Origin: Lysobacter silvisoli
GTDB taxonomy: Bacteria > Pseudomonadota > Gammaproteobacteria > Xanthomonadales > Xanthomonadaceae
Assembly (NCBI RefSeq): GCF_003382365.1
Contig: NZ_QTSU01000001.1
Location: forward strand, 1 to 64,000
Reading direction: 5' to 3'
DNA length: 64,000 nt
The translations under genes and the position numbers were made by a program. The stretch's first letter is position 1; each line of letters opens with the position of its first letter. The notes under the pieces were generated by a model. The model did not search any database. It was not told the origin of the DNA and was given only the letters and a program-made list of their open reading frames with translations. Of the stretch, positions 1-64,000 are shown piece by piece.

Positions 1-14
1 AAGACCCGGAGGGC

Positions 15-39
15 GGCGCACAGGAGGTGCGCCGTTTTT
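15..39 (+). terminator. Rho-independent terminator of a gene left of the window
   Basis: A perfect 7-bp stem (15-21 with 27-33) with a 5-nt loop is followed by a run of T (35-39). It looks like the 3' end of a plus-strand transcript that begins outside the window. The upstream gene cannot be seen. Confidence 0.6.
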
Positions 40-124
40 CGCTGGCACAGGATGTGCCATCGAAAAATCCCGGCGCACGCTTCGATCTCGCGCGGGAGCT
101 CTGGCGAAGCGTTTTTCTTTGGTT

Positions 125-154
125 ACTTTCTTTTGACGCTTATCAAAAGAAAGT
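125..154. repeat. 11-bp perfect hairpin, dispersed-repeat type
   Basis: ACTTTCTTTTG (125-135) pairs perfectly with CAAAAGAAAGT (144-154) around an 8-nt loop. It closely resembles an intergenic repeat that I recall as common in Xanthomonas and Lysobacter genomes. It may act as a bidirectional terminator, since both arms are T- or A-rich. Confidence 0.55.
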
Positions 155-230
155 GACCCGGCCGCTTGCGGACGGAAGCTGTTGCTGTTGCTTCCACCCA
201 CACACCCACACACCGCGAGTTCGGAGCGGA

Positions 231-390
231 TCGCGGCTCACGCCGCTCCTACAGAAGGCACATCGCGCAGAGACCGAAGCGTTCGTCGTAGGTGTGGATT
301 CGCGGTCGCAGCTTGCGCAGCTCCTACAGCGGCGGCCGCAGCATTTGTCGTAGTGGTGGGTTCGCGGTCGCGGCTTACGCCGCTCCTACC
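231..390. repeat. Three direct copies of a TCGCGGC..GCCGCTCCTAC repeat
   Basis: Related 23-30 base units lie at 231-253, 299-328 and 361-390, spaced about 60-70 bases apart. The same unit, as single arms or inverted pairs, recurs at 10471-10559, 16013-16032, 16139-16163 and 22218-22300. It is a dispersed Xanthomonadaceae-type palindromic element, not a CRISPR: the spacing is irregular and the copies diverge. Confidence 0.7.
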
Positions 391-555
391 CCGAAGCGCA
401 AGGCGAATTGCGGCTCGCGTGCGCGCGCATATACCTATACAAAGCCTGCACAAATATAACTGGAAGCGGTTACTGCTCATATGCATGACGGGCATCACGA
501 AGCCTGCCGGACTTGCGTCCTAATCGCGCTTGTTCCGTCGCTAGGCGCCGCTTAG

Positions 556-2784
<2,229 letters not shown>

Positions 2785-2790
2785 TGCGTC

Positions 2791-2822
2791 GCGCCCTCTC
2801 CGGCCTTGGCCGGGGAGGGCGC
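2791..2822 (+). terminator. GC-rich hairpin after the lysyl endopeptidase gene
   Basis: A 15-bp inverted repeat with one mismatch (2791-2805 with 2808-2822) starts 6 bases after the stop codon. No T tract follows, so it may stabilise the 3' end or pause polymerase rather than terminate efficiently. Confidence 0.5.
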
Positions 2823-2941
2823 CAACGCAAGCAGTCCGACGCGTCTCCCGTCCCGCCACCGCGGGGCGGGAGCGCAGCCAACCCCTTGTCTTTCCGGCAC
2901 GTTAAAGAGCGGGCCCGGGCCCGCGCGTCACGGAGATTCCC

Positions 2942-5227
2942 ATGCGCCTCGTCCATGCCCTGGCTTTGCCCCTGCTCGCCGTCGCCGCCGCCGCCGTCGC
3001 GGCCGAAGACGCGCCGGTGTTCGTCACCGCTCACTACCGCGACCAGGCGCAGCTGCGCCGCATCGCGCCGCAGTTCCAGCATTTGATCGTGGACCGCACC
3101 GCCCGCACCGTGCGCGTGGAAGCATCGCCCGACGACATCGCGGCCTTGCGCCGCGCCGGCCTGCGGGTGGAAGTGGATGCGGCCGCCACCGCGCAACTGC
3201 AGCGTATGCAGGCGGCGATGGCCAAAGCCCCGCTGATGGGCCCGGCCAGCATCCCCGGGTACGCCTGCTACCGCACGGTCGAGGAAACCTACGCGACCAT
3301 GGACGATCTGGCCGCGGCCAAGCCGCAGCTGGCGCAACTGCGCAACATCGGGCCGAGCTGGGAGAAGAGCCGCAATGCCGCGGCCGGCTACGAAATGCGC
3401 GTGCTGCGCATCAGCAACACCGCCACCGACGCGGCGCTGCCGAACAAGCCGACCATGGTGGTGCTGGGTTCGATCCATGCGCGCGAATACACCCCGGCCG
3501 AACTGCTGACCCGGTTCGCCGAATGGCTGGTCAACGGCTACGGCAACGACGCCGAGGCGACCTGGCTGGTCGACAACTTCGCCTTCCAGTTCGTGCTCCA
3601 GGCCAACCCCGACGGGCGCAAGAAGGCCGAGGCCGGCGCGTCCTGGCGCAAGAACACCGACAACGCCAACGGCAGCTGCAGCGCCTCGTCCATCGGCGTG
3701 GACCTCAACCGCAACTTCCCCTTCCACTGGAACGGCGCCGGCGGCTCCAGCGGCAATGCCTGCGCGGAGACCTACCGTGGCCCGTCCAGCGCCTCCGAGC
3801 CGGAAACCCAGAACCTGGTGCGCCTGATCGCCGGCACCCGCAACGCCAACGGCGTGTACACCGGCGGCCTGTTCCCAGACCGCCGCGGCGACGCGACCAG
3901 CAGCCCGGCGCCCGACGACTACCAGGGCCTGTTCTTCGACATCCACAGCTATTCGCAGCTGGTGCTGTGGTCCTGGGGCGACACCACCGCGCCGGCGCCC
4001 AACAGCACCGCGCTGCAGACCCTGGGCCGGCGCCTGGCCTACTTCAATAACTACCGGCCGCAGCAGTCCAACGAGCTGTACCCCACCGACGGCACCACCG
4101 ACGACACCATGTACGGGCTGCTGGGCGTGCCCAGCTACACCATCGAGTTGGGCGTGGCCTTCTTCGAGAGCTGCTCGAGCTTCCAGAACTCGACCCTGCC
4201 CAACAACCTGCGCGCGCTGCGCTACGCCGCGCGCAACCTGCAGGCGCCGTACCGCTATCCGGCCGGCCCGGACACGCAGAGCGTGAGCGCCTCGGCCGCG
4301 ACCGTGCCGGCAGGCACGCCGGTGACCATCACCGCCAGCGTCAGCGACGCCACCTTCAACCAGAGCAACGGCACCGAGGCGGTGCAGAACATCGCCTCGG
4401 CCAGCGCTTACCTGGACGCGCCGCCGTGGGCGCCGGGCGCATCGGCCATCGCCATGAGCGCCAGCGACGGCAGCTACAACGCCAGCGCCGAGACCGTGAC
4501 CCTGAGCCTGTCCACCGCCGGCCTCAGCCCGGGCGTGCACACCGTCTACGTGCAGGCCACCGACGCCGCCGGCAAGCCGGGCACGCCCAATGCGGTGCGC
4601 TTCACCGTCAGCGGCAGCGGCGGCAACGCGCCGCCAGTGGCCAACTTCACCTCCTCGGCCAGCGGCCTGACCGTAGCGTTCAACGACACCTCCAGCGACA
4701 GCGACGGCAGCATCGTCTCGCGCAGCTGGAACTTCGGCGACGGCACCACGTCCACCGCCGCCAGCCCGAGCAAGACCTACGCCGCGGCGGGCAGCTACAC
4801 CGTCACGCTGACGGTGACCGACGACGATGGCGCCACGAACACCAAGACCGCGTCGGTCACCGTCGGCACGGGCGGCGTGCAGACCTACAGCAACGCCACC
4901 GACGTCAACATTCCCGACAACAACGCCACCGGCGCGACCAGCAGCATCGCGGTGAGCGGGCGCTCGGGCAATGCACCGGCCGATGCCAAGGTGTCGGTGA
5001 ACATCCAGCACCCGTACCGTGGCGATCTGGTCGTGGACCTGATCGCGCCGGACGGCACCGCTTACAACCTGCACAACCGCAGCGGCACCAGCGCCGACCA
5101 CGTGATCATCACCGACCGCGTCATCGACCTCAGCAGCGAGACGCTCAACGGCACCTGGAAACTGCGCGCCATCGACCGCGCGTCCCAGGACGTGGGCTAC
5201 ATCAACAGCTGGAGCCTGACCTTCTGA
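2942..5227 (+). CDS. Secreted M14 zinc carboxypeptidase with Ig-like, PKD and P domains
   Basis: Predicted secreted metallocarboxypeptidase of 761 aa that removes C-terminal residues. The start has a GGAG site about 6 bases upstream (cacggagattccc) and encodes a signal peptide cleaved near residue 20. Zinc and catalytic residues of family M14 are all present: His179 and Glu182 (HARE), Arg257 (DLNRNF), His335 (DIHSYS) and Glu402 (YTIELG). Residues about 440-560 look like a bacterial Ig-like or fn3-like module. A PKD domain spans about 562-643 and a P domain about 647-761. The PKD-P cassette is nearly the same as in the flanking proteases. Side-chain preference cannot be read from the sequence with confidence. 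Confidence 0.9.
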   Translation: MRLVHALALPLLAVAAAAVAAEDAPVFVTAHYRDQAQLRRIAPQFQHLIVDRTARTVRVEASPDDIAALRRAGLRVEVDAAATAQLQRMQAAMAKAPLMGPASIPGYACYRTVEETYATMDDLAAAKPQLAQLRNIGPSWEKSRNAAAGYEMRVLRISNTATDAALPNKPTMVVLGSIHAREYTPAELLTRFAEWLVNGYGNDAEATWLVDNFAFQFVLQANPDGRKKAEAGASWRKNTDNANGSCSASSIGVDLNRNFPFHWNGAGGSSGNACAETYRGPSSASEPETQNLVRLIAGTRNANGVYTGGLFPDRRGDATSSPAPDDYQGLFFDIHSYSQLVLWSWGDTTAPAPNSTALQTLGRRLAYFNNYRPQQSNELYPTDGTTDDTMYGLLGVPSYTIELGVAFFESCSSFQNSTLPNNLRALRYAARNLQAPYRYPAGPDTQSVSASAATVPAGTPVTITASVSDATFNQSNGTEAVQNIASASAYLDAPPWAPGASAIAMSASDGSYNASAETVTLSLSTAGLSPGVHTVYVQATDAAGKPGTPNAVRFTVSGSGGNAPPVANFTSSASGLTVAFNDTSSDSDGSIVSRSWNFGDGTTSTAASPSKTYAAAGSYTVTLTVTDDDGATNTKTASVTVGTGGVQTYSNATDVNIPDNNATGATSSIAVSGRSGNAPADAKVSVNIQHPYRGDLVVDLIAPDGTAYNLHNRSGTSADHVIITDRVIDLSSETLNGTWKLRAIDRASQDVGYINSWSLTF

Positions 5228-5235
5228 CGCGCACC

Positions 5236-5270
5236 GCGCCGCCTGCCCGGTTGCGGCCGGGCGGCGGCGC
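5236..5270 (+). terminator. GC-rich hairpin after the carboxypeptidase gene
   Basis: Arms 5236-5250 and 5257-5270 pair with one bulged T and a 6-nt loop. There is no T tract. It occupies the same place relative to the stop codon as the hairpins after the other three protease genes. Confidence 0.45.
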
Positions 5271-5390
5271 GGCCGCGTCGCCCGCGCGGCCGGAGCTTCC
5301 CCCGGTTCGATCCGATCACGCCCCGGCCGATTCGTCCCTGCGCACCGCGCCGATCGGCCGGGAGCGCCCTGACCCCTGGAGTGCCGTCCC

Positions 5391-7280
5391 ATGTCCCTGT
5401 CGCCCCGTCCCTTGCCGACCTTGCTCGCCCTGGCGCTGCTGTGCGCCATCGCACCGGCCAGCGCGCAGCACGCCCACGAACACGCACGCCCCGCAGACGC
5501 CAGCGACGATCCGTTCGCGCCGGTGTTCGTGGTCACTTCGCGCGACACCTACGACGCCGGCGTGAAAACCTTGGCGCGCCAGGCGCGCACCGCGCAGGAC
5601 GCCAGCGGCGCGACCCTGGTGATCTCGGAAGTGCAGACCCACCAGCTGGCCGACATCACCCGCCACGTGCACGAGAAGGAACGCCGCTGCGGCGGCTACT
5701 TCGCCTTCGCCAGCCGCGCCGAGGCCGAGGCCTTCGTGCGCAGCGACCGCAGCCGCCAGGCCATGGCCGGCAAGTTCCTGGCCGCCTACACCATCGACAA
5801 CCAGGCCACGGTCAATCCCTGGCTGGGGCAGGTGGCCGAAGCCAACATCCGCGGCACCATCTCGCACCTGTCCACCCAGTACCCGAACCGTTATTACGCC
5901 TCCACCACCGGCCGCACTTCGGCCGAATGGATCCGCAGCACCTGGCTGGGGCTGGCCAACGGGCGCAGCGACGTCAGCGCCGAGCTCTACACCGGCTGCA
6001 CGAATTGCTCGACCCAGCCTTCGGTGATCCTGACCATCCAGGGCAGCGAGCTACCCAACGAAGTGGTGGTGCTGGGCGCGCACCTGGATTCGATCTCCAA
6101 TTCCGGCAGCGGCAACGCCATGAACGCGCCGGGCGCCGACGACGACGCCTCCGGCATCGCCACCCTGACCGAGGTGCTGCGCATCGCCATGGCCTCGGGT
6201 TACAAGCCCAAGCGCACGGTCAAGTTCATGGGCTACGCGGCCGAGGAAGTGGGCCTGCGCGGCTCCAAGGCCATCGCCACCGCGTATCAGCAGCAGGGCG
6301 TGAACGTGGTCGCGGCGCTGCAGCTGGACATGACCAACTACCGCACCAGCGGCGACCCGCACGTCAAGGTCATCACCGACTACTCCAACGCCTCGATGGT
6401 GCAGTTCCTGCAGGACCTGTTCGGCGCCTACATGGGCAGCAGCGGCCTGACCCTGGCCACCGAGGCCTGCGGCTACGGTTGTTCCGACCATGCCTCATGG
6501 ACCGCTGCGGGCTTCCCCTCGGCCATGTACCACGAGGGCCGCTTGTTCTCGCGCCTGCACACCTCCGGCGACACCCTGGCCAACATGGGCAACTCGGCGG
6601 TCAACAGCGTGCCTTTCGCCAAGCTGGGCCTGGCCTTCCTGGGCGAAGCGGCCAAGACCGCCGGCAGCGGCGGCAACGCACCGCCGGTGGCGAACTTCAG
6701 CTCCTCGGCCAGCGGCCTGACCGTGGCGTTCACCGACAGCTCCAGCGACGGCGACGGCAGCATCGTCTCGCGCAGTTGGAACTTCGGCGACGGCACCACC
6801 TCGACGGCGACCCACCCCAGCAAGACCTACAGCGCCGCCGGCACGTACACGGTCACGCTCACGGTCACCGACGACGACGGCGCCACCCACACGAAGACCG
6901 CCTCGGTCACGGTGAGCAGCGGCGGCGGCGTGCAGACCTACACCAACGGCACCGACGTCAACATCCCCGACAACAACGCCACCGGTGTGAGCAGCAGCAT
7001 CGTGGTCTCCGGCCGCAGCGGCTCGGCGCCGGGCGACACGCGGATCTCGGTGAACATCCAGCATCCGTACAAGGGCGATTTGGTCGTCGACCTGATCGCG
7101 CCGGACGGCTCGGTCTACAACCTGCACAACCGCAGCGGCGGCAGCGCCGACCACGTGATCCTCACCAATCAGGTCATCAACCTCAGTACCGAACTGCTCA
7201 ACGGCACCTGGCGGCTGCGCGCGTCCGATCGCGCGGCGCAGGACGTGGGTTACATCAACAGTTGGAGCCTGACTTTCTAA
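5391..7280 (+). CDS. Secreted M28 aminopeptidase with PKD and P domains
   Basis: Predicted secreted zinc aminopeptidase of 629 aa, like the leucyl aminopeptidases of Vibrio and Xanthomonas. Residues 1-25 form a signal peptide (cleavage near ASA-QHA) and a propeptide of about 100 aa or more follows. The two-zinc site of M28 is complete: His231 (GAHLDS), a bridging aspartate in the DDD at 250-252, the catalytic and metal glutamates Glu285 and Glu286 (AEEVGLRG), Asp313 (LDMT) and His367 (CSDHASW). A PKD domain covers about 429-510 and a P domain about 515-629. The start is the second gene-like ATG of this frame region; GGAG precedes it by about 10 bases. Confidence 0.9.
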   Translation: MSLSPRPLPTLLALALLCAIAPASAQHAHEHARPADASDDPFAPVFVVTSRDTYDAGVKTLARQARTAQDASGATLVISEVQTHQLADITRHVHEKERRCGGYFAFASRAEAEAFVRSDRSRQAMAGKFLAAYTIDNQATVNPWLGQVAEANIRGTISHLSTQYPNRYYASTTGRTSAEWIRSTWLGLANGRSDVSAELYTGCTNCSTQPSVILTIQGSELPNEVVVLGAHLDSISNSGSGNAMNAPGADDDASGIATLTEVLRIAMASGYKPKRTVKFMGYAAEEVGLRGSKAIATAYQQQGVNVVAALQLDMTNYRTSGDPHVKVITDYSNASMVQFLQDLFGAYMGSSGLTLATEACGYGCSDHASWTAAGFPSAMYHEGRLFSRLHTSGDTLANMGNSAVNSVPFAKLGLAFLGEAAKTAGSGGNAPPVANFSSSASGLTVAFTDSSSDGDGSIVSRSWNFGDGTTSTATHPSKTYSAAGTYTVTLTVTDDDGATHTKTASVTVSSGGGVQTYTNGTDVNIPDNNATGVSSSIVVSGRSGSAPGDTRISVNIQHPYKGDLVVDLIAPDGSVYNLHNRSGGSADHVILTNQVINLSTELLNGTWRLRASDRAAQDVGYINSWSLTF

Positions 7281-7290
7281 TCCGCTGACA

Positions 7291-7326
7291 CGCGTGCGGA
7301 TCGCGCCACGGCGCGGTCCGCACGCG
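7291..7326 (+). terminator. 17-bp hairpin after the aminopeptidase gene
   Basis: Arms 7291-7307 and 7310-7326 are complementary except for one T-G wobble. No T tract follows. It probably marks the 3' end of the aminopeptidase mRNA. Confidence 0.55.
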
Positions 7327-7470
7327 CGGCGGCGCCTCATGGACGGCCCGCGCGCGAGCGCGACGGCCGCGTTTTCGTTCGTGCCGCGTGAACGCGCGAT
7401 GCCGCGATGTTTCATCGCTGCAATGCTGTGCGCGCAAGAACGCGAACACCGTTCGTCGGCCATCGCCGCG

Positions 7471-7484
7471 TGTAAGCGCTTACG
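7471..7484. promoter_or_regulatory. LacI-family operator-like palindrome
   Basis: TGTAAGCGCTTACG contains a perfect 12-bp palindrome (7472-7483). It matches the general LacI/GalR operator form TGTAANCGNTTACA at all but the last base. It lies 190 bases before the subtilisin start. No LacI-family gene is in the window, so a regulator would act from elsewhere. Confidence 0.45.
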
Positions 7485-7673
7485 TGGCCGTTGCTTGAAG
7501 CGCATCACGTCGTGGCACCAAAAGAGTGTCTAGTTTCGGCCGGCGGCCGCCGGCTCTGCCTGTGTCCGTAGCTAACGTCAGGGCGCCGTCGCAGGACCGA
7601 CCGCCCAGGTCGTTCCGTGCGGGTCCCGACGTATCGCCACAGGAGTGGCATTCAACCTTCGGGGGTTATCACG

Positions 7674-9680
<2,007 letters not shown>

Positions 9681-9688
9681 AGCACGAC

Positions 9689-9715
9689 TCCGGCGCGCCC
9701 TGGCGGCGCGCCGGA
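9689..9715 (+). terminator. Perfect 11-bp hairpin after the subtilisin gene
   Basis: TCCGGCGCGCC (9689-9699) pairs perfectly with GGCGCGCCGGA (9705-9715) around a 5-nt loop, 8 bases after the stop codon. There is no T tract. Confidence 0.5.
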
Positions 9716-9740
9716 CCCGCTCGCATCGAACGCACACTGC

Positions 9741-9864
9741 CCGTCATTCCGGCGTAAGCCGGAACCCATTGGGCCTTCTGCTCTCAGCGCGAGGTTATGC
9801 GGCGCTACCAGCGTGGCTGCAACGAGCAAGTCAAGATGGATTCCGGCTTGCGCCGGAATGACGG
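9741..9864. repeat. Inverted pair of REP-like palindromes
   Basis: Two GTCATTCCGGC..GCCGGAA palindromes (about 9743-9767 and 9837-9862) face each other around a 70-base spacer. The same arrangement recurs at 22096-22190 and, with a CCCGCG core, at 27300-27387 and 51694-51833. Such REP-like units are often moved by RAYT transposases, but none is seen here. Confidence 0.7.
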
Positions 9865-9899
9865 GGTGGAGTGACGGGTTAAATCGGCCGGCAGGCGCC

Positions 9900-10385
9900 T
9901 CACACCGCTTCGAAGCGGTTCGCGGCCACGTTCTTGCGCACCTTGCGCGGGTCCCAGATACGCCCGTTCATGGCGATGTACACCCCCGGCGGCAGCGACT
10001 GCACCGCGCCGACCGCGCAACCGACGTTGAACTCGGCATCGGAGCCGCGGAAGCGCGCCGGACTCAGCGCGCCGGTGAGCACGATGGTCTTGTCTTCCAG
10101 CGAGGCCAGCACCTTGGCCGTTTCGACCATGGTGTCGGTGCCGTGGGTCACCAGTACGTGCTTGGCCGGCTGCGCCGCGATCGCGGCGCGGATCAGCTCG
10201 CGGTCTTCGGCGGTGATGTGCAGCGAGTCCTTGCGGATGATCGGAATCACGTTGAACTGAAAGCCCACGCCCAGCTCGCGCAGGATGCCGCCGATCTGCG
10301 GCTCGCCGATCTGGTAGTCGGACTTGTCGTCGAAGTAGATCTTGTCGATCGTGCCGCCGGTGGTGACGATGCAGAGCTGGTCCAT
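9900..10385 (-). CDS. Asparaginase-like protein, N-terminal domain only
   Basis: A 161-aa protein that matches only the N-terminal half of L-asparaginase. It keeps the first catalytic threonine motif (TGGTIDKIYFD, near residue 11) and the second motif HGTDTM near residues 80-85, but lacks the second domain of the usual ~330-aa enzymes. Small single-domain asparaginase-like proteins are known as a separate conserved group in proteobacteria, so this is not clearly a truncation. ATG 10385 is chosen because homology starts there (MDQLCIVTTGG); the longer frame to 10454 adds residues encoded by spacer DNA. No strong ribosome site is visible. Activity on asparagine is unproven. Confidence 0.75.
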   Translation of the reverse strand: MDQLCIVTTGGTIDKIYFDDKSDYQIGEPQIGGILRELGVGFQFNVIPIIRKDSLHITAEDRELIRAAIAAQPAKHVLVTHGTDTMVETAKVLASLEDKTIVLTGALSPARFRGSDAEFNVGCAVGAVQSLPPGVYIAMNGRIWDPRKVRKNVAANRFEAV

Positions 10386-10470
10386 CGAAGCAGGGTCGCG
10401 TGGCTGGGGGTGGCCGCAATTATAGGCCCGCGCGCACGGCGCCTGTGGCGGCAATAGAGGCGCAGCGGAA

Positions 10471-10559
10471 CTGTGGGAGCGGCGTCAGCCGCGATCGGCC
10501 GCCGACGCAGCTTCGGCCTTTGCGCGGCCAGGCCATCGCGGCTGACGCCGCTCCGACAG
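10471..10559. repeat. Long inverted repeat of the GGGAGCGGCG family
   Basis: Arms 10471-10495 and 10535-10559 match at 24 of 25 positions as an inverted repeat. The copy at 22218-22300 is perfect over 25 bp with a closely related sequence. The element sits between the DUF2069 and asparaginase-like genes and can fold into a long hairpin, which may end the upstream transcript. Confidence 0.75.
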
Positions 10560-10583
10560 CGAAGCGAACCCGCGCTTGCGCGG

Positions 10584-10919
10584 TCAGGCCCCGGGCTTGG
10601 CCCCGAAGCGCAGGCGCAGCCCCGGCAGGCTGGCCGAGAACACCACCGCCACCGCCAGCAGCAGCTCGGCCCAGGCGTAGAGCCGCTCCGGCGGCCGCGA
10701 CCAGGCCACCATGACCCCGTGGCTGAACCAGGCCAGCGCCAGCACCGCCGACCAGAAGCCGGCGCGCGCGCCACCGCGCCACACGCCCAGCGCCAGCCAG
10801 GCCGGCGGCAATGCGAACACCGCCAGCGCCACCCAGTCCGCCGCCACGCCGAACCAGGCCGCGTACAGCGCCGCCAGCGCCAGCAGCGAGCCCAGCAGCA
10901 TCTTGCGCGCAGCGCTCAC
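10584..10919 (-). CDS. DUF2069 inner-membrane protein
   Basis: A small membrane protein of 111 aa with about four hydrophobic segments (residues 8-24, 27-45, 52-70, 78-96) and a basic tail (RLRFGAKPGA). It belongs to the uncharacterised DUF2069 family, which usually follows wrbA in Xanthomonadaceae. The start is GTG 10919, which overlaps the wrbA stop codon (GTGA) and has AAGGTGAG about 5 bases upstream, so the two genes are translationally coupled. The much longer open frame upstream is a shadow of wrbA. No function is known. Confidence 0.8.
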   Translation of the reverse strand: MSAARKMLLGSLLALAALYAAWFGVAADWVALAVFALPPAWLALGVWRGGARAGFWSAVLALAWFSHGVMVAWSRPPERLYAWAELLLAVAVVFSASLPGLRLRFGAKPGA

Positions 10920-11509
10920 CGGCTCACCTTGAGGGTCAGTTCGGCCACGCGCCGGCCCAGGGCGCGCGCCAGCCGCGCCTCGTCCTCGCTGGGTTGCGGG
11001 TCGTCCTGGTTGCCGGCCACGTGGCTGGCTCCATAGGGCGTGCCGCCGGTGCGGGTGCTGCTCAGCGCCGGCTCGGTGTAGGGAATGCCGACGATCACGC
11101 AGCCGTGGTGCAGCAGCGGCACCATCATGGTCAGCAGGGTCGATTCCTGGCCGCCGTGCTGGGTGGCGGTGGAAGTGAACACCGCCGCCGGCATGCCGAC
11201 CAGGGCGCCGCTGGCCCATTCCGCGCCCAGCCCGTCCAGCCAGTGCTTGACCGGCGCGGCCATGTTGCCGAAGCGGGTGGGGCTGCCCAGCACCAGGCCC
11301 GCGCATTCGGCCAGGTCGCGCGCCTCGACATAGGGCGCGCCGTCCTCGGGTACCGGCGGCGCCGCGGTCTGGGTGACCGCGGCCACCGGCGGCACGCTGC
11401 GCAGGCGCGCCTGCACGCCCTCGACCTCGCCGATGCCGCGCGCGATCTGCCGGGCCAGCCGCGCCACCGATCCGCCGCGGCTGTAATAGAGCACCAGTAC
11501 TTCGGTCAT
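10916..11509 (-). CDS. wrbA: NAD(P)H:quinone oxidoreductase, WrbA family
   Basis: Flavodoxin-fold quinone reductase of 197 aa. It would bind FMN and reduce quinones by two electrons in the cytoplasm. The N-terminal phosphate-binding loop (LVLYYSRGGSVARLA, residues 5-19), the SPTRFGNM segment (about 76-83) and the TSTATQHGGQE motif (about 112-122) are typical of WrbA. Length is normal. It forms an operon with the DUF2069 gene downstream and is divergent from yihY, from which it is separated by about 125 bases. Confidence 0.92.
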   Translation of the reverse strand: MTEVLVLYYSRGGSVARLARQIARGIGEVEGVQARLRSVPPVAAVTQTAAPPVPEDGAPYVEARDLAECAGLVLGSPTRFGNMAAPVKHWLDGLGAEWASGALVGMPAAVFTSTATQHGGQESTLLTMMVPLLHHGCVIVGIPYTEPALSSTRTGGTPYGASHVAGNQDDPQPSEDEARLARALGRRVAELTLKVSR

Positions 11510-11634
11510 CGCTGTCTCCTGAGTGCCGCCAGGATAGAGGCGAGCCGCCGCGCGCGCGAGCCGCCGAGGCAGGGCCGCGGCCCGCAGCGCCCGTGCATGC
11601 CGTCCGCACGCGCCATCGGTTACCCTGCCCGGCG

Positions 11635-12900
11635 ATGGAACCGCTGACCACGATCAACCGTTGGGGCGAGCGCGTGCGCGACCGCGCGCGCGTGAGCACC
11701 TTCTTCCGTTTCCTGGCCCGCCGTTTCCTGGACGACAACCTGTTCCAGGCCGCCGGCGCGCTGTCCTACACCACGGTGTTCGCGTTGGTGCCACTGTCGA
11801 TGGTGGTGTTCGGCGTGCTCTCCGCGTTCCCGGTGTTCGGCGAATGGAGCGACCGCCTCAGCGACTACGTGTTCTCCAACTTCGTGCCCTCGGCCGCGCG
11901 CTCGGTCGAGGCCAGCCTGAAGCAGTTCTCGGCCAACATCGGCCAGCTCACCGCAGCCGGCGTGATCGCCCTGGTGGTGTCGCTGCTGATCACCCTCAAC
12001 GGGGTCGAGGCCAGCTTCAACCGGATCTGGCGGGTCAAGGCGGCGCGGCCGCAGGTCGGCCGCTTCCTGGTCTATTGGACGGTGCTGACCCTGGGCGCGC
12101 TGATGGCCGCGGCCAGCCTGGCGGTGTCGGCCAAGTTCTTCGCCATGGACGTGTTCGAGACCCAGCCCGGGCGCTGGCTGGAAACGACCATGCTGCGGCT
12201 GGCGCCGGTGCTGATCGAATGGATGGCGTTCACCGCGATCTACCGGGTGGTGCCGCACCGCACCGTGCACTGGCGCCATGCGGCGGCCGGCGCGCTGCTG
12301 GCCACGGTGCTGTTCGAACTGGTGAAGTGGGGCATCGGCCTGTATCTGGGCAGCTTCGGCTCCTACTCCAAGATCTACGGCGCCTTCGCCGCGGTGCCGA
12401 TCTTCCTGCTGTGGATCTACCTGAGCTGGATCGCGGTGCTGCTGGGCGCCTCGCTGGCCTCGTCGATCTCGGCCTTCCGCTACCAGCCGGCGGCCATGCG
12501 CCTGCCGCTGGGCTTCGAAATGTACGGGCTGCTGCGGCTGCTGGCGCGCTTCAACGAGGCGCGCGCCGATGGCCGCGGCCTGCACAGCGACGAGATCCAG
12601 CAACTGGAGCCCATGCTCACCGACACCCTGGTCCAGCAGATGCTCTCGCAGCTGTGCGAGATCAAGGTGGTCGCGCGCGCCGAGGCCGGCGAATGGCTGC
12701 TCTCGCGCGACCTGGACGATCTGTCGCTGGGCGAACTCTACGAAGCCTGCGGCCTGCGCATTCCGATCGCCGAAGCCCGCCTGCCCTGCCGCGACGACTC
12801 GCTGGGGCGCTCGGCGGTGGCGGCCATGGACGAACTACGGGTGCCGCTGCGCGAACTGCTCAAACGCCGCGTTTCCACCATCCACGCCGACGAGGAATGA
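11635..12900 (+). CDS. YihY family inner-membrane protein
   Basis: Integral membrane protein of 421 aa of the YihY/BrkB family (once called RNase BN, which is now regarded as a misannotation). Six membrane segments are visible between residues about 40 and 285, beginning with the family motif GALSYTTVFALVPL. The last ~130 residues are soluble and could form a winged-helix-like cytoplasmic domain. ATG 11635 begins MEPLTTINRW; the frame can run back to 11593 but without support. It overlaps or abuts a thioredoxin lipoprotein gene. The family's function is unclear. Confidence 0.88.
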   Translation: MEPLTTINRWGERVRDRARVSTFFRFLARRFLDDNLFQAAGALSYTTVFALVPLSMVVFGVLSAFPVFGEWSDRLSDYVFSNFVPSAARSVEASLKQFSANIGQLTAAGVIALVVSLLITLNGVEASFNRIWRVKAARPQVGRFLVYWTVLTLGALMAAASLAVSAKFFAMDVFETQPGRWLETTMLRLAPVLIEWMAFTAIYRVVPHRTVHWRHAAAGALLATVLFELVKWGIGLYLGSFGSYSKIYGAFAAVPIFLLWIYLSWIAVLLGASLASSISAFRYQPAAMRLPLGFEMYGLLRLLARFNEARADGRGLHSDEIQQLEPMLTDTLVQQMLSQLCEIKVVARAEAGEWLLSRDLDDLSLGELYEACGLRIPIAEARLPCRDDSLGRSAVAAMDELRVPLRELLKRRVSTIHADEE

Positions 12901-12905
12901 GACCG

Positions 12906-13523
12906 ATGACGCCACGCCGCTACGCCCCGACCCTCGTGCTGCCGCTGCTGGCCCTGGCGCTGGCGGCCTGCGACCGGCCGGCGCCCGCGCCGCCGGCCGC
13001 GCCCGAGGCGCCGAAGCCGGCGCAGCCCGCCGCGGCGCCCGACGCGCCGACAGCCGCGCCCGAAGGCGCCGCGCCCTCGGACACGCCGGAGCTGAACATC
13101 GCGACCCTGGACAAGGGCCAATACGACCTGGCCGCGCACCGCGGCAAGTGGGTGGTGGTGAATTTCTGGGCGACCTGGTGCGCGCCGTGCCTGAAGGAAA
13201 TGCCCGAGCTGTCGGCGATGGACGCCATGCGCGAACACATCGAAGTGATCGGCCTGGCCTACGAGGAAATCGAGCCGGCCGACATGCGTGCGTTCCTCAA
13301 GACCCATCCGGTGGTCTACCCCATCGCCATCGTCGATACCTACGATCCGCCCAAGGCCTTCGAAACCCCGCGCGGCCTGCCCATGACCTATCTGATCGGC
13401 CCGGACGGCAAGGTCGCCGACAAGTTCCTGGGCCCGGTCACCGCGGCCATGATCGAAGGCGCGATCGCCAAGGCCGGCGGTCCCAAGCCCGGCGAATCGG
13501 TCGAGGCTAAGGCCGGCACGTGA
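12906..13523 (+). CDS. TlpA/ResA-type thioredoxin lipoprotein
   Basis: A 205-aa predicted lipoprotein with a thioredoxin domain facing the periplasm. The signal peptide ends in a lipobox (LAAC, Cys22), followed by a Pro/Ala-rich linker to about residue 60. The thioredoxin domain carries the redox motif WCAPC (Trp91-Cys95) and the cis-Pro region GLPMTYLI. It probably reduces disulfides, for example in cytochrome or secreted-protein maturation. ATG 12906 is preferred over ATG 12897 (which overlaps the yihY stop) because GAGG at 12892-12895 is about 10 bases away. Its stop overlaps the acylphosphatase start. Confidence 0.88.
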   Translation: MTPRRYAPTLVLPLLALALAACDRPAPAPPAAPEAPKPAQPAAAPDAPTAAPEGAAPSDTPELNIATLDKGQYDLAAHRGKWVVVNFWATWCAPCLKEMPELSAMDAMREHIEVIGLAYEEIEPADMRAFLKTHPVVYPIAIVDTYDPPKAFETPRGLPMTYLIGPDGKVADKFLGPVTAAMIEGAIAKAGGPKPGESVEAKAGT

Positions 13524-13789
13524 GCGCGGCGCGCTACTACGTCAGCGGCAAGGTCCAGGGCGTGTGGTTCCGCGCGTCCACGCGCGAGCAGGCGCTGGCG
13601 CTAGGCCTGCGCGGCTACGCGCGCAACCTGGCCGACGGGCGGGTGGAAGTGCTGGCGGCCGGCGCGGACGACGCGCTGACCCAGTTGCAAGCCTGGCTGC
13701 AGCGCGGACCGACGCATGCGCGCGTGGACCGCGTGCTGCGCGAGGACGCCGGCGAACACGAGGCCGGGGACGGCTTTGTTTGCAGCTGA
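13520..13789 (+). CDS. acyP: Acylphosphatase
   Basis: A small cytoplasmic acylphosphatase of 89 aa that hydrolyses acyl phosphates such as carbamoyl or 1,3-bisphosphoglycerate. It has the phosphate-binding loop and catalytic arginine (GKVQGVWFR, residues 9-17) and the catalytic asparagine in GYARNLADG (about Asn36). The GTG start overlaps the stop codon of the thioredoxin gene (GTGA), giving translational coupling and a three-gene operon with yihY. Confidence 0.92.
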   Translation: MSAARYYVSGKVQGVWFRASTREQALALGLRGYARNLADGRVEVLAAGADDALTQLQAWLQRGPTHARVDRVLREDAGEHEAGDGFVCS

Positions 13790-13798
13790 GCGCGGCGC

Positions 13799-14638
13799 TC
13801 AGGCCGGGCCGGGCTCGGCCATGAGCCGACCGCCGCGCCATTCGCGCTGCTCGCGGATGTAACCGCACCGCTGCAGGTAATCGAAGATCGAGCGCACCGT
13901 GACCACCGGATAGTCGCCGGACAGGCGCGTGGCCACCGGATGATCGGTGAAGGCGACGTTGGCCGCGAACAGCCCGCCCAGCACGCGCTTGGTGTAGGGC
14001 ACATGGATGCGGTCGGGCTTGAATCCATCGGCCTGCGCGCGCCGGTAGGCCGCACGGCGGTCGCCGATGCCCGCGCCTTCGTCCGCGCTCGCGGCCAGCA
14101 TCTCCAGCACCCAGGCGGTGGAGTTCTGATACTCCTTGCTGCCCGGCCGGGCGATCAGGCTGTAATGCGGCTGGTGCAGCGCGCGCTGCGGCAGCGCCTG
14201 CATCCGCGCGGCCAGCCGCTGCGCCTGCGCCGGCTGCAGCCAGACGATGCGCGCGTCCTGGTTGACCAGGTCGTCGCTGAAGAAATTGACCAGCCCTTGC
14301 GCATACAGCCGCGAGCGATCGCTGCCGCATTCGTTGAGCAGATGCACCACGGTCCAGCGGCCGTTGGCGTGATCGCGCACCGCGAAGCCGACGTGGCTGT
14401 AGACCAGGCCTTGCGCCGACAGATCCGTGCCCACGCGCGCCACCAGCGCCGCCGGCGCGTCGGCCTGGTCCAGCGCCTGCGCCACGCGCAGCGCCGTGGC
14501 CGCGGCGGCGGCGACTTTCTCCGCCGGCACGGTTTGCGTTTCGCAGTGGGTGCCGGCCAGTGCGGGCGGTGCGAACGCGGCGGCCAGCAGGGCGGCGCAC
14601 AGGATCAGTGCTCGCCAAGACGAGGTGGGGTTACGCAT
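13799..14638 (-). CDS. Exported DUF2145 family protein
   Basis: A 279-aa exported protein of the uncharacterised DUF2145 family. ATG 14638 has GAAGGAAG about 10 bases upstream and starts a signal peptide cleaved after ALA near residue 28. The conserved core is VYSHVGFAVRDH (about 80-91) and VVHLLNECGSDRSRLYAQGL (about 96-115). A TTG start at 14662 is possible but less likely. The gene converges on acyP (9-base gap) and follows another exported hypothetical gene by 31 bases, so the two are probably co-transcribed. No function is known. Confidence 0.8.
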   Translation of the reverse strand: MRNPTSSWRALILCAALLAAAFAPPALAGTHCETQTVPAEKVAAAAATALRVAQALDQADAPAALVARVGTDLSAQGLVYSHVGFAVRDHANGRWTVVHLLNECGSDRSRLYAQGLVNFFSDDLVNQDARIVWLQPAQAQRLAARMQALPQRALHQPHYSLIARPGSKEYQNSTAWVLEMLAASADEGAGIGDRRAAYRRAQADGFKPDRIHVPYTKRVLGGLFAANVAFTDHPVATRLSGDYPVVTVRSIFDYLQRCGYIREQREWRGGRLMAEPGPA

Positions 14639-14669
14639 GGGGAGTGGCTTCCTTCGGAGCAATGGGACG

Positions 14670-15110
14670 TCAGCCGATCGGCCGGCTATGCAGCAGCGAG
14701 CGCGCGCGCTCGTTGGGCACGAAGCACAGCTTGTGACCGTCGACGCTGAGCAGCCAGCCGGCGGCGACCGCGCTGACCACCACCGCCTGGCCCGCGCGCA
14801 GGCCCAGTTCCTTGGCCGCCTCGGCCGACAGGTAGACCACGAACGAGGCGCCCACGCCCACGGCCGACACGGTCACGGCCACGCCCTGGGCGCTGGCGCC
14901 GACCGCGGTGACCGAGAACTTGGCGCCTTCCGACAGCGCCAGCGACACCGCCACCGGTACTTCGACCGAGGCGTTTAGGCTGGCTTCGGACTGGCGGCTG
15001 ACGGCGTCGGACTGCACGGCGGCAAAGGCTGGCGTCCCTGCCAGCAGGCCGAACACGGCCATCGAAACCACCACTAGGGTCGGAGTGCGGCGGGGCGGGA
15101 TCCTGGCCAT
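14670..15110 (-). CDS. Exported hypothetical protein
   Basis: A 146-aa exported protein of unknown function. Residues 1-33 form a signal peptide (MARIPPRRTP, hydrophobic stretch, cleavage near AFA-A). The mature part is rich in Val, Ala and Ser with alternating hydrophobic residues, consistent with beta structure, and ends with a more polar SVDGHKLCFVPNERA segment. ATG 15110 is chosen because the signal peptide starts there. It is the first gene of a probable operon with the DUF2145 gene. I do not recognise a named family. Confidence 0.65.
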   Translation of the reverse strand: MARIPPRRTPTLVVVSMAVFGLLAGTPAFAAVQSDAVSRQSEASLNASVEVPVAVSLALSEGAKFSVTAVGASAQGVAVTVSAVGVGASFVVYLSAEAAKELGLRAGQAVVVSAVAAGWLLSVDGHKLCFVPNERARSLLHSRPIG

Positions 15111-15207
15111 GGCGCTGACTCGTTGGGGAGTGCGGCCACGCTGTTCGTGGCCGCGGGCCCGTGCAAGAGGCACCGGTGAGGTGCCTCCCTAAGCGCCGCG
15201 CGGTAGC

Positions 15208-15219
15208 GTATTTTTATAC
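15208..15219 (+). promoter_or_regulatory. AT-rich palindrome and -10-like site at the XRE gene start
   Basis: GTATTTTTATAC is an inverted repeat (GTAT..ATAC) ending 3 bases before the XRE start codon. It overlaps TATTTT and TTATAC, both -10-like. No ribosome site is visible, so the mRNA could be leaderless and the palindrome could be an autoregulatory operator. Confidence 0.35.
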
Positions 15220-15222
15220 CCC

Positions 15223-15966
15223 ATGGCCCTGTCCCTGGAACTCGTCGACGCCCTGAAGCGCTTTCTGCGCGCCCAGGACCTCACTTACCGCGACCTGGCC
15301 GCGCGCCTGAAGCTCAGCGAGGCGGCGGTCAAACGCATGTTCTCCAAGCGCGCGATGAGCCTGGAGCGGCTGGAGCAGATCTGCGACGTGCTCGACATCG
15401 GCCTGGTCGAACTCAGCGCCGAGGCCGCGCGCGGCCGCACCGCCATGGCCGAGCTCAGCGAGGCCCAGGAACAGGCGCTGGTGGACGAGCCGGCGTTGCT
15501 GCTGGCGCTGTTTCTGACCTTGAATCGCTGGAAACAGGCGGACGTGCAGGAGCATTTCCTGTTCGACGACGCGCAATGGACGCGGTTGCTGGTGCGCCTG
15601 GACCGGCTGGGCATCATCGAGCTGATGCCGGGCAACCGCGGCCGCCCGCTGACCGCGCGCAATTTCCGCTGGCGCGCGGACGGGCCGATGGAGCGCTACT
15701 TCCGCCTGAACCTGCTGGGCGACTACTTCGCCGATCCCTTCGACGGCGAACAGGACGTGCTGTTGCTGCTCAGCGGCAGCCTCAGTCCGGCCGGCATCCG
15801 CCAGCTCAAGCAGCGGCTGGGCGAGGTGGCGCGCGAGTTCGACGCGCTGCTGGCGCGCGATGCGGCGCTGAGCGCGCAGCAGCGGGTGGGGGTGAGCCTG
15901 GTGCTGGCGCAGAAGCCTTGGTTGCTGCAGTTGTTTCATCCCTATCGGCGGTCGCAGGCGGGGTGA
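15223..15966 (+). CDS. XRE-type helix-turn-helix transcriptional regulator
   Basis: A 247-aa DNA-binding regulator. An XRE/Cro-type helix-turn-helix occupies residues about 8-65 (LTYRDLAARLKLSEAAVKRM, then LEQICDVLDIGLVEL). The rest is a mainly helical C-terminal domain of unknown ligand, with a possible winged-helix part near residues 90-150 (WTRLLVRLDRLGIIELMPG). Homologous regulators are common in Xanthomonadaceae. There is no ribosome site, and a -10-like palindrome abuts the start. The target genes are not known. Confidence 0.8.
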   Translation: MALSLELVDALKRFLRAQDLTYRDLAARLKLSEAAVKRMFSKRAMSLERLEQICDVLDIGLVELSAEAARGRTAMAELSEAQEQALVDEPALLLALFLTLNRWKQADVQEHFLFDDAQWTRLLVRLDRLGIIELMPGNRGRPLTARNFRWRADGPMERYFRLNLLGDYFADPFDGEQDVLLLLSGSLSPAGIRQLKQRLGEVAREFDALLARDAALSAQQRVGVSLVLAQKPWLLQLFHPYRRSQAG

Positions 15967-16187
15967 ACGCCGGGCCGGTGGATGGGTCTCGGAGCGCGGG
16001 GCTCGGGGGAATCGCGGCTTACGCCGCTCCCACAGGAAGCAGAGCAAGCTTTCGCGCCTTTGCCTCTGATTCCCCCTTTGAAAGGGGGCTAGGGGGGATT
16101 TGCTTTTGCTTCGAAGCACCGCGATCTGCGCAACATCACGGTCGCGGCTCACGCCGCTCCTACCCCAAGGCCGAAGCGCTGGCCGGC
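15967..16187. repeat. Intergenic repeat cluster
   Basis: This gap between convergent genes is mostly repeats: a TCGCGGCTTACGCCGCTCC unit at 16013-16032, a CCCCCTTTGAAAGGGGG palindromic unit at about 16071-16103, and a second TCGCGGCTCACGCCGCTCC unit at 16143-16161. The CCCCCTTTG unit recurs at 19628-19752. No gene is seen. Confidence 0.65.
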
Positions 16188-16979
16188 TTACTTCTTCTTG
16201 GCGACGGTGTTCTTCGCGCCCAGCGGTTTCAGCGCCCGGTAGCGCTCCTTCTTCGGCTTGCCCGTCAGCGGCGGGAACTCGATCTTCTGCGCCGGCACCT
16301 TGTGCTCCGGCGCGCGCGCGAGCAGGTCGCGGATCAGGGTCAGCCGGCCCTGGCGCTGGTCGTTGAAGTCCACCAGGGTCCAGGGTGCGTGCTTGGTATG
16401 GGTGGCGGCGAGCATGGCCTCGCGCGCGCGGGTGTAGTCGTCGTAATGCTTGCGCGCTTCCACGTCGATGGGCGAGAGCTTCCAGCGCTTGAGCGGGTCG
16501 GCCAGGCGTTCGGCGAAGCGCTCCTCCTGCTTGTCCTGGTCGCAGCACAGCCAGTACTTGAACAGCACGATGCCGTCGTCGGTGAGCAGCTTTTCGAACG
16601 CGGGCGCCTGCTTGAGGAAGGCCGCCACCTGCGCGGGCTTGGCGTAGCCCATGACCTGTTCCACGCCGGCGCGGTTGTACCAGCTGCGGTCGAACAGCAC
16701 GATTTCGCCGGCGGCCGGCAGATGCGAGACGTAGCGCTGGAAATACCACTGCGTGCTTTCGCGGTCGCTGGGCTTGGGCAGCGCGACCACGTGGCATTGG
16801 CGCGGGTTCAGATGCTGCGAGATCGCCTCGATCACGCCGCCCTTGCCGGCGGTGTCGCGGCCTTCCAGGATCACCATCACCCGCTGGCCGCTGTGCTGCA
16901 CCCAACGCGCCACCTCGACCAGCTCGCGTTGCAGCGGTTCCAGCTGGGCTTCGTAGTCCTTGCGCTTGAGCTTACTCAT
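16188..16979 (-). CDS. Polyphosphate kinase 2 (PPK2 family)
   Basis: A 263-aa class I PPK2 that transfers phosphate between polyphosphate and nucleoside diphosphates. The Walker A loop is EGRDTAGKGG (about residues 38-47) and the Walker B-like segment is LFDRSWYNRAGVE (about 95-107); the lid region contains basic residues near RFAERLADPLKRWK. A lysine-rich tail ends the protein. Its start overlaps the stop of an XRE regulator gene by 4 bases (ATGA), so the two are translationally coupled. Preference for ADP or GDP cannot be told. Confidence 0.9.
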   Translation of the reverse strand: MSKLKRKDYEAQLEPLQRELVEVARWVQHSGQRVMVILEGRDTAGKGGVIEAISQHLNPRQCHVVALPKPSDRESTQWYFQRYVSHLPAAGEIVLFDRSWYNRAGVEQVMGYAKPAQVAAFLKQAPAFEKLLTDDGIVLFKYWLCCDQDKQEERFAERLADPLKRWKLSPIDVEARKHYDDYTRAREAMLAATHTKHAPWTLVDFNDQRQGRLTLIRDLLARAPEHKVPAQKIEFPPLTGKPKKERYRALKPLGAKNTVAKKK

Positions 16980-17332
16980 CGTGCGGCCTTCTTGCGCGGC
17001 GCGCGGCTGCGCTTGGTGCCGGCCATGGCGCTGGCCACCTCCAGCAGCGCGCCTTGCTGGCTGCTGTTGAGCGCGCGGTAGGCGGCGAGCAGGTCGTGCT
17101 CGCCCTGGGTGCGGGCCGGGTCCAGGGTGCTGGCCAGCTCCGACAGCAGCGCCCCGGCGGGCACGCCGAAGGTGCGGGCCAGGGCGTCGAGCTGGTCCTT
17201 GCCGGGCAGCTTGTCGCCCTGCAGCCAGGCGCTGACGGTGGCCACGCCCGCGCGCGGGATCGCGGTGGCGATGTCGGCCGCGTTCATGCCGCGGGCCTTG
17301 GCGAGCAGACGCAGGGTGGTGCCTAGCGGCAT
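16976..17332 (-). CDS. XRE-type helix-turn-helix protein upstream of ppk2
   Basis: A 118-aa protein with an N-terminal helix-turn-helix (LAKARGMNAADIATAIPRAG, then VSAWLQGDKLPGKDQL, residues about 8-50) and a basic C-terminal tail (GTKRSRAPRKKAAR). ATG 17332 is chosen because AGGAG lies about 9 bases upstream; the frame extends to GTG 17359 without support. It overlaps the PPK2 start by 4 bases, so it may control polyphosphate metabolism, but that is inferred from position only. Confidence 0.75.
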   Translation of the reverse strand: MPLGTTLRLLAKARGMNAADIATAIPRAGVATVSAWLQGDKLPGKDQLDALARTFGVPAGALLSELASTLDPARTQGEHDLLAAYRALNSSQQGALLEVASAMAGTKRSRAPRKKAAR

Positions 17333-17361
17333 GGCGAGCACTCCTTGTGAGCGGAACACGA

Positions 17362-17886
17362 TTAACTGGGTTCGTGCAGACGCGGACGCAACGTGGCCAG
17401 GTTGCAGGGCCGGGTGCGGGCGTCGAGCTGGGCGCGGACGATGCGCTCCCAGGCGGTGCGGCAGGCCGAGGTGGAGCCGGGCAGACAGAACAGGAAGGTG
17501 CCGTTAGCCAGGCCTGCGAAGGCGCGCGACTGCAGCGTGGACGTGCCGATCTCTTCGAAGCTCAGCGCGCGGAACAGTTCGCCGAAGCCCGGCATTTCCT
17601 TGTCCAGCAGCGGCAGCAGCGCTTCGGGCGTGGAGTCGCGGCCGGTGAAGCCGGTGCCGCCGGTGACCAGGATGCCGTCGGCGCGGCGGTCGGCGATCCA
17701 CTGCGACACCACCGCGCGCAGACGGTAACGGTCGTCGGGTAGGAGCTGGCGGTCGTACAGCTGGTGGCCGGCGTCGCGCAGCGCCTGGACGAGGTAATCG
17801 CCAGAGCTGTCTTCGGCGAGGGTGCGCGAGTCCGATACGGTCAGCACGCACAGTTGCAACGGGATGAAGTCGCGTTCTGCGGTCAT
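17362..17886 (-). CDS. moaB: Molybdenum cofactor biosynthesis protein MoaB
   Basis: A 174-aa cytoplasmic protein of the MoaB/Mog family, which adenylylates molybdopterin during molybdenum cofactor synthesis. The family motifs TVSDSRT (residues 16-22), LVTGGTGFTGRDSTPEA (about 74-90) and FCLPGSTSACRTAW (about 133-146) are present. Length is normal. Its start overlaps the stop of the upstream LysR-type gene by 4 bases (ATGA). It is probably MoaB rather than MogA by length. Confidence 0.92.
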   Translation of the reverse strand: MTAERDFIPLQLCVLTVSDSRTLAEDSSGDYLVQALRDAGHQLYDRQLLPDDRYRLRAVVSQWIADRRADGILVTGGTGFTGRDSTPEALLPLLDKEMPGFGELFRALSFEEIGTSTLQSRAFAGLANGTFLFCLPGSTSACRTAWERIVRAQLDARTRPCNLATLRPRLHEPS

Positions 17887-18809
17887 CGGCGCAGCCTAAC
17901 CGATCGTGCGCGATCGCGGCCACGCCCGCGCGGCGGCGGCGCGAACTCGGCGGTCAGCCAATCCCACACCGCCTGTTGCGCTGGACCGGCGTGGCCGCGT
18001 TGGCGCAGCAGGCGCCCGGCGGGCGCGGGCAGCTCCGGGCCGAACGGCGCGACCAGCACGCCGCGCGCCAGATCGTCCTGGACCAGGCTGTGACTGAGCA
18101 GGGCCACGCCCTGGCCGGCCACCGCGGCCTGGATCGCATGGCTTTCCTCGCTGAAGCGCAGGCCGCCGCGCACATCGCCGTGGCGCAGCCGGGCTTGGCG
18201 CAGCCAGTGCGTCCACGTCGGGCGGTCCGGCGCGGGGCGATGCCAGTCGAAATGGATCAGGCGCTGCGCGGCCAGGTCGGCGGGCGTGCGCAAGGCCAGG
18301 CGCGGACTGGCCACGGGCAGGAAACGGTCGTCGGGCAGGGCCTGCGCTTCCAGCTCCGCTTCGTCGCGGCCGCCGTAGCGCACCGCCAGGTCGGCGCCGC
18401 CGTGGGTCAGGTCGACCACCGCGTGCGAGGCCAGGATGCGCAGTTCGACGCGCGGATGCAGTTGCTGGAAGCGCGGCAGCCGCGGCAGCAGCCAATGCGC
18501 GGCAAAGGCCGGCGTCACCGCCAGGGTCACCGCCTGCGCGCGCGGCGGCGCCAGCGCGGCCAGCGCTTCGGCGAAGGCGTCGAAGCCCTGGCGCAGCACC
18601 GGCAACAGGCTGTGCGCGGCGGCGGTGAGCTCGACCCGGCGGGTGTGGCGCTCGAACAGCGCCAGGCCCAGCCAGGTTTCCAACTGGCGGATCTGGTGGC
18701 TAACCGCGGCGGCGGTGACCGCCAGTTCCTCGGCGGCGAGCTTGAAGCTGCGGTGGCGCGCGGCGGCTTCGAAGGCGCGCAGTTGCGACAGCGGCGGAAG
18801 ACGGCGCAT
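17883..18809 (-). CDS. LysR-type transcriptional regulator, GcvA-like
   Basis: A 308-aa LysR-type regulator. The N-terminal winged helix-turn-helix covers residues 5-64 (LPPLSQLRAFEAAARHRSF, then AVSHQIRQLETWLGLALFER); residues about 90-295 form the periplasmic-binding-like effector domain. The opening MRRLPPLSQLRAF is typical of the GcvA/AmpR branch, so ATG 18809 is preferred over the longer frame to 18899. It is divergent from an azoreductase gene, a common arrangement in which the regulator controls its neighbour. Its stop overlaps the moaB start. Confidence 0.85.
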   Translation of the reverse strand: MRRLPPLSQLRAFEAAARHRSFKLAAEELAVTAAAVSHQIRQLETWLGLALFERHTRRVELTAAAHSLLPVLRQGFDAFAEALAALAPPRAQAVTLAVTPAFAAHWLLPRLPRFQQLHPRVELRILASHAVVDLTHGGADLAVRYGGRDEAELEAQALPDDRFLPVASPRLALRTPADLAAQRLIHFDWHRPAPDRPTWTHWLRQARLRHGDVRGGLRFSEESHAIQAAVAGQGVALLSHSLVQDDLARGVLVAPFGPELPAPAGRLLRQRGHAGPAQQAVWDWLTAEFAPPPRGRGRDRARSVRLRR

Positions 18810-18820
18810 AGATGAATAAA

Positions 18821-18840
18821 ATTTGTCTGTTACGGCAAAT
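18821..18840. promoter_or_regulatory. Putative LysR operator between lysR and azoreductase genes
   Basis: ATTTG (18821-18825) and CAAAT (18836-18840) form an inverted repeat with a 10-base spacer in the AT-rich divergent promoter region. This is the form expected of a LysR-type binding site. Confidence 0.45.
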
Positions 18841-18928
18841 CTTATCGTTTGTCGCGTGATCTTGCTGGGAGGAAAGTGGTCGCCATTCCGGGGACGCACA
18901 AATCCACATCATTCATCAGGAGATGACC

Positions 18929-19612
18929 ATGGCGACCTTGCTCCACCTCGATGCCAGCGCGCGGCCGGGCCGTTCCGGCGAGCGGCCGCACGGCTCGCAT
19001 ACCCGCCGCTTGTCGGCGCGCTTCGTCCAGCAATGGCGGCAGGCTCGCCCCGGCGACCGGGTGATCTACCGCGACCTGGGCCTGGCGCCGCCGCGGCCGG
19101 TCACCGGCGACTGGATCCATGCGGCGTTCACCCCGCCCGCACAGCGCGAGCCCTGGATGCACCAGGCGCTGGCCGAAAGCGATGCTCTGGTCGACGAACT
19201 GCTGTCGGCGGACCTGATCGTGGCCGGCGTGCCCATGTACAACTTCGGCGTGCCGGCGGGGTTCAAGGCCTACATCGACAACATCGTGCGCGTGGGCCGC
19301 ACCTTCGGCTTCGACCGCGAACGCGTGGGCGAGCCGTACTGGCCGCTGCTGGCGGGGCAGGGCAAGCGCATCGCGGTGCTGAGCGCGCGCGGCGACTACG
19401 GTTACGACGAGCGCCTGCGCGCGATGAACCATGTCGAGCCCGCGATCCGCACGCCGCTGGGCTACCTGGGCGTGGACTGGGCCGGCTCGGTGGCGGTGGA
19501 GTACGACGAGTTCGGTGGCGAGCGGCTGCAGCGGTCGATGGAGGCGGCCGAGGCGGGCGTCGATGCGTTGGTGGCGCAGCTGCTCGCGGATGAGACGGCC
19601 GTGGCAGCCTGA
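18929..19612 (+). CDS. FMN-dependent NADH-azoreductase-like protein
   Basis: A 227-aa flavodoxin-fold reductase like AzoR, which reduces quinones and azo compounds with NADH. The N-terminal DASARPGRSG region (about 9-18) replaces the usual SPR phosphate loop. VPMYNFGVPAGFKAYID (about 100-116) is the classic azoreductase FMN motif, and LSARGDYG follows near 153. ATG 18929 is 6 bases from AGGAG; ATG 18923 directly abuts it and is less likely. It is divergent from a LysR-type gene that may control it. Confidence 0.85.
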   Translation: MATLLHLDASARPGRSGERPHGSHTRRLSARFVQQWRQARPGDRVIYRDLGLAPPRPVTGDWIHAAFTPPAQREPWMHQALAESDALVDELLSADLIVAGVPMYNFGVPAGFKAYIDNIVRVGRTFGFDRERVGEPYWPLLAGQGKRIAVLSARGDYGYDERLRAMNHVEPAIRTPLGYLGVDWAGSVAVEYDEFGGERLQRSMEAAEAGVDALVAQLLADETAVAA

Positions 19613-19625
19613 GCCCACCGCTGAT

Positions 19626-19752
19626 CTTCCCCCTTTGTTGAGGGGGACTGAGGGGGATTTGTTTTTTGGCGCAGCGGGGTAAGAGCAACAGCAAAAGCAA
19701 AATCCCCCGTCATCCGCTGTGCGGATGCCGCCCCCTTTTTCAAAGGAGGCTA
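19626..19752. repeat. Composite inverted repeat of CCCCCTTTG units
   Basis: CCCCCTTTGTTGAGGGGG..GGGGGATTT (about 19629-19660) is mirrored by AAATCCCCC..GCCCCC..CAAAGG (about 19701-19747). A single unit of the same family is at 16071-16103. It lies between convergent genes and may terminate both transcripts. Confidence 0.65.
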
Positions 19753-19780
19753 AAAGCGGGCTGGTTGTTCCGGGGTGTTC

Positions 19781-21463
19781 TTAAGCCCGCTTTGCCATAG
19801 TTTTGACCGCCACCGCGAAATCCGCCGCGAAACCGTCCATATCGAACAGGCCGCTGTCCGCGCGCCGCTGCTCCACGGCCGCGCGCAGCGCCGCCAGCGC
19901 GGAGGGATCGCGTCCCAGTTCGACCGCGCGCGCCACGAAGGCCTCGTCGCTGTCGACGTTGAGCGCGTCCAGGCCCAAATGATGGTTGAGGCTGCCGGCC
20001 ACGCGCGCGGCGAAGGTCGCGCCAGGTCGGGTCAGCACCGGGCAGCCGGCCCACAGCGCGTCGGAGGCGGTGGTGTGGGCGTTGTAGGGTTCGGTGTCCA
20101 GGAACAGGTCGGCGTGGCGCAGCCGAGCCAGATAATCCGCATGCGGCTGCTTGGCCATGAACACCAGCCGCTGCGGTTCCACGCCTTGCGCCTGCGCGTA
20201 CGCGCGCAGGCGCGCATCGGCCTGGCCGGGGCCGGACAGCAGCCACAGCACGCTGCCGGGCACCGCGCGCAGCACCGCCAGCGCGCGCGCCATGCTGCGC
20301 GGGTTGAGCTTGTAGCTGTTGTTGAAGCAGGCGTAGACGGTGCCGTGCTCGGGCAGGCCGCAGTCGGCGCGCGCGGGCGGCAGCGGCACCGCACGCGCGG
20401 TGTCGGAGGGCTGGAAGCAGCGTGGCAGCCGCAGCACGGTCTCGCTGTAGTGCGCTTGCATCCAGTCGGGCAGGGCGTAGCCGTCGGCGAGCACGTAATC
20501 GATCCACGGCGCGCCCGAGGTGCCGGGGTAGGCCAGCCAGTTCACCTGCACCGGCGCCGGGCGCAAGGCCAGCGCTTCCGGCGCGCCGCCGCCGCCCCAG
20601 CCGCGCAGGTCGAACAGCACCTCGATGCCGGCGGCGCGGACGGCCGCGGCGATCTGCGCATGCGGCCACCGCGAGACGTCGTGCAACGCATGCGCCGCGG
20701 CCTGCAGGCGCCGCCGGATCGGGCTGCCGTCGTCGCCGTTGAGCGCGAACAGATGCAGTTGCAGATCGGCCTGCGCGCGCAGCGCTTCGAACAGGGCCAC
20801 GGTCAGCAGGCCGGTGGGATGGGCGCCGAAACCGTTGGACAGAAAGCCCACGCGCAACGGGCCGCCGCCGTCGCCGCGCGGCGCCGGCGGCAACGGGCGC
20901 ACCACGCGGGCGATCGCATCGGCGCGCAGGCGCGCGCAACGCAGCTGCTCGGCGGCGTCGGCGTCCTCGCTGAGGAAGGCGAAGGGTTCCACCGCGGCCT
21001 GTCCGGCGGCGACCGCGGCGCGTACCTGCCGCGACAGCGCGTCCAGGTCGCGCCAATCGCAGAGCTTGCGCCGCCAGGCCAGCAGATAAGCGGCCAGCTG
21101 CGGTTCCTGCGGCGCCAGCGCATGCGCGCGCGCATACGCGTCGGCGGCGGCTTCGGCTTCGCCGCTGTCTTCCAGTGCATGGCCCAGCCACACCGCGATG
21201 CCGGGGTGATCGGGCGCGCGCTGCGCGGCTTCGCGCAGGCTGGCCACCGCGTCCTCGCGGCGGTCCAGCATCCATTGCGCGCGGCCCAGCCGCGCCAGCG
21301 CTTCGGGGTGGCCGGGGCGCAGGGCCAGCGCGCGGCGCGCGGCGGCCTCGCCGGCGGCGGCGTCGCCGGCATCGAGCTCGTGTTCGGCCAGCACGATCCA
21401 GGCGAATGCGTCGCCGGGGTCGCGTTGCAGCGCCTGGCGCAGGCTCGCGCGCGGATCGTTCAA
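19781..21463 (-). CDS. TPR-containing SPINDLY/OGT-type glycosyltransferase (GT41)
   Basis: A 560-aa protein with about three tetratricopeptide repeats (residues 17-50, 51-85, 86-120) and a GT41 catalytic region like eukaryotic O-GlcNAc transferase and SPINDLY. Key segments are RVGFLSNGFGAHPTG (about 226-240), VNWLAYPGTSGAPWIDYVLAD (about 321-341), CFNNSYKLNP (about 393-402) and LDTEPYNAHTTASDALWAG (about 466-484). It probably moves a sugar onto a protein in the cytoplasm; donor and target are unknown. It starts 4 bases after the GNAT gene's stop, so they form an operon. Confidence 0.85.
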   Translation of the reverse strand: MNDPRASLRQALQRDPGDAFAWIVLAEHELDAGDAAAGEAAARRALALRPGHPEALARLGRAQWMLDRREDAVASLREAAQRAPDHPGIAVWLGHALEDSGEAEAAADAYARAHALAPQEPQLAAYLLAWRRKLCDWRDLDALSRQVRAAVAAGQAAVEPFAFLSEDADAAEQLRCARLRADAIARVVRPLPPAPRGDGGGPLRVGFLSNGFGAHPTGLLTVALFEALRAQADLQLHLFALNGDDGSPIRRRLQAAAHALHDVSRWPHAQIAAAVRAAGIEVLFDLRGWGGGGAPEALALRPAPVQVNWLAYPGTSGAPWIDYVLADGYALPDWMQAHYSETVLRLPRCFQPSDTARAVPLPPARADCGLPEHGTVYACFNNSYKLNPRSMARALAVLRAVPGSVLWLLSGPGQADARLRAYAQAQGVEPQRLVFMAKQPHADYLARLRHADLFLDTEPYNAHTTASDALWAGCPVLTRPGATFAARVAGSLNHHLGLDALNVDSDEAFVARAVELGRDPSALAALRAAVEQRRADSGLFDMDGFAADFAVAVKTMAKRA

Positions 21464-21467
21464 GGGC

Positions 21468-21923
21468 TCAGGCCGCGATCAGCGGCAGGTGGTAGCGCTG
21501 GGTGCCGTCGTAGCGGCGCCAGCCGGCGCCGTCGTACAGCGCCTGCGCGGTGGCGTTGTCGTGGTCGGTTTCCAGTTCCAGGCGCACCGCGCCGTCTTCG
21601 CGCGCGTGCTCCACCGCGGCCGCCAGCAGGGCCTGGGCCAGGCCGCGGCGGCGCGCGTCGGCGTCCACGTACAGATCGTTGAGCACCCACACCCGCGCCG
21701 CGCGCACCGAGGAGTACATGGGGTAGAGCTGGGTGAAGCCGGCGCTGCGGCCGTCGAGCTCGGCCAGGAACACCACCGATTCGTCGCGGCGCAGGCGCTC
21801 GCCCAGGAACGCGCGCGACACGGCTTCGTCGTTCTTTTGGGTGTAGAAGTGACGGTAGCGGTCGAACAGCGGCGCCAGGGCGTCGAGGTCGTCGATATGG
21901 GCGCGGCGGACGATGGGCGGCAT
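21468..21923 (-). CDS. GNAT family N-acetyltransferase
   Basis: A 151-aa acetyltransferase with the GNAT fold. The acetyl-CoA pyrophosphate loop is seen as VDADARRRGLAQALLAAA (about residues 96-113), preceded by the beta strand VWVLNDLYV and followed by LELETDHDNATAQALYDGAGW. The substrate is unknown; small amines or an N-terminal amino group are possible. It is the first gene of an operon with the SPINDLY-like glycosyltransferase. Confidence 0.88.
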   Translation of the reverse strand: MPPIVRRAHIDDLDALAPLFDRYRHFYTQKNDEAVSRAFLGERLRRDESVVFLAELDGRSAGFTQLYPMYSSVRAARVWVLNDLYVDADARRRGLAQALLAAAVEHAREDGAVRLELETDHDNATAQALYDGAGWRRYDGTQRYHLPLIAA

Positions 21924-22095
21924 AAGCGGGTGCGGTGGCGGACTGGGCCCGATTATGGCGCCGGGTCTGCCGGCGCGTCATGCGCTGGGGCCGGACGTGT
22001 GTGTGCACAGGCGCGCTTTTCGCGGGCGTCGGGGTGCGGATTGTCAAAAGGGGGCGTTTCACCATGGGCAGGAACGCCGCTGCTATCCGGTATCC

Positions 22096-22190
22096 GTCTT
22101 TCCGGCGTAAGCCGGAACCCATGTCGCTTTCGCCCTTTCCGTGGCTGGAGCGAGGTCAAAATGGGTTCCGGCTTACGCCGGAATGACGGG
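22096..22190. repeat. Inverted pair of REP-like palindromes
   Basis: Two units with a TTCCGGCGTAAGCCGGAA core (about 22098-22122 and 22160-22188) face each other. Same family as 9741-9864. Confidence 0.7.
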
Positions 22191-22217
22191 GGAAGGTCCG
22201 GGCCGGCGTATCGCCCA

Positions 22218-22300
22218 CTGTGGGAGCGGCGTGAGCCGCGATGGCGATCGGCGACGGCGCCCGATCCGAGATGCGATCGCGGCTCACGCCGCTCCCACAG
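22218..22300. repeat. Perfect 25-bp inverted repeat, GGGAGCGGCG family
   Basis: Bases 22218-22242 and 22276-22300 are perfect reverse complements around a 33-base spacer. This would make a very stable hairpin just after the prfA stop codon. Same family as 10471-10559. Confidence 0.8.
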
Positions 22301-22317
22301 CAGGCGCGTGGGCGCGC

Positions 22318-23400
22318 TCAGTCGTCGGTCAGGCGCGCCAGTTCGTCGGCCTGGTGTTCCTGCATCAACCGGTCGGTCAGCGCGTCCAGGCCGCCTTCGA
22401 TGACGTTGGGCAGGTCGTACAGGGTCAGGCCTTCGACGCGGTGGTCGGTGATCCGGCCCTGCGGGAAGTTGTAGGTGCGGATGCGCTGGCTGCGGTCGCC
22501 GCTGCCGACCTGCAGCTTGCGCGTGGCCGCCTGCGCGGCCGCGGCCTTGGCTTCCTGCGCTTCGGCCAGCATCGCCTTGAGCCGCTTCATGGCCTTGTCG
22601 CGGTTGGCGTGCTGGCTGCGCTCGGTCTGGCTTTCCACCACGATGCCGCTGGGCGCGTGGGTGATGCGGATGGCCGAGTCGGTCTTGTTGACGTGCTGGC
22701 CGCCGGCGCCGGAGGAACGGAAGGTGTCGATGCGCAGGTCGGCCGGGTTGATCTCGATCGGTTCGCCCTCGGGCTCCACCGCGATGATCGCCACCGTCGC
22801 CGCCGAGGTGTGGATGCGGCCCTGCGACTCGGTCGCGGGCACGCGCTGCACGCGGTGGGTGCCGGATTCGAACTTCAGCCGCGAGTAGGCGCCGCGGCCT
22901 TCCACGCGCGCGATCACTTCCTTGTAGCCGCCGTGCTCGCCGGCGCTGGCCGATTCCACTTCGACCTTCCAACCCTGGCGTTCGGCATAGCGCGCGTACA
23001 TGCGGAACAGGTCGCCGGCGAAGATCGCGGCCTCGTCGCCGCCGGTGCCCGCGCGCACTTCCAGGTACACGTCGCCTTCGTCGCGCGGGTCCTTGGGGAT
23101 CAGGTGCGCGAGCAGTTCGGCGTCCAGCCGCTGCAGGCGTTCCTGGGCCGCGGCGATTTCCTCTTCGGCCAGTTCGCGCAGTTCGGGGTCGGTGCGCATG
23201 GCCTCGGCCGAGGCCAGGTCGGCCTTGGCCTGGGCTTCGGCGCTCAGCGCCAGCACCACGGGTTCCAGCTGGGCGAACTCGCGCGAACTCTTGCGGAAGC
23301 GCTCGGCGTCGGCGATCACGCCGGGGTCGGCGAGGAGGCGTTCGAGTTCTTCGCGGCGTTCGGCCAGCGCTTCGAGTTTGCGGCGTAGGGTCGGGGTCAT
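22318..23400 (-). CDS. prfA: Peptide chain release factor 1
   Basis: Release factor RF1 (360 aa), which reads UAA and UAG in the ribosomal A site and triggers release of the finished protein. The GGQ motif lies in [14 protein letters not shown] (about residues 226-239), and the stop-codon-reading PAT tripeptide in [14 protein letters not shown] (about 183-196) marks RF1 rather than RF2. Length is normal. It follows hemA by 57 bases on the same strand, the standard hemA-prfA order. Confidence 0.97.
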
Positions 23401-23457
23401 GGGCGGCGGCGGACGATGGAGTAGGGCGGGCGTGCGAAGGGCGGCATGGCCGCCTCG

Positions 23458-24738
23458 CTACGACTCGCGCTCGCCGTCGTCGCCGTGCTCGGCGCCCGTG
23501 TGCGGGAACAGTTTTTCCGCCGCGCGCGCGAGTTCGGCGTTGCCGCTGAGCGCGGCCTCGCGCAGGGCCACGGTCGGCGCGTGCAGCAGGCGGTTGGTCA
23601 GGGTGTGGGCGAGGAAATCCAGCACCTGCGCCGGGTCCTGCCCGGATTCGAGTTGCTGCCGGGCCTTGGCCAGCACGTCGGCGCGCGCGGCCTCGCCGTG
23701 CGCGCGCAGGCGCTTGAGCGGCGCGGTGCGGGTGCTGGCGGCCAGGGTTTCGGCATAGCGCGCCACCTGCAGGTCGACGATGGCCTCGGCCTCGGTCGCG
23801 GCCTCGCGGCGGCTGCGGCGGTTGTCTTCGATCGCGCGTTCCAGGTCGTCCACGGTGTACAGGAACACGTCCTTGAGGTCGGCCACGTCGGCGGCGATGT
23901 CGCGCGGCACCGCCAGGTCCAGCAGCAGCATGGGCCGGTGCTTGCGCTGGGCCAGCGCGGCGGCGACCTGGGCGCGGTGCAGGATGGGTTCGCGCGCGGC
24001 GGTGGCCGACAGCACCACGTCGGCCTCGGCCAGGTGGCGGTCGATCTCGCTCAGCGGCAGGGCCACGCCGCCGTGGCGGGTGGCCAGGTCCTGGGCGTGG
24101 GCCAGGGTGCGGTTGGCGATCAGCAGGCGCTTGGCGCGCGCCTGCACCAGGTGGCGCGCGGCCAGCTCCACGGTCTCGCCGGCGCCGATCAGCAGCACGG
24201 TGGACTCGTCCAGGCGGGCGAAGGATTCCTGCGCCAGGCGCACCGCGGCCGAGGCCACCGACACCGGGTTGGCGCCGATGCGGGTGTCGGTGCGTGCGCG
24301 CTTGGCGGTGGAGAAGGCCTGTTGGAACAGACGATCGAGTTGGCCGCCCAGGCTGCCGGCGTTGCGCGCGGCGGCCCAGGCGTCCTTGACCTGGCCCAGG
24401 ATCTGCGGCTCGCCCAGCACCAGCGAATCCAGCCCGGTCGCCACGCGGAACAGGTGGCGCACGGCCTCGTCGTCGCGGTGACGGTACAGATAGGTGTGCA
24501 GATCGCCGACATCGTCGGGATGGGTGGCCAGCCAGTCGGCCAGCGCGTCGCCGCCGTCGTCGGCCACCGCGTACAGCTCGGTGCGGTTGCAGGTGGACAG
24601 CAGCGCGACCTCGCGCACCTGCGGCAAGGCATGCAGCTGCGCCAGCGCCGCCGGCACGGCGTCGGCCGAAAACGCCACGCGCTCGCGCAGGCTGACCGGC
24701 GCGGTCTGGTGGTTGATGCCGAGGACGAACAGGCTCAT
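23458..24738 (-). CDS. hemA: Glutamyl-tRNA reductase
   Basis: A 426-aa enzyme that reduces glutamyl-tRNA with NADPH to glutamate-1-semialdehyde, the first step of tetrapyrrole synthesis. The nucleophilic Cys50 is in [10 protein letters not shown]. The NADPH domain shows [15 protein letters not shown] (about 180-194) and the C-terminal dimerisation helix ends the protein. [20 protein letters not shown] is a typical start. It leads the operon with prfA and is divergent from the TPR-lolB-ispE cluster. Confidence 0.97.
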
Positions 24739-24886
24739 CGCGCGCTCAGGCGTCCGGGAGCATGCGCCGACCGGGGCCGACGGGGCGGGGTGGGAAACAT
24801 CCGTTCAGGTGCTTGCGATAAGCTGCGGGCTGCTGAAGGCCGCCATTCTACCGGCCCCGCGGGTTTCGACGAATTCGATGGATTCG

Positions 24887-26617
24887 ATGGCTTCCATTCA
24901 CGGTTCCTTGCCCCGCCGTCGCGCCAGCGGCACCCCTGCCAGGCTCCTGCTGAGCGCCTCCCTGGCCCTGATCCTGTCGCCGGCCCTGGCCGCGCCGGCC
25001 GCGCGCTCCGCCGCGGCCGCGCCGCTGGACGCCTCGGCCGCGACCAGCGCCGCGCTGGAGCCGCTGCTGACCGGCGAGTTCGCCTTGCAGGCCGGCAAGC
25101 TCAAGGAAGCCGCCACCGCCTACGCCGACGCCGCGCGCGCCTCGCGCGACCGCGAACTGGCCGCGCGCGCCACCGACATCGCCATCGTCGCCAAGGAAGA
25201 CGCGCTGGCCGCGCAGTCGCTGGCGCTGTGGCGCGAACTGGGCGGCAGCGGCGCACCGCTGCTGGCGTCGCAGGCGGTGCTGGCGCTGCGCAGCGGCGAC
25301 GAGCGCGCCGCCCTGCGTCATCTGGACCAGCTGATGACCGCCGACGAGAGCGGCTGGCGTCGCGCCCTGGCCGCGCTGTCCACCGGCTCCAAGGACCCGC
25401 CGCAGGCCGCGCGCCTGCTGCAGAAGCTGATCGAGGGCGGCAAGCTGCCCAACGACCTCATGGCCTGGGTCGCCTACGGCCTGTACGCGCAGCGCCTGGA
25501 CCAGCCCAAGCTCACCGAGCGCATCGTCGCCGAGGTGGTGCGCCGCTTCCCCGGCAACCCGCGGGTCAGCCTGCTGCGCGCCAGCCAGTTGCGCGAGGAC
25601 GGCAACAAGGACGAGGCGCGCAAGGTGCTGGAATCGGTCGCCGGCCAGGCCGACGCCGATCCGCAACTGCGCGGCCTGATCGCGCAGGAATACGATGCCC
25701 TGGGCGACCTGCAGACCGCCGCCGCCACCCTCGGCCGTGGCACCCAGGACGACCAGACCTATGCCCTGCGCGCCTCGCTGCTGGCGCGCGCGGAAGACAA
25801 GACCACCCTGACCGCGCTCTACGACGAACTGCGCCGCAACGCCCACCGGCCCGAGCCCGGCCGGCGCCTGCTGCTGGGCCAGATCGCCGAGTTCCTGGAG
25901 CGCAACGAGGAAGCGCTGGACTGGTACCGCGGCGTGCCCGGCGGCCCGCAGCGCTGGGTCGCGCGGTTGCGCGCGGCCAACGTGCTGCACGAACTCAAGC
26001 GAGGCGACGAAGCCTACGCCGCGCTGCGCGCGCTCCAGTCCGACGCCTCCGCCGAAGAGGACACCCGCCGCGACGCCTACCTGCTGGAAGCGGCGCTGTA
26101 TGCGCAGGACAAGAACAACGCCGCCGAGCTCGATGCCTACGCCCGCGGCCTGGCCGCGTATCCGGACGAGCCGGAGATGCTCTATGCGCGCGCGCTGAGC
26201 TACGAGCGCAACGACGACATCCCGCGCGCCGAAGCCGATTTCCGCCGCATCCTGGTGGCCGAACCCGACAGCGTGGCCGCGCTCAACGCGCTGGGCTACA
26301 CCCTGGCCGACCGCACCACCCGTTATCAGGAAGCGCTGGAACTGATCCAGCGCGCGCGCACCGCCGAGCCCGACAACGCCGCCATCATCGACAGCTACGG
26401 CTGGGTGCTCTACCGGCTGGGCCGCAACCAGGAAGCGCTGGTCGAACTGCGCCGCGCCCTGACCCTGCAGAAAGACCCGGAAATCGCCTCGCACCTGGCC
26501 GAGGTGCTGTGGGTGAGCGGGCAGAAGGACGAGGCGCGCAAGTATTTCGAGCAGGCGCGCAAGCTCGACCCCGAGAACCGTGCGCTCAAGCGCGCGCTGG
26601 AAAAGACCGGCGCATGA
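24887..26617 (+). CDS. Exported tetratricopeptide repeat protein upstream of lolB
   Basis: A 576-aa protein made almost wholly of tetratricopeptide repeats, with a signal-like N terminus (RRRASGTPARLLLSASLALI, ending near ALAAP). Recognisable repeats include residues about 55-90, 340-375, 410-445 and 480-570 (NALGYTLADRTTRYQEALEL; YGWVLYRLGRNQEALVELRRAL). Such proteins act as assembly scaffolds, and homologues sit upstream of lolB in related genomes. The start is uncertain: ATG 24878 is also in frame, and no clear ribosome site is seen. Its stop overlaps the lolB start by 4 bases. Confidence 0.82.
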   Translation: MASIHGSLPRRRASGTPARLLLSASLALILSPALAAPAARSAAAAPLDASAATSAALEPLLTGEFALQAGKLKEAATAYADAARASRDRELAARATDIAIVAKEDALAAQSLALWRELGGSGAPLLASQAVLALRSGDERAALRHLDQLMTADESGWRRALAALSTGSKDPPQAARLLQKLIEGGKLPNDLMAWVAYGLYAQRLDQPKLTERIVAEVVRRFPGNPRVSLLRASQLREDGNKDEARKVLESVAGQADADPQLRGLIAQEYDALGDLQTAAATLGRGTQDDQTYALRASLLARAEDKTTLTALYDELRRNAHRPEPGRRLLLGQIAEFLERNEEALDWYRGVPGGPQRWVARLRAANVLHELKRGDEAYAALRALQSDASAEEDTRRDAYLLEAALYAQDKNNAAELDAYARGLAAYPDEPEMLYARALSYERNDDIPRAEADFRRILVAEPDSVAALNALGYTLADRTTRYQEALELIQRARTAEPDNAAIIDSYGWVLYRLGRNQEALVELRRALTLQKDPEIASHLAEVLWVSGQKDEARKYFEQARKLDPENRALKRALEKTGA

Positions 26618-27261
26618 GCGCGCGTGCCCTGACCGCTGCGGCCCTGGCCGCGCTGCTGAGCGCCTGCGCCGGCACCGCCGTGCGCGGCCCCGCGCCGCCG
26701 CCGCTGGCCCCGGCCGCGGTCGCCGCCGCGGAAGCCGCGCAGACCCAGCGCGAAACCGCGCTGCGCCTGCAGCCGCAGTGGTCGCTGAGCGGCCGCATCG
26801 CCCTGAGCAACGGCCGCAACGGCGGTTCGGGCCGGATCGACTGGCGCCAGGACGGCGAACGTTATGAAGTGGCGCTCAGCGCGCCGGTGACCCGGCAGAG
26901 CTGGCGCCTGAGCGGCGACGCCGGCGGCGCGCGCCTGGAGGGCGTGGAAGGCGGCCCGCGCCGCGGCCCCGACGCGGCCACCCTGCTGCGCGAGACCACC
27001 GGCTGGGACATCCCGGTCGCGGCCCTGAACGACTGGGTGCGCGGCCTGCGCGCGCAGGGCCAGGGGCCGGCGCGAGTGGACTACGGCGCCGACGGTCGTC
27101 CGGCCCGGATCGAGCAGGGCGGCTGGCGCATCGACTACCGCTGGCCGGAGGCCGGCGGCGCGGAGCCGGTGCTGCCGGCGCGGCTGGATGCGGTGCGCGG
27201 CGAGGCCAAGGTCAAGTTGATCGTGGACGAGTGGCAGGCCAACGCTGCGCCTTCCGGCTAA
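26614..27261 (+). CDS. lolB: Outer-membrane lipoprotein receptor LolB
   Basis: A 215-aa lipoprotein that takes lipoproteins from LolA and inserts them in the outer membrane. The signal peptide ends in the lipobox LSAC (Cys18). Family features are WSLSGRIALSNG (about 50-61), GGSGRIDWRQDGERYEVAL (about 64-82), LLRETTGWDIPVAALNDWVRG (about 127-147) and the C-terminal KVKLIVDEW. ATG 26614 overlaps the TPR gene's stop (ATGA). It precedes ispE, the usual order in gammaproteobacteria. Confidence 0.93.
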   Translation: MSARALTAAALAALLSACAGTAVRGPAPPPLAPAAVAAAEAAQTQRETALRLQPQWSLSGRIALSNGRNGGSGRIDWRQDGERYEVALSAPVTRQSWRLSGDAGGARLEGVEGGPRRGPDAATLLRETTGWDIPVAALNDWVRGLRAQGQGPARVDYGADGRPARIEQGGWRIDYRWPEAGGAEPVLPARLDAVRGEAKVKLIVDEWQANAAPSG

Positions 27262-27299
27262 TTGCTTCACGCCACACGCCCGGCGCGCTTTGCTTTTGC

Positions 27300-27387
27300 T
27301 CGTCATTCCCGCGAGGGCGGGAATCCAGGGCTTTACGTGCGAGAACGCCTGCCATTCTGGATTCCCGCCTTCGCGGGAATGACGAGC
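27300..27387. repeat. Inverted pair of CCCGCG-core REP-like palindromes
   Basis: TCGTCATTCCCGCGAGGGCG.. (from 27300) and its mirror ..CGCCTTCGCGGGAATGACGA (to 27387) form a long inverted repeat in the gap between lolB and ispE. Same family as 33828-33856, 36512-36540 and 51694-51833. Confidence 0.75.
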
Positions 27388-27475
27388 AAGGGTGGTGCGT
27401 TGGCGCGAACTGAACCTTGAAACGAATGTCGTAGTCCCCAAGCAGCGCCCTCGGACCGAACCCGCACCCCGCCTC

Positions 27476-28354
27476 ATGTCTATCGACACCGACGCTACCT
27501 GGTCCCTCTGGCCCGCCCCGGCCAAGCTGAACCTGTTCCTGCGCATCACCGGCCGCCGCGCTGACGGCTACCACCTGCTGCAGACCGTGTTCCGTCTCCT
27601 GGACTGGGGAGACTCCATCCGCCTGCGCCCGCGTGCGGACGGCCGCATCGTCCGCCACGGCGGTTCGGTGGAAGGCGTCAGCGAGGATCAGGACCTGACC
27701 GTTCGAGCCGCCAAGCTATTGCAACGGGACGCCAACTGCGGTCAAGGTGCGGATATCGTCATCGAAAAGCGTATTCCCGCCGGCGGCGGCTTCGGCGGCG
27801 GCTCCTCCGACGCGGCTACCGTGCTGGTGGCCCTGAACGCGCTCTGGGACACGCGACTCAATGCGGACCGTCTGGCCGACCTGGGCCTGCGCCTGGGCGC
27901 CGACGTCCCGGTGTTCGTACGCGGCGACAACGCCTGGGCCGAAGGCGTGGGCGAGGCCCTGCGGCCGATCGCGCTGCAGCCGGCCTGGTACCTGCTGGTC
28001 GACCCCGGCGTGCACGCGCCGACCGCCGGCTTGTTCCAAGCCCCTGAATTGACGCGGGATGCGCCGCCCGCGACAATGTCGGACTTCGTTTCGGGTACGC
28101 CGCTCGGGAATGCGTTCGAGCCGGTACTGCGCCTGCGCGAACCGGCCGTGGAGGCCGCGTTCGCCGCCCTGGCGCGGGTCGGTTCGCCACGCCTGACCGG
28201 GTCGGGCAGCGGCTGTTTCGTCGAGTTCGCCACGCGCGAATCGGCGCAGGCGGCGCTGACGCAACTGCCCCCGGGCCTGCGCGCCTGGACGGCGCAGGGC
28301 GCGGCGCGGTCGCCGTTGCTGGCGGCGCTCGAAACGTGGAGCGGGAAGGGCTGA
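27476..28354 (+). CDS. ispE: 4-diphosphocytidyl-2-C-methyl-D-erythritol kinase
   Basis: A 292-aa GHMP kinase of the non-mevalonate isoprenoid pathway, phosphorylating CDP-methylerythritol. Motifs are [21 protein letters not shown] (about residues 13-33), the GHMP ATP loop [14 protein letters not shown] (about 100-113) and the C-terminal [12 protein letters not shown] (about 241-252). ATG 27476 begins MSIDTDATW; the frame runs back to 27392 into repeat-derived DNA, so the longer start is rejected. tRNA-Gln follows 26 bases after the stop. Confidence 0.95.
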
Positions 28355-28380
28355 GCCCGACCCGTTGCGCAAGCTTCCGC

Positions 28381-28457
28381 AGGGGCGTCGCCAAGAGGCC
28401 CAAGGCACCAGGTTTTGATCCTGGCATCCGTAGGTTCGAATCCTACCGCCCCTGCCA
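28381..28457 (+). tRNA. tRNA-Gln (TTG anticodon)
   Basis: A complete cloverleaf. The acceptor stem AGGGGCG (28381-28387) pairs with CGCCCCT (28447-28453), and the anticodon stem CCAGG/CCTGG encloses loop TTTTGAT with anticodon TTG. The T-arm is GTAGG/TTCGAAT/CCTAC. Discriminator G and an encoded CCA end it. It lies between ispE and prs, as in many gammaproteobacteria. Confidence 0.95.
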
Positions 28458-28511
28458 AAAACGAAATAACGGCCTTAACCCGCCACGGTCAGAGCGAAGC
28501 GGAGAACAAAC

Positions 28512-29471
28512 GTGCACAACGATCGCAGCCTGCTGGTCTTCAGCGGCAACGCCAACCGCCCGCTCGCCCAGGCGGTGTGCAAGGAACTCGGCATCCGTCT
28601 CGGCAAGGCCCTGGTGGGGCGCTTCTCCGACGGCGAGGTGCAGGTCGAGATCGAAGAAAACGTGCGTCGTCAGGAAGTGTTCGTGATTCAGCCCACGAAC
28701 GCGCCCACGGCCGAGAATTTCATGGAACTGCTGGTGCTGATCGACGCGCTCAAGCGCGCATCGGTGGCCAGCGTGACCGCGGTGGTGCCGTACTTCGGCT
28801 ACGCCCGCCAGGATCGCCGCATGCGCTCCTCGCGCGTGCCGATCACGGCCAAGGTCGCGGCCAAGATGTTCGGCGCGGTCGGCGCCGACCGGGTGCTCAC
28901 GGTCGATCTGCATGCGGATCAGATCCAGGGCTTCTTCGACATCCCGGTCGACAACGTCTACGCCTCGCCGCTGCTGCTGGCCGATATCTGGCGCGCGCAC
29001 GGCACCGACAACATGGTGGTGGTGTCTCCGGACGTGGGCGGCGTGGTCCGCGCCCGCGCGATCGCCAAGCGCCTCGACGACGCCGACCTGGCGATCATCG
29101 ACAAGCGCCGCCCGCGCGCCAACGTCTCGACGGTGATGAACATCATCGGCGACGTGTCCGGCAAGACCTGCGTGCTGGTCGACGACATCGTCGACACCGC
29201 CGGCACCCTGTGCGCGGCGGCGGCGGCGCTGAAGGCGCAGGGCGCGACCAAGGTGGTCGCGTACTGCACCCACCCGGTGCTGTCGGGCGCGGCGATCGAC
29301 AACGTGACCCGTTCGCAGCTGGACGAGCTGGTGGTGACCGACACCATTCCGCTCACCGACGCGGCGCGGGCCTGCGGCCGGATCCGTCAGCTCAGCGTGG
29401 CCGAGCTGCTGGCCGAAACCATCCGCCGCATCGCCTTCGGCGAGTCGGTGAGTTCGCTGTACGTGGATTGA
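28512..29471 (+). CDS. prs: Ribose-phosphate pyrophosphokinase
   Basis: PRPP synthetase of 319 aa, making phosphoribosyl pyrophosphate from ribose 5-phosphate and ATP for nucleotide, histidine and tryptophan synthesis. It has the class I motifs [10 protein letters not shown] (about residues 95-104), [18 protein letters not shown] (about 132-149) and the PRPP loop [13 protein letters not shown] (about 221-233). The start codon is GTG 28512 with GGAGA 7 bases upstream. Length is normal. Confidence 0.97.
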
Positions 29472-29511
29472 CCCGAATCCGCGCTCGCGGCGCAAGCCGA
29501 GAGCGCAACAC

Positions 29512-29541
29512 CGCTCACCTGGTCGCGGGTGAGCGTTCTTT
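29512..29541 (+). terminator. Terminator after prs
   Basis: CGCTCACC (29512-29519) pairs with GGTGAGCG (29528-29535), followed by TTCTTT. It lies between prs and rplY and is the best intrinsic terminator shape in this part of the window. Confidence 0.6.
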
Positions 29542-29584
29542 CCGCCGCGAGGCGGTCCAACGCTGTAAACGTGAGTAAACGAAC

Positions 29585-30244
29585 ATGTCCGAACACATCA
29601 TCAAGGCCACTGGCCGCAACGTCGAGGGGAAGGGTGCGAGCCGCCGCCTGCGTCGTGCCGCCAGCATCCCGGCCATCATCTACGGCGGCAAGTCCGCTCC
29701 GCAGCCGGTCCAGCTCGACCATGAGAAGGTCTGGCTGGCCAGCCAGAACGAGTGGTTCTACTCGTCGATCCTGACCCTGGACGTGGACGGCAAGTCCGAG
29801 AGCGTGCTGCTGCGCGATATGCAGCGCCACCCGTTCAAGCAGATCATCATGCACCTGGACTTCCAGCGCGTGGACCAGAACCAGGCCCTGCGCGTGGCCG
29901 TGCCGCTGCACTTCCTCAACGAGGACAAGTCGCCGGCCGGCAAGTCGGCCGACGTCGTGGTCACCCACGAACTCAACGAAGTCGAAGTCAGCTGCCTGCC
30001 GAAGGACCTGCCGGAGTTCATCGAGATCGACCTGTCGGGCCTGAAGGTCGGCGACATCGTCCACCTGTCGGAACTGAAGCTGCCCAAGGGCGTCGAGATC
30101 CCCGAGCTGAAGCTGGGCAAGGAACACGACGTCGCCGTCGTGATCGCCAAGCACGGCAAGGAAGAGGCCGAGACCCCGGTCGACGCGCCGGCCGCCGACG
30201 TGCCGGCCGCCAAGGTCTCCAAGAAGGACGACGACAAGAAGTGA
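29585..30244 (+). CDS. rplY: 50S ribosomal protein L25 (long Ctc form)
   Basis: A 219-aa 5S rRNA-binding protein of the L25/TL5/Ctc family. The N-terminal L25 domain spans about residues 1-95 (KGASRRLRRAASIPAIIYGG) and the beta-rich Ctc domain about 100-185; an Ala/Asp/Lys-rich tail follows (EEAETPVDAPAADVPAAKV...). It is more than twice the size of the E. coli protein, as usual in Xanthomonadaceae. It lies between prs and pth, the common order. Confidence 0.95.
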   Translation: MSEHIIKATGRNVEGKGASRRLRRAASIPAIIYGGKSAPQPVQLDHEKVWLASQNEWFYSSILTLDVDGKSESVLLRDMQRHPFKQIIMHLDFQRVDQNQALRVAVPLHFLNEDKSPAGKSADVVVTHELNEVEVSCLPKDLPEFIEIDLSGLKVGDIVHLSELKLPKGVEIPELKLGKEHDVAVVIAKHGKEEAETPVDAPAADVPAAKVSKKDDDKK

Positions 30245-30307
30245 TCGGCGTCCGGCGCGCCCCCAGCGGGCGCGCCGGGCTTCGTACGCTGATTGTCGCT
30301 CCGCCCG

Positions 30308-30889
30308 ATGGCTGGCCTGCGCCTGATCGTCGGCCTCGGCAACCCGGGGCCCGAGTACACCCGAACCCGGCACAACGCCGGGTTCTGGTTTGTGGACGCC
30401 CTGTGCGAACGCCTGGGCGGCCGCTTCGGCCTGGAATCCAAATTGTTCGGCGAGACCGCCAAGGTCGAGATCGCCGGGCGTCCGGTCTGGCTGCTCAAGC
30501 CGGCCACCTTCATGAACCTCTCCGGCAAGTCGGTCACCGCGGCCCTGCGCTACTGGAAGATCGAGCCCGAAGAGGCGCTGCTCGCGCACGATGAGCTGGA
30601 CCTGCCCCCGGGCACGGCGCGGCTCAAGTTCGACGGAGGCCACGGCGGCCAGAACGGCCTGCGCGACACCATCAAGCTGCTCGGCCACGGCAAGTTCCAC
30701 CGCCTGCGCGTGGGCATCGGCCACCCCGGCCACAAGGACAAGGTCACCCCCTGGGTGCTCGGCCGTCCGGGCAAGGACGACGAGGCCTCGATCCTGCGTT
30801 CCATCGACGACGCCATCGACGTGCTGCCCCTGGCGGTGTCGGGCGACGTCAACGAGGCGATGAAGCGCCTGCATACGAGCAGGGTTTAG
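30308..30889 (+). CDS. pth: Peptidyl-tRNA hydrolase
   Basis: A 193-aa esterase that frees tRNA from peptidyl-tRNA dropped by ribosomes. It starts MAGLRLIVGLGNPGPEY, with catalytic His in TRHNAGFW (about residue 23) and the conserved asparagines in FMNLSG (about 70) and GGHGGQNGLRD (about 113-123). An in-frame TTG/GTG-type start at 30293 is less likely. It is followed by a 14-bp hairpin and then ychF. Confidence 0.96.
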   Translation: MAGLRLIVGLGNPGPEYTRTRHNAGFWFVDALCERLGGRFGLESKLFGETAKVEIAGRPVWLLKPATFMNLSGKSVTAALRYWKIEPEEALLAHDELDLPPGTARLKFDGGHGGQNGLRDTIKLLGHGKFHRLRVGIGHPGHKDKVTPWVLGRPGKDDEASILRSIDDAIDVLPLAVSGDVNEAMKRLHTSRV

Positions 30890-30895
30890 GGATTG

Positions 30896-30942
30896 GGGAT
30901 TAGGGATTCACGCCGCTCAGGCCGCTACGAATCCCTAATCCC
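30896..30942. repeat. 14-bp perfect inverted repeat between pth and ychF
   Basis: GGGATTAGGGATTC (30896-30909) pairs perfectly with GAATCCCTAATCCC (30929-30942) around a 19-nt loop, with extra GGGATT/AATCCC copies on each side. This GGGATTAGGGATT unit resembles another dispersed Xanthomonadaceae intergenic repeat. Confidence 0.65.
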
Positions 30943-30968
30943 GAATCACGAATCCCGGATTTACAGCC

Positions 30969-32060
30969 ATGGGCATCAAATGCGGCATCGTCGGCCTGCC
31001 TAACGTCGGCAAGTCGACCCTCTTCAACGCCCTGACCAAGGCGGGCATCGCCGCGGCCAACTTCCCGTTCTGCACCATCGAGCCCAACGTGGGCGTGGTG
31101 CCGGTGCCGGATCCGCGCCTGAATGCGCTGGCCGAGATCGTCAAGCCGCAGAAGCTGATCCCGACCGCGGTCGAGTTCGTCGACATCGCCGGCCTGGTCG
31201 CCGGCGCCGCCAGCGGCGAAGGCCTGGGCAACAAGTTCCTGGCCCACATCCGCGAGGTCGACGCGATCACCCACGTGGTGCGCTGCTTCGACCACCCGGA
31301 CGTGATCCACGTGGCCAACCGCGTCGACCCCATCGCCGACATCGAGACCATCGACACCGAACTGGCCCTGGCCGACCTGGAATCGGTGGACAAGGCCCTG
31401 CAGCGCGCCGAGCGCAGCGCCAAGACCGGCGACAAGGACGCCAAGGCCCGGGTCGAGGTGCTGGCCCGCGTGCGCGCGGCCCTGGACGACGGCAAGCCGG
31501 TGCGCGGCCTGGGCCTGAGCGAGGACGAAGTGGCCGCGATCCGCGACCTGTTCCTGCTCACCCTCAAGCCGGTCATGTACGTGGCCAACGTGCTCGAGGA
31601 CGGTTTCGAGAACAATCCGCACCTGGACGCCGTGCGCGCCCGCGCGGTGGGCGAGGGCGCCCAGGTGGTGCCGGTCTCGGCCGCGATCGAAGAGGAGCTG
31701 AGCCAGCTCGACGATGCCGACCGCGACGCCTTCCTCACCGATCTGGGCCTGGCCGAGCCGGGTCTGAACCGGGTCATCCGCGCCGCCTACACCTTGCTGG
31801 GCCTGCAGACCTACTTCACCGCCGGCGTCAAGGAAGTGCGTGCCTGGACCGTCCGCGCCGGCGCCACCGCGCCGCAGGCCGCGGCGGTGATCCACACCGA
31901 TTTCGAAAAGGGCTTCATCCGCGCCGAGACCATCGGTTACGACGACTACATCAAGTACAAGGGCGAAGCCGGCGCCCGCGACGCCGGCCGCCTGCGCCTG
32001 GAAGGCAAGGAATACCGCGTCCAGGAAGGCGACGTGCTGCACTTCCGCTTCAACGTCTGA
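30969..32060 (+). CDS. ychF: Redox-regulated ATPase YchF (Obg family)
   Basis: A 363-aa P-loop protein related to GTPases, but its family prefers ATP. The P loop is GLPNVGKST (about residues 8-16), switch/Walker B is [16 protein letters not shown] (about 71-86), and a C-terminal TGS domain covers about 280-363 ([18 protein letters not shown]). It binds ribosomes and is linked to oxidative-stress control. Length is normal. pth-ychF order is conserved in gammaproteobacteria. Confidence 0.96.
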
Positions 32061-32170
32061 GCCCGGCGGGGCCGGGGCCGGCATGGGGCGGGAACCGGGG
32101 CGGGAATGCCCGCACTGCAGCCCCCACTGCACGAAGATAAAAAAATTTGCGAAACTTGCGTTCGGACGCG

Positions 32171-32199
32171 TTGACTTCCTGCCTTTCGAGCGCCAGAAT
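32171..32199 (+). promoter_or_regulatory. Promoter of the tRNA-Tyr-Gly-Thr-tuf unit
   Basis: TTGACT (32171-32176) and CAGAAT (32194-32199) are 17 bases apart, and the following bases up to the tRNA are GC-rich (GCGGGC), the discriminator type linked with stringent control. It starts transcription about 6 bases before tRNA-Tyr. Confidence 0.6.
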
Positions 32200-32211
32200 T
32201 GCGGGCTCTTT

Positions 32212-32297
32212 GGAGGGATACCCAAGCGGCCAACGGGGGCAGACTGTAAATCTGCTGGCTCACGCCTTCGGTGGTTCGAATCCACCTCCCTCCACCA
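32212..32297 (+). tRNA. tRNA-Tyr (GTA anticodon)
   Basis: A class II tRNA with a long variable arm. GGAGGGA (32212-32218) pairs with TCCCTCC (32287-32293); the anticodon stem GCAGA/TCTGC encloses loop CTGTAAA with anticodon GTA. Discriminator A and encoded CCA follow. Confidence 0.95.
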
Positions 32298-32328
32298 AAG
32301 GTTCCAACGCTGGCAGTGGTTTTACGGC

Positions 32329-32402
32329 GCGGGAGTAGTTCAATGGTAGAACTTCAGCCTTCCAAGCTGATTGCGCGGGTTCGATTCCCGTCTCCCGCTC
32401 CA
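32329..32402 (+). tRNA. tRNA-Gly (TCC anticodon)
   Basis: GCGGGAG (32329-32335) pairs with CTCCCGC (32392-32398); the anticodon loop CTTCCAA holds TCC. Discriminator T and CCA are encoded. Second tRNA of the tuf operon. Confidence 0.95.
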
Positions 32403-32449
32403 TTGATTCCGCTCCGCCCGGACCCCATTGCAAGGCAACAAGGTTTCAC

Positions 32450-32525
32450 GCTCACGTAGCTCAGTCGGTAGAGCACCTCCTTGGTAAGGAGGAGGTCGAA
32501 GGTTCGATTCCTTTCGTGAGCACCA
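32450..32525 (+). tRNA. tRNA-Thr (GGT anticodon)
   Basis: GCTCACG (32450-32456) pairs with CGTGAGC (32515-32521); the anticodon stem CCTCC/GGAGG encloses loop TTGGTAA with anticodon GGT. Discriminator A and CCA are encoded. It lies 67 bases before the first tuf gene. Confidence 0.95.
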
Positions 32526-32592
32526 TCTTCAGTACGACCAAGCAGTACGTCTCAATCAAGCCACCGTAAGCAAACAGCGAGTAGCGACAGCC

Positions 32593-33783
32593 ATGGCCAA
32601 GGGTAAATTCGAGCGCACCAAGCCGCACGTGAACGTGGGCACCATCGGTCACGTCGACCACGGCAAGACCACGCTGACGGCCGCTCTGACCAAGGTCGGC
32701 GCCGAGCGTTTCGGTGGCGAGTTCAAGGCATACGACGCGATCGACGCGGCGCCGGAAGAGAAGGCGCGCGGCATCACGATCTCGACGGCGCACGTGGAAT
32801 ACGAAAGCCCGAACCGTCACTACGCGCACGTGGACTGCCCGGGCCACGCCGACTACGTGAAGAACATGATCACGGGTGCGGCGCAGATGGACGGCGCGAT
32901 CCTGGTGTGCTCGGCCGCTGACGGTCCGATGCCGCAGACCCGCGAGCACATCCTGCTGTCGCGTCAGGTCGGCGTGCCGTACATCGTCGTGTTCCTGAAC
33001 AAGGCCGACATGGTGGACGACGCCGAGCTGCTCGAGCTGGTGGAGATGGAAGTGCGCGAGCTGCTGTCGAAGTACGACTTCCCGGGCGACGACACCCCGA
33101 TCATCAAGGGCTCGGCCCGTCTGGCGCTGGAAGGCGACCAGTCGGAGATCGGCGTGCCGGCGATCATCCAGCTGGTGGAAGCGCTGGACACGTTCATCCC
33201 GGAGCCGCAGCGCGACGTGGATAAGCCGTTCCTGATGCCGGTGGAAGACGTGTTCTCGATCTCGGGCCGCGGCACCGTGGTGACCGGCCGTATCGAGCGC
33301 GGCATCATCAAGGTGGGCGACGAAATCGAAATCGTCGGTATCCGTCCGACCCAGAAGACGACGGTCACCGGCGTGGAAATGTTCCGCAAGCTGCTGGACC
33401 AGGGTCAGGCGGGCGACAACGCCGGTCTGCTGCTGCGCGGCACCAAGCGCGACGACGTGGAGCGCGGCCAGGTGCTGTGCAAGCCGGGTTCGATCACCCC
33501 GCACACCGAGTTCGAGGCCGAGGTGTACGTGCTGTCGAAGGACGAGGGCGGCCGTCACACCCCGTTCTTCAAGGGCTACCGTCCGCAGTTCTACTTCCGC
33601 ACCACGGACATCACCGGTGCGGTGACGCTGCCGGAAGGCGTGGAAATGGTCATGCCGGGCGACAACATCAAGATGGTGGTGAGCCTGATCAACCCGGTGG
33701 CGATGGACGAAGGCCTGCGTTTCGCGATCCGCGAAGGCGGCCGCACCGTCGGCGCCGGCGTGGTGGCGAAGATCATCAAGTGA
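32593..33783 (+). CDS. tuf: Elongation factor Tu, first copy
   Basis: EF-Tu of 396 aa, the GTPase that carries aminoacyl-tRNA to the ribosome. G motifs are GHVDHGKT (residues 19-26), DCPGHADY (about 81-88) and NKADM (about 136-140). It follows tRNA-Tyr, -Gly and -Thr, the tufB-type context of E. coli. The protein is identical to the second copy at 50460-51650. The DNA appears to differ only at codon 2 (GCC versus GCT) and codon 5 (AAA versus AAG), and identity continues about 57 bases past the stop, which points to gene conversion. The stop codon begins a nested inverted repeat. Confidence 0.98.
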
Positions 33784-33856
33784 CGAACTGACCGGGCGCG
33801 CCCTGCGCGCCCGGCTCTGTCAGTTCGTCATCCCCGCGAAAGCGGGGATCCAGGCC
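33781..33856 (+). terminator. Nested hairpin starting at the tuf stop codon, plus REP-like unit
   Basis: TGACGAACTGAC (33781-33792), which begins with the stop codon, pairs perfectly with GTCAGTTCGTCA (33819-33830). Inside, CGGGCGCG (33793-33800) pairs with CGCGCCCG (33806-33813). A REP-like CCCCGCGAAAGCGGGG palindrome follows to about 33856. The same arrangement occurs after rplA and after the second tuf gene. Confidence 0.65.
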
Positions 33857-34004
33857 ACCCGCGTGGCGGCCTGGGCCCAAGCGAACGGCGGGCCGGGAAC
33901 TCGGTCCGCCTTCGTTGTTTCAAAGCGCCGTACTTTCGAACACAATGTTCGGCCGACGGTCCGCCCGCCAGGGCGGCGAAGCGGCCGGAAGATTTCAAGA
34001 CGAT

Positions 34005-34080
<76 letters not shown>

Positions 34081-34178
34081 CCTAGGCAATGCGGGTCCCT
34101 CCGCAAGCCCGGTCAGTGCCGGACTTTCACCAAGCAGGCGGCTGCGCAAGCGCCGCGCGATGGACGCGATAGGACTGG

Positions 34179-34556
34179 ATGAACAGCAAGGTCGAACAAC
34201 ACGATTCCGCTTCCGCCGGGGACTTGGCCAAGTACGTCGTCGCGGTGCTCCTGGTCGGTGCCGGCGTGTTCGCCTTCTACTGGTTCAGCGACTGGGCCAC
34301 GCCGCTGCGCGCGCTGGCCGTCGTCGCCGGCCTGGTTGCGGCCGCCGCGCTGTTCATGACCAGCGCCAAGGGTCACCAGACCCGCGAATTCCTGTCCGAA
34401 TCGCGCTTCGAGCTGCGCAAGGTGGTCTGGCCGACCCGCCAGGAAGCCATGCGCACCACCTGGGTAGTGATGATCGCCGTGACGATCATCAGCCTGATCC
34501 TGGCCGCCTTCGATCTGGGCATCGGCGCCCTGATCGAGTTCATCCTGAGGCGTTGA
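34179..34556 (+). CDS. secE: Preprotein translocase subunit SecE
   Basis: A 125-aa inner-membrane subunit that clamps the SecY channel. It has three membrane segments (about residues 18-36, 42-60 and 95-120), as in E. coli, with the conserved cytoplasmic helix [19 protein letters not shown] (about 73-91) before the last one. nusG begins 4 bases after its stop, so the two are co-transcribed with tRNA-Trp upstream. Confidence 0.96.
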
Positions 34557-34560
34557 GGCA

Positions 34561-35130
34561 ATGACGGAAGTCAACAAGCGCTGGTACGTGGTCCACGCCT
34601 ACTCCGGCTTCGAGAAGTCGGTGGCGCAGGCGCTGCGCGATCGTATCGTGCGTTTCGAAATGCAGGACCGCTTCGGCGACGTGCTGGTCCCGACCGAAGA
34701 AGTGGTGGAAATGCGTTCCGGCCAGAAGCGTCGTTCCGAGCGCAAGTTCTTCCCGGGCTACGTGCTGGTGCAGATCGCCACCCACGATGAAGCCGGTATC
34801 CCGCGCATCGACAGCGAAAGCTGGCACCTGATCAAGGAAACCCCGAAGGTCCTGGGCTTCATCGGCGGCACCGCCGACCGTCCCCTGCCCATTCAGGATC
34901 GCGAAGCGGACATGATCCTGCAGCGCGTTCAGGAAGGCGTGGAGAAGCCCAAGCCCAAGGTCCTGTTCGAGCCGGGCGAAATGGTCCGGGTCATCGACGG
35001 CCCGTTCGTGGACTTCAACGGCGTGGTCGAGGAAATCAACTACGAGAAGAGCCGCCTGCGCGTGGCGGTGCTGATCTTCGGCCGCTCGACCCCGGTCGAG
35101 CTGGAGTTCGGGCAGGTCGAGAAGGCCTGA
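34561..35130 (+). CDS. nusG: Transcription antitermination factor NusG
   Basis: A 189-aa factor that binds RNA polymerase, suppresses pausing, and links it to Rho or ribosomes. The N-terminal NGN domain begins [20 protein letters not shown] and includes [13 protein letters not shown] (about 61-73). The C-terminal KOW domain covers about 135-189 ([20 protein letters not shown]). Length is normal. Confidence 0.97.
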
Positions 35131-35173
35131 TCCGGGCCCCCGGCCCCTCCCGCCAGGGTCCGCAAAAACCTGA

Positions 35174-35179
35174 TATACT
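35174..35179 (+). promoter_or_regulatory. -10 element of the rplK promoter
   Basis: TATACT at 35174-35179 lies in the 211-base gap between nusG and rplK. The -35 region (about 35151-35156) is weak. The transcript leader would be about 155 bases and contains GC-rich stems such as AGCCGCCGCAAGGCGGCT near 35226-35243. Confidence 0.4.
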
Positions 35180-35341
35180 TGCCGGCTGCGCAGTCTAGGG
35201 CGCGCACCGAACCAGGGAGCCGCAGCCGCCGCAAGGCGGCTGTCGGCGTCTCGGCGAATTACAACGTGAAAGCCCGGGACACGCATTTCCCGGCCCGATG
35301 GGGAGCCTGCAACCCAGGCGTTAGCACCCGGAGAGAGGAAG

Positions 35342-35770
35342 ATGGCTAAGAAAGTAGTTGGTTACATCAAGCTGCAGGTGAAGGCCGGTCAGGCCAACCC
35401 GTCGCCGCCGGTGGGCCCCGCCCTCGGTCAGCGCGGCCTGAACATCATGGAGTTCTGCAAGGCGTTCAACGCCGCGACCTCCAAGCTGGAGCCGGGTCTG
35501 CCGACCCCGGTGATCATCACCGCGTACTCCGACCGTACCTTCACCTTCGTCACCAAGAGCACCCCCGCTTCGGTGCTGCTGAAGAAGGCCGCCGGCATCA
35601 GCTCGGGCTCCAAGCGCCCGAACACCGAGAAGGTCGGCAAGGTCACCCGCAAGCAGCTCGAGGACATCGCCAAGGCGAAGGAAGCCGACCTGACGGCGGC
35701 CGACCTGGACGCCGCGGTGAAGACGATCGCGGGCTCGGCCCGCAGCATGGGTTTGGTGGTGGAGGGCTAA
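35342..35770 (+). CDS. rplK: 50S ribosomal protein L11
   Basis: A 142-aa protein that binds the GTPase-associated centre of 23S rRNA together with L10 and L12. The start [20 protein letters not shown] and the segment [20 protein letters not shown] (the thiostrepton-site N domain) are typical; the RNA-binding C domain covers about 75-142. A strong GGAGAGAGGA site precedes the start. rplA starts 3 bases after its stop. Confidence 0.98.
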
Positions 35771-35773
35771 GCA

Positions 35774-36472
35774 ATGGCGATCAGCAAGCGTGAGAAGGCC
35801 ATCAAGGCCGCCGTGGTTCCGGGCAAGGCCTACGCCTTCGAGGAAGCCATCAAGATCGTGAAGACCTCGACCAAGGCCAAGTTCGTCGAGTCCGTCGACG
35901 TCGCGGTGCGCCTGGGCGTGGACGCGAAGAAGTCCGACCAGCAGGTGCGCGGTTCGACCGTGCTGCCGGCCGGCACCGGCAAGAGCGTGCGCGTGGCGGT
36001 GTTCGCCCCCGCGGGCGCCAAGGCCGACGAAGCCCTGGCCGCTGGCGCCGAGGCCGTGGGTATGGACGACCTGGCCGAGAAGATGCAGGCCGGCGACCTG
36101 AACTACGACGTCGTCATCGCCACCCCGGACGCCATGCGCGTGGTCGGTAAGCTCGGTCAGGTGCTGGGCCCGCGCGGCTTGATGCCGAACCCGAAGGTCG
36201 GCACCGTGTCGCCGAACCCGGCCGAGGCGGTCAAGAACGCCAAGGGCGGCCAGGTGCGTTACCGCACCGATAAGGCCGGCATCATCCACTGCACCATCGG
36301 CAAGGTGTCCTTCGAGGACGGCTCGCTGAAGGACAACCTGCAGGCGCTGCTGCTGGACCTGATCAAGGCCAAGCCGTCGACCGCCAAGGGTCAGTACCTG
36401 CAGAAGATCTCGATCAGCTCGACCATGGGCGCCGGCGTCACCGTCGACCAGACCTCGCTGACGCTGAAGTGA
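35774..36472 (+). CDS. rplA: 50S ribosomal protein L1
   Basis: A 232-aa rRNA-binding protein of the L1 stalk, which guides tRNA leaving the E site and can repress its own operon. Conserved segments are [20 protein letters not shown] (about 35-54), [19 protein letters not shown] (about 132-150) and [15 protein letters not shown] (about 160-174). Its stop codon starts a nested inverted repeat like those after the tuf genes. Confidence 0.98.
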
Positions 36473-36541
36473 CGATTTGACCCGCGCGCACAGCGCGCGG
36501 CTGTGTCAGATCGTCATCCCTGCGAAAGCGGGGATCCAGCA
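36470..36541 (+). terminator. Nested hairpin starting at the rplA stop codon, plus REP-like unit
   Basis: TGACGATTTGAC (36470-36481) pairs with GTCAGATCGTCA (36505-36516) with one wobble; inside, CGCGCG pairs with CGCGCG around CACAG. A REP-like CCCTGCGAAAGCGGGG unit follows. The layout matches the elements after both tuf genes, although rplA is unrelated to tuf. Confidence 0.6.
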
Positions 36542-37048
36542 CCCCTGCGCACTCCCGCTTCGTGCGGCGTGCGCAGATCGGAGCAGCCAAACTCCGACGC
36601 AACCGAAACATCCGGGTTCCGCCTCACCGCGGCACCCATGCTCTACCAGGCCCACGGCAGCCCACCGCCGCGAGCCGACACTTTTGAGGGCGCCGCAACC
36701 GGTCGTACCGGAAGCGAGCCGTCAAAGACCGCAGGTGCGGTCAGCGCGTGACGACGACGGGCAGGGACGCTCGTATTGGCAGGGAATCGCCGTCGCCACT
36801 AGCGGGATCGCTTAATCGGGCTTCCCCGGAAGCAGCCTGCGTAGATGGTGCAGCCCCCTCTGGAATTCCAGAAGGGCCACCACGGGACGCGCGAGCGTCC
36901 CCGGCGTCAGGACGATGCCGCCCAGGACCGTGAACGGCAGGAGCCGTAAGCGGAGTTCTAGAAGCCGAGATTCGAGATCGCGGCCCGACACGCGCAAGCT
37001 CCGCTTTCGCTGGTCGCCCGCCTCCGAATCCGGTTTTGGAGGAGTGCA
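36473..37048. other. Gene-free region between rplA and rplJ
   Basis: A 576-base gap. It contains the post-rplA hairpin and REP-like unit, an L10-type leader RNA (about 36690-36830), a GGGACGC..GCGTCCC hairpin near 36883-36900, and a strong GGAGG ribosome site for rplJ at about 37037-37042. No gene is seen. Confidence 0.6.
36690..36830 (+). ncRNA. L10 (rplJL) leader RNA
   Basis: The leader of rplJ carries TCAAAGACCGCAGGTGCGG at about 36722-36740, which is close to the conserved core of the L10-L12 autoregulatory leader found before rplJ in many bacteria. Flanking GC-rich arms (for example ACCGGTCGTACCGG near 36699-36713) can form the expected stems. L10-(L12) would bind here to repress translation of rplJ-rplL. 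Exact limits are estimated. Confidence 0.6.
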
Positions 37049-37597
37049 ATGGCTCTTAATCTGTCTCAGAAGCAAGAAGTAGTCGCCGAGCTGGCAGAAG
37101 TCGCCGCCAAGGCCCACTCCTTGGTCGCAGTCGAGTACGCGGGCACCACCGTCGGTCAGATGACCGCGATGCGCAAGAAGGCCCGCGAGACCGGCGTGTA
37201 CTTGAAGGTTGTCAAGAACACGCTGGCGTCGCGCGCCGTGGCCGGTACCGAGTTCGAGGTCGTCAAGGACGCCCTGACCGGTCCGCTGCTGTACGCGTTC
37301 TCGCTCGAGGAACCCGGCGCTGCCGGTCGCCTGATCAAGGAAGCCGCCAAGGCTAACGACAAGCTCAAGCCCAAGCTGGTGTCCGTGGAAGGCAAGCTGC
37401 TGCCGGCGTCGCACGTCGACGTGCTGGCCTCGCTGCCGACCCGCGAACAGGCCCTGGCCATGCTGGCCCGCGTCCTCGCCGAACCCGCCTCGATGTTCGC
37501 CCGCGCCGTCAAGGCCGTGGCCGACAAGCAGGGCGGCGGCGAAGAAGCCGCTCCGGCCGAATCGGCCGAGGCGTCCGCCGAAGCCACCGAAGCCTAA
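37049..37597 (+). CDS. rplJ: 50S ribosomal protein L10
   Basis: A 182-aa protein that anchors L7/L12 dimers to the ribosome. The N-terminal rRNA-binding domain shows [19 protein letters not shown] and [19 protein letters not shown] (about 31-49); the C-terminal helix that carries L12 covers about 140-165, and an Ala/Glu-rich tail ends the protein. It has a GGAGG site and is controlled by the leader RNA upstream. Confidence 0.98.
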
Positions 37598-37653
37598 GCC
37601 GTTAAGCGACTTACCAACCGATTCGCAAGATCAACATTCCAGAGGTAAACACC

Positions 37654-38025
37654 ATGTCCCTGTCCAACGAACAGATCGTCGACGCCATCGCCGCCAAGTC
37701 GCTGATGGAAGTGATGGATCTCGTCAAGGCCATCGAAGAGAAGTTCGGCGTGTCCGCCGCCGCCCCGGTCGTCGCCGCTGCCGGTCCGGCCGCCGCTGCC
37801 GCCCCGGTCGAAGAGCAGACCGAGTTCAACGTCATCCTGAAGGACGCCGGCGCCAAGAAGGTCGACGTCATCAAGGCCGTCCGCGCCATCACCGGCCTGG
37901 GCCTGAAGGAAGCCAAGGACCTCACCGAGGCCGGTGGCGTCCTGAAGGAAGCCGTGTCGAAGGACGACGCCGCGAAGATGAAGAAGGAACTCGAGGCCGC
38001 TGGCGCGACCGTCGAAGTGAAGTAA
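37654..38025 (+). CDS. rplL: 50S ribosomal protein L7/L12
   Basis: A 123-aa stalk protein that recruits translation GTPases. It has the N-terminal dimer domain ([20 protein letters not shown]), an Ala/Pro/Val-rich hinge (about residues 40-52), and the C-terminal domain [20 protein letters not shown] (about 66-85). Normal length. An AGAGG site precedes it. Confidence 0.98.
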
Positions 38026-38351
38026 GTTGCACCGCGTCGCCGGATTGATCCTGGCGACCACCTGAGGCTGGGGACGAAAGTCCCCGGCCTTTGGCCGTTG
38101 TTGGAGCGCCGCTTTTCCAAGAGTTCATTGGGCGCTGCGACAGGCGGCCGGGCCGTACCGAAATAGCTGCAAAAGCCGAGTTGACAGTCGGAAGTAGCGG
38201 GAGAAGGCGTGCTGGTGCCGGCAATACCAGCGACTTCCCACTGTCAGTTCTTCGTTCCCCCCAGGACCGGCGGTCGCGGACGCGCGACACGCACCGGGCG
38301 CCGCAACGGCGTACCGAAGGTCCGTAAAAAAAACCGAGGCGGTAGCTCACC
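38026..38351. other. rplL-rpoB spacer
   Basis: A 326-base gap with no gene. It holds a GC-rich hairpin (38067-38088) that could be the partial attenuator known at this place in other bacteria, and it ends with the rpoB ribosome site region (GAGGCGG, about 38336-38342). Confidence 0.5.
38067..38088 (+). terminator. Attenuator-like hairpin between rplL and rpoB
   Basis: GCTGGGGAC (38067-38075) pairs with GTCCCCGGC (38080-38088) around GAAA, followed by CTTT. In E. coli a leaky terminator at this place lets only a part of transcripts enter rpoB; the same role is inferred here. Confidence 0.5.
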
Positions 38352-42503
<4,152 letters not shown>

Positions 42504-42601
42504 GGACATCCGGCGTCCGACGCGGGCGCGCCCAACGGCGCGCCCCGGCGGCCCCGGCCTGAAGCTTCCCTTTTCTCTACCCCGATTCCCGGAGAGTTCA
42601 A

Positions 42602-46834
<4,233 letters not shown>

Positions 46835-46849
46835 GTCCGGCGGCCCGTT

Positions 46850-46871
46850 CCTCCCCCGCGCGCGGGGGAGG
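46850..46871 (+). terminator. Perfect palindromic hairpin after rpoC
   Basis: CCTCCCCCGCG (46850-46860) is directly followed by CGCGGGGGAGG (46861-46871). There is no T tract, so it may only partly stop transcription from rpoBC into the str operon. Confidence 0.5.
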
Positions 46872-46895
46872 GCGGGTCCGGTGGGTGGCCGCACT

Positions 46896-46923
46896 GGCGG
46901 CCTCCCGCCAAGTAACGTATAGT
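46896..46923 (+). promoter_or_regulatory. Upstream promoter of the str operon
   Basis: TATAGT at 46918-46923 is a good -10; the -35 near 46895-46900 is poor. A start near 46930 would put the 5' UUCG hairpin and the shared stem-loop at the beginning of the transcript, as in the S10 operon. Confidence 0.4.
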
Positions 46924-46936
46924 TAGCAATTCGGAT

Positions 46937-46992
46937 GGCCCTTCGGGGCCTCCCAGATCACGAAATGAGGCGCAGGGAGCGCCTCGTGTTCG
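46937..46992 (+). promoter_or_regulatory. str leader element: UUCG hairpin plus shared bulged stem-loop
   Basis: First a GGCCC-TTCG-GGGCC-type hairpin (46937-46950). Then CGAA (61-64), A65, T66, GAGG (67-70) and CGC (71-73) pair with TTCG (89-92), T87, G86, CCTC (82-85) and GCG (79-81), numbers being the last two digits after 469. G46988 is bulged and the loop is AGGGA. A stem with the same bulge position and an AGGAC loop lies in the S10 leader at 52054-52087. Confidence 0.6.
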
Positions 46993-47078
46993 GCCCAGGG
47001 TAGGGCGGGATCGCCAGAAGTAGAACGACCAGACCGGCACGGCAACCCCGTGGACGCTTGGCGTTCCGATAGCTCGCG

Positions 47079-47108
47079 TTGACGGTAACGTCGGACGCGG
47101 GCTATACT
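47079..47108 (+). promoter_or_regulatory. Main promoter of the str operon
   Basis: TTGACG (47079-47084) and TATACT (47103-47108) are 18 bases apart, 88 bases before rpsL. It is one of the best sigma-70 matches in the window. Confidence 0.65.
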
Positions 47109-47195
47109 TTTTCGTCTCGGTGGGCCGGGTGCATTCGGCTTGCCGCTCGTTTCTCCACGTAGTGGCTACACCGGCCCCTCACCAAAGAGTTCCTG

Positions 47196-47570
47196 ATGGC
47201 AACGATCAACCAGCTCGTCCGCAAGCCGCGGCAGGCGACCACCTACAAGAGCGCCTCGCCGGCGCTGGCGAACTGCCCGCAGCGTCGCGGCGTTTGCACC
47301 CGCGTTTACACCACCACCCCGAAGAAGCCGAACTCGGCGCTGCGCAAGGTGGCCAAGGTGCGTCTGACCAACGGTTACGAGGTCATCTCGTACATCGGCG
47401 GCGAAGGCCACAACCTGCAGGAGCACAGCGTGGTGCTGATCCGCGGCGGCCGCGTCAAGGACCTGCCGGGCGTGCGCTACCACACCGTGCGCGGCTCGCT
47501 CGACGCCGCCGGCGTGGCCAAGCGCCGCCAGAGCCGTTCCAAGTACGGCGCCAAGCGTCCGAAGAGCTGA
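47196..47570 (+). CDS. rpsL: 30S ribosomal protein S12
   Basis: A 124-aa protein of the decoding centre. The segments [20 protein letters not shown] (about 41-60) and [17 protein letters not shown] (about 84-100) carry the lysines (K43 and K88 in E. coli) whose change gives streptomycin resistance; both are wild type here. First gene of the str operon, with GAGTTCC-type weak ribosome site upstream. Confidence 0.99.
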
Positions 47571-47656
47571 TCCGTACGGGCTCGTGCCCGGAACAGCTAG
47601 GGCGGCCATGCGTGGCCGCACTTTCCATCAAAAGCATCTGATTCAGGCGAATAAAC

Positions 47657-48124
47657 ATGTCGCGTAAAGGCTCCACTCCGCAGCGTTCGGTCCTGCCCGA
47701 TCCCAAGCACGGCAGCGAAACGATCGCGCGCTTCATCAATATGGTCATGCAGAGCGGCAAGAAGTCCGTCGCCGAAAAGATCGTCTACGGCGCCATGGAC
47801 GTGATCGGGGAGAAGAACCCGAACGCGCTCGAGCTGGTCGAAAAGGCCCTCGGCAACGTCTCGCCTTCGGTCGAAGTGAAGTCGCGCCGCGTCGGCGGCG
47901 CCACCTACCAGGTGCCGGTCGAAGTGCGTTCCTCGCGCCGTATGGCCCTGGCGATGCGCTGGCTGATCGAGTCGGCGCGCAAGCGCGGCGAGAACACCAT
48001 GCCGCGCAAGCTGGCCGCCGAACTGCTCGACGCCTCGGAAAACCGCGGCGGCGCGATCAAGAAGCGCGAAGAGACCCACCGCATGGCGGAAGCGAACAAG
48101 GCGTTCGCCCACTACCGCTGGTGA
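47657..48124 (+). CDS. rpsG: 30S ribosomal protein S7
   Basis: A 155-aa protein that organises the 30S head and contacts E-site tRNA. It starts [20 protein letters not shown]; conserved segments include [20 protein letters not shown] and [20 protein letters not shown]. In other bacteria S7 represses its own operon by binding the rpsL-rpsG spacer. Here that spacer is 86 bases. Confidence 0.99.
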
Positions 48125-48133
48125 TCGCAGCGC

Positions 48134-48178
48134 CCCGGGCCTTCGCGCCCGGGCACCGGCAGCGCGCCGCGCGCTGCC
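48134..48178 (+). terminator. Two tandem hairpins between rpsG and fusA
   Basis: CCCGGGC/GCCCGGG (48134-48140 with 48147-48153) is followed by GGCAGCGCG/CGCGCTGCC (48158-48166 with 48170-48178, perfect 9 bp). They may lower or process the transcript between rpsG and fusA. Confidence 0.45.
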
Positions 48179-48268
48179 TTGGCGGTTGCATAACCGCCTA
48201 GCGAACCGGAGGCCGCCCACGAGGCGGCGTCCGGCCATCTGGAATTCGAAAACTTACGAGAGGGTCCC

Positions 48269-50386
<2,118 letters not shown>

Positions 50387-50459
50387 TCAGAATCCCGCGG
50401 GCCGGCGAGTCCGGCCCGCTTCCAAGCATTCAACTAGCAACTTTAAAGAGAGATTAGCC

Positions 50460-51650
50460 ATGGCTAAGGGTAAGTTCGAGCGCACCAAGCCGCACGTGAA
50501 CGTGGGCACCATCGGTCACGTCGACCACGGCAAGACCACGCTGACGGCCGCTCTGACCAAGGTCGGCGCCGAGCGTTTCGGTGGCGAGTTCAAGGCATAC
50601 GACGCGATCGACGCGGCGCCGGAAGAGAAGGCGCGCGGCATCACGATCTCGACGGCGCACGTGGAATACGAAAGCCCGAACCGTCACTACGCGCACGTGG
50701 ACTGCCCGGGCCACGCCGACTACGTGAAGAACATGATCACGGGTGCGGCGCAGATGGACGGCGCGATCCTGGTGTGCTCGGCCGCTGACGGTCCGATGCC
50801 GCAGACCCGCGAGCACATCCTGCTGTCGCGTCAGGTCGGCGTGCCGTACATCGTCGTGTTCCTGAACAAGGCCGACATGGTGGACGACGCCGAGCTGCTC
50901 GAGCTGGTGGAGATGGAAGTGCGCGAGCTGCTGTCGAAGTACGACTTCCCGGGCGACGACACCCCGATCATCAAGGGCTCGGCCCGTCTGGCGCTGGAAG
51001 GCGACCAGTCGGAGATCGGCGTGCCGGCGATCATCCAGCTGGTGGAAGCGCTGGACACGTTCATCCCGGAGCCGCAGCGCGACGTGGATAAGCCGTTCCT
51101 GATGCCGGTGGAAGACGTGTTCTCGATCTCGGGCCGCGGCACCGTGGTGACCGGCCGTATCGAGCGCGGCATCATCAAGGTGGGCGACGAAATCGAAATC
51201 GTCGGTATCCGTCCGACCCAGAAGACGACGGTCACCGGCGTGGAAATGTTCCGCAAGCTGCTGGACCAGGGTCAGGCGGGCGACAACGCCGGTCTGCTGC
51301 TGCGCGGCACCAAGCGCGACGACGTGGAGCGCGGCCAGGTGCTGTGCAAGCCGGGTTCGATCACCCCGCACACCGAGTTCGAGGCCGAGGTGTACGTGCT
51401 GTCGAAGGACGAGGGCGGCCGTCACACCCCGTTCTTCAAGGGCTACCGTCCGCAGTTCTACTTCCGCACCACGGACATCACCGGTGCGGTGACGCTGCCG
51501 GAAGGCGTGGAAATGGTCATGCCGGGCGACAACATCAAGATGGTGGTGAGCCTGATCAACCCGGTGGCGATGGACGAAGGCCTGCGTTTCGCGATCCGCG
51601 AAGGCGGCCGCACCGTCGGCGCCGGCGTGGTGGCGAAGATCATCAAGTGA
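50460..51650 (+). CDS. tuf: Elongation factor Tu, second copy
   Basis: EF-Tu of 396 aa in the str operon (tufA position, after fusA). The protein is identical to the copy at 32593-33783. DNA identity covers all but codons 2 and 5 and runs about 57 bases beyond the stop, then ends in a REP-like repeat. An AAAGAGAGA site precedes the start. The upstream DNA is unrelated to that of the first copy, so conversion is limited to the gene and its terminator. Confidence 0.98.
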
Positions 51651-51697
51651 CGAACTGACCGGGCGCGCCCTGCGCGCCCGGCTCTGTCAGTTCGTCA
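51648..51697 (+). terminator. Nested hairpin starting at the second tuf stop codon
   Basis: The same 12-bp perfect outer stem (51648-51659 with 51686-51697) and GC-rich inner stem as after the first tuf gene. It probably ends the str operon. Confidence 0.65.
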
Positions 51698-51833
51698 TCC
51701 CCGCGAAGGCGGGTATCCAGGGCTCTTCGTGCGAGGACTCCTCGGTCACTGGATTCCCGCTTTCGCGGGAATGACAGCCGAAGAGATGCGAGCCCCCTCG
51801 GTCTCTGGATCCCCGCCTACGCGGGAATGACGG
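51694..51833. repeat. Three REP-like palindromes
   Basis: Units with a CCCGCG/CGCGGG core are at about 51694-51720, 51751-51776 and 51809-51833, in alternating orientation. Same family as 27300-27387, 33828-33856 and 36512-36541. Confidence 0.7.
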
Positions 51834-51887
51834 ACCAAAGGGCTCGCAGCCCCGGATAGTGATCCAGTCTCACCCAGCAACGATCCA

Positions 51888-51908
51888 GCGGCGGCCCCGG
51901 GCCGCCGC
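51888..51908 (+). terminator. GC-rich hairpin before the S10 promoter
   Basis: GCGGCGGCC (51888-51896) pairs perfectly with GGCCGCCGC (51900-51908). It is followed by GCTTTA, so termination would be weak. Confidence 0.4.
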
Positions 51909-51977
51909 GCTTTACCCAGGTCCGGCCGCCCCTGAATAGGGCGTCCGGGCGGTCCGCACGGCCACCAGGCAGGGTGC

Positions 51978-52007
51978 TTGCATCGCTCCTGCGTATCCGG
52001 CTAGAAT
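51978..52007 (+). promoter_or_regulatory. Promoter of the S10 operon
   Basis: TTGCAT (51978-51983) and TAGAAT (52002-52007) are 18 bases apart; transcription would start near 52014, followed by the two leader hairpins. Confidence 0.65.
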
Positions 52008-52018
52008 GCGCGACCACC

Positions 52019-52087
52019 GTGCCAGTCCTGCTAAATCCAGGGCGGCACGACCAGCGAAATGAGGAGCAGGACGCGCCTCGTATTCGC
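52019..52087 (+). promoter_or_regulatory. S10 leader element: 5' hairpin plus bulged stem-loop shared with str leader
   Basis: GTGCC (52019-52023) pairs with GGCAC (52044-52048) over an inner TCCTG/CAGGG stem. Then GCGAA (54-58), A59, T60, GAGG (61-64) pair with TTCGC (83-87), T81, G80, CCTC (76-79), numbers being the last two digits after 520. A52082 is bulged, exactly where G46988 is bulged in the str leader; the loop is AGGAC. L4 regulates the S10 leader in E. coli, but this stem does not obviously resemble that site. Confidence 0.6.
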
Positions 52088-52334
52088 CAGACAGGGATAT
52101 GTCGCACGGCCTCGCTCCGTACGTTCCGGGCCCCTACGGGCTTCCAAGGAACGCTAGACGGAGCGTTTCGTGCGTTCTGCTCAGTCTGGGGCGGGTCGGG
52201 AAACCGGCCTGCTTTCGTTTTTTCCAGGCAAGGAAGCTCCGGGGCGAGGGTGCTGCCCTGGAGTGTTTGCGTTTTCGTGGGGCTCGGCACACCCAGAAGC
52301 CGGCCCGTCGCTCTTTCAACCAAGGAATTCCGTC

Positions 52335-52646
<312 letters not shown>

Positions 52647-52657
52647 GGCAAGCCACC

Positions 52658-53314
52658 ATGACCGCGAAGAAATATTCGTTGGGCATCGTCGGCCGTAAGG
52701 CCGGCATGAGCCGCGTCTTCCTCGCCGACGGTAAGTCGGTGCCGGTGACGCTGATCGAAGCCACTCCGAACCGTATCACCCAGATCAAGACCACCGAGAC
52801 CGACGGCTACAGCGCCGTGCAGGTGACGGTGGGCGTGCGCCGCGCCGCGCTCGTCAACAAGCCCGAAGCCGGTCACCTCGCCAAGGCGAAGGTCGAAGCC
52901 GGTCGCGGCCTGTGGGAGCTGCGCGTGGAAGCCGACCAGATCGGCGCTTTCGAGATCGGCGGCGAAATCAAGGCCGACATCTTCTCCGAAGGCCAGATCG
53001 TCGACGTCCAGGGCGTCACCAAGGGCAAGGGCTTCCAGGGCACGATCAAGCGCTGGAACTTCCGCATGGGCGACGCGACGCACGGTAACTCGCTGTCGCA
53101 CCGCTCGCCGGGTTCGATCGGCCAGCGCCAGACGCCGGGCCGCGTTTTCCCGGGCAAGAAGATGTCCGGTCACATGGGCGCCGTCCAGCAGAGCACGCAG
53201 GGCCTGGAAGTGGTGAAGGTCGACGCCGAGCGCGGCCTGATCGCCATCAAGGGTGCCGTGCCGGGCGCTCCGGGCGGCGACGTGATCGTCCGCCCGTCGA
53301 GCAAGGGAGCATAA
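52658..53314 (+). CDS. rplC: 50S ribosomal protein L3
   Basis: A 218-aa protein near the peptidyl-transferase centre. Conserved: [18 protein letters not shown] at the start, then the central loop [20 protein letters not shown] (about 130-149), [14 protein letters not shown] (about 161-174). Slightly longer than E. coli L3 (209 aa). rplD starts 2 bases after its stop. Confidence 0.98.
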
Positions 53315-53316
53315 CG

Positions 53317-53922
53317 ATGGAACTTGCCATCAACGGTAGCGACAAGAAGCTGTCGGTTTCCGACGCCATCTTCGATCGCGAATTCAGCGAAGACCTGGTC
53401 CACCAGGTCGTTGTGGCCTACCGCAACGCGGGCCGCGCCGGCACCAAGGCGCAGAAGACGCGTTCGGAAGTCAACGGCACCACCAAGAAGTCGAAGAAGC
53501 AGAAGGGCGGCGGCGCGCGTCACGGCGCGCTGACGGCTCCGATCTTCGTCGGCGGCGGCGTGACCTTCGCGGCCAAGCCGCGCAGCTTCGCCCAGAAGGT
53601 GAACCGCAAGATGTACCGCGCCGCGATCGCCGCGATCCTGTCCGAGCTGAACCGCCAGGGCCGCATCAGCGTCGTCGAGTCGCTGGACGTCGACGCGCCG
53701 AAGACCTCGGGCCTGGTCGCCAAGCTGAAGACGCTGGAAGTGGGCCGTCGTCCGCTGCTCGTCACCGAGGAAGCCTCCGAGAACCTGTACCTCTCGGCTC
53801 GCAACCTGCCTTATGTGGAAGTCCGCGACGTGCAGGGACTCGATCCGGTCGCCCTCGTCGGCGCCGACTCGATCGTGTTCACGACCGATGCGGTCAAGAA
53901 GATCGAGGAGTGGCTGGCATGA
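53317..53922 (+). CDS. rplD: 50S ribosomal protein L4
   Basis: A 201-aa protein lining the exit tunnel. The tunnel loop is [20 protein letters not shown] (about 51-70). In E. coli L4 also represses the S10 operon, so a similar role through the long leader is possible. Its stop overlaps the rplW start (ATGA). Confidence 0.98.
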
Positions 53923-54215
53923 ACGACGCCAAGCTCTACAGCATCATCCGCGCGCCGCGCGTGTCCGAAAAGACCGCGCGTCTGCAGGAAGTTTCCAACC
54001 AATACGTCTTCGAAGTCGCGACGGACGCTACCAAGGCCGACATCAAGGTCGCCGTGGAAAAGCTGTTCGACGTTAAGGTCGAGGCGGTGAATGTGGTCAA
54101 CGTGAAGGGCAAGAGCAAGGCCTTCCGTTTCCGCATGGGCCGTCGCGGCGACTGGCGCAAGGCGTACGTGAAGCTGGCCGAAGGCCAGTCGATCGACGTG
54201 ATTGCCAAGCCCTGA
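53919..54215 (+). CDS. rplW: 50S ribosomal protein L23
   Basis: A 98-aa exit-tunnel protein that binds signal recognition particle and trigger factor. [20 protein letters not shown] and [20 protein letters not shown] are conserved. ATG 53919 overlaps the rplD stop; an in-frame start at 53910 lies inside rplD and is less likely. Confidence 0.97.
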
Positions 54216-54225
54216 GGAAAGACCC

Positions 54226-55053
54226 ATGGCATTGATGACTTTCAAGCCCACGTCCGCCGGCCGCCGCAGCGCGGTCCGCGTGGTGACGCCGGGCCTGCAT
54301 AAGGGCGCGCCGCACGCGGCGTTGGTCGAAAAGCAGAGCAAGAGCGGCGGCCGCAACCACCACGGTCGCATCACCACCCGCCACATCGGCGGTGGCCACA
54401 AGCAGCACTACCGCATCATCGACTTCAAGCGCGACAAGGTCGGCATCCCCGCCCGCGTCGAGCGGATCGAATACGATCCGAACCGCACCGCGCACATCGC
54501 GCTGCTGTGCTACGTCGATGGCGAGCGTCGTTACATCATCGCCCCCAAGGGCCTGAAGGACGGCGACCAGGTGATCGCCGGCCGCGACGCCCCGATCCGC
54601 GTCGGCAACACCCTGCCGCTGAGCAACATCCCGGTCGGCACCACCGTGTGCTGCGTCGAGATGAAGCCGGGCAAGGGCGCCCAGCTGGCCCGTGCGGCCG
54701 GCGCCAGCGCCTACCTGGTGGCTCGCGAGCAGGGCTACGCCACGCTGCGTCTTCGCTCCGGCGAAATGCGCAAGGTGCCGGTCGAGTGCGGCGCCACCAT
54801 CGGCGAAGTCGGCAACGACGAGCACAGCCTGGAGAAGCTCGGCAAGGCCGGCGCCAAGCGCTGGCGCGGCATCAAGCCGACCGTTCGTGGCGCGGCCATG
54901 AACCCGGTCGACCATCCGCACGGCGGTGGTGAGGCCAAGGCTGGCCAGGGCAACCCGCATCCGGTGACGCCGTGGGGCGTTCCGACCAAGGGTTACAAGA
55001 CGCGTAAGAACAAGCGTACGCAGCAGTTCATCGTTCGCGACCGCAGGAGCTAA
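54226..55053 (+). CDS. rplB: 50S ribosomal protein L2
   Basis: A 275-aa core 23S rRNA-binding protein. It begins [20 protein letters not shown] and contains [20 protein letters not shown] (about 46-65) and the conserved His-containing [16 protein letters not shown] (about 225-240). A GAGGAAAG site precedes ATG 54226. Confidence 0.99.
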
Positions 55054-55059
55054 TCGGCC

Positions 55060-55329
55060 ATGGCACGTTCCCTCAAGAAAGGTCCGTTCGTCGACCACCA
55101 TCTGCAGAAGAAGGTGGAAGCGGCCGGCAACAACAAGAAGCCGATCAAGACCTGGTCGCGTCGTTCGATGATTCTCCCGGAGATGATCGGCTTCACCATT
55201 GCCGTTCACAACGGCAAGAACCACATCCCCGTGCTGGTCAACGAGAACATGGTTGGCCACAAGCTTGGCGAATTCGCCCTGACCCGTACGTTCAAGGGTC
55301 ACGGCGGCGACAAGAAGTCGGGCAAGTAA
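55060..55329 (+). CDS. rpsS: 30S ribosomal protein S19
   Basis: An 89-aa 30S head protein: [60 protein letters not shown]. Normal length (E. coli 92). Confidence 0.98.
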
Positions 55330-55339
55330 GGAGATGACC

Positions 55340-55675
55340 ATGGAAGCGAAAGCCATCCTGCGCACCGCGCGCATCTCCCCGCAGAAGGCCCGCCTGGTCG
55401 CCGACCAGGTGCGCGGTCTGTCCGCCGAGCGCGCCGTCAACCTGCTGAAGTTCTCGGACAAGAAGGCAGCTGCACTGATCCGTAAGGTCGTGGAGTCCGC
55501 CATCGCCAACGCCGAGAACAACCAGGGCGCCGACGTCGACGAACTCAAGGTCAAGACCATCATGGTGGACGAGGGTCCCGCACTGAAGCGCTTCATGGCG
55601 CGTGCGAAGGGCCGCGGCACCCGCATCCTCAAGCGCACCAGCCACATCACTGTGGTTGTGGGCGCGGGCAAGTAA
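55340..55675 (+). CDS. rplV: 50S ribosomal protein L22
   Basis: A 111-aa exit-tunnel protein: [43 protein letters not shown] 55340 is 6 bases from AGGAG; ATG 55334 abuts it and is rejected. E. coli L22 is 110 aa. Confidence 0.97.
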
Positions 55676-55689
55676 GGCGGAGTCAGACA

Positions 55690-56433
55690 ATGGGTCATAA
55701 AGTTCATCCGACCGGCATCCGCCTTGGCATCTCCAAGGATTGGAGCTCCAAGTGGTTCGCCGGCAAGAAGCAGTACGCCGAGTACCTGGCTGCCGACCTC
55801 AAGGTCCGCGAGATGCTTCGCAAGAAGCTCGCGCAGGCGGGCATCTCGAAGATCTTCATCGAGCGTCCGGCCAACAACGCCCGCGTGACCATCCACACCG
55901 CCCGTCCGGGCGTGGTGATCGGCAAGCGCGGCGAGGACATCGAGAAGCTGCGTAAGGAAGTCAGCGCGCTGATGGGCGTTCCGGCGCACATCAACGTGAC
56001 CGAGGTCCGCAAGCCGGAACTCGACGCGCAGCTGGTCGCCGAGTCGATCGCTCAGCAGCTGGAGCGCCGCATCATGTTCCGTCGCGCCATGAAGCGCGCG
56101 GTGGGCAATGCGATGCGCCTTGGCGCCCTGGGCATCAAGGTCAACGTGGCCGGCCGTCTCAACGGCGCCGAGATCGCGCGTTCTGAGTGGTACCGCGAAG
56201 GTCGCGTGCCGCTGCACACGCTGCGCGCCGACATCGACTATGGCTTCGCTGAAGCCAAGACGACGTACGGCATCATCGGCATCAAGGTCTGGGTCTACCG
56301 CGGCGAAATCTTCGATTTCACCCAGGTCGGCCAGGAAAAGCAGGACGATTCGCCGCGCAGCGATCGTGGTGACCGCGGCGATCGCGGCGACCGTAACGAC
56401 CGCCCGGGCCGTCCTGCCCGCGAACAGAGGTAA
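55690..56433 (+). CDS. rpsC: 30S ribosomal protein S3
   Basis: A 247-aa protein at the mRNA entry site. KH domain with [18 protein letters not shown] (about 75-92). The C terminus has a repetitive arginine/aspartate tail ([20 protein letters not shown], about residues 223-242) not found in E. coli S3 (233 aa); such tails are common in this family of bacteria. Confidence 0.98.
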
Positions 56434-56439
56434 TCCGCC

Positions 56440-56853
56440 ATGTTGCAACCCAAGCGAACCAAGTACCGCAAGGTACACAAGGGCCGCAATGAGGGCCTGA
56501 GCTGGAACGGCAATGCCGTCAGCTTCGGCGAATACGGCCTCAAGGCGACCGCACACGGCCAGCTGACCGCGCGTCAGATCGAAGCGGCGCGCCGCTCGAT
56601 CAGCCGCTACGTCAAGCGCGGCGGCAAGATGTGGATCCGCGTGTTCCCCGACAAGCCGATCACCAAGAAGCCGATCGAAGTCCGAATGGGCTCCGGTAAG
56701 GGCAACGTGGAGTACTGGGTCGCCCAGATCCAGCCCGGCCGCATGATTTACGAGATCGAAGGCGTTGCCGAAGATGTGGCGCGCGAAGCGTTCCGTCTGG
56801 CTGCCGCCAAGCTCTCGGTTACCACCACCTTCGTTACCCGTACGGTGCGCTAA
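56440..56853 (+). CDS. rplP: 50S ribosomal protein L16
   Basis: A 137-aa protein near the A site: [60 protein letters not shown]. Its last base overlaps the first base of rpmC. Confidence 0.98.
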
Positions 56854-57038
56854 TGGAACTGAAAGAACTCCGCGCGAAGTCGGCCGACGAGCTCAAGGCC
56901 CACCTGGTCGACCTGCACAAGGAGAGCTTCGCTCTCCGCATGCAGAAGGCCACCGGCCAGCTCGCCAAGACCCACGAGGCCCGCCGTGTTCGCCGCGAGA
57001 TCGCTCGCGTGAACACGCTGCTGGGTCAGAAGAAGTAA
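56853..57038 (+). CDS. rpmC: 50S ribosomal protein L29
   Basis: A 61-aa coiled protein at the exit tunnel: [40 protein letters not shown]. The start overlaps the rplP stop by one base. Confidence 0.97.
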
Positions 57039-57049
57039 GGACCCTCGCC

Positions 57050-57319
57050 ATGACCGACAACAATACAGAGAAGGCTGTGCGCACGGTTGAAGGCCGGGTC
57101 GTCAGCAACAAGATGGACAAGACCGTCACCGTGCTCGTCGAGCGCCAGGTCAAGCACGCGCTGTACGGCAAGTACATCCGCCGCTCGACCAAGCTCCACG
57201 CCCACGACGCCGAGAACGCCTGCAAGGAAGGCGATATTGTGCGCGTGAAGGAGATTGCTCCCCTGTCGAAGACCAAGAACTGGAGCGTGGTTGAAATCGT
57301 CAGCCGCGTGGCCGAATAA
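57050..57319 (+). CDS. rpsQ: 30S ribosomal protein S17
   Basis: An 89-aa OB-fold protein: [45 protein letters not shown] near the end. ATG 57050 is chosen from family length; the frame continues upstream only as a shadow of rpmC. Confidence 0.98.
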
Positions 57320-57333
57320 GAGGAGGCTGAACC

Positions 57334-57702
57334 ATGATCCAGATGCAAAGCTACCTCGACGTGGCCGACAATTCCGGTGCCAAGGAAGTGATGTGCATTA
57401 AGGTGCTCGGTGGCTCCAAGCGCCGTTACGCCCACATCGGCGACATCATCAAGGTCACCGTCAAGGACGCGATTCCGCGTGGCAAGGTCAAGAAGGGCGA
57501 CGTCTACGACGCCGTCGTGGTGCGTACCCGCAAGGGCGTGCGCCGTCCGGACGGTTCGCTGATCCGCTTCGACGGCAACGCCGCGGTGTTGCTCAACAAC
57601 AAGCATGAGCCGATCGGCACCCGTATCTTCGGGCCCGTGACTCGCGAGCTGCGCTCCGAGAAGTTCATGAAGATCGTCTCGCTCGCGCCTGAAGTGCTCT
57701 GA
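57334..57702 (+). CDS. rplN: 50S ribosomal protein L14
   Basis: A 122-aa protein: [60 protein letters not shown]. First gene of the classical spc part; AGGAGG precedes the start. Confidence 0.99.
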
Positions 57703-57718
57703 GCGGAGGAACTAGACC

Positions 57719-58033
57719 ATGAACCGTATCAAGAAGGGCGATCAGGTGATCGTCACCGCCGGCAAGGACAAGGGCAAGAAGGGCGACGTGGTGCGTGTGC
57801 TCGGCGACAAGGTCGTCGTGGCCAACATCAACGTGGTCAAGCGCCACACCAAGCCGAACCCGCAGGCCAACCAGCCGGGCGGCGTGATCGAGCGCGAAGC
57901 GCCGATTCACATTTCCAACGTCATGCTGTTCAACCCGGCCACCGGCAAGGGCGAGCGCATCGGTTTCAAGGTGCTGGAGGATGGACGCAAACTGCGTGTG
58001 TTCCGCTCCAGCGGTGAGGCGGTTGACGCCTGA
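57719..58033 (+). CDS. rplX: 50S ribosomal protein L24
   Basis: A 104-aa KOW-domain assembly protein: [20 protein letters not shown] at the start, then [27 protein letters not shown] precedes the start. Confidence 0.98.
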
Positions 58034-58044
58034 GGAATGCTGAA

Positions 58045-58587
58045 ATGACCACCCGGCTCGAAGAGTTCTACAAGAATGAAGTGGTTCCTGCGCTGACCGA
58101 GAAGTTCGGTTACAAGAACCCGATGGAAGTGCCGCGCCTGACCAAGATCACGCTGAACATGGGCGTGGGCGAGGCCGCCACCAACAAGAAGATCCTGGAA
58201 AATGCCGTCGCCGACATGACCAAGATCGCCGGCCAGAAGCCGATCGTGACGAAGACCCGCGTGTCGGTGGCTTCGTTCAAGATCCGCGACGGTTGGCCGA
58301 TCGGCGCCAAGGTCACCCTGCGCCGCGCTAAGATGTACGAGTTCCTGGACCGCCTGATCAACATCTCGCTGCCGCGCGTGCGCGACTTCCGCGGTGTCTC
58401 GGGTCGTTCGTTCGACGGCCGTGGCAACTACAACATGGGCGTCAAGGAACAGATCATCTTCCCGGAAATCGATTTCGACCAGGTCGACGCGCTGCGCGGC
58501 ATGGACATCGCGATCACCACGACCGCGAAGACCGATGCCGAGGCCAAGGCCCTGCTCGAAGCCTTCCGCTTCCCGTTCCGCAACTGA
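58045..58587 (+). CDS. rplE: 50S ribosomal protein L5
   Basis: A 180-aa 5S rRNA-binding protein: [60 protein letters not shown]. Normal length (E. coli 179). Confidence 0.98.
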
Positions 58588-58602
58588 GTCTAGGATTGAA
58601 CT

Positions 58603-58908
58603 ATGGCTAAGACCTCCATGATCAACCGCGACCTCAAGCGGGCCAAGCTGGCGAAGAAGTTCGCCGGCAAGCGTGAGGAGCTGAAGAAGATCGTTTCCAG
58701 CGAGACCGCCTCGTACGAGGAGAAGCTGGAGGCCGCCGTCAAGCTGCAGAAGCTGCCGCGCGACTCCTCGCCGTGCCGTCAGCGCAACCGTTGCGCCCTG
58801 ACCGGCCGCTCGCGCGGCGTCTACCAGAAGTTCGGCCTGGGCCGCAACAAGCTGCGTGAAGCCACCATGCGCGGCGACGTGCCTGGTCTTCGCAAGGCAA
58901 GCTGGTAA
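58603..58908 (+). CDS. rpsN: 30S ribosomal protein S14 (zinc-free type)
   Basis: A 101-aa protein of the long, zinc-independent type: [60 protein letters not shown]. It lacks the four-cysteine zinc site of the short form. It is followed by a strong hairpin and a 131-base gap before rpsH. Confidence 0.98.
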
Positions 58909-58931
58909 GATAGCCGGCTTTCCCGGTTCCA

Positions 58932-58957
58932 CCGCCGCGGCCCCCGGGCCGCGGCGG
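58932..58957 (+). terminator. Strong hairpin inside the spc operon, after rpsN
   Basis: CCGCCGCGGCCC (58932-58943) pairs perfectly over 12 bp with GGGCCGCGGCGG (58946-58957), followed by CGTTGTTG. This is an unusual place for a terminator-like structure within the spc operon. Confidence 0.5.
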
Positions 58958-58962
58958 CGTTG

Positions 58963-58992
58963 TTGATTCGCTGTAACCCGTTGTATTACAAC
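58963..58992 (+). promoter_or_regulatory. Possible internal promoter and operator before rpsH
   Basis: TTGATT (58963-58968) could be a -35, with a -10 in the TATTAC/TTACAA stretch (58984-58991). The perfect palindrome GTTGTA-T-TACAAC (58980-58992) overlaps the -10 and looks like an operator. Confidence 0.3.
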
Positions 58993-59039
58993 TGAAATTC
59001 GCAATCCCGCGGATATCGGTGCTACTCATAGGTGACTCA

Positions 59040-59438
59040 ATGAGCATGACTGATCCCATCGCCGACATGCTGGTCCGCATCAAGAATGCGGCCGCTGTTC
59101 GGAAGCAGACGGTGAAGATGCCGTCGTCCAAGACCAAGGTGGCCATCGCCGCCGTGCTGAAGGACGAGGGCTACATCCTGGATTCGCGCGTGACCCAGGT
59201 GGGTCCGGGCAAGTCCGAACTCGAAATCTCGCTGAAGTACTACGAAGGCAAGCCGGTGATCGAGCGCCTGGAGCGCTACTCCCGTTCGGGCCTGCGTCAG
59301 TACCGCGGCAAGGACGCGATCCCGAAGGTCCTGGGCGGCCTGGGCGTCGCGATCATCTCCACCTCGAAGGGCATCATGACCGATGCGCAGGCGCGCCAGC
59401 AGGGCGTCGGCGGTGAAGTCCTGTGCTTCGTGGCCTAA
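59040..59438 (+). CDS. rpsH: 30S ribosomal protein S8
   Basis: A 132-aa 16S rRNA-binding protein, the spc operon repressor in E. coli: [63 protein letters not shown] 59040 matches the MSM-type family start and has AGGTGA upstream; ATG 59046 is possible. Confidence 0.98.
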
Positions 59439-59451
59439 GGGAGGAATAGCC

Positions 59452-59979
59452 ATGTCCCGAGTTGCCAAGAAGCCGGTCGCCCTGCCGAAGGGCGTCGAGC
59501 TGAACATCCAAGCCGACAGCATCAGCGCCAAGGGCCCGAAGGGCGCCCTGTCGATCGCCAAGCCGGCCGCCATCAACCTGAAGGTCGAGAACGGCGAAGC
59601 CGTGTTCGTCACCGAAGACGCCGCGCTGATCCCGCTCACGGGCACCCTGCGCGCGATCCTGGCCAACATGGTCAAGGGCGTCTCCGAAGGCTTCGAGCGC
59701 AAGCTCGAGCTGGTCGGCGTCGGTTACCGCGCCTCGATGCAGGGCCAGGACCTGAACCTGGCGCTGGGTTTCTCGCACCCGGTGCTGTTCAAGGCTCCGG
59801 AAGGCATCACCATCGCGACCCCCACCCAGACCGAAATCGTGGTCCAGGGCGCGGACAAGCAGCGCGTCGGTGAAGTCGCCGCCAAGATTCGCGGTTTCCG
59901 TCCGCCGGAGCCCTACAAGGGCAAGGGTGTGAAGTACGCCGGCGAAGTCATCATCCGCAAGGAAGCCAAGAAGGCATAA
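59452..59979 (+). CDS. rplF: 50S ribosomal protein L6
   Basis: A 175-aa protein with two similar domains: [20 protein letters not shown], then [20 protein letters not shown], and [27 protein letters not shown] precedes ATG 59452. The gap to rplR (90 bases) contains the hairpin CCCGGCCATCCATGGCCGGG at 60000-60019. Confidence 0.98.
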
Positions 59980-60069
59980 GGCAGGTCCCTCTGCGAAAAG
60001 CCCGGCCATCCATGGCCGGGGATTCAAAGAAGAGCCGCCGCGCCAATCCGCTTCTTAGGAGTAATCGAA

Positions 60070-60423
60070 ATGAACAAGAACACCGCCCGCCTGCGCCGCG
60101 CCAAGTCGACCCGTGCGCACATCCGCGAACTCGGCGTGCCGCGCCTGTCGGTGCTGCGCACCGGCCAGCACCTGTACGCCCAGGTCTTCACCGCCGACGG
60201 CTCCAAGGTCCTGGCTGCCGCCTCGACCGTGCAGGCCGACGTCAAGGAAGGCCTGAAGAACGGCAAGAACGCCGACGCCGCCGTCAAGGTCGGCCACGCG
60301 ATCGCCGCCAAGGCCAAGGCCGCCGGCATCGACAAGGTCGCTTTCGACCGTTCGGGCTACCGCTACCACGGCCGCATCAAGGCTCTGGCCGATGCGGCCC
60401 GCGAAGGCGGTCTGCAGTTCTAA
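60070..60423 (+). CDS. rplR: 50S ribosomal protein L18
   Basis: A 117-aa 5S rRNA-binding protein: [66 protein letters not shown] precedes the start. Confidence 0.98.
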
Positions 60424-60430
60424 GTCTTGA

Positions 60431-60514
60431 AGGCGAGGGGATCCGTCCCCACGCCTGAACGAGACATGCTGCCGGCGCGGCCTGCGCCGGGCGTCAGGAC
60501 GGGTTTCCGTCCTG
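60431..60514 (+). other. Three tandem hairpins between rplR and rpsE
   Basis: Hairpin 1: AGGCG-A-GGGG with CCCC-A-CGCCT (60431-60456). Hairpin 2: CCGGCGC with GCGCCGG (60472-60490). Hairpin 3: CAGGACGG with CCGTCCTG (60495-60514). They lie in a 165-base gap where E. coli has only about 15 bases. They could be processing sites, an attenuator or a binding site for a regulator. Confidence 0.55.
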
Positions 60515-60588
60515 GTCGCGACACCCGATCCACATCACAACCATAAGCGGCGACGCCGCAAATCCCATAAACCTACGAGATATTCGAA

Positions 60589-61131
60589 ATGGCTGAAGAA
60601 CAGCGTGCACCGCGGGGTCGTGATCGCGACCGTAACCGCGAAGAGATCGACGACGGCATGATCGAGAAGCTGATCGCGGTCAACCGCGTCAGCAAGACCG
60701 TCAAGGGCGGCCGCCAGTTCACCTTCACCGCGCTGACGGTGGTGGGCGACGGCAACGGCAAGGTCGGCTTCGGCTACGGCAAGGCGCGCGAAGTGCCGGT
60801 CGCGATCCAGAAGTCGATGGAATACGCCCGCAAGGCGATGAACAACGTCGATCTGAACAACGGCACCTTGTGGCACGCCGTGAAGTCGGGCCATGGCGCG
60901 GCGCATGTGTTCATGCAGCCGGCGTCGGAAGGTACCGGCGTGATCGCCGGCGGCGCCATGCGCGCCGTGCTGGAAGCGGTCGGCGTCAAGAACGTGCTGG
61001 CCAAGGCCACCGGTTCGCGCAACCCGATCAACCTGGTCCGCGCCACCCTGAAGGGTCTGACCGGCATGCATTCGCCGGCCAAGATCGCGGCCAAGCGCGG
61101 CAAGAAGGTGGAGGATCTCAACCATGGCTAA
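60589..61131 (+). CDS. rpsE: 30S ribosomal protein S5
   Basis: A 180-aa protein at the mRNA entry and decoding region: [60 protein letters not shown]. The N-terminal extension ([20 protein letters not shown]) is longer than in E. coli (167 aa). It overlaps rpmD by 8 bases. Confidence 0.98.
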
Positions 61132-61330
61132 GGCTGCTAACAAGCCGGTCGAAGGCGGCACCGTGACGGTGCGCCTCGTCAAGGGTCTGCGTGGCTGCCA
61201 GTCGCGTCACCGCCTGTCGGTGAAGGCGCTGGGCCTGAACAAGCTCAACGACGTGCGGACGCTGAAGGACAGCCCGCAGGTTCGTGGCCTGATCAACACG
61301 GTCCACTACCTGGTTCAGGTCGAGGGCTAA
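61124..61330 (+). CDS. rpmD: 50S ribosomal protein L30
   Basis: A 68-aa protein: [40 protein letters not shown]. The start lies inside rpsE (8-base overlap), with GGAGG in the rpsE coding sequence. Confidence 0.97.
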
Positions 61331-61340
61331 GGAGCACATC

Positions 61341-61778
61341 ATGCGTCTCAACACTCTCAAGCCGGCTGACGGCGCCCGCGAAGACCGCAAGCGCGTCGGT
61401 CGCGGTATCGGTTCGGGCCTGGGCAAGACCGCGGGCCGCGGCCACAAGGGTTCCTTCGCCCGTTCGGGCAAGGGCAAGATCAAGGCCGGCTTCGAAGGCG
61501 GCCAGACTCCGATGCAGCGTCGTCTGCCGAAGATCGGTTTCCGCTCCAAGACCGCCAAGGACACCGCCGAGGTGCTGTCCTACCAGCTGGACAAGCTGGA
61601 AGCGGGCGAGGTCGATTTCGCCAAGCTGCTCGCGGCCAAGCTGGTTCCCAGCACCGCCAAGCAGGCGAAGATCGTCAAGAAGGGCGAGCTGAGCAAGGCG
61701 TTCGTGCTCAAGGGCGTGCTGGCTACGGCCGGCGCTAAGGCCGCTATCGAAGCGGCCGGCGGCAAGGTCGGGGAGTAA
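61341..61778 (+). CDS. rplO: 50S ribosomal protein L15
   Basis: A 145-aa protein: [40 protein letters not shown], then [21 protein letters not shown] precedes the start. secY starts 7 bases after its stop. Confidence 0.98.
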
Positions 61779-61785
61779 GCGATAC

Positions 61786-63147
61786 ATGGCGCGGAGCAGC
61801 AACGCGATGGCCGGTCTCGGCGGCGGTCTCGGTAAGTTCACCGAGCTCCGCCAACGTCTGCTGTTCGTGGTCGGCGCGTTGATCGTCTATCGCATCGGGT
61901 GCTACATCCCGGTGCCGGGCGTCAACCCCGAGGCGATGCTCAAGCTCATGGAAACGCAGAAGGGCACGATCGTGGACATGTTCAACATGTTCTCGGGCGG
62001 CGCCCTTCACCGCTTCAGCCTGTTCGCGCTGAACGTGATGCCGTACATCTCGTCGTCCATCATCGTGCAGCTGCTGGTGCAGATCGTGCCCAGCCTGAAG
62101 GCCATCCAGAAGGAAGGCGAGTCGGGCCGGCGCAAGATCAACCAGTGGTCGCGCATGGGTGCGATCCCGCTGGCCGTGTTCCAGGCCTGGGGCATCGCCA
62201 CGGCCTTGCAGGCCGGCGGTGCGAGCCAGGGCATCCCGGTGGTCTACAGCCCCGGTCCGGGCTTCATCCTGACCGCGGTGATCGCGCTGACCGCCGGCAC
62301 CATGTTCCTGATGTGGATCGGCGAGCAGGTGACCGAGCGCGGTATCGGCAACGGCGTGTCCCTGATCATCTTCGCCGGCATCGTCGCGGGCCTGCCCGCC
62401 GCGGTCGGCACGATGTTCAACCAGATCAACGACGGCACCATGAACGCCATCACGGCGGTCGTGGTCGTGGCCATCGTCCTGGTGTTCACCTACCTGGTGG
62501 TGTTCGTCGAGCGCGGACAGCGCCGGATCACGGTGAACTACGCACGGCGTCAGGGCGGCCGCAACGCCTACATGAACCAGTCCTCGTTCCTGCCGTTGAA
62601 GCTGAACATGGCGGGCGTGATCCCGGCCATCTTCGCCTCCAGCATCGTGATGTTCCCGGCCACCGCGGCGACCTGGTTCAGCCAGGGCAACCAGGCCACC
62701 TGGCTGCAGCGTCTGAGCCAGTGGCTGAACCCCGGCGAGCCGCTGCACATGATCCTGTACGCGGGCCTGATCGTCGGCTTCGCGTTCTTCTACACGGCGC
62801 TGGTGTTCAACTCGCAGGAAACCGCGGACAACCTGAAGAAGTCGGGCGCGCTGATTCCGGGCATCCGCCCGGGCAAGGCGACGGCCGACTATGTCGACGG
62901 CGTGCTGACCCGCCTCACGGCGGCCGGCGCGGCCTATCTGGTGATCGTCTGTCTCCTCCCGGAGATCATGCGCACCCAACTGGGCACCTCGTTCTACTTC
63001 GGCGGCACCTCGTTGCTGATCGTCGTGGTCGTGGTGATGGATTTCATCGCCCAAATCCAGGCTCATCTGATGTCGCATCAGTACGAGAGCCTGCTGAAGA
63101 AGGCGAACTTGAAGGGCGGCTCGCGCGGCGGTCTCGCGCGCGGGTGA
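61786..63147 (+). CDS. secY: Preprotein translocase channel subunit SecY
   Basis: The 453-aa protein-conducting channel with ten membrane segments. Hallmarks are [12 protein letters not shown] (about residues 43-54), [20 protein letters not shown] (about 78-97) and the plug/pore region, [19 protein letters not shown] (about 186-204), and [20 protein letters not shown] (about 362-381). Basic C-terminal tail. No rpmJ gene follows, unlike in E. coli. Confidence 0.98.
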
Positions 63148-63261
63148 GCCGGGGCCATTCCGCGCGCCAGAGTAGCGCGCGGGGCGAGTGGGGCGGGATC
63201 GCCCTGTTCAGCCAGTCCTGGTTCGTCGCCGGAGCATGGGCACACTCCCCATGCCGTGGTT

Positions 63262-63285
63262 CCGTGGCACCCCCGGGTGCCGCGG
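63262..63285 (+). terminator. Hairpin between secY and rpsM
   Basis: CCGTGGCACCC (63262-63272) pairs with GGGTGCCGCGG (63275-63285) with one mismatch. AT-rich DNA follows (TATTAACC; TTGTTAAAATTT, 63308-63319), where a promoter for the rpsM operon is possible. Confidence 0.45.
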
Positions 63286-63379
63286 GGCTTCCTATTAACC
63301 CGAGACCTTGTTAAAATTTCCAGTTCACTCCGCCGGGATTAATCCGTCTCGGCCGCCAAACTCAGTTGGAGATCGCGTT

Positions 63380-63736
63380 ATGGCGCGTATTGCGGGCGTC
63401 AATTTGCCTGCCCAGAAGCATGTCTGGGTCGGGTTGCAAAGCATTTACGGCATCGGCCGTACCCGGTCGAAGAAGGTGTGCGACGCCGCCGGCGTCAACT
63501 CCTCGACCAAGATCCGTGACCTGTCCGAGCCGGAAGTCGAGCGCCTGCGCGCCGAAGTCGGCAAGTACGTGGTCGAAGGCGACCTGCGCCGTGAAGTCGG
63601 CATCGCCATCAAGCGTCTGATGGACCTGGGCTGCTACCGCGGCCTGCGTCACCGCCGCGGCTTGCCGCTGCGTGGTCAGCGCACCCGTACCAATGCCCGT
63701 ACCCGTAAGGGTCCGCGCAAGGCCATCAAGAAGTAA
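63380..63736 (+). CDS. rpsM: 30S ribosomal protein S13
   Basis: A 118-aa 30S head protein: [63 protein letters not shown] 63380 has GGAG about 9 bases upstream; the longer frame to 63308 has no support. First gene of the alpha operon. Confidence 0.98.
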
Positions 63737-63748
63737 GGGGCATAGACC

Positions 63749-64000
63749 ATGGCTAAGCCGGCTGCTGCCAAAACCAAGAAGAAGATCAAGCGCGTCGTCA
63801 CCGACGGCATCGCTCACGTCCACGCTTCTTTCAACAACACCATCATCACGATCACCGACCGCCAGGGCAACGCGCTGTCGTGGGCGACTTCGGGCGGCGC
63901 GGGTTTCCGCGGTTCGCGCAAGTCGACCCCGTTCGCCGCGCAGGTCGCCGCCGAAAAGGCCGGCCGCGCTGCGCTCGACTACGGCGTGAAGTCGCTGGAA
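63749..64000 (+). CDS. rpsK: 30S ribosomal protein S11 (partial, cut by window end)
   Basis: The first 84 codons of S11: [60 protein letters not shown]. The gene continues past the window edge. Confidence 0.97.

What the first reader, a model, noticed from the sequence alone, without database searches (positions are those of the whole stretch)
46937..52087. Same bulged stem-loop in the str and S10 operon leaders
46961-46992 (before rpsL) and 52054-52087 (before rpsJ) can fold into the same structure: outer CGAA/TTCG, a GAGG/CCTC core reached through an A-T and a T-G pair, a single bulged purine on the 3' side at the same place (G46988, A52082), and an AGGRM loop. Each follows a -10-like site by about 30-40 bases and a separate 5' hairpin (46937-46950; 52019-52048). 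The primary sequences differ in the upper stem and at the bulge while the fold stays, and both are followed by a CAGGGTA- or CAGGGATA-like stretch. One shared regulator, for instance a ribosomal protein or a small RNA, could coordinate both operons. It could also be a known leader motif that I do not recognise.
Basis: partly seen in the sequence, partly recalled or inferred. Interest (0 to 1): 0.8.

Follow-up and report, generated by a model that had tools for sequence, protein, structure and literature searches.

The report
Shared RNA hairpins in ribosome operons
In Lysobacter-like bacteria two major ribosomal-protein operons begin with the same conserved pair of RNA hairpins, a control element that matches no family in the RNA library searched and may let one regulator, possibly the RNA-binding protein RsmA, set both operons together.

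Summary
The stems at 46961-46992 (before rpsL) and 52055-52086 (before rpsJ) are the only strong sites of their kind in the 4.5-Mb genome (61.3 and 55.1 bits; next 18.9). A covariance model finds one or two copies in 162 of 299 genomes of the order. 59 of 61 fetched and tabulated model hits and 78 of 80 listed pattern hits from genome contigs lie before rpsL or rpsJ. In 55 distinct ungapped copies 9 of 13 pairs show two-sided changes. No Rfam family reaches its gathering score at either leader.

Three features were missed. GGA sits in the apical loop of 79 of 80 copies. A second small hairpin follows; a second GGA lies 18-24 nt from the first in 69 of 80, but not in the rpsL leaders of the window's genus (0 of 20). 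Both leaders share a terminator-like second block, again only two strong sites in the genome.

The loops match published CsrA/RsmA sites. Best reading: a shared leader RNA with an RsmA landing pad upstream of an attenuator-like hairpin. The regulator is inferred; the conserved lower stem may bind another factor, such as a ribosomal protein.

The parts
46961..46992 (+). hairpin 1 of the str leader: 13-pair stem with internal loop/bulge (G46988), apical loop AGGGA
   Evidence: R1 61.3 bits (R1 was built with this copy among 25)
46993..47006 (+). hairpin 2 of the str leader, GCCC-AGGGTA-GGGC; its loop lacks GGA, as in all 20 rpsL leaders of this genus examined
46956..47012 (+). possible closing pairing GATC 46956-46959 with GATC 47009-47012 around both hairpins; the next GGA (47008-47010) overlaps the 3' arm
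   Evidence: folds; GATC on both sides seen in many rpsL leaders of the genus
52055..52086 (+). hairpin 1 of the S10 leader: same stem, bulge A52082, apical loop AGGAC (CAGGACG)
   Evidence: R1 55.1 bits (R1 was built with this copy among 25)
52090..52103 (+). hairpin 2 of the S10 leader, GACA-GGGATA-TGTC, GGA in loop
   Evidence: flank-swap test
46933..46953 (+). 5' hairpin of the str leader (sequence poorly conserved)
   Evidence: conservation 0.21-0.53
52018..52049 (+). 5' hairpin of the S10 leader (sequence poorly conserved)
   Evidence: conservation 0.29-0.50
46918..46923 (+). -10-like TATAGT upstream of the str element (candidate P1; no good -35 seen)
   Evidence: not found by the consensus scan
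51978..52007 (+). candidate S10 P1: TTGCAT-18-TAGAAT
   Evidence: AGAATGCGCG block conserved 0.70 in 38 rpsJ leaders; below the threshold
47079..47108 (+). candidate str P2 promoter TTGACG-18-TATACT, downstream of the element
   Evidence: 1 found, 0.0 expected; TTGAC and GCTATACT in the consensus of 42 rpsL leaders
47114..47158 (+). second shared block: GTCT + hairpin GGTGGGCCGG...CGGCTTGCC + T-rich tail (terminator-like; stem 47118-47145)
   Evidence: 1 terminator-like site found, 0.5 expected by shuffles; R3 44.7 bits (R3 was built with this copy among 20)
52184..52227 (+). second shared block in the S10 leader: GTCT + hairpin GGGCGGGTCGG-GAAA-CCGGCCTGC + CGTTTTTT (terminator-like; stem 52188-52215)
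   Evidence: 2 terminator-like sites found in the region, this one and 52236-52264; 0.8 expected; R3 44.5 bits (R3 was built with this copy among 20)
47196..47570 (+). rpsL (S12), first gene of the str operon
   Evidence: TIGR00981
52335..52646 (+). rpsJ (S10), first gene of the S10 operon
   Evidence: NF001861/TIGR01049, (scanned as 52332-52646)

Best explanation
Shown by sequence: a cis-acting leader RNA is shared by the str and S10 operons of Lysobacterales and is found essentially nowhere else in these genomes. It is made of a long hairpin with a fixed internal loop and a GGA apical loop, a second small hairpin that usually has GGA in its loop, and further down a terminator-like hairpin with a T-run. 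Inferred: the GGA hairpins are bound by RsmA (CsrA), one dimer spanning both where both carry GGA, on transcripts that come from the upstream promoters or by read-through from rpoC and tuf. Binding then changes the fate of that leader: it protects the RNA from 5'-end-dependent decay, as reported for flhDC and Xanthomonas hrpG, and/or changes passage through the downstream terminator-like hairpin. The output of S12-S7-EF-G-EF-Tu and of the S10 operon would thereby follow RsmA activity together. The strictly conserved lower stem probably has a second reader that I cannot name.
For: Loop motif: GGA in 79 of 80 copies. 30 of 38 rpsJ and 12 of 42 rpsL loops read CAGGA(U/A/C)G; 25 of 42 rpsL and 6 of 38 rpsJ loops read CANGGA; 73 of 80 fit one or the other. 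A CsrA review gives CAGGA(U/A/C)G as the CsrB repeat, RUACARGGAUGU as the SELEX site and ANGGAN as the RsmE-bound loop (PMC7652899, passages). Second GGA: 18-24 nt from the first in 69 of 80 copies; its flanks pair better than swapped flanks (65 distinct, mean stem 3.92 against 2.97, 0 of 1000 permutations as high). CsrA-family gene: in 56 of 60 genomes, this one included. Precedents: CsrA protects flhDC by binding two sites near the 5' end; RsmA of Xanthomonas citri binds a GGA loop in the 5' UTR of hrpG and seems to stabilise it (PMC3937308, passages). RNA strand: 52 G.U against 7 A.C cells. Terminator-like block specific to the same two leaders in this genome. An attenuator upstream of Xanthomonas rpsL was shown before as a prediction (PMC2965389, passages).
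Against: No binding or expression data. Hairpin 1 is long and stable with mostly 5-nt loops, whereas most SELEX hairpins had four or fewer contiguous pairs and 6-nt loops. In the window's own str leader and in all 20 rpsL leaders of its genus examined, hairpin 2 has no GGA, so a dimer spanning two loops is not supported there. The element lies 106-211 nt (rpsL) or 180-284 nt (rpsJ) before the gene, so SD-blocking does not apply simply. RsmA does not explain why the lower stem is as conserved as the start of the coding sequence. CsrA is also present in families with no listed element, so co-occurrence proves nothing. In the X. citri paper the hrpC and hrpE leaders have GGA but did not bind RsmA; in RsmU changing all four predicted GGA did not abolish binding (PMC7694677, passages). 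GGA alone is a weak predictor. The terminator-like hairpins taken singly are not above chance, and a stricter script found a hairpin plus T-run in only 22 of 38 rpsJ and 11 of 42 rpsL leaders.
Confidence: 0.4

Rival explanations
1. Autogenous control: a ribosomal protein encoded in one of the two operons binds the conserved lower stem/internal loop of both leaders and causes termination or decay; the GGA loop is part of that protein's site.
For: Position in leaders of exactly two ribosomal-protein operons. Lower stem CGAAA(U/A)GAG / CUCG(U/A)NUUCG conserved in both. The S10 operon of E. coli is attenuated by L4 and str is controlled by S7 (PMC10931766, passages).
Against: No convincing rRNA look-alike: in this genome's rRNA loci a 7-nt match CTCGTGT in 16S, a few 10-mers with two mismatches, no match to the 8-mer CTCGTGTT. 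E. coli S7 acts between rpsL and rpsG, not upstream of rpsL. GGA in two separate loops with freely varying stems is not expected of such a site.
Confidence: 0.28
2. An RNA antiterminator of the put kind: the two stem-loops bind elongating RNA polymerase directly and carry it through the terminator-like hairpin downstream and along the long operons.
For: Two adjacent stem-loops with non-canonical internal pairs, upstream of a terminator-like hairpin; putRNA is about 70 nt of two stem-loops with non-canonical pairs (PMC9378689, passages).
Against: No sequence comparison with put RNAs was made. The GGA loops and the free variation of hairpin 2's stem are not explained. At str the terminator-like hairpin also begins a few bases after the P2 promoter-like site, whose transcripts would lack the element.
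Confidence: 0.13
3. A processing or stability element at the joint between operons (rpoBC to str, tuf to S10), cut by an RNase; its products could also soak up RsmA as a sponge.
For: In 21 of 42 rpsL leaders the element begins 15-30 nt after the stop codon of the longest upstream frame, leaving little room for a promoter (automatic frame call). An mRNA-derived RsmA-binding RNA is reported in Xanthomonas campestris (RsmU, PMC7694677, passages).
Against: Two-sided changes together with fixed loops go beyond a generic double-stranded cleavage site. In rpsJ leaders a conserved -10-like block lies upstream of the element.
Confidence: 0.1
4. A leader peptide (ATG AGG ... CTC GTN TTC) is what is conserved, and the hairpin is incidental; the bulge is the wobble base of a Val codon.
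For: In this genome both stems can be read ATG AGG (C/A)GC AGG ... CGC CTC GT(G/A) TTC (read by eye); the bulge varies as a Val third base would.
Against: The ATG is kept in 55 of 80 copies only (31 of 42 rpsL, 24 of 38 rpsJ); upper-stem length varies so that 21 of 80 are out of frame; ATG to ATT in part of the genus goes with a pair-restoring change on the other arm; I see no SD upstream by eye.
Confidence: 0.03

Closest known systems
CsrA/RsmA-bound mRNA leaders (E. coli flhDC; Xanthomonas hrpG) and CsrB repeats
   Same: GGA in hairpin loops; CAGGA(U/A/C)G and ANGGA loops; mostly two sites close together in a long leader far from the gene start
   Different: Hairpin 1 has a long, strictly conserved lower stem with an internal loop; confined to two ribosomal-protein operons; binding untested
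rpsL-leader attenuators (Naville and Gautheret 2010)
   Same: Predicted premature terminator upstream of rpsL, Xanthomonas among the genera shown (passages)
   Different: Their figure was not seen, so I cannot say that it is the same hairpin; in the passages read nothing is said of the upstream GGA hairpins or of sharing with rpsJ
E. coli S10 leader (L4-mediated attenuation)
   Same: Long structured rpsJ leader with a terminator-like hairpin (passages)
   Different: In E. coli L4 is described as regulator of its own S10 operon; no Rfam match here; the L4 site was not compared in detail
HK022 put RNA
   Same: Two adjacent stem-loops with non-canonical pairs (passages), upstream of terminators
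   Different: Phage element; no sequence link examined; in the passages read the loops are not described as GGA-based

Membership tests
CsrA/RsmA target leader | GGA in a hairpin loop, with ANGGA or CAGGA(U/A/C)G context | tested here: met
   GGA 79 of 80; 73 of 80 in one of the contexts CANGGA or CAGGA(U/A/C)G
CsrA/RsmA target leader | two sites close enough for one dimer | tested here: inconclusive
   18-24 nt between GGA1 and GGA2 in 69 of 80 copies, but 0 of 20 rpsL leaders of the window's genus have GGA in hairpin 2
CsrA/RsmA target leader | short weak stem and six-nt loop as in SELEX ligands (a preference, not a requirement) | tested here: not met
   hairpin 1 has about 13 pairs and mostly a 5-nt loop; hairpin 2 is closer to the SELEX form
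CsrA/RsmA target leader | regulator present | tested here: met
   CsrA family gene at G000:C1:1640279-1640434; 56 of 60 genomes, this one included
CsrA/RsmA target leader | protein binds and alters expression | not testable with these tools
   needs gel shift and mutants
Autogenous ribosomal-protein leader | structured leader of the protein's own operon | tested here: met
Autogenous ribosomal-protein leader | resembles the protein's rRNA site | tested here: inconclusive
   only short string matches in this genome's rRNA; no three-dimensional comparison
Rfam families (all 4227 models of release 15) | score at or above gathering | tested here: not met
   only five tRNAs in the window; at the leaders the permissive scans gave 4 and 2 sub-threshold matches, best rsmX 19.7 bits against 56 and Moco 16.8 against 36
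put RNA | acts on RNA polymerase without a protein factor | not testable with these tools
   needs in vitro transcription
Leader peptide / uORF | conserved start codon and frame | tested here: not met
   ATG 55 of 80, in frame 59 of 80
Intrinsic terminator (second block) | G+C-rich hairpin followed by a T-run | tested here: met
   for the window (1 and 2 sites against 0.5 and 0.8 expected). Relatives: 68 of 80 by a loose automatic pick that does not always choose the same hairpin, 33 of 80 by a stricter one. Termination itself was not tested

The most novel reading that the evidence does not exclude
A composite leader RNA, present at the front of the two operons that make S12/S7/EF-G/EF-Tu and the S10 group, reads two signals at once: RsmA through GGA loops and a ribosome-linked factor through the fixed lower stem. 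It feeds both into a shared attenuator, so that an order of bacteria ties ribosome output to the carbon/lifestyle regulator; the abundant leaders would in turn titrate RsmA in proportion to ribosome synthesis.
Probability: 0.2. Interest if true: 0.82.

Novelty: new variant of a known kind. Interest (0 to 1): 0.6.

Why it matters
Ribosomal-protein leaders are usually special to one operon and one feedback protein (established knowledge). One covarying element shared by two operons, with a second shared terminator-like block, makes coordinate control of the two operons directly testable. If RsmA reads it, ribosome synthesis in Lysobacterales (Lysobacter, Stenotrophomonas, Rhodanobacter, Dyella and others) would be wired directly to the Csr/Rsm network. 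It also gives ready covariance models for a motif that Rfam release 15 does not match.

Tried and rejected
Leader peptide: rejected. rRNA mimicry: a resemblance of CUCGUGU to 16S around h35-h36, recalled from E. coli, shrank to a 7-nt match and a few two-mismatch 10-mers. Known Rfam leader: none. Spread outside the order: 11 of 369 genomes of the class passed E 0.01; five strong ones are in two families of this order; the other six score 20.8-27.1 bits, four of the six as partial alignments, and none of the six lies before rpsL or rpsJ. Wider genomic use: other own-genome matches of R1 are at or below 18.9 bits. CsrA co-occurrence: not informative. Literature: ten searches were allowed and all were used; no title or abstract start listed there describes a shared rpsL/rpsJ element. 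I saw no measured start sites for these genes; supplements were not available.

Dropped or partial: of the matches I fetched a part and none weaker than about E 0.0014. From the 69 model hits, 8 that repeat a locus already held were left out, leaving 61. L118 and L119 (23.7 and 23.3 bits, not before rpsL or rpsJ) and L017 (stem aligned badly in A1) were left out of the 80-copy set, as were further loci of near-identical genomes. That set includes loci first found with the window's own leaders as DNA queries, so 'all 80 before rpsL or rpsJ' is partly circular; searches are less so. Of 80 leaders, tried 28 and cut 27 second blocks; 20 of the 27 went into A4 and R3 and 9 into. Of the 117 or more stretches, 80 were listed and examined.

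Full report
What is there. The window belongs to a genome of 4.54 Mb in 7 contigs. Gene order is rpoC 42602-46834, rpsL, rpsG, fusA, tuf 50460-51650, rpsJ, rplC. The two stems lie in the rpoC-rpsL and tuf-rpsJ gaps. Both fold as described, better than any of 200 shuffles.

Conservation. In 60 genomes (this one and 59 relatives) the str-leader query matched 36 and the S10-leader query 31 at E 0.001. A few of these matches fall on the other operon's copy (for example G028, G029, G030, G048) and one genome, G047, matched only another part of the str query. In the most distant hits little more than the stem remained. A model built from 25 stems, both window copies among them (R1), scored 61.3 and 55.1 bits at the two sites and at most 18.9 elsewhere in the genome. 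Over 151 genomes of the order it matched 71 at E 0.1, weak chance matches included. A second model from 80 copies (R2) matched 162 of 299 genomes at E 0.001, each with one or two copies. By my tally of that listing, 79 are from the window's family, 73 from family f12 and 10 from f2, f3 and f5. Outside the order nothing convincing appeared: 11 of 369 genomes of the class passed E 0.01, and the six outside the order score 27.1 bits or less and lie before neither rpsL nor rpsJ.

Gene specificity. Of 61 fetched and tabulated model hits 59 lie upstream of rpsL or rpsJ; the two others are weak. The listed hosts with names are mostly Lysobacterales such as Lysobacter, Luteimonas, Dyella, Rhodanobacter, Frateuria, Pseudoxanthomonas, Stenotrophomonas, Dokdonella and Arenimonas; a few records carry other labels.

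Is it RNA? In 55 distinct ungapped copies 93.7% of cells pair and 9 of 13 pairs have two-sided changes (39 cells), against at most 16 cells when the partner is slid. On the model-fitted alignment 10 of 13 pairs change on both sides and the covariation score is 0.203 against 0.083 shuffled (fitted, so it leans to the structure). On the first, MAFFT, alignment it is 4 of 13. None of these controls is phylogeny-aware. G.U cells outnumber A.C cells 52 to 7, which fits transcription of the + strand.

Anatomy. Hairpin 1 has a nearly fixed lower stem, CGAAA(U/A)GAGG with CCUCG(U/A)NUUCG, interrupted by an internal loop; the 'bulge' is any base. The upper stem varies with compensation. The apical loop holds GGA in 79 of 80 copies; the exception is L130. 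Loops read CAGGA(U/A/C)G in 30 of 38 rpsJ and 12 of 42 rpsL copies and CANGGA in 25 of 42 rpsL and 6 of 38 rpsJ copies. A second hairpin follows directly. GGA occurs within 30 nt in 78 of 80, unpaired in the predicted fold in 64 of 80, and its flanks pair better than swapped ones (0 of 1000 as good). In the window's own str leader the second loop is AGGGTA without GGA, and hairpin 2 has no GGA in 0 of 20 exceptions, that is in none of the 20 rpsL leaders of the genus examined.

A second shared block. Further down, many leaders of both operons carry GTCT(S)GGCAGGCCGG...CCGGCCTGCC and a T-rich tail. A model of it from 20 copies, both window copies among them (R3), finds 47114-47158 at 44.7 bits and 52184-52227 at 44.5 bits, next 23.4, in this genome. 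It looks like an intrinsic terminator. Singly such sites are not above chance in these regions (1 found against 0.5 expected at str, 2 against 0.8 at S10, the second S10 one at 52236-52264); the argument is that the same hairpin recurs. A strict script found a hairpin plus T-run in 22 of 38 rpsJ and 11 of 42 rpsL leaders, a loose one in 32 of 38 and 36 of 42, not always the same hairpin. At str the block begins a few bases after a promoter-like site (TTGACG-18-TATACT). A loose pattern found such a site in 28 of 42 rpsL and 14 of 38 rpsJ leaders; in this genome the rpsJ one is not recognisable although the block is kept. An attenuator upstream of Xanthomonas rpsL was predicted in 2010 (PMC2965389, passages read, figure not seen).

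Which RNA carries the element. In 21 of 42 rpsL leaders the element starts 15-30 nt after the stop of the longest upstream frame, taken to be rpoC, so there it must largely be on read-through RNA. In rpsJ leaders a -10-like block is conserved about 45 nt upstream. In this genome neither upstream promoter passes a consensus scan.

Mechanism. The loop motifs equal those described for CsrA: CsrB repeats CAGGA(U/A/C)G, SELEX RUACARGGAUGU, RsmE-bound ANGGAN (PMC7652899, passages). A CsrA family gene is present in 56 of 60 genomes, this one included. CsrA stabilises flhDC by binding two sites near the 5' end, and RsmA of X. citri binds the hrpG 5' UTR and seems to stabilise it (PMC3937308, passages). 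E. coli CsrA is reported to control ribosome hibernation genes (PMC10746276, search listing and abstract start only). I therefore favour RsmA binding to the GGA hairpins that changes decay or passage through the second block. Only the anatomy and conservation are shown; binding, direction of effect and the role of the terminator-like block are inferred. Against it: a long stable hairpin 1 with mostly 5-nt loops, no GGA in hairpin 2 of the genus' rpsL leaders, GGA-bearing leaders that did not bind RsmA, RsmU still bound without its GGAs, and a lower stem conserved beyond what RsmA needs. Autogenous control by a ribosomal protein remains the main rival, and a put-like antiterminator is possible (PMC9378689, passages).

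Novelty. No Rfam family reaches its gathering score at either leader, and the permissive scans give only sub-threshold matches. The ten literature searches listed no description of a shared rpsL/rpsJ element; this covers the open-licence library only. I file it as a new variant of a known kind: a structured leader RNA, unusual in being shared by two operons and in carrying CsrA-type loops.

Noticed in passing
window 52310-52320 (+): boxA-like GCTCTTTCAAC just upstream of the rpsJ SD (1 match in the window, 0.05 expected). GCTCTTT(0-2 nt)AAC or GCTCTTTA in 26 of 38 rpsJ leaders and 0 of 42 rpsL leaders (the rpsL pattern was faulty and was rerun in 82). S10 is NusE, which binds boxA with NusB (recalled), so S10 feedback through boxA could be tested.
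   Followed up: partly
window 47079-47158 and 52184-52227: A promoter-plus-hairpin block (TTGAC...TATACTTTTCTGTCTSGGCAGGCC) recurs in leaders of both operons in several families; in this genome's rpsJ leader the promoter part is not recognisable but the hairpin is kept.
   Followed up: partly
window about 52110-52165: Long G+C-rich predicted hairpin between the element and the terminator-like block of the S10 leader, low sequence conservation across the order.
   Followed up: no
rpsL leaders of relatives, e.g. L078, L061, L131: The element starts within about 15-30 nt of the rpoC stop codon, so it doubles as the rpoBC 3' UTR.
   Followed up: partly
genus g37 genomes, e.g. L109, L110, L112: Each g37 genome listed carries a single copy; those inspected are rpsJ leaders, and in L109-L112 the stem has drifted (GGGAAAGCAGG...CCUUGUGUUCCCC) while the loop CAGGAUG stays.
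   Followed up: no
order-wide, families f7, f8, f9: Most f9 genomes listed lack a CsrA family match, and no f9 genome is among the matches; many f7 and f8 genomes have CsrA but none is among those matches either.
   Followed up: no
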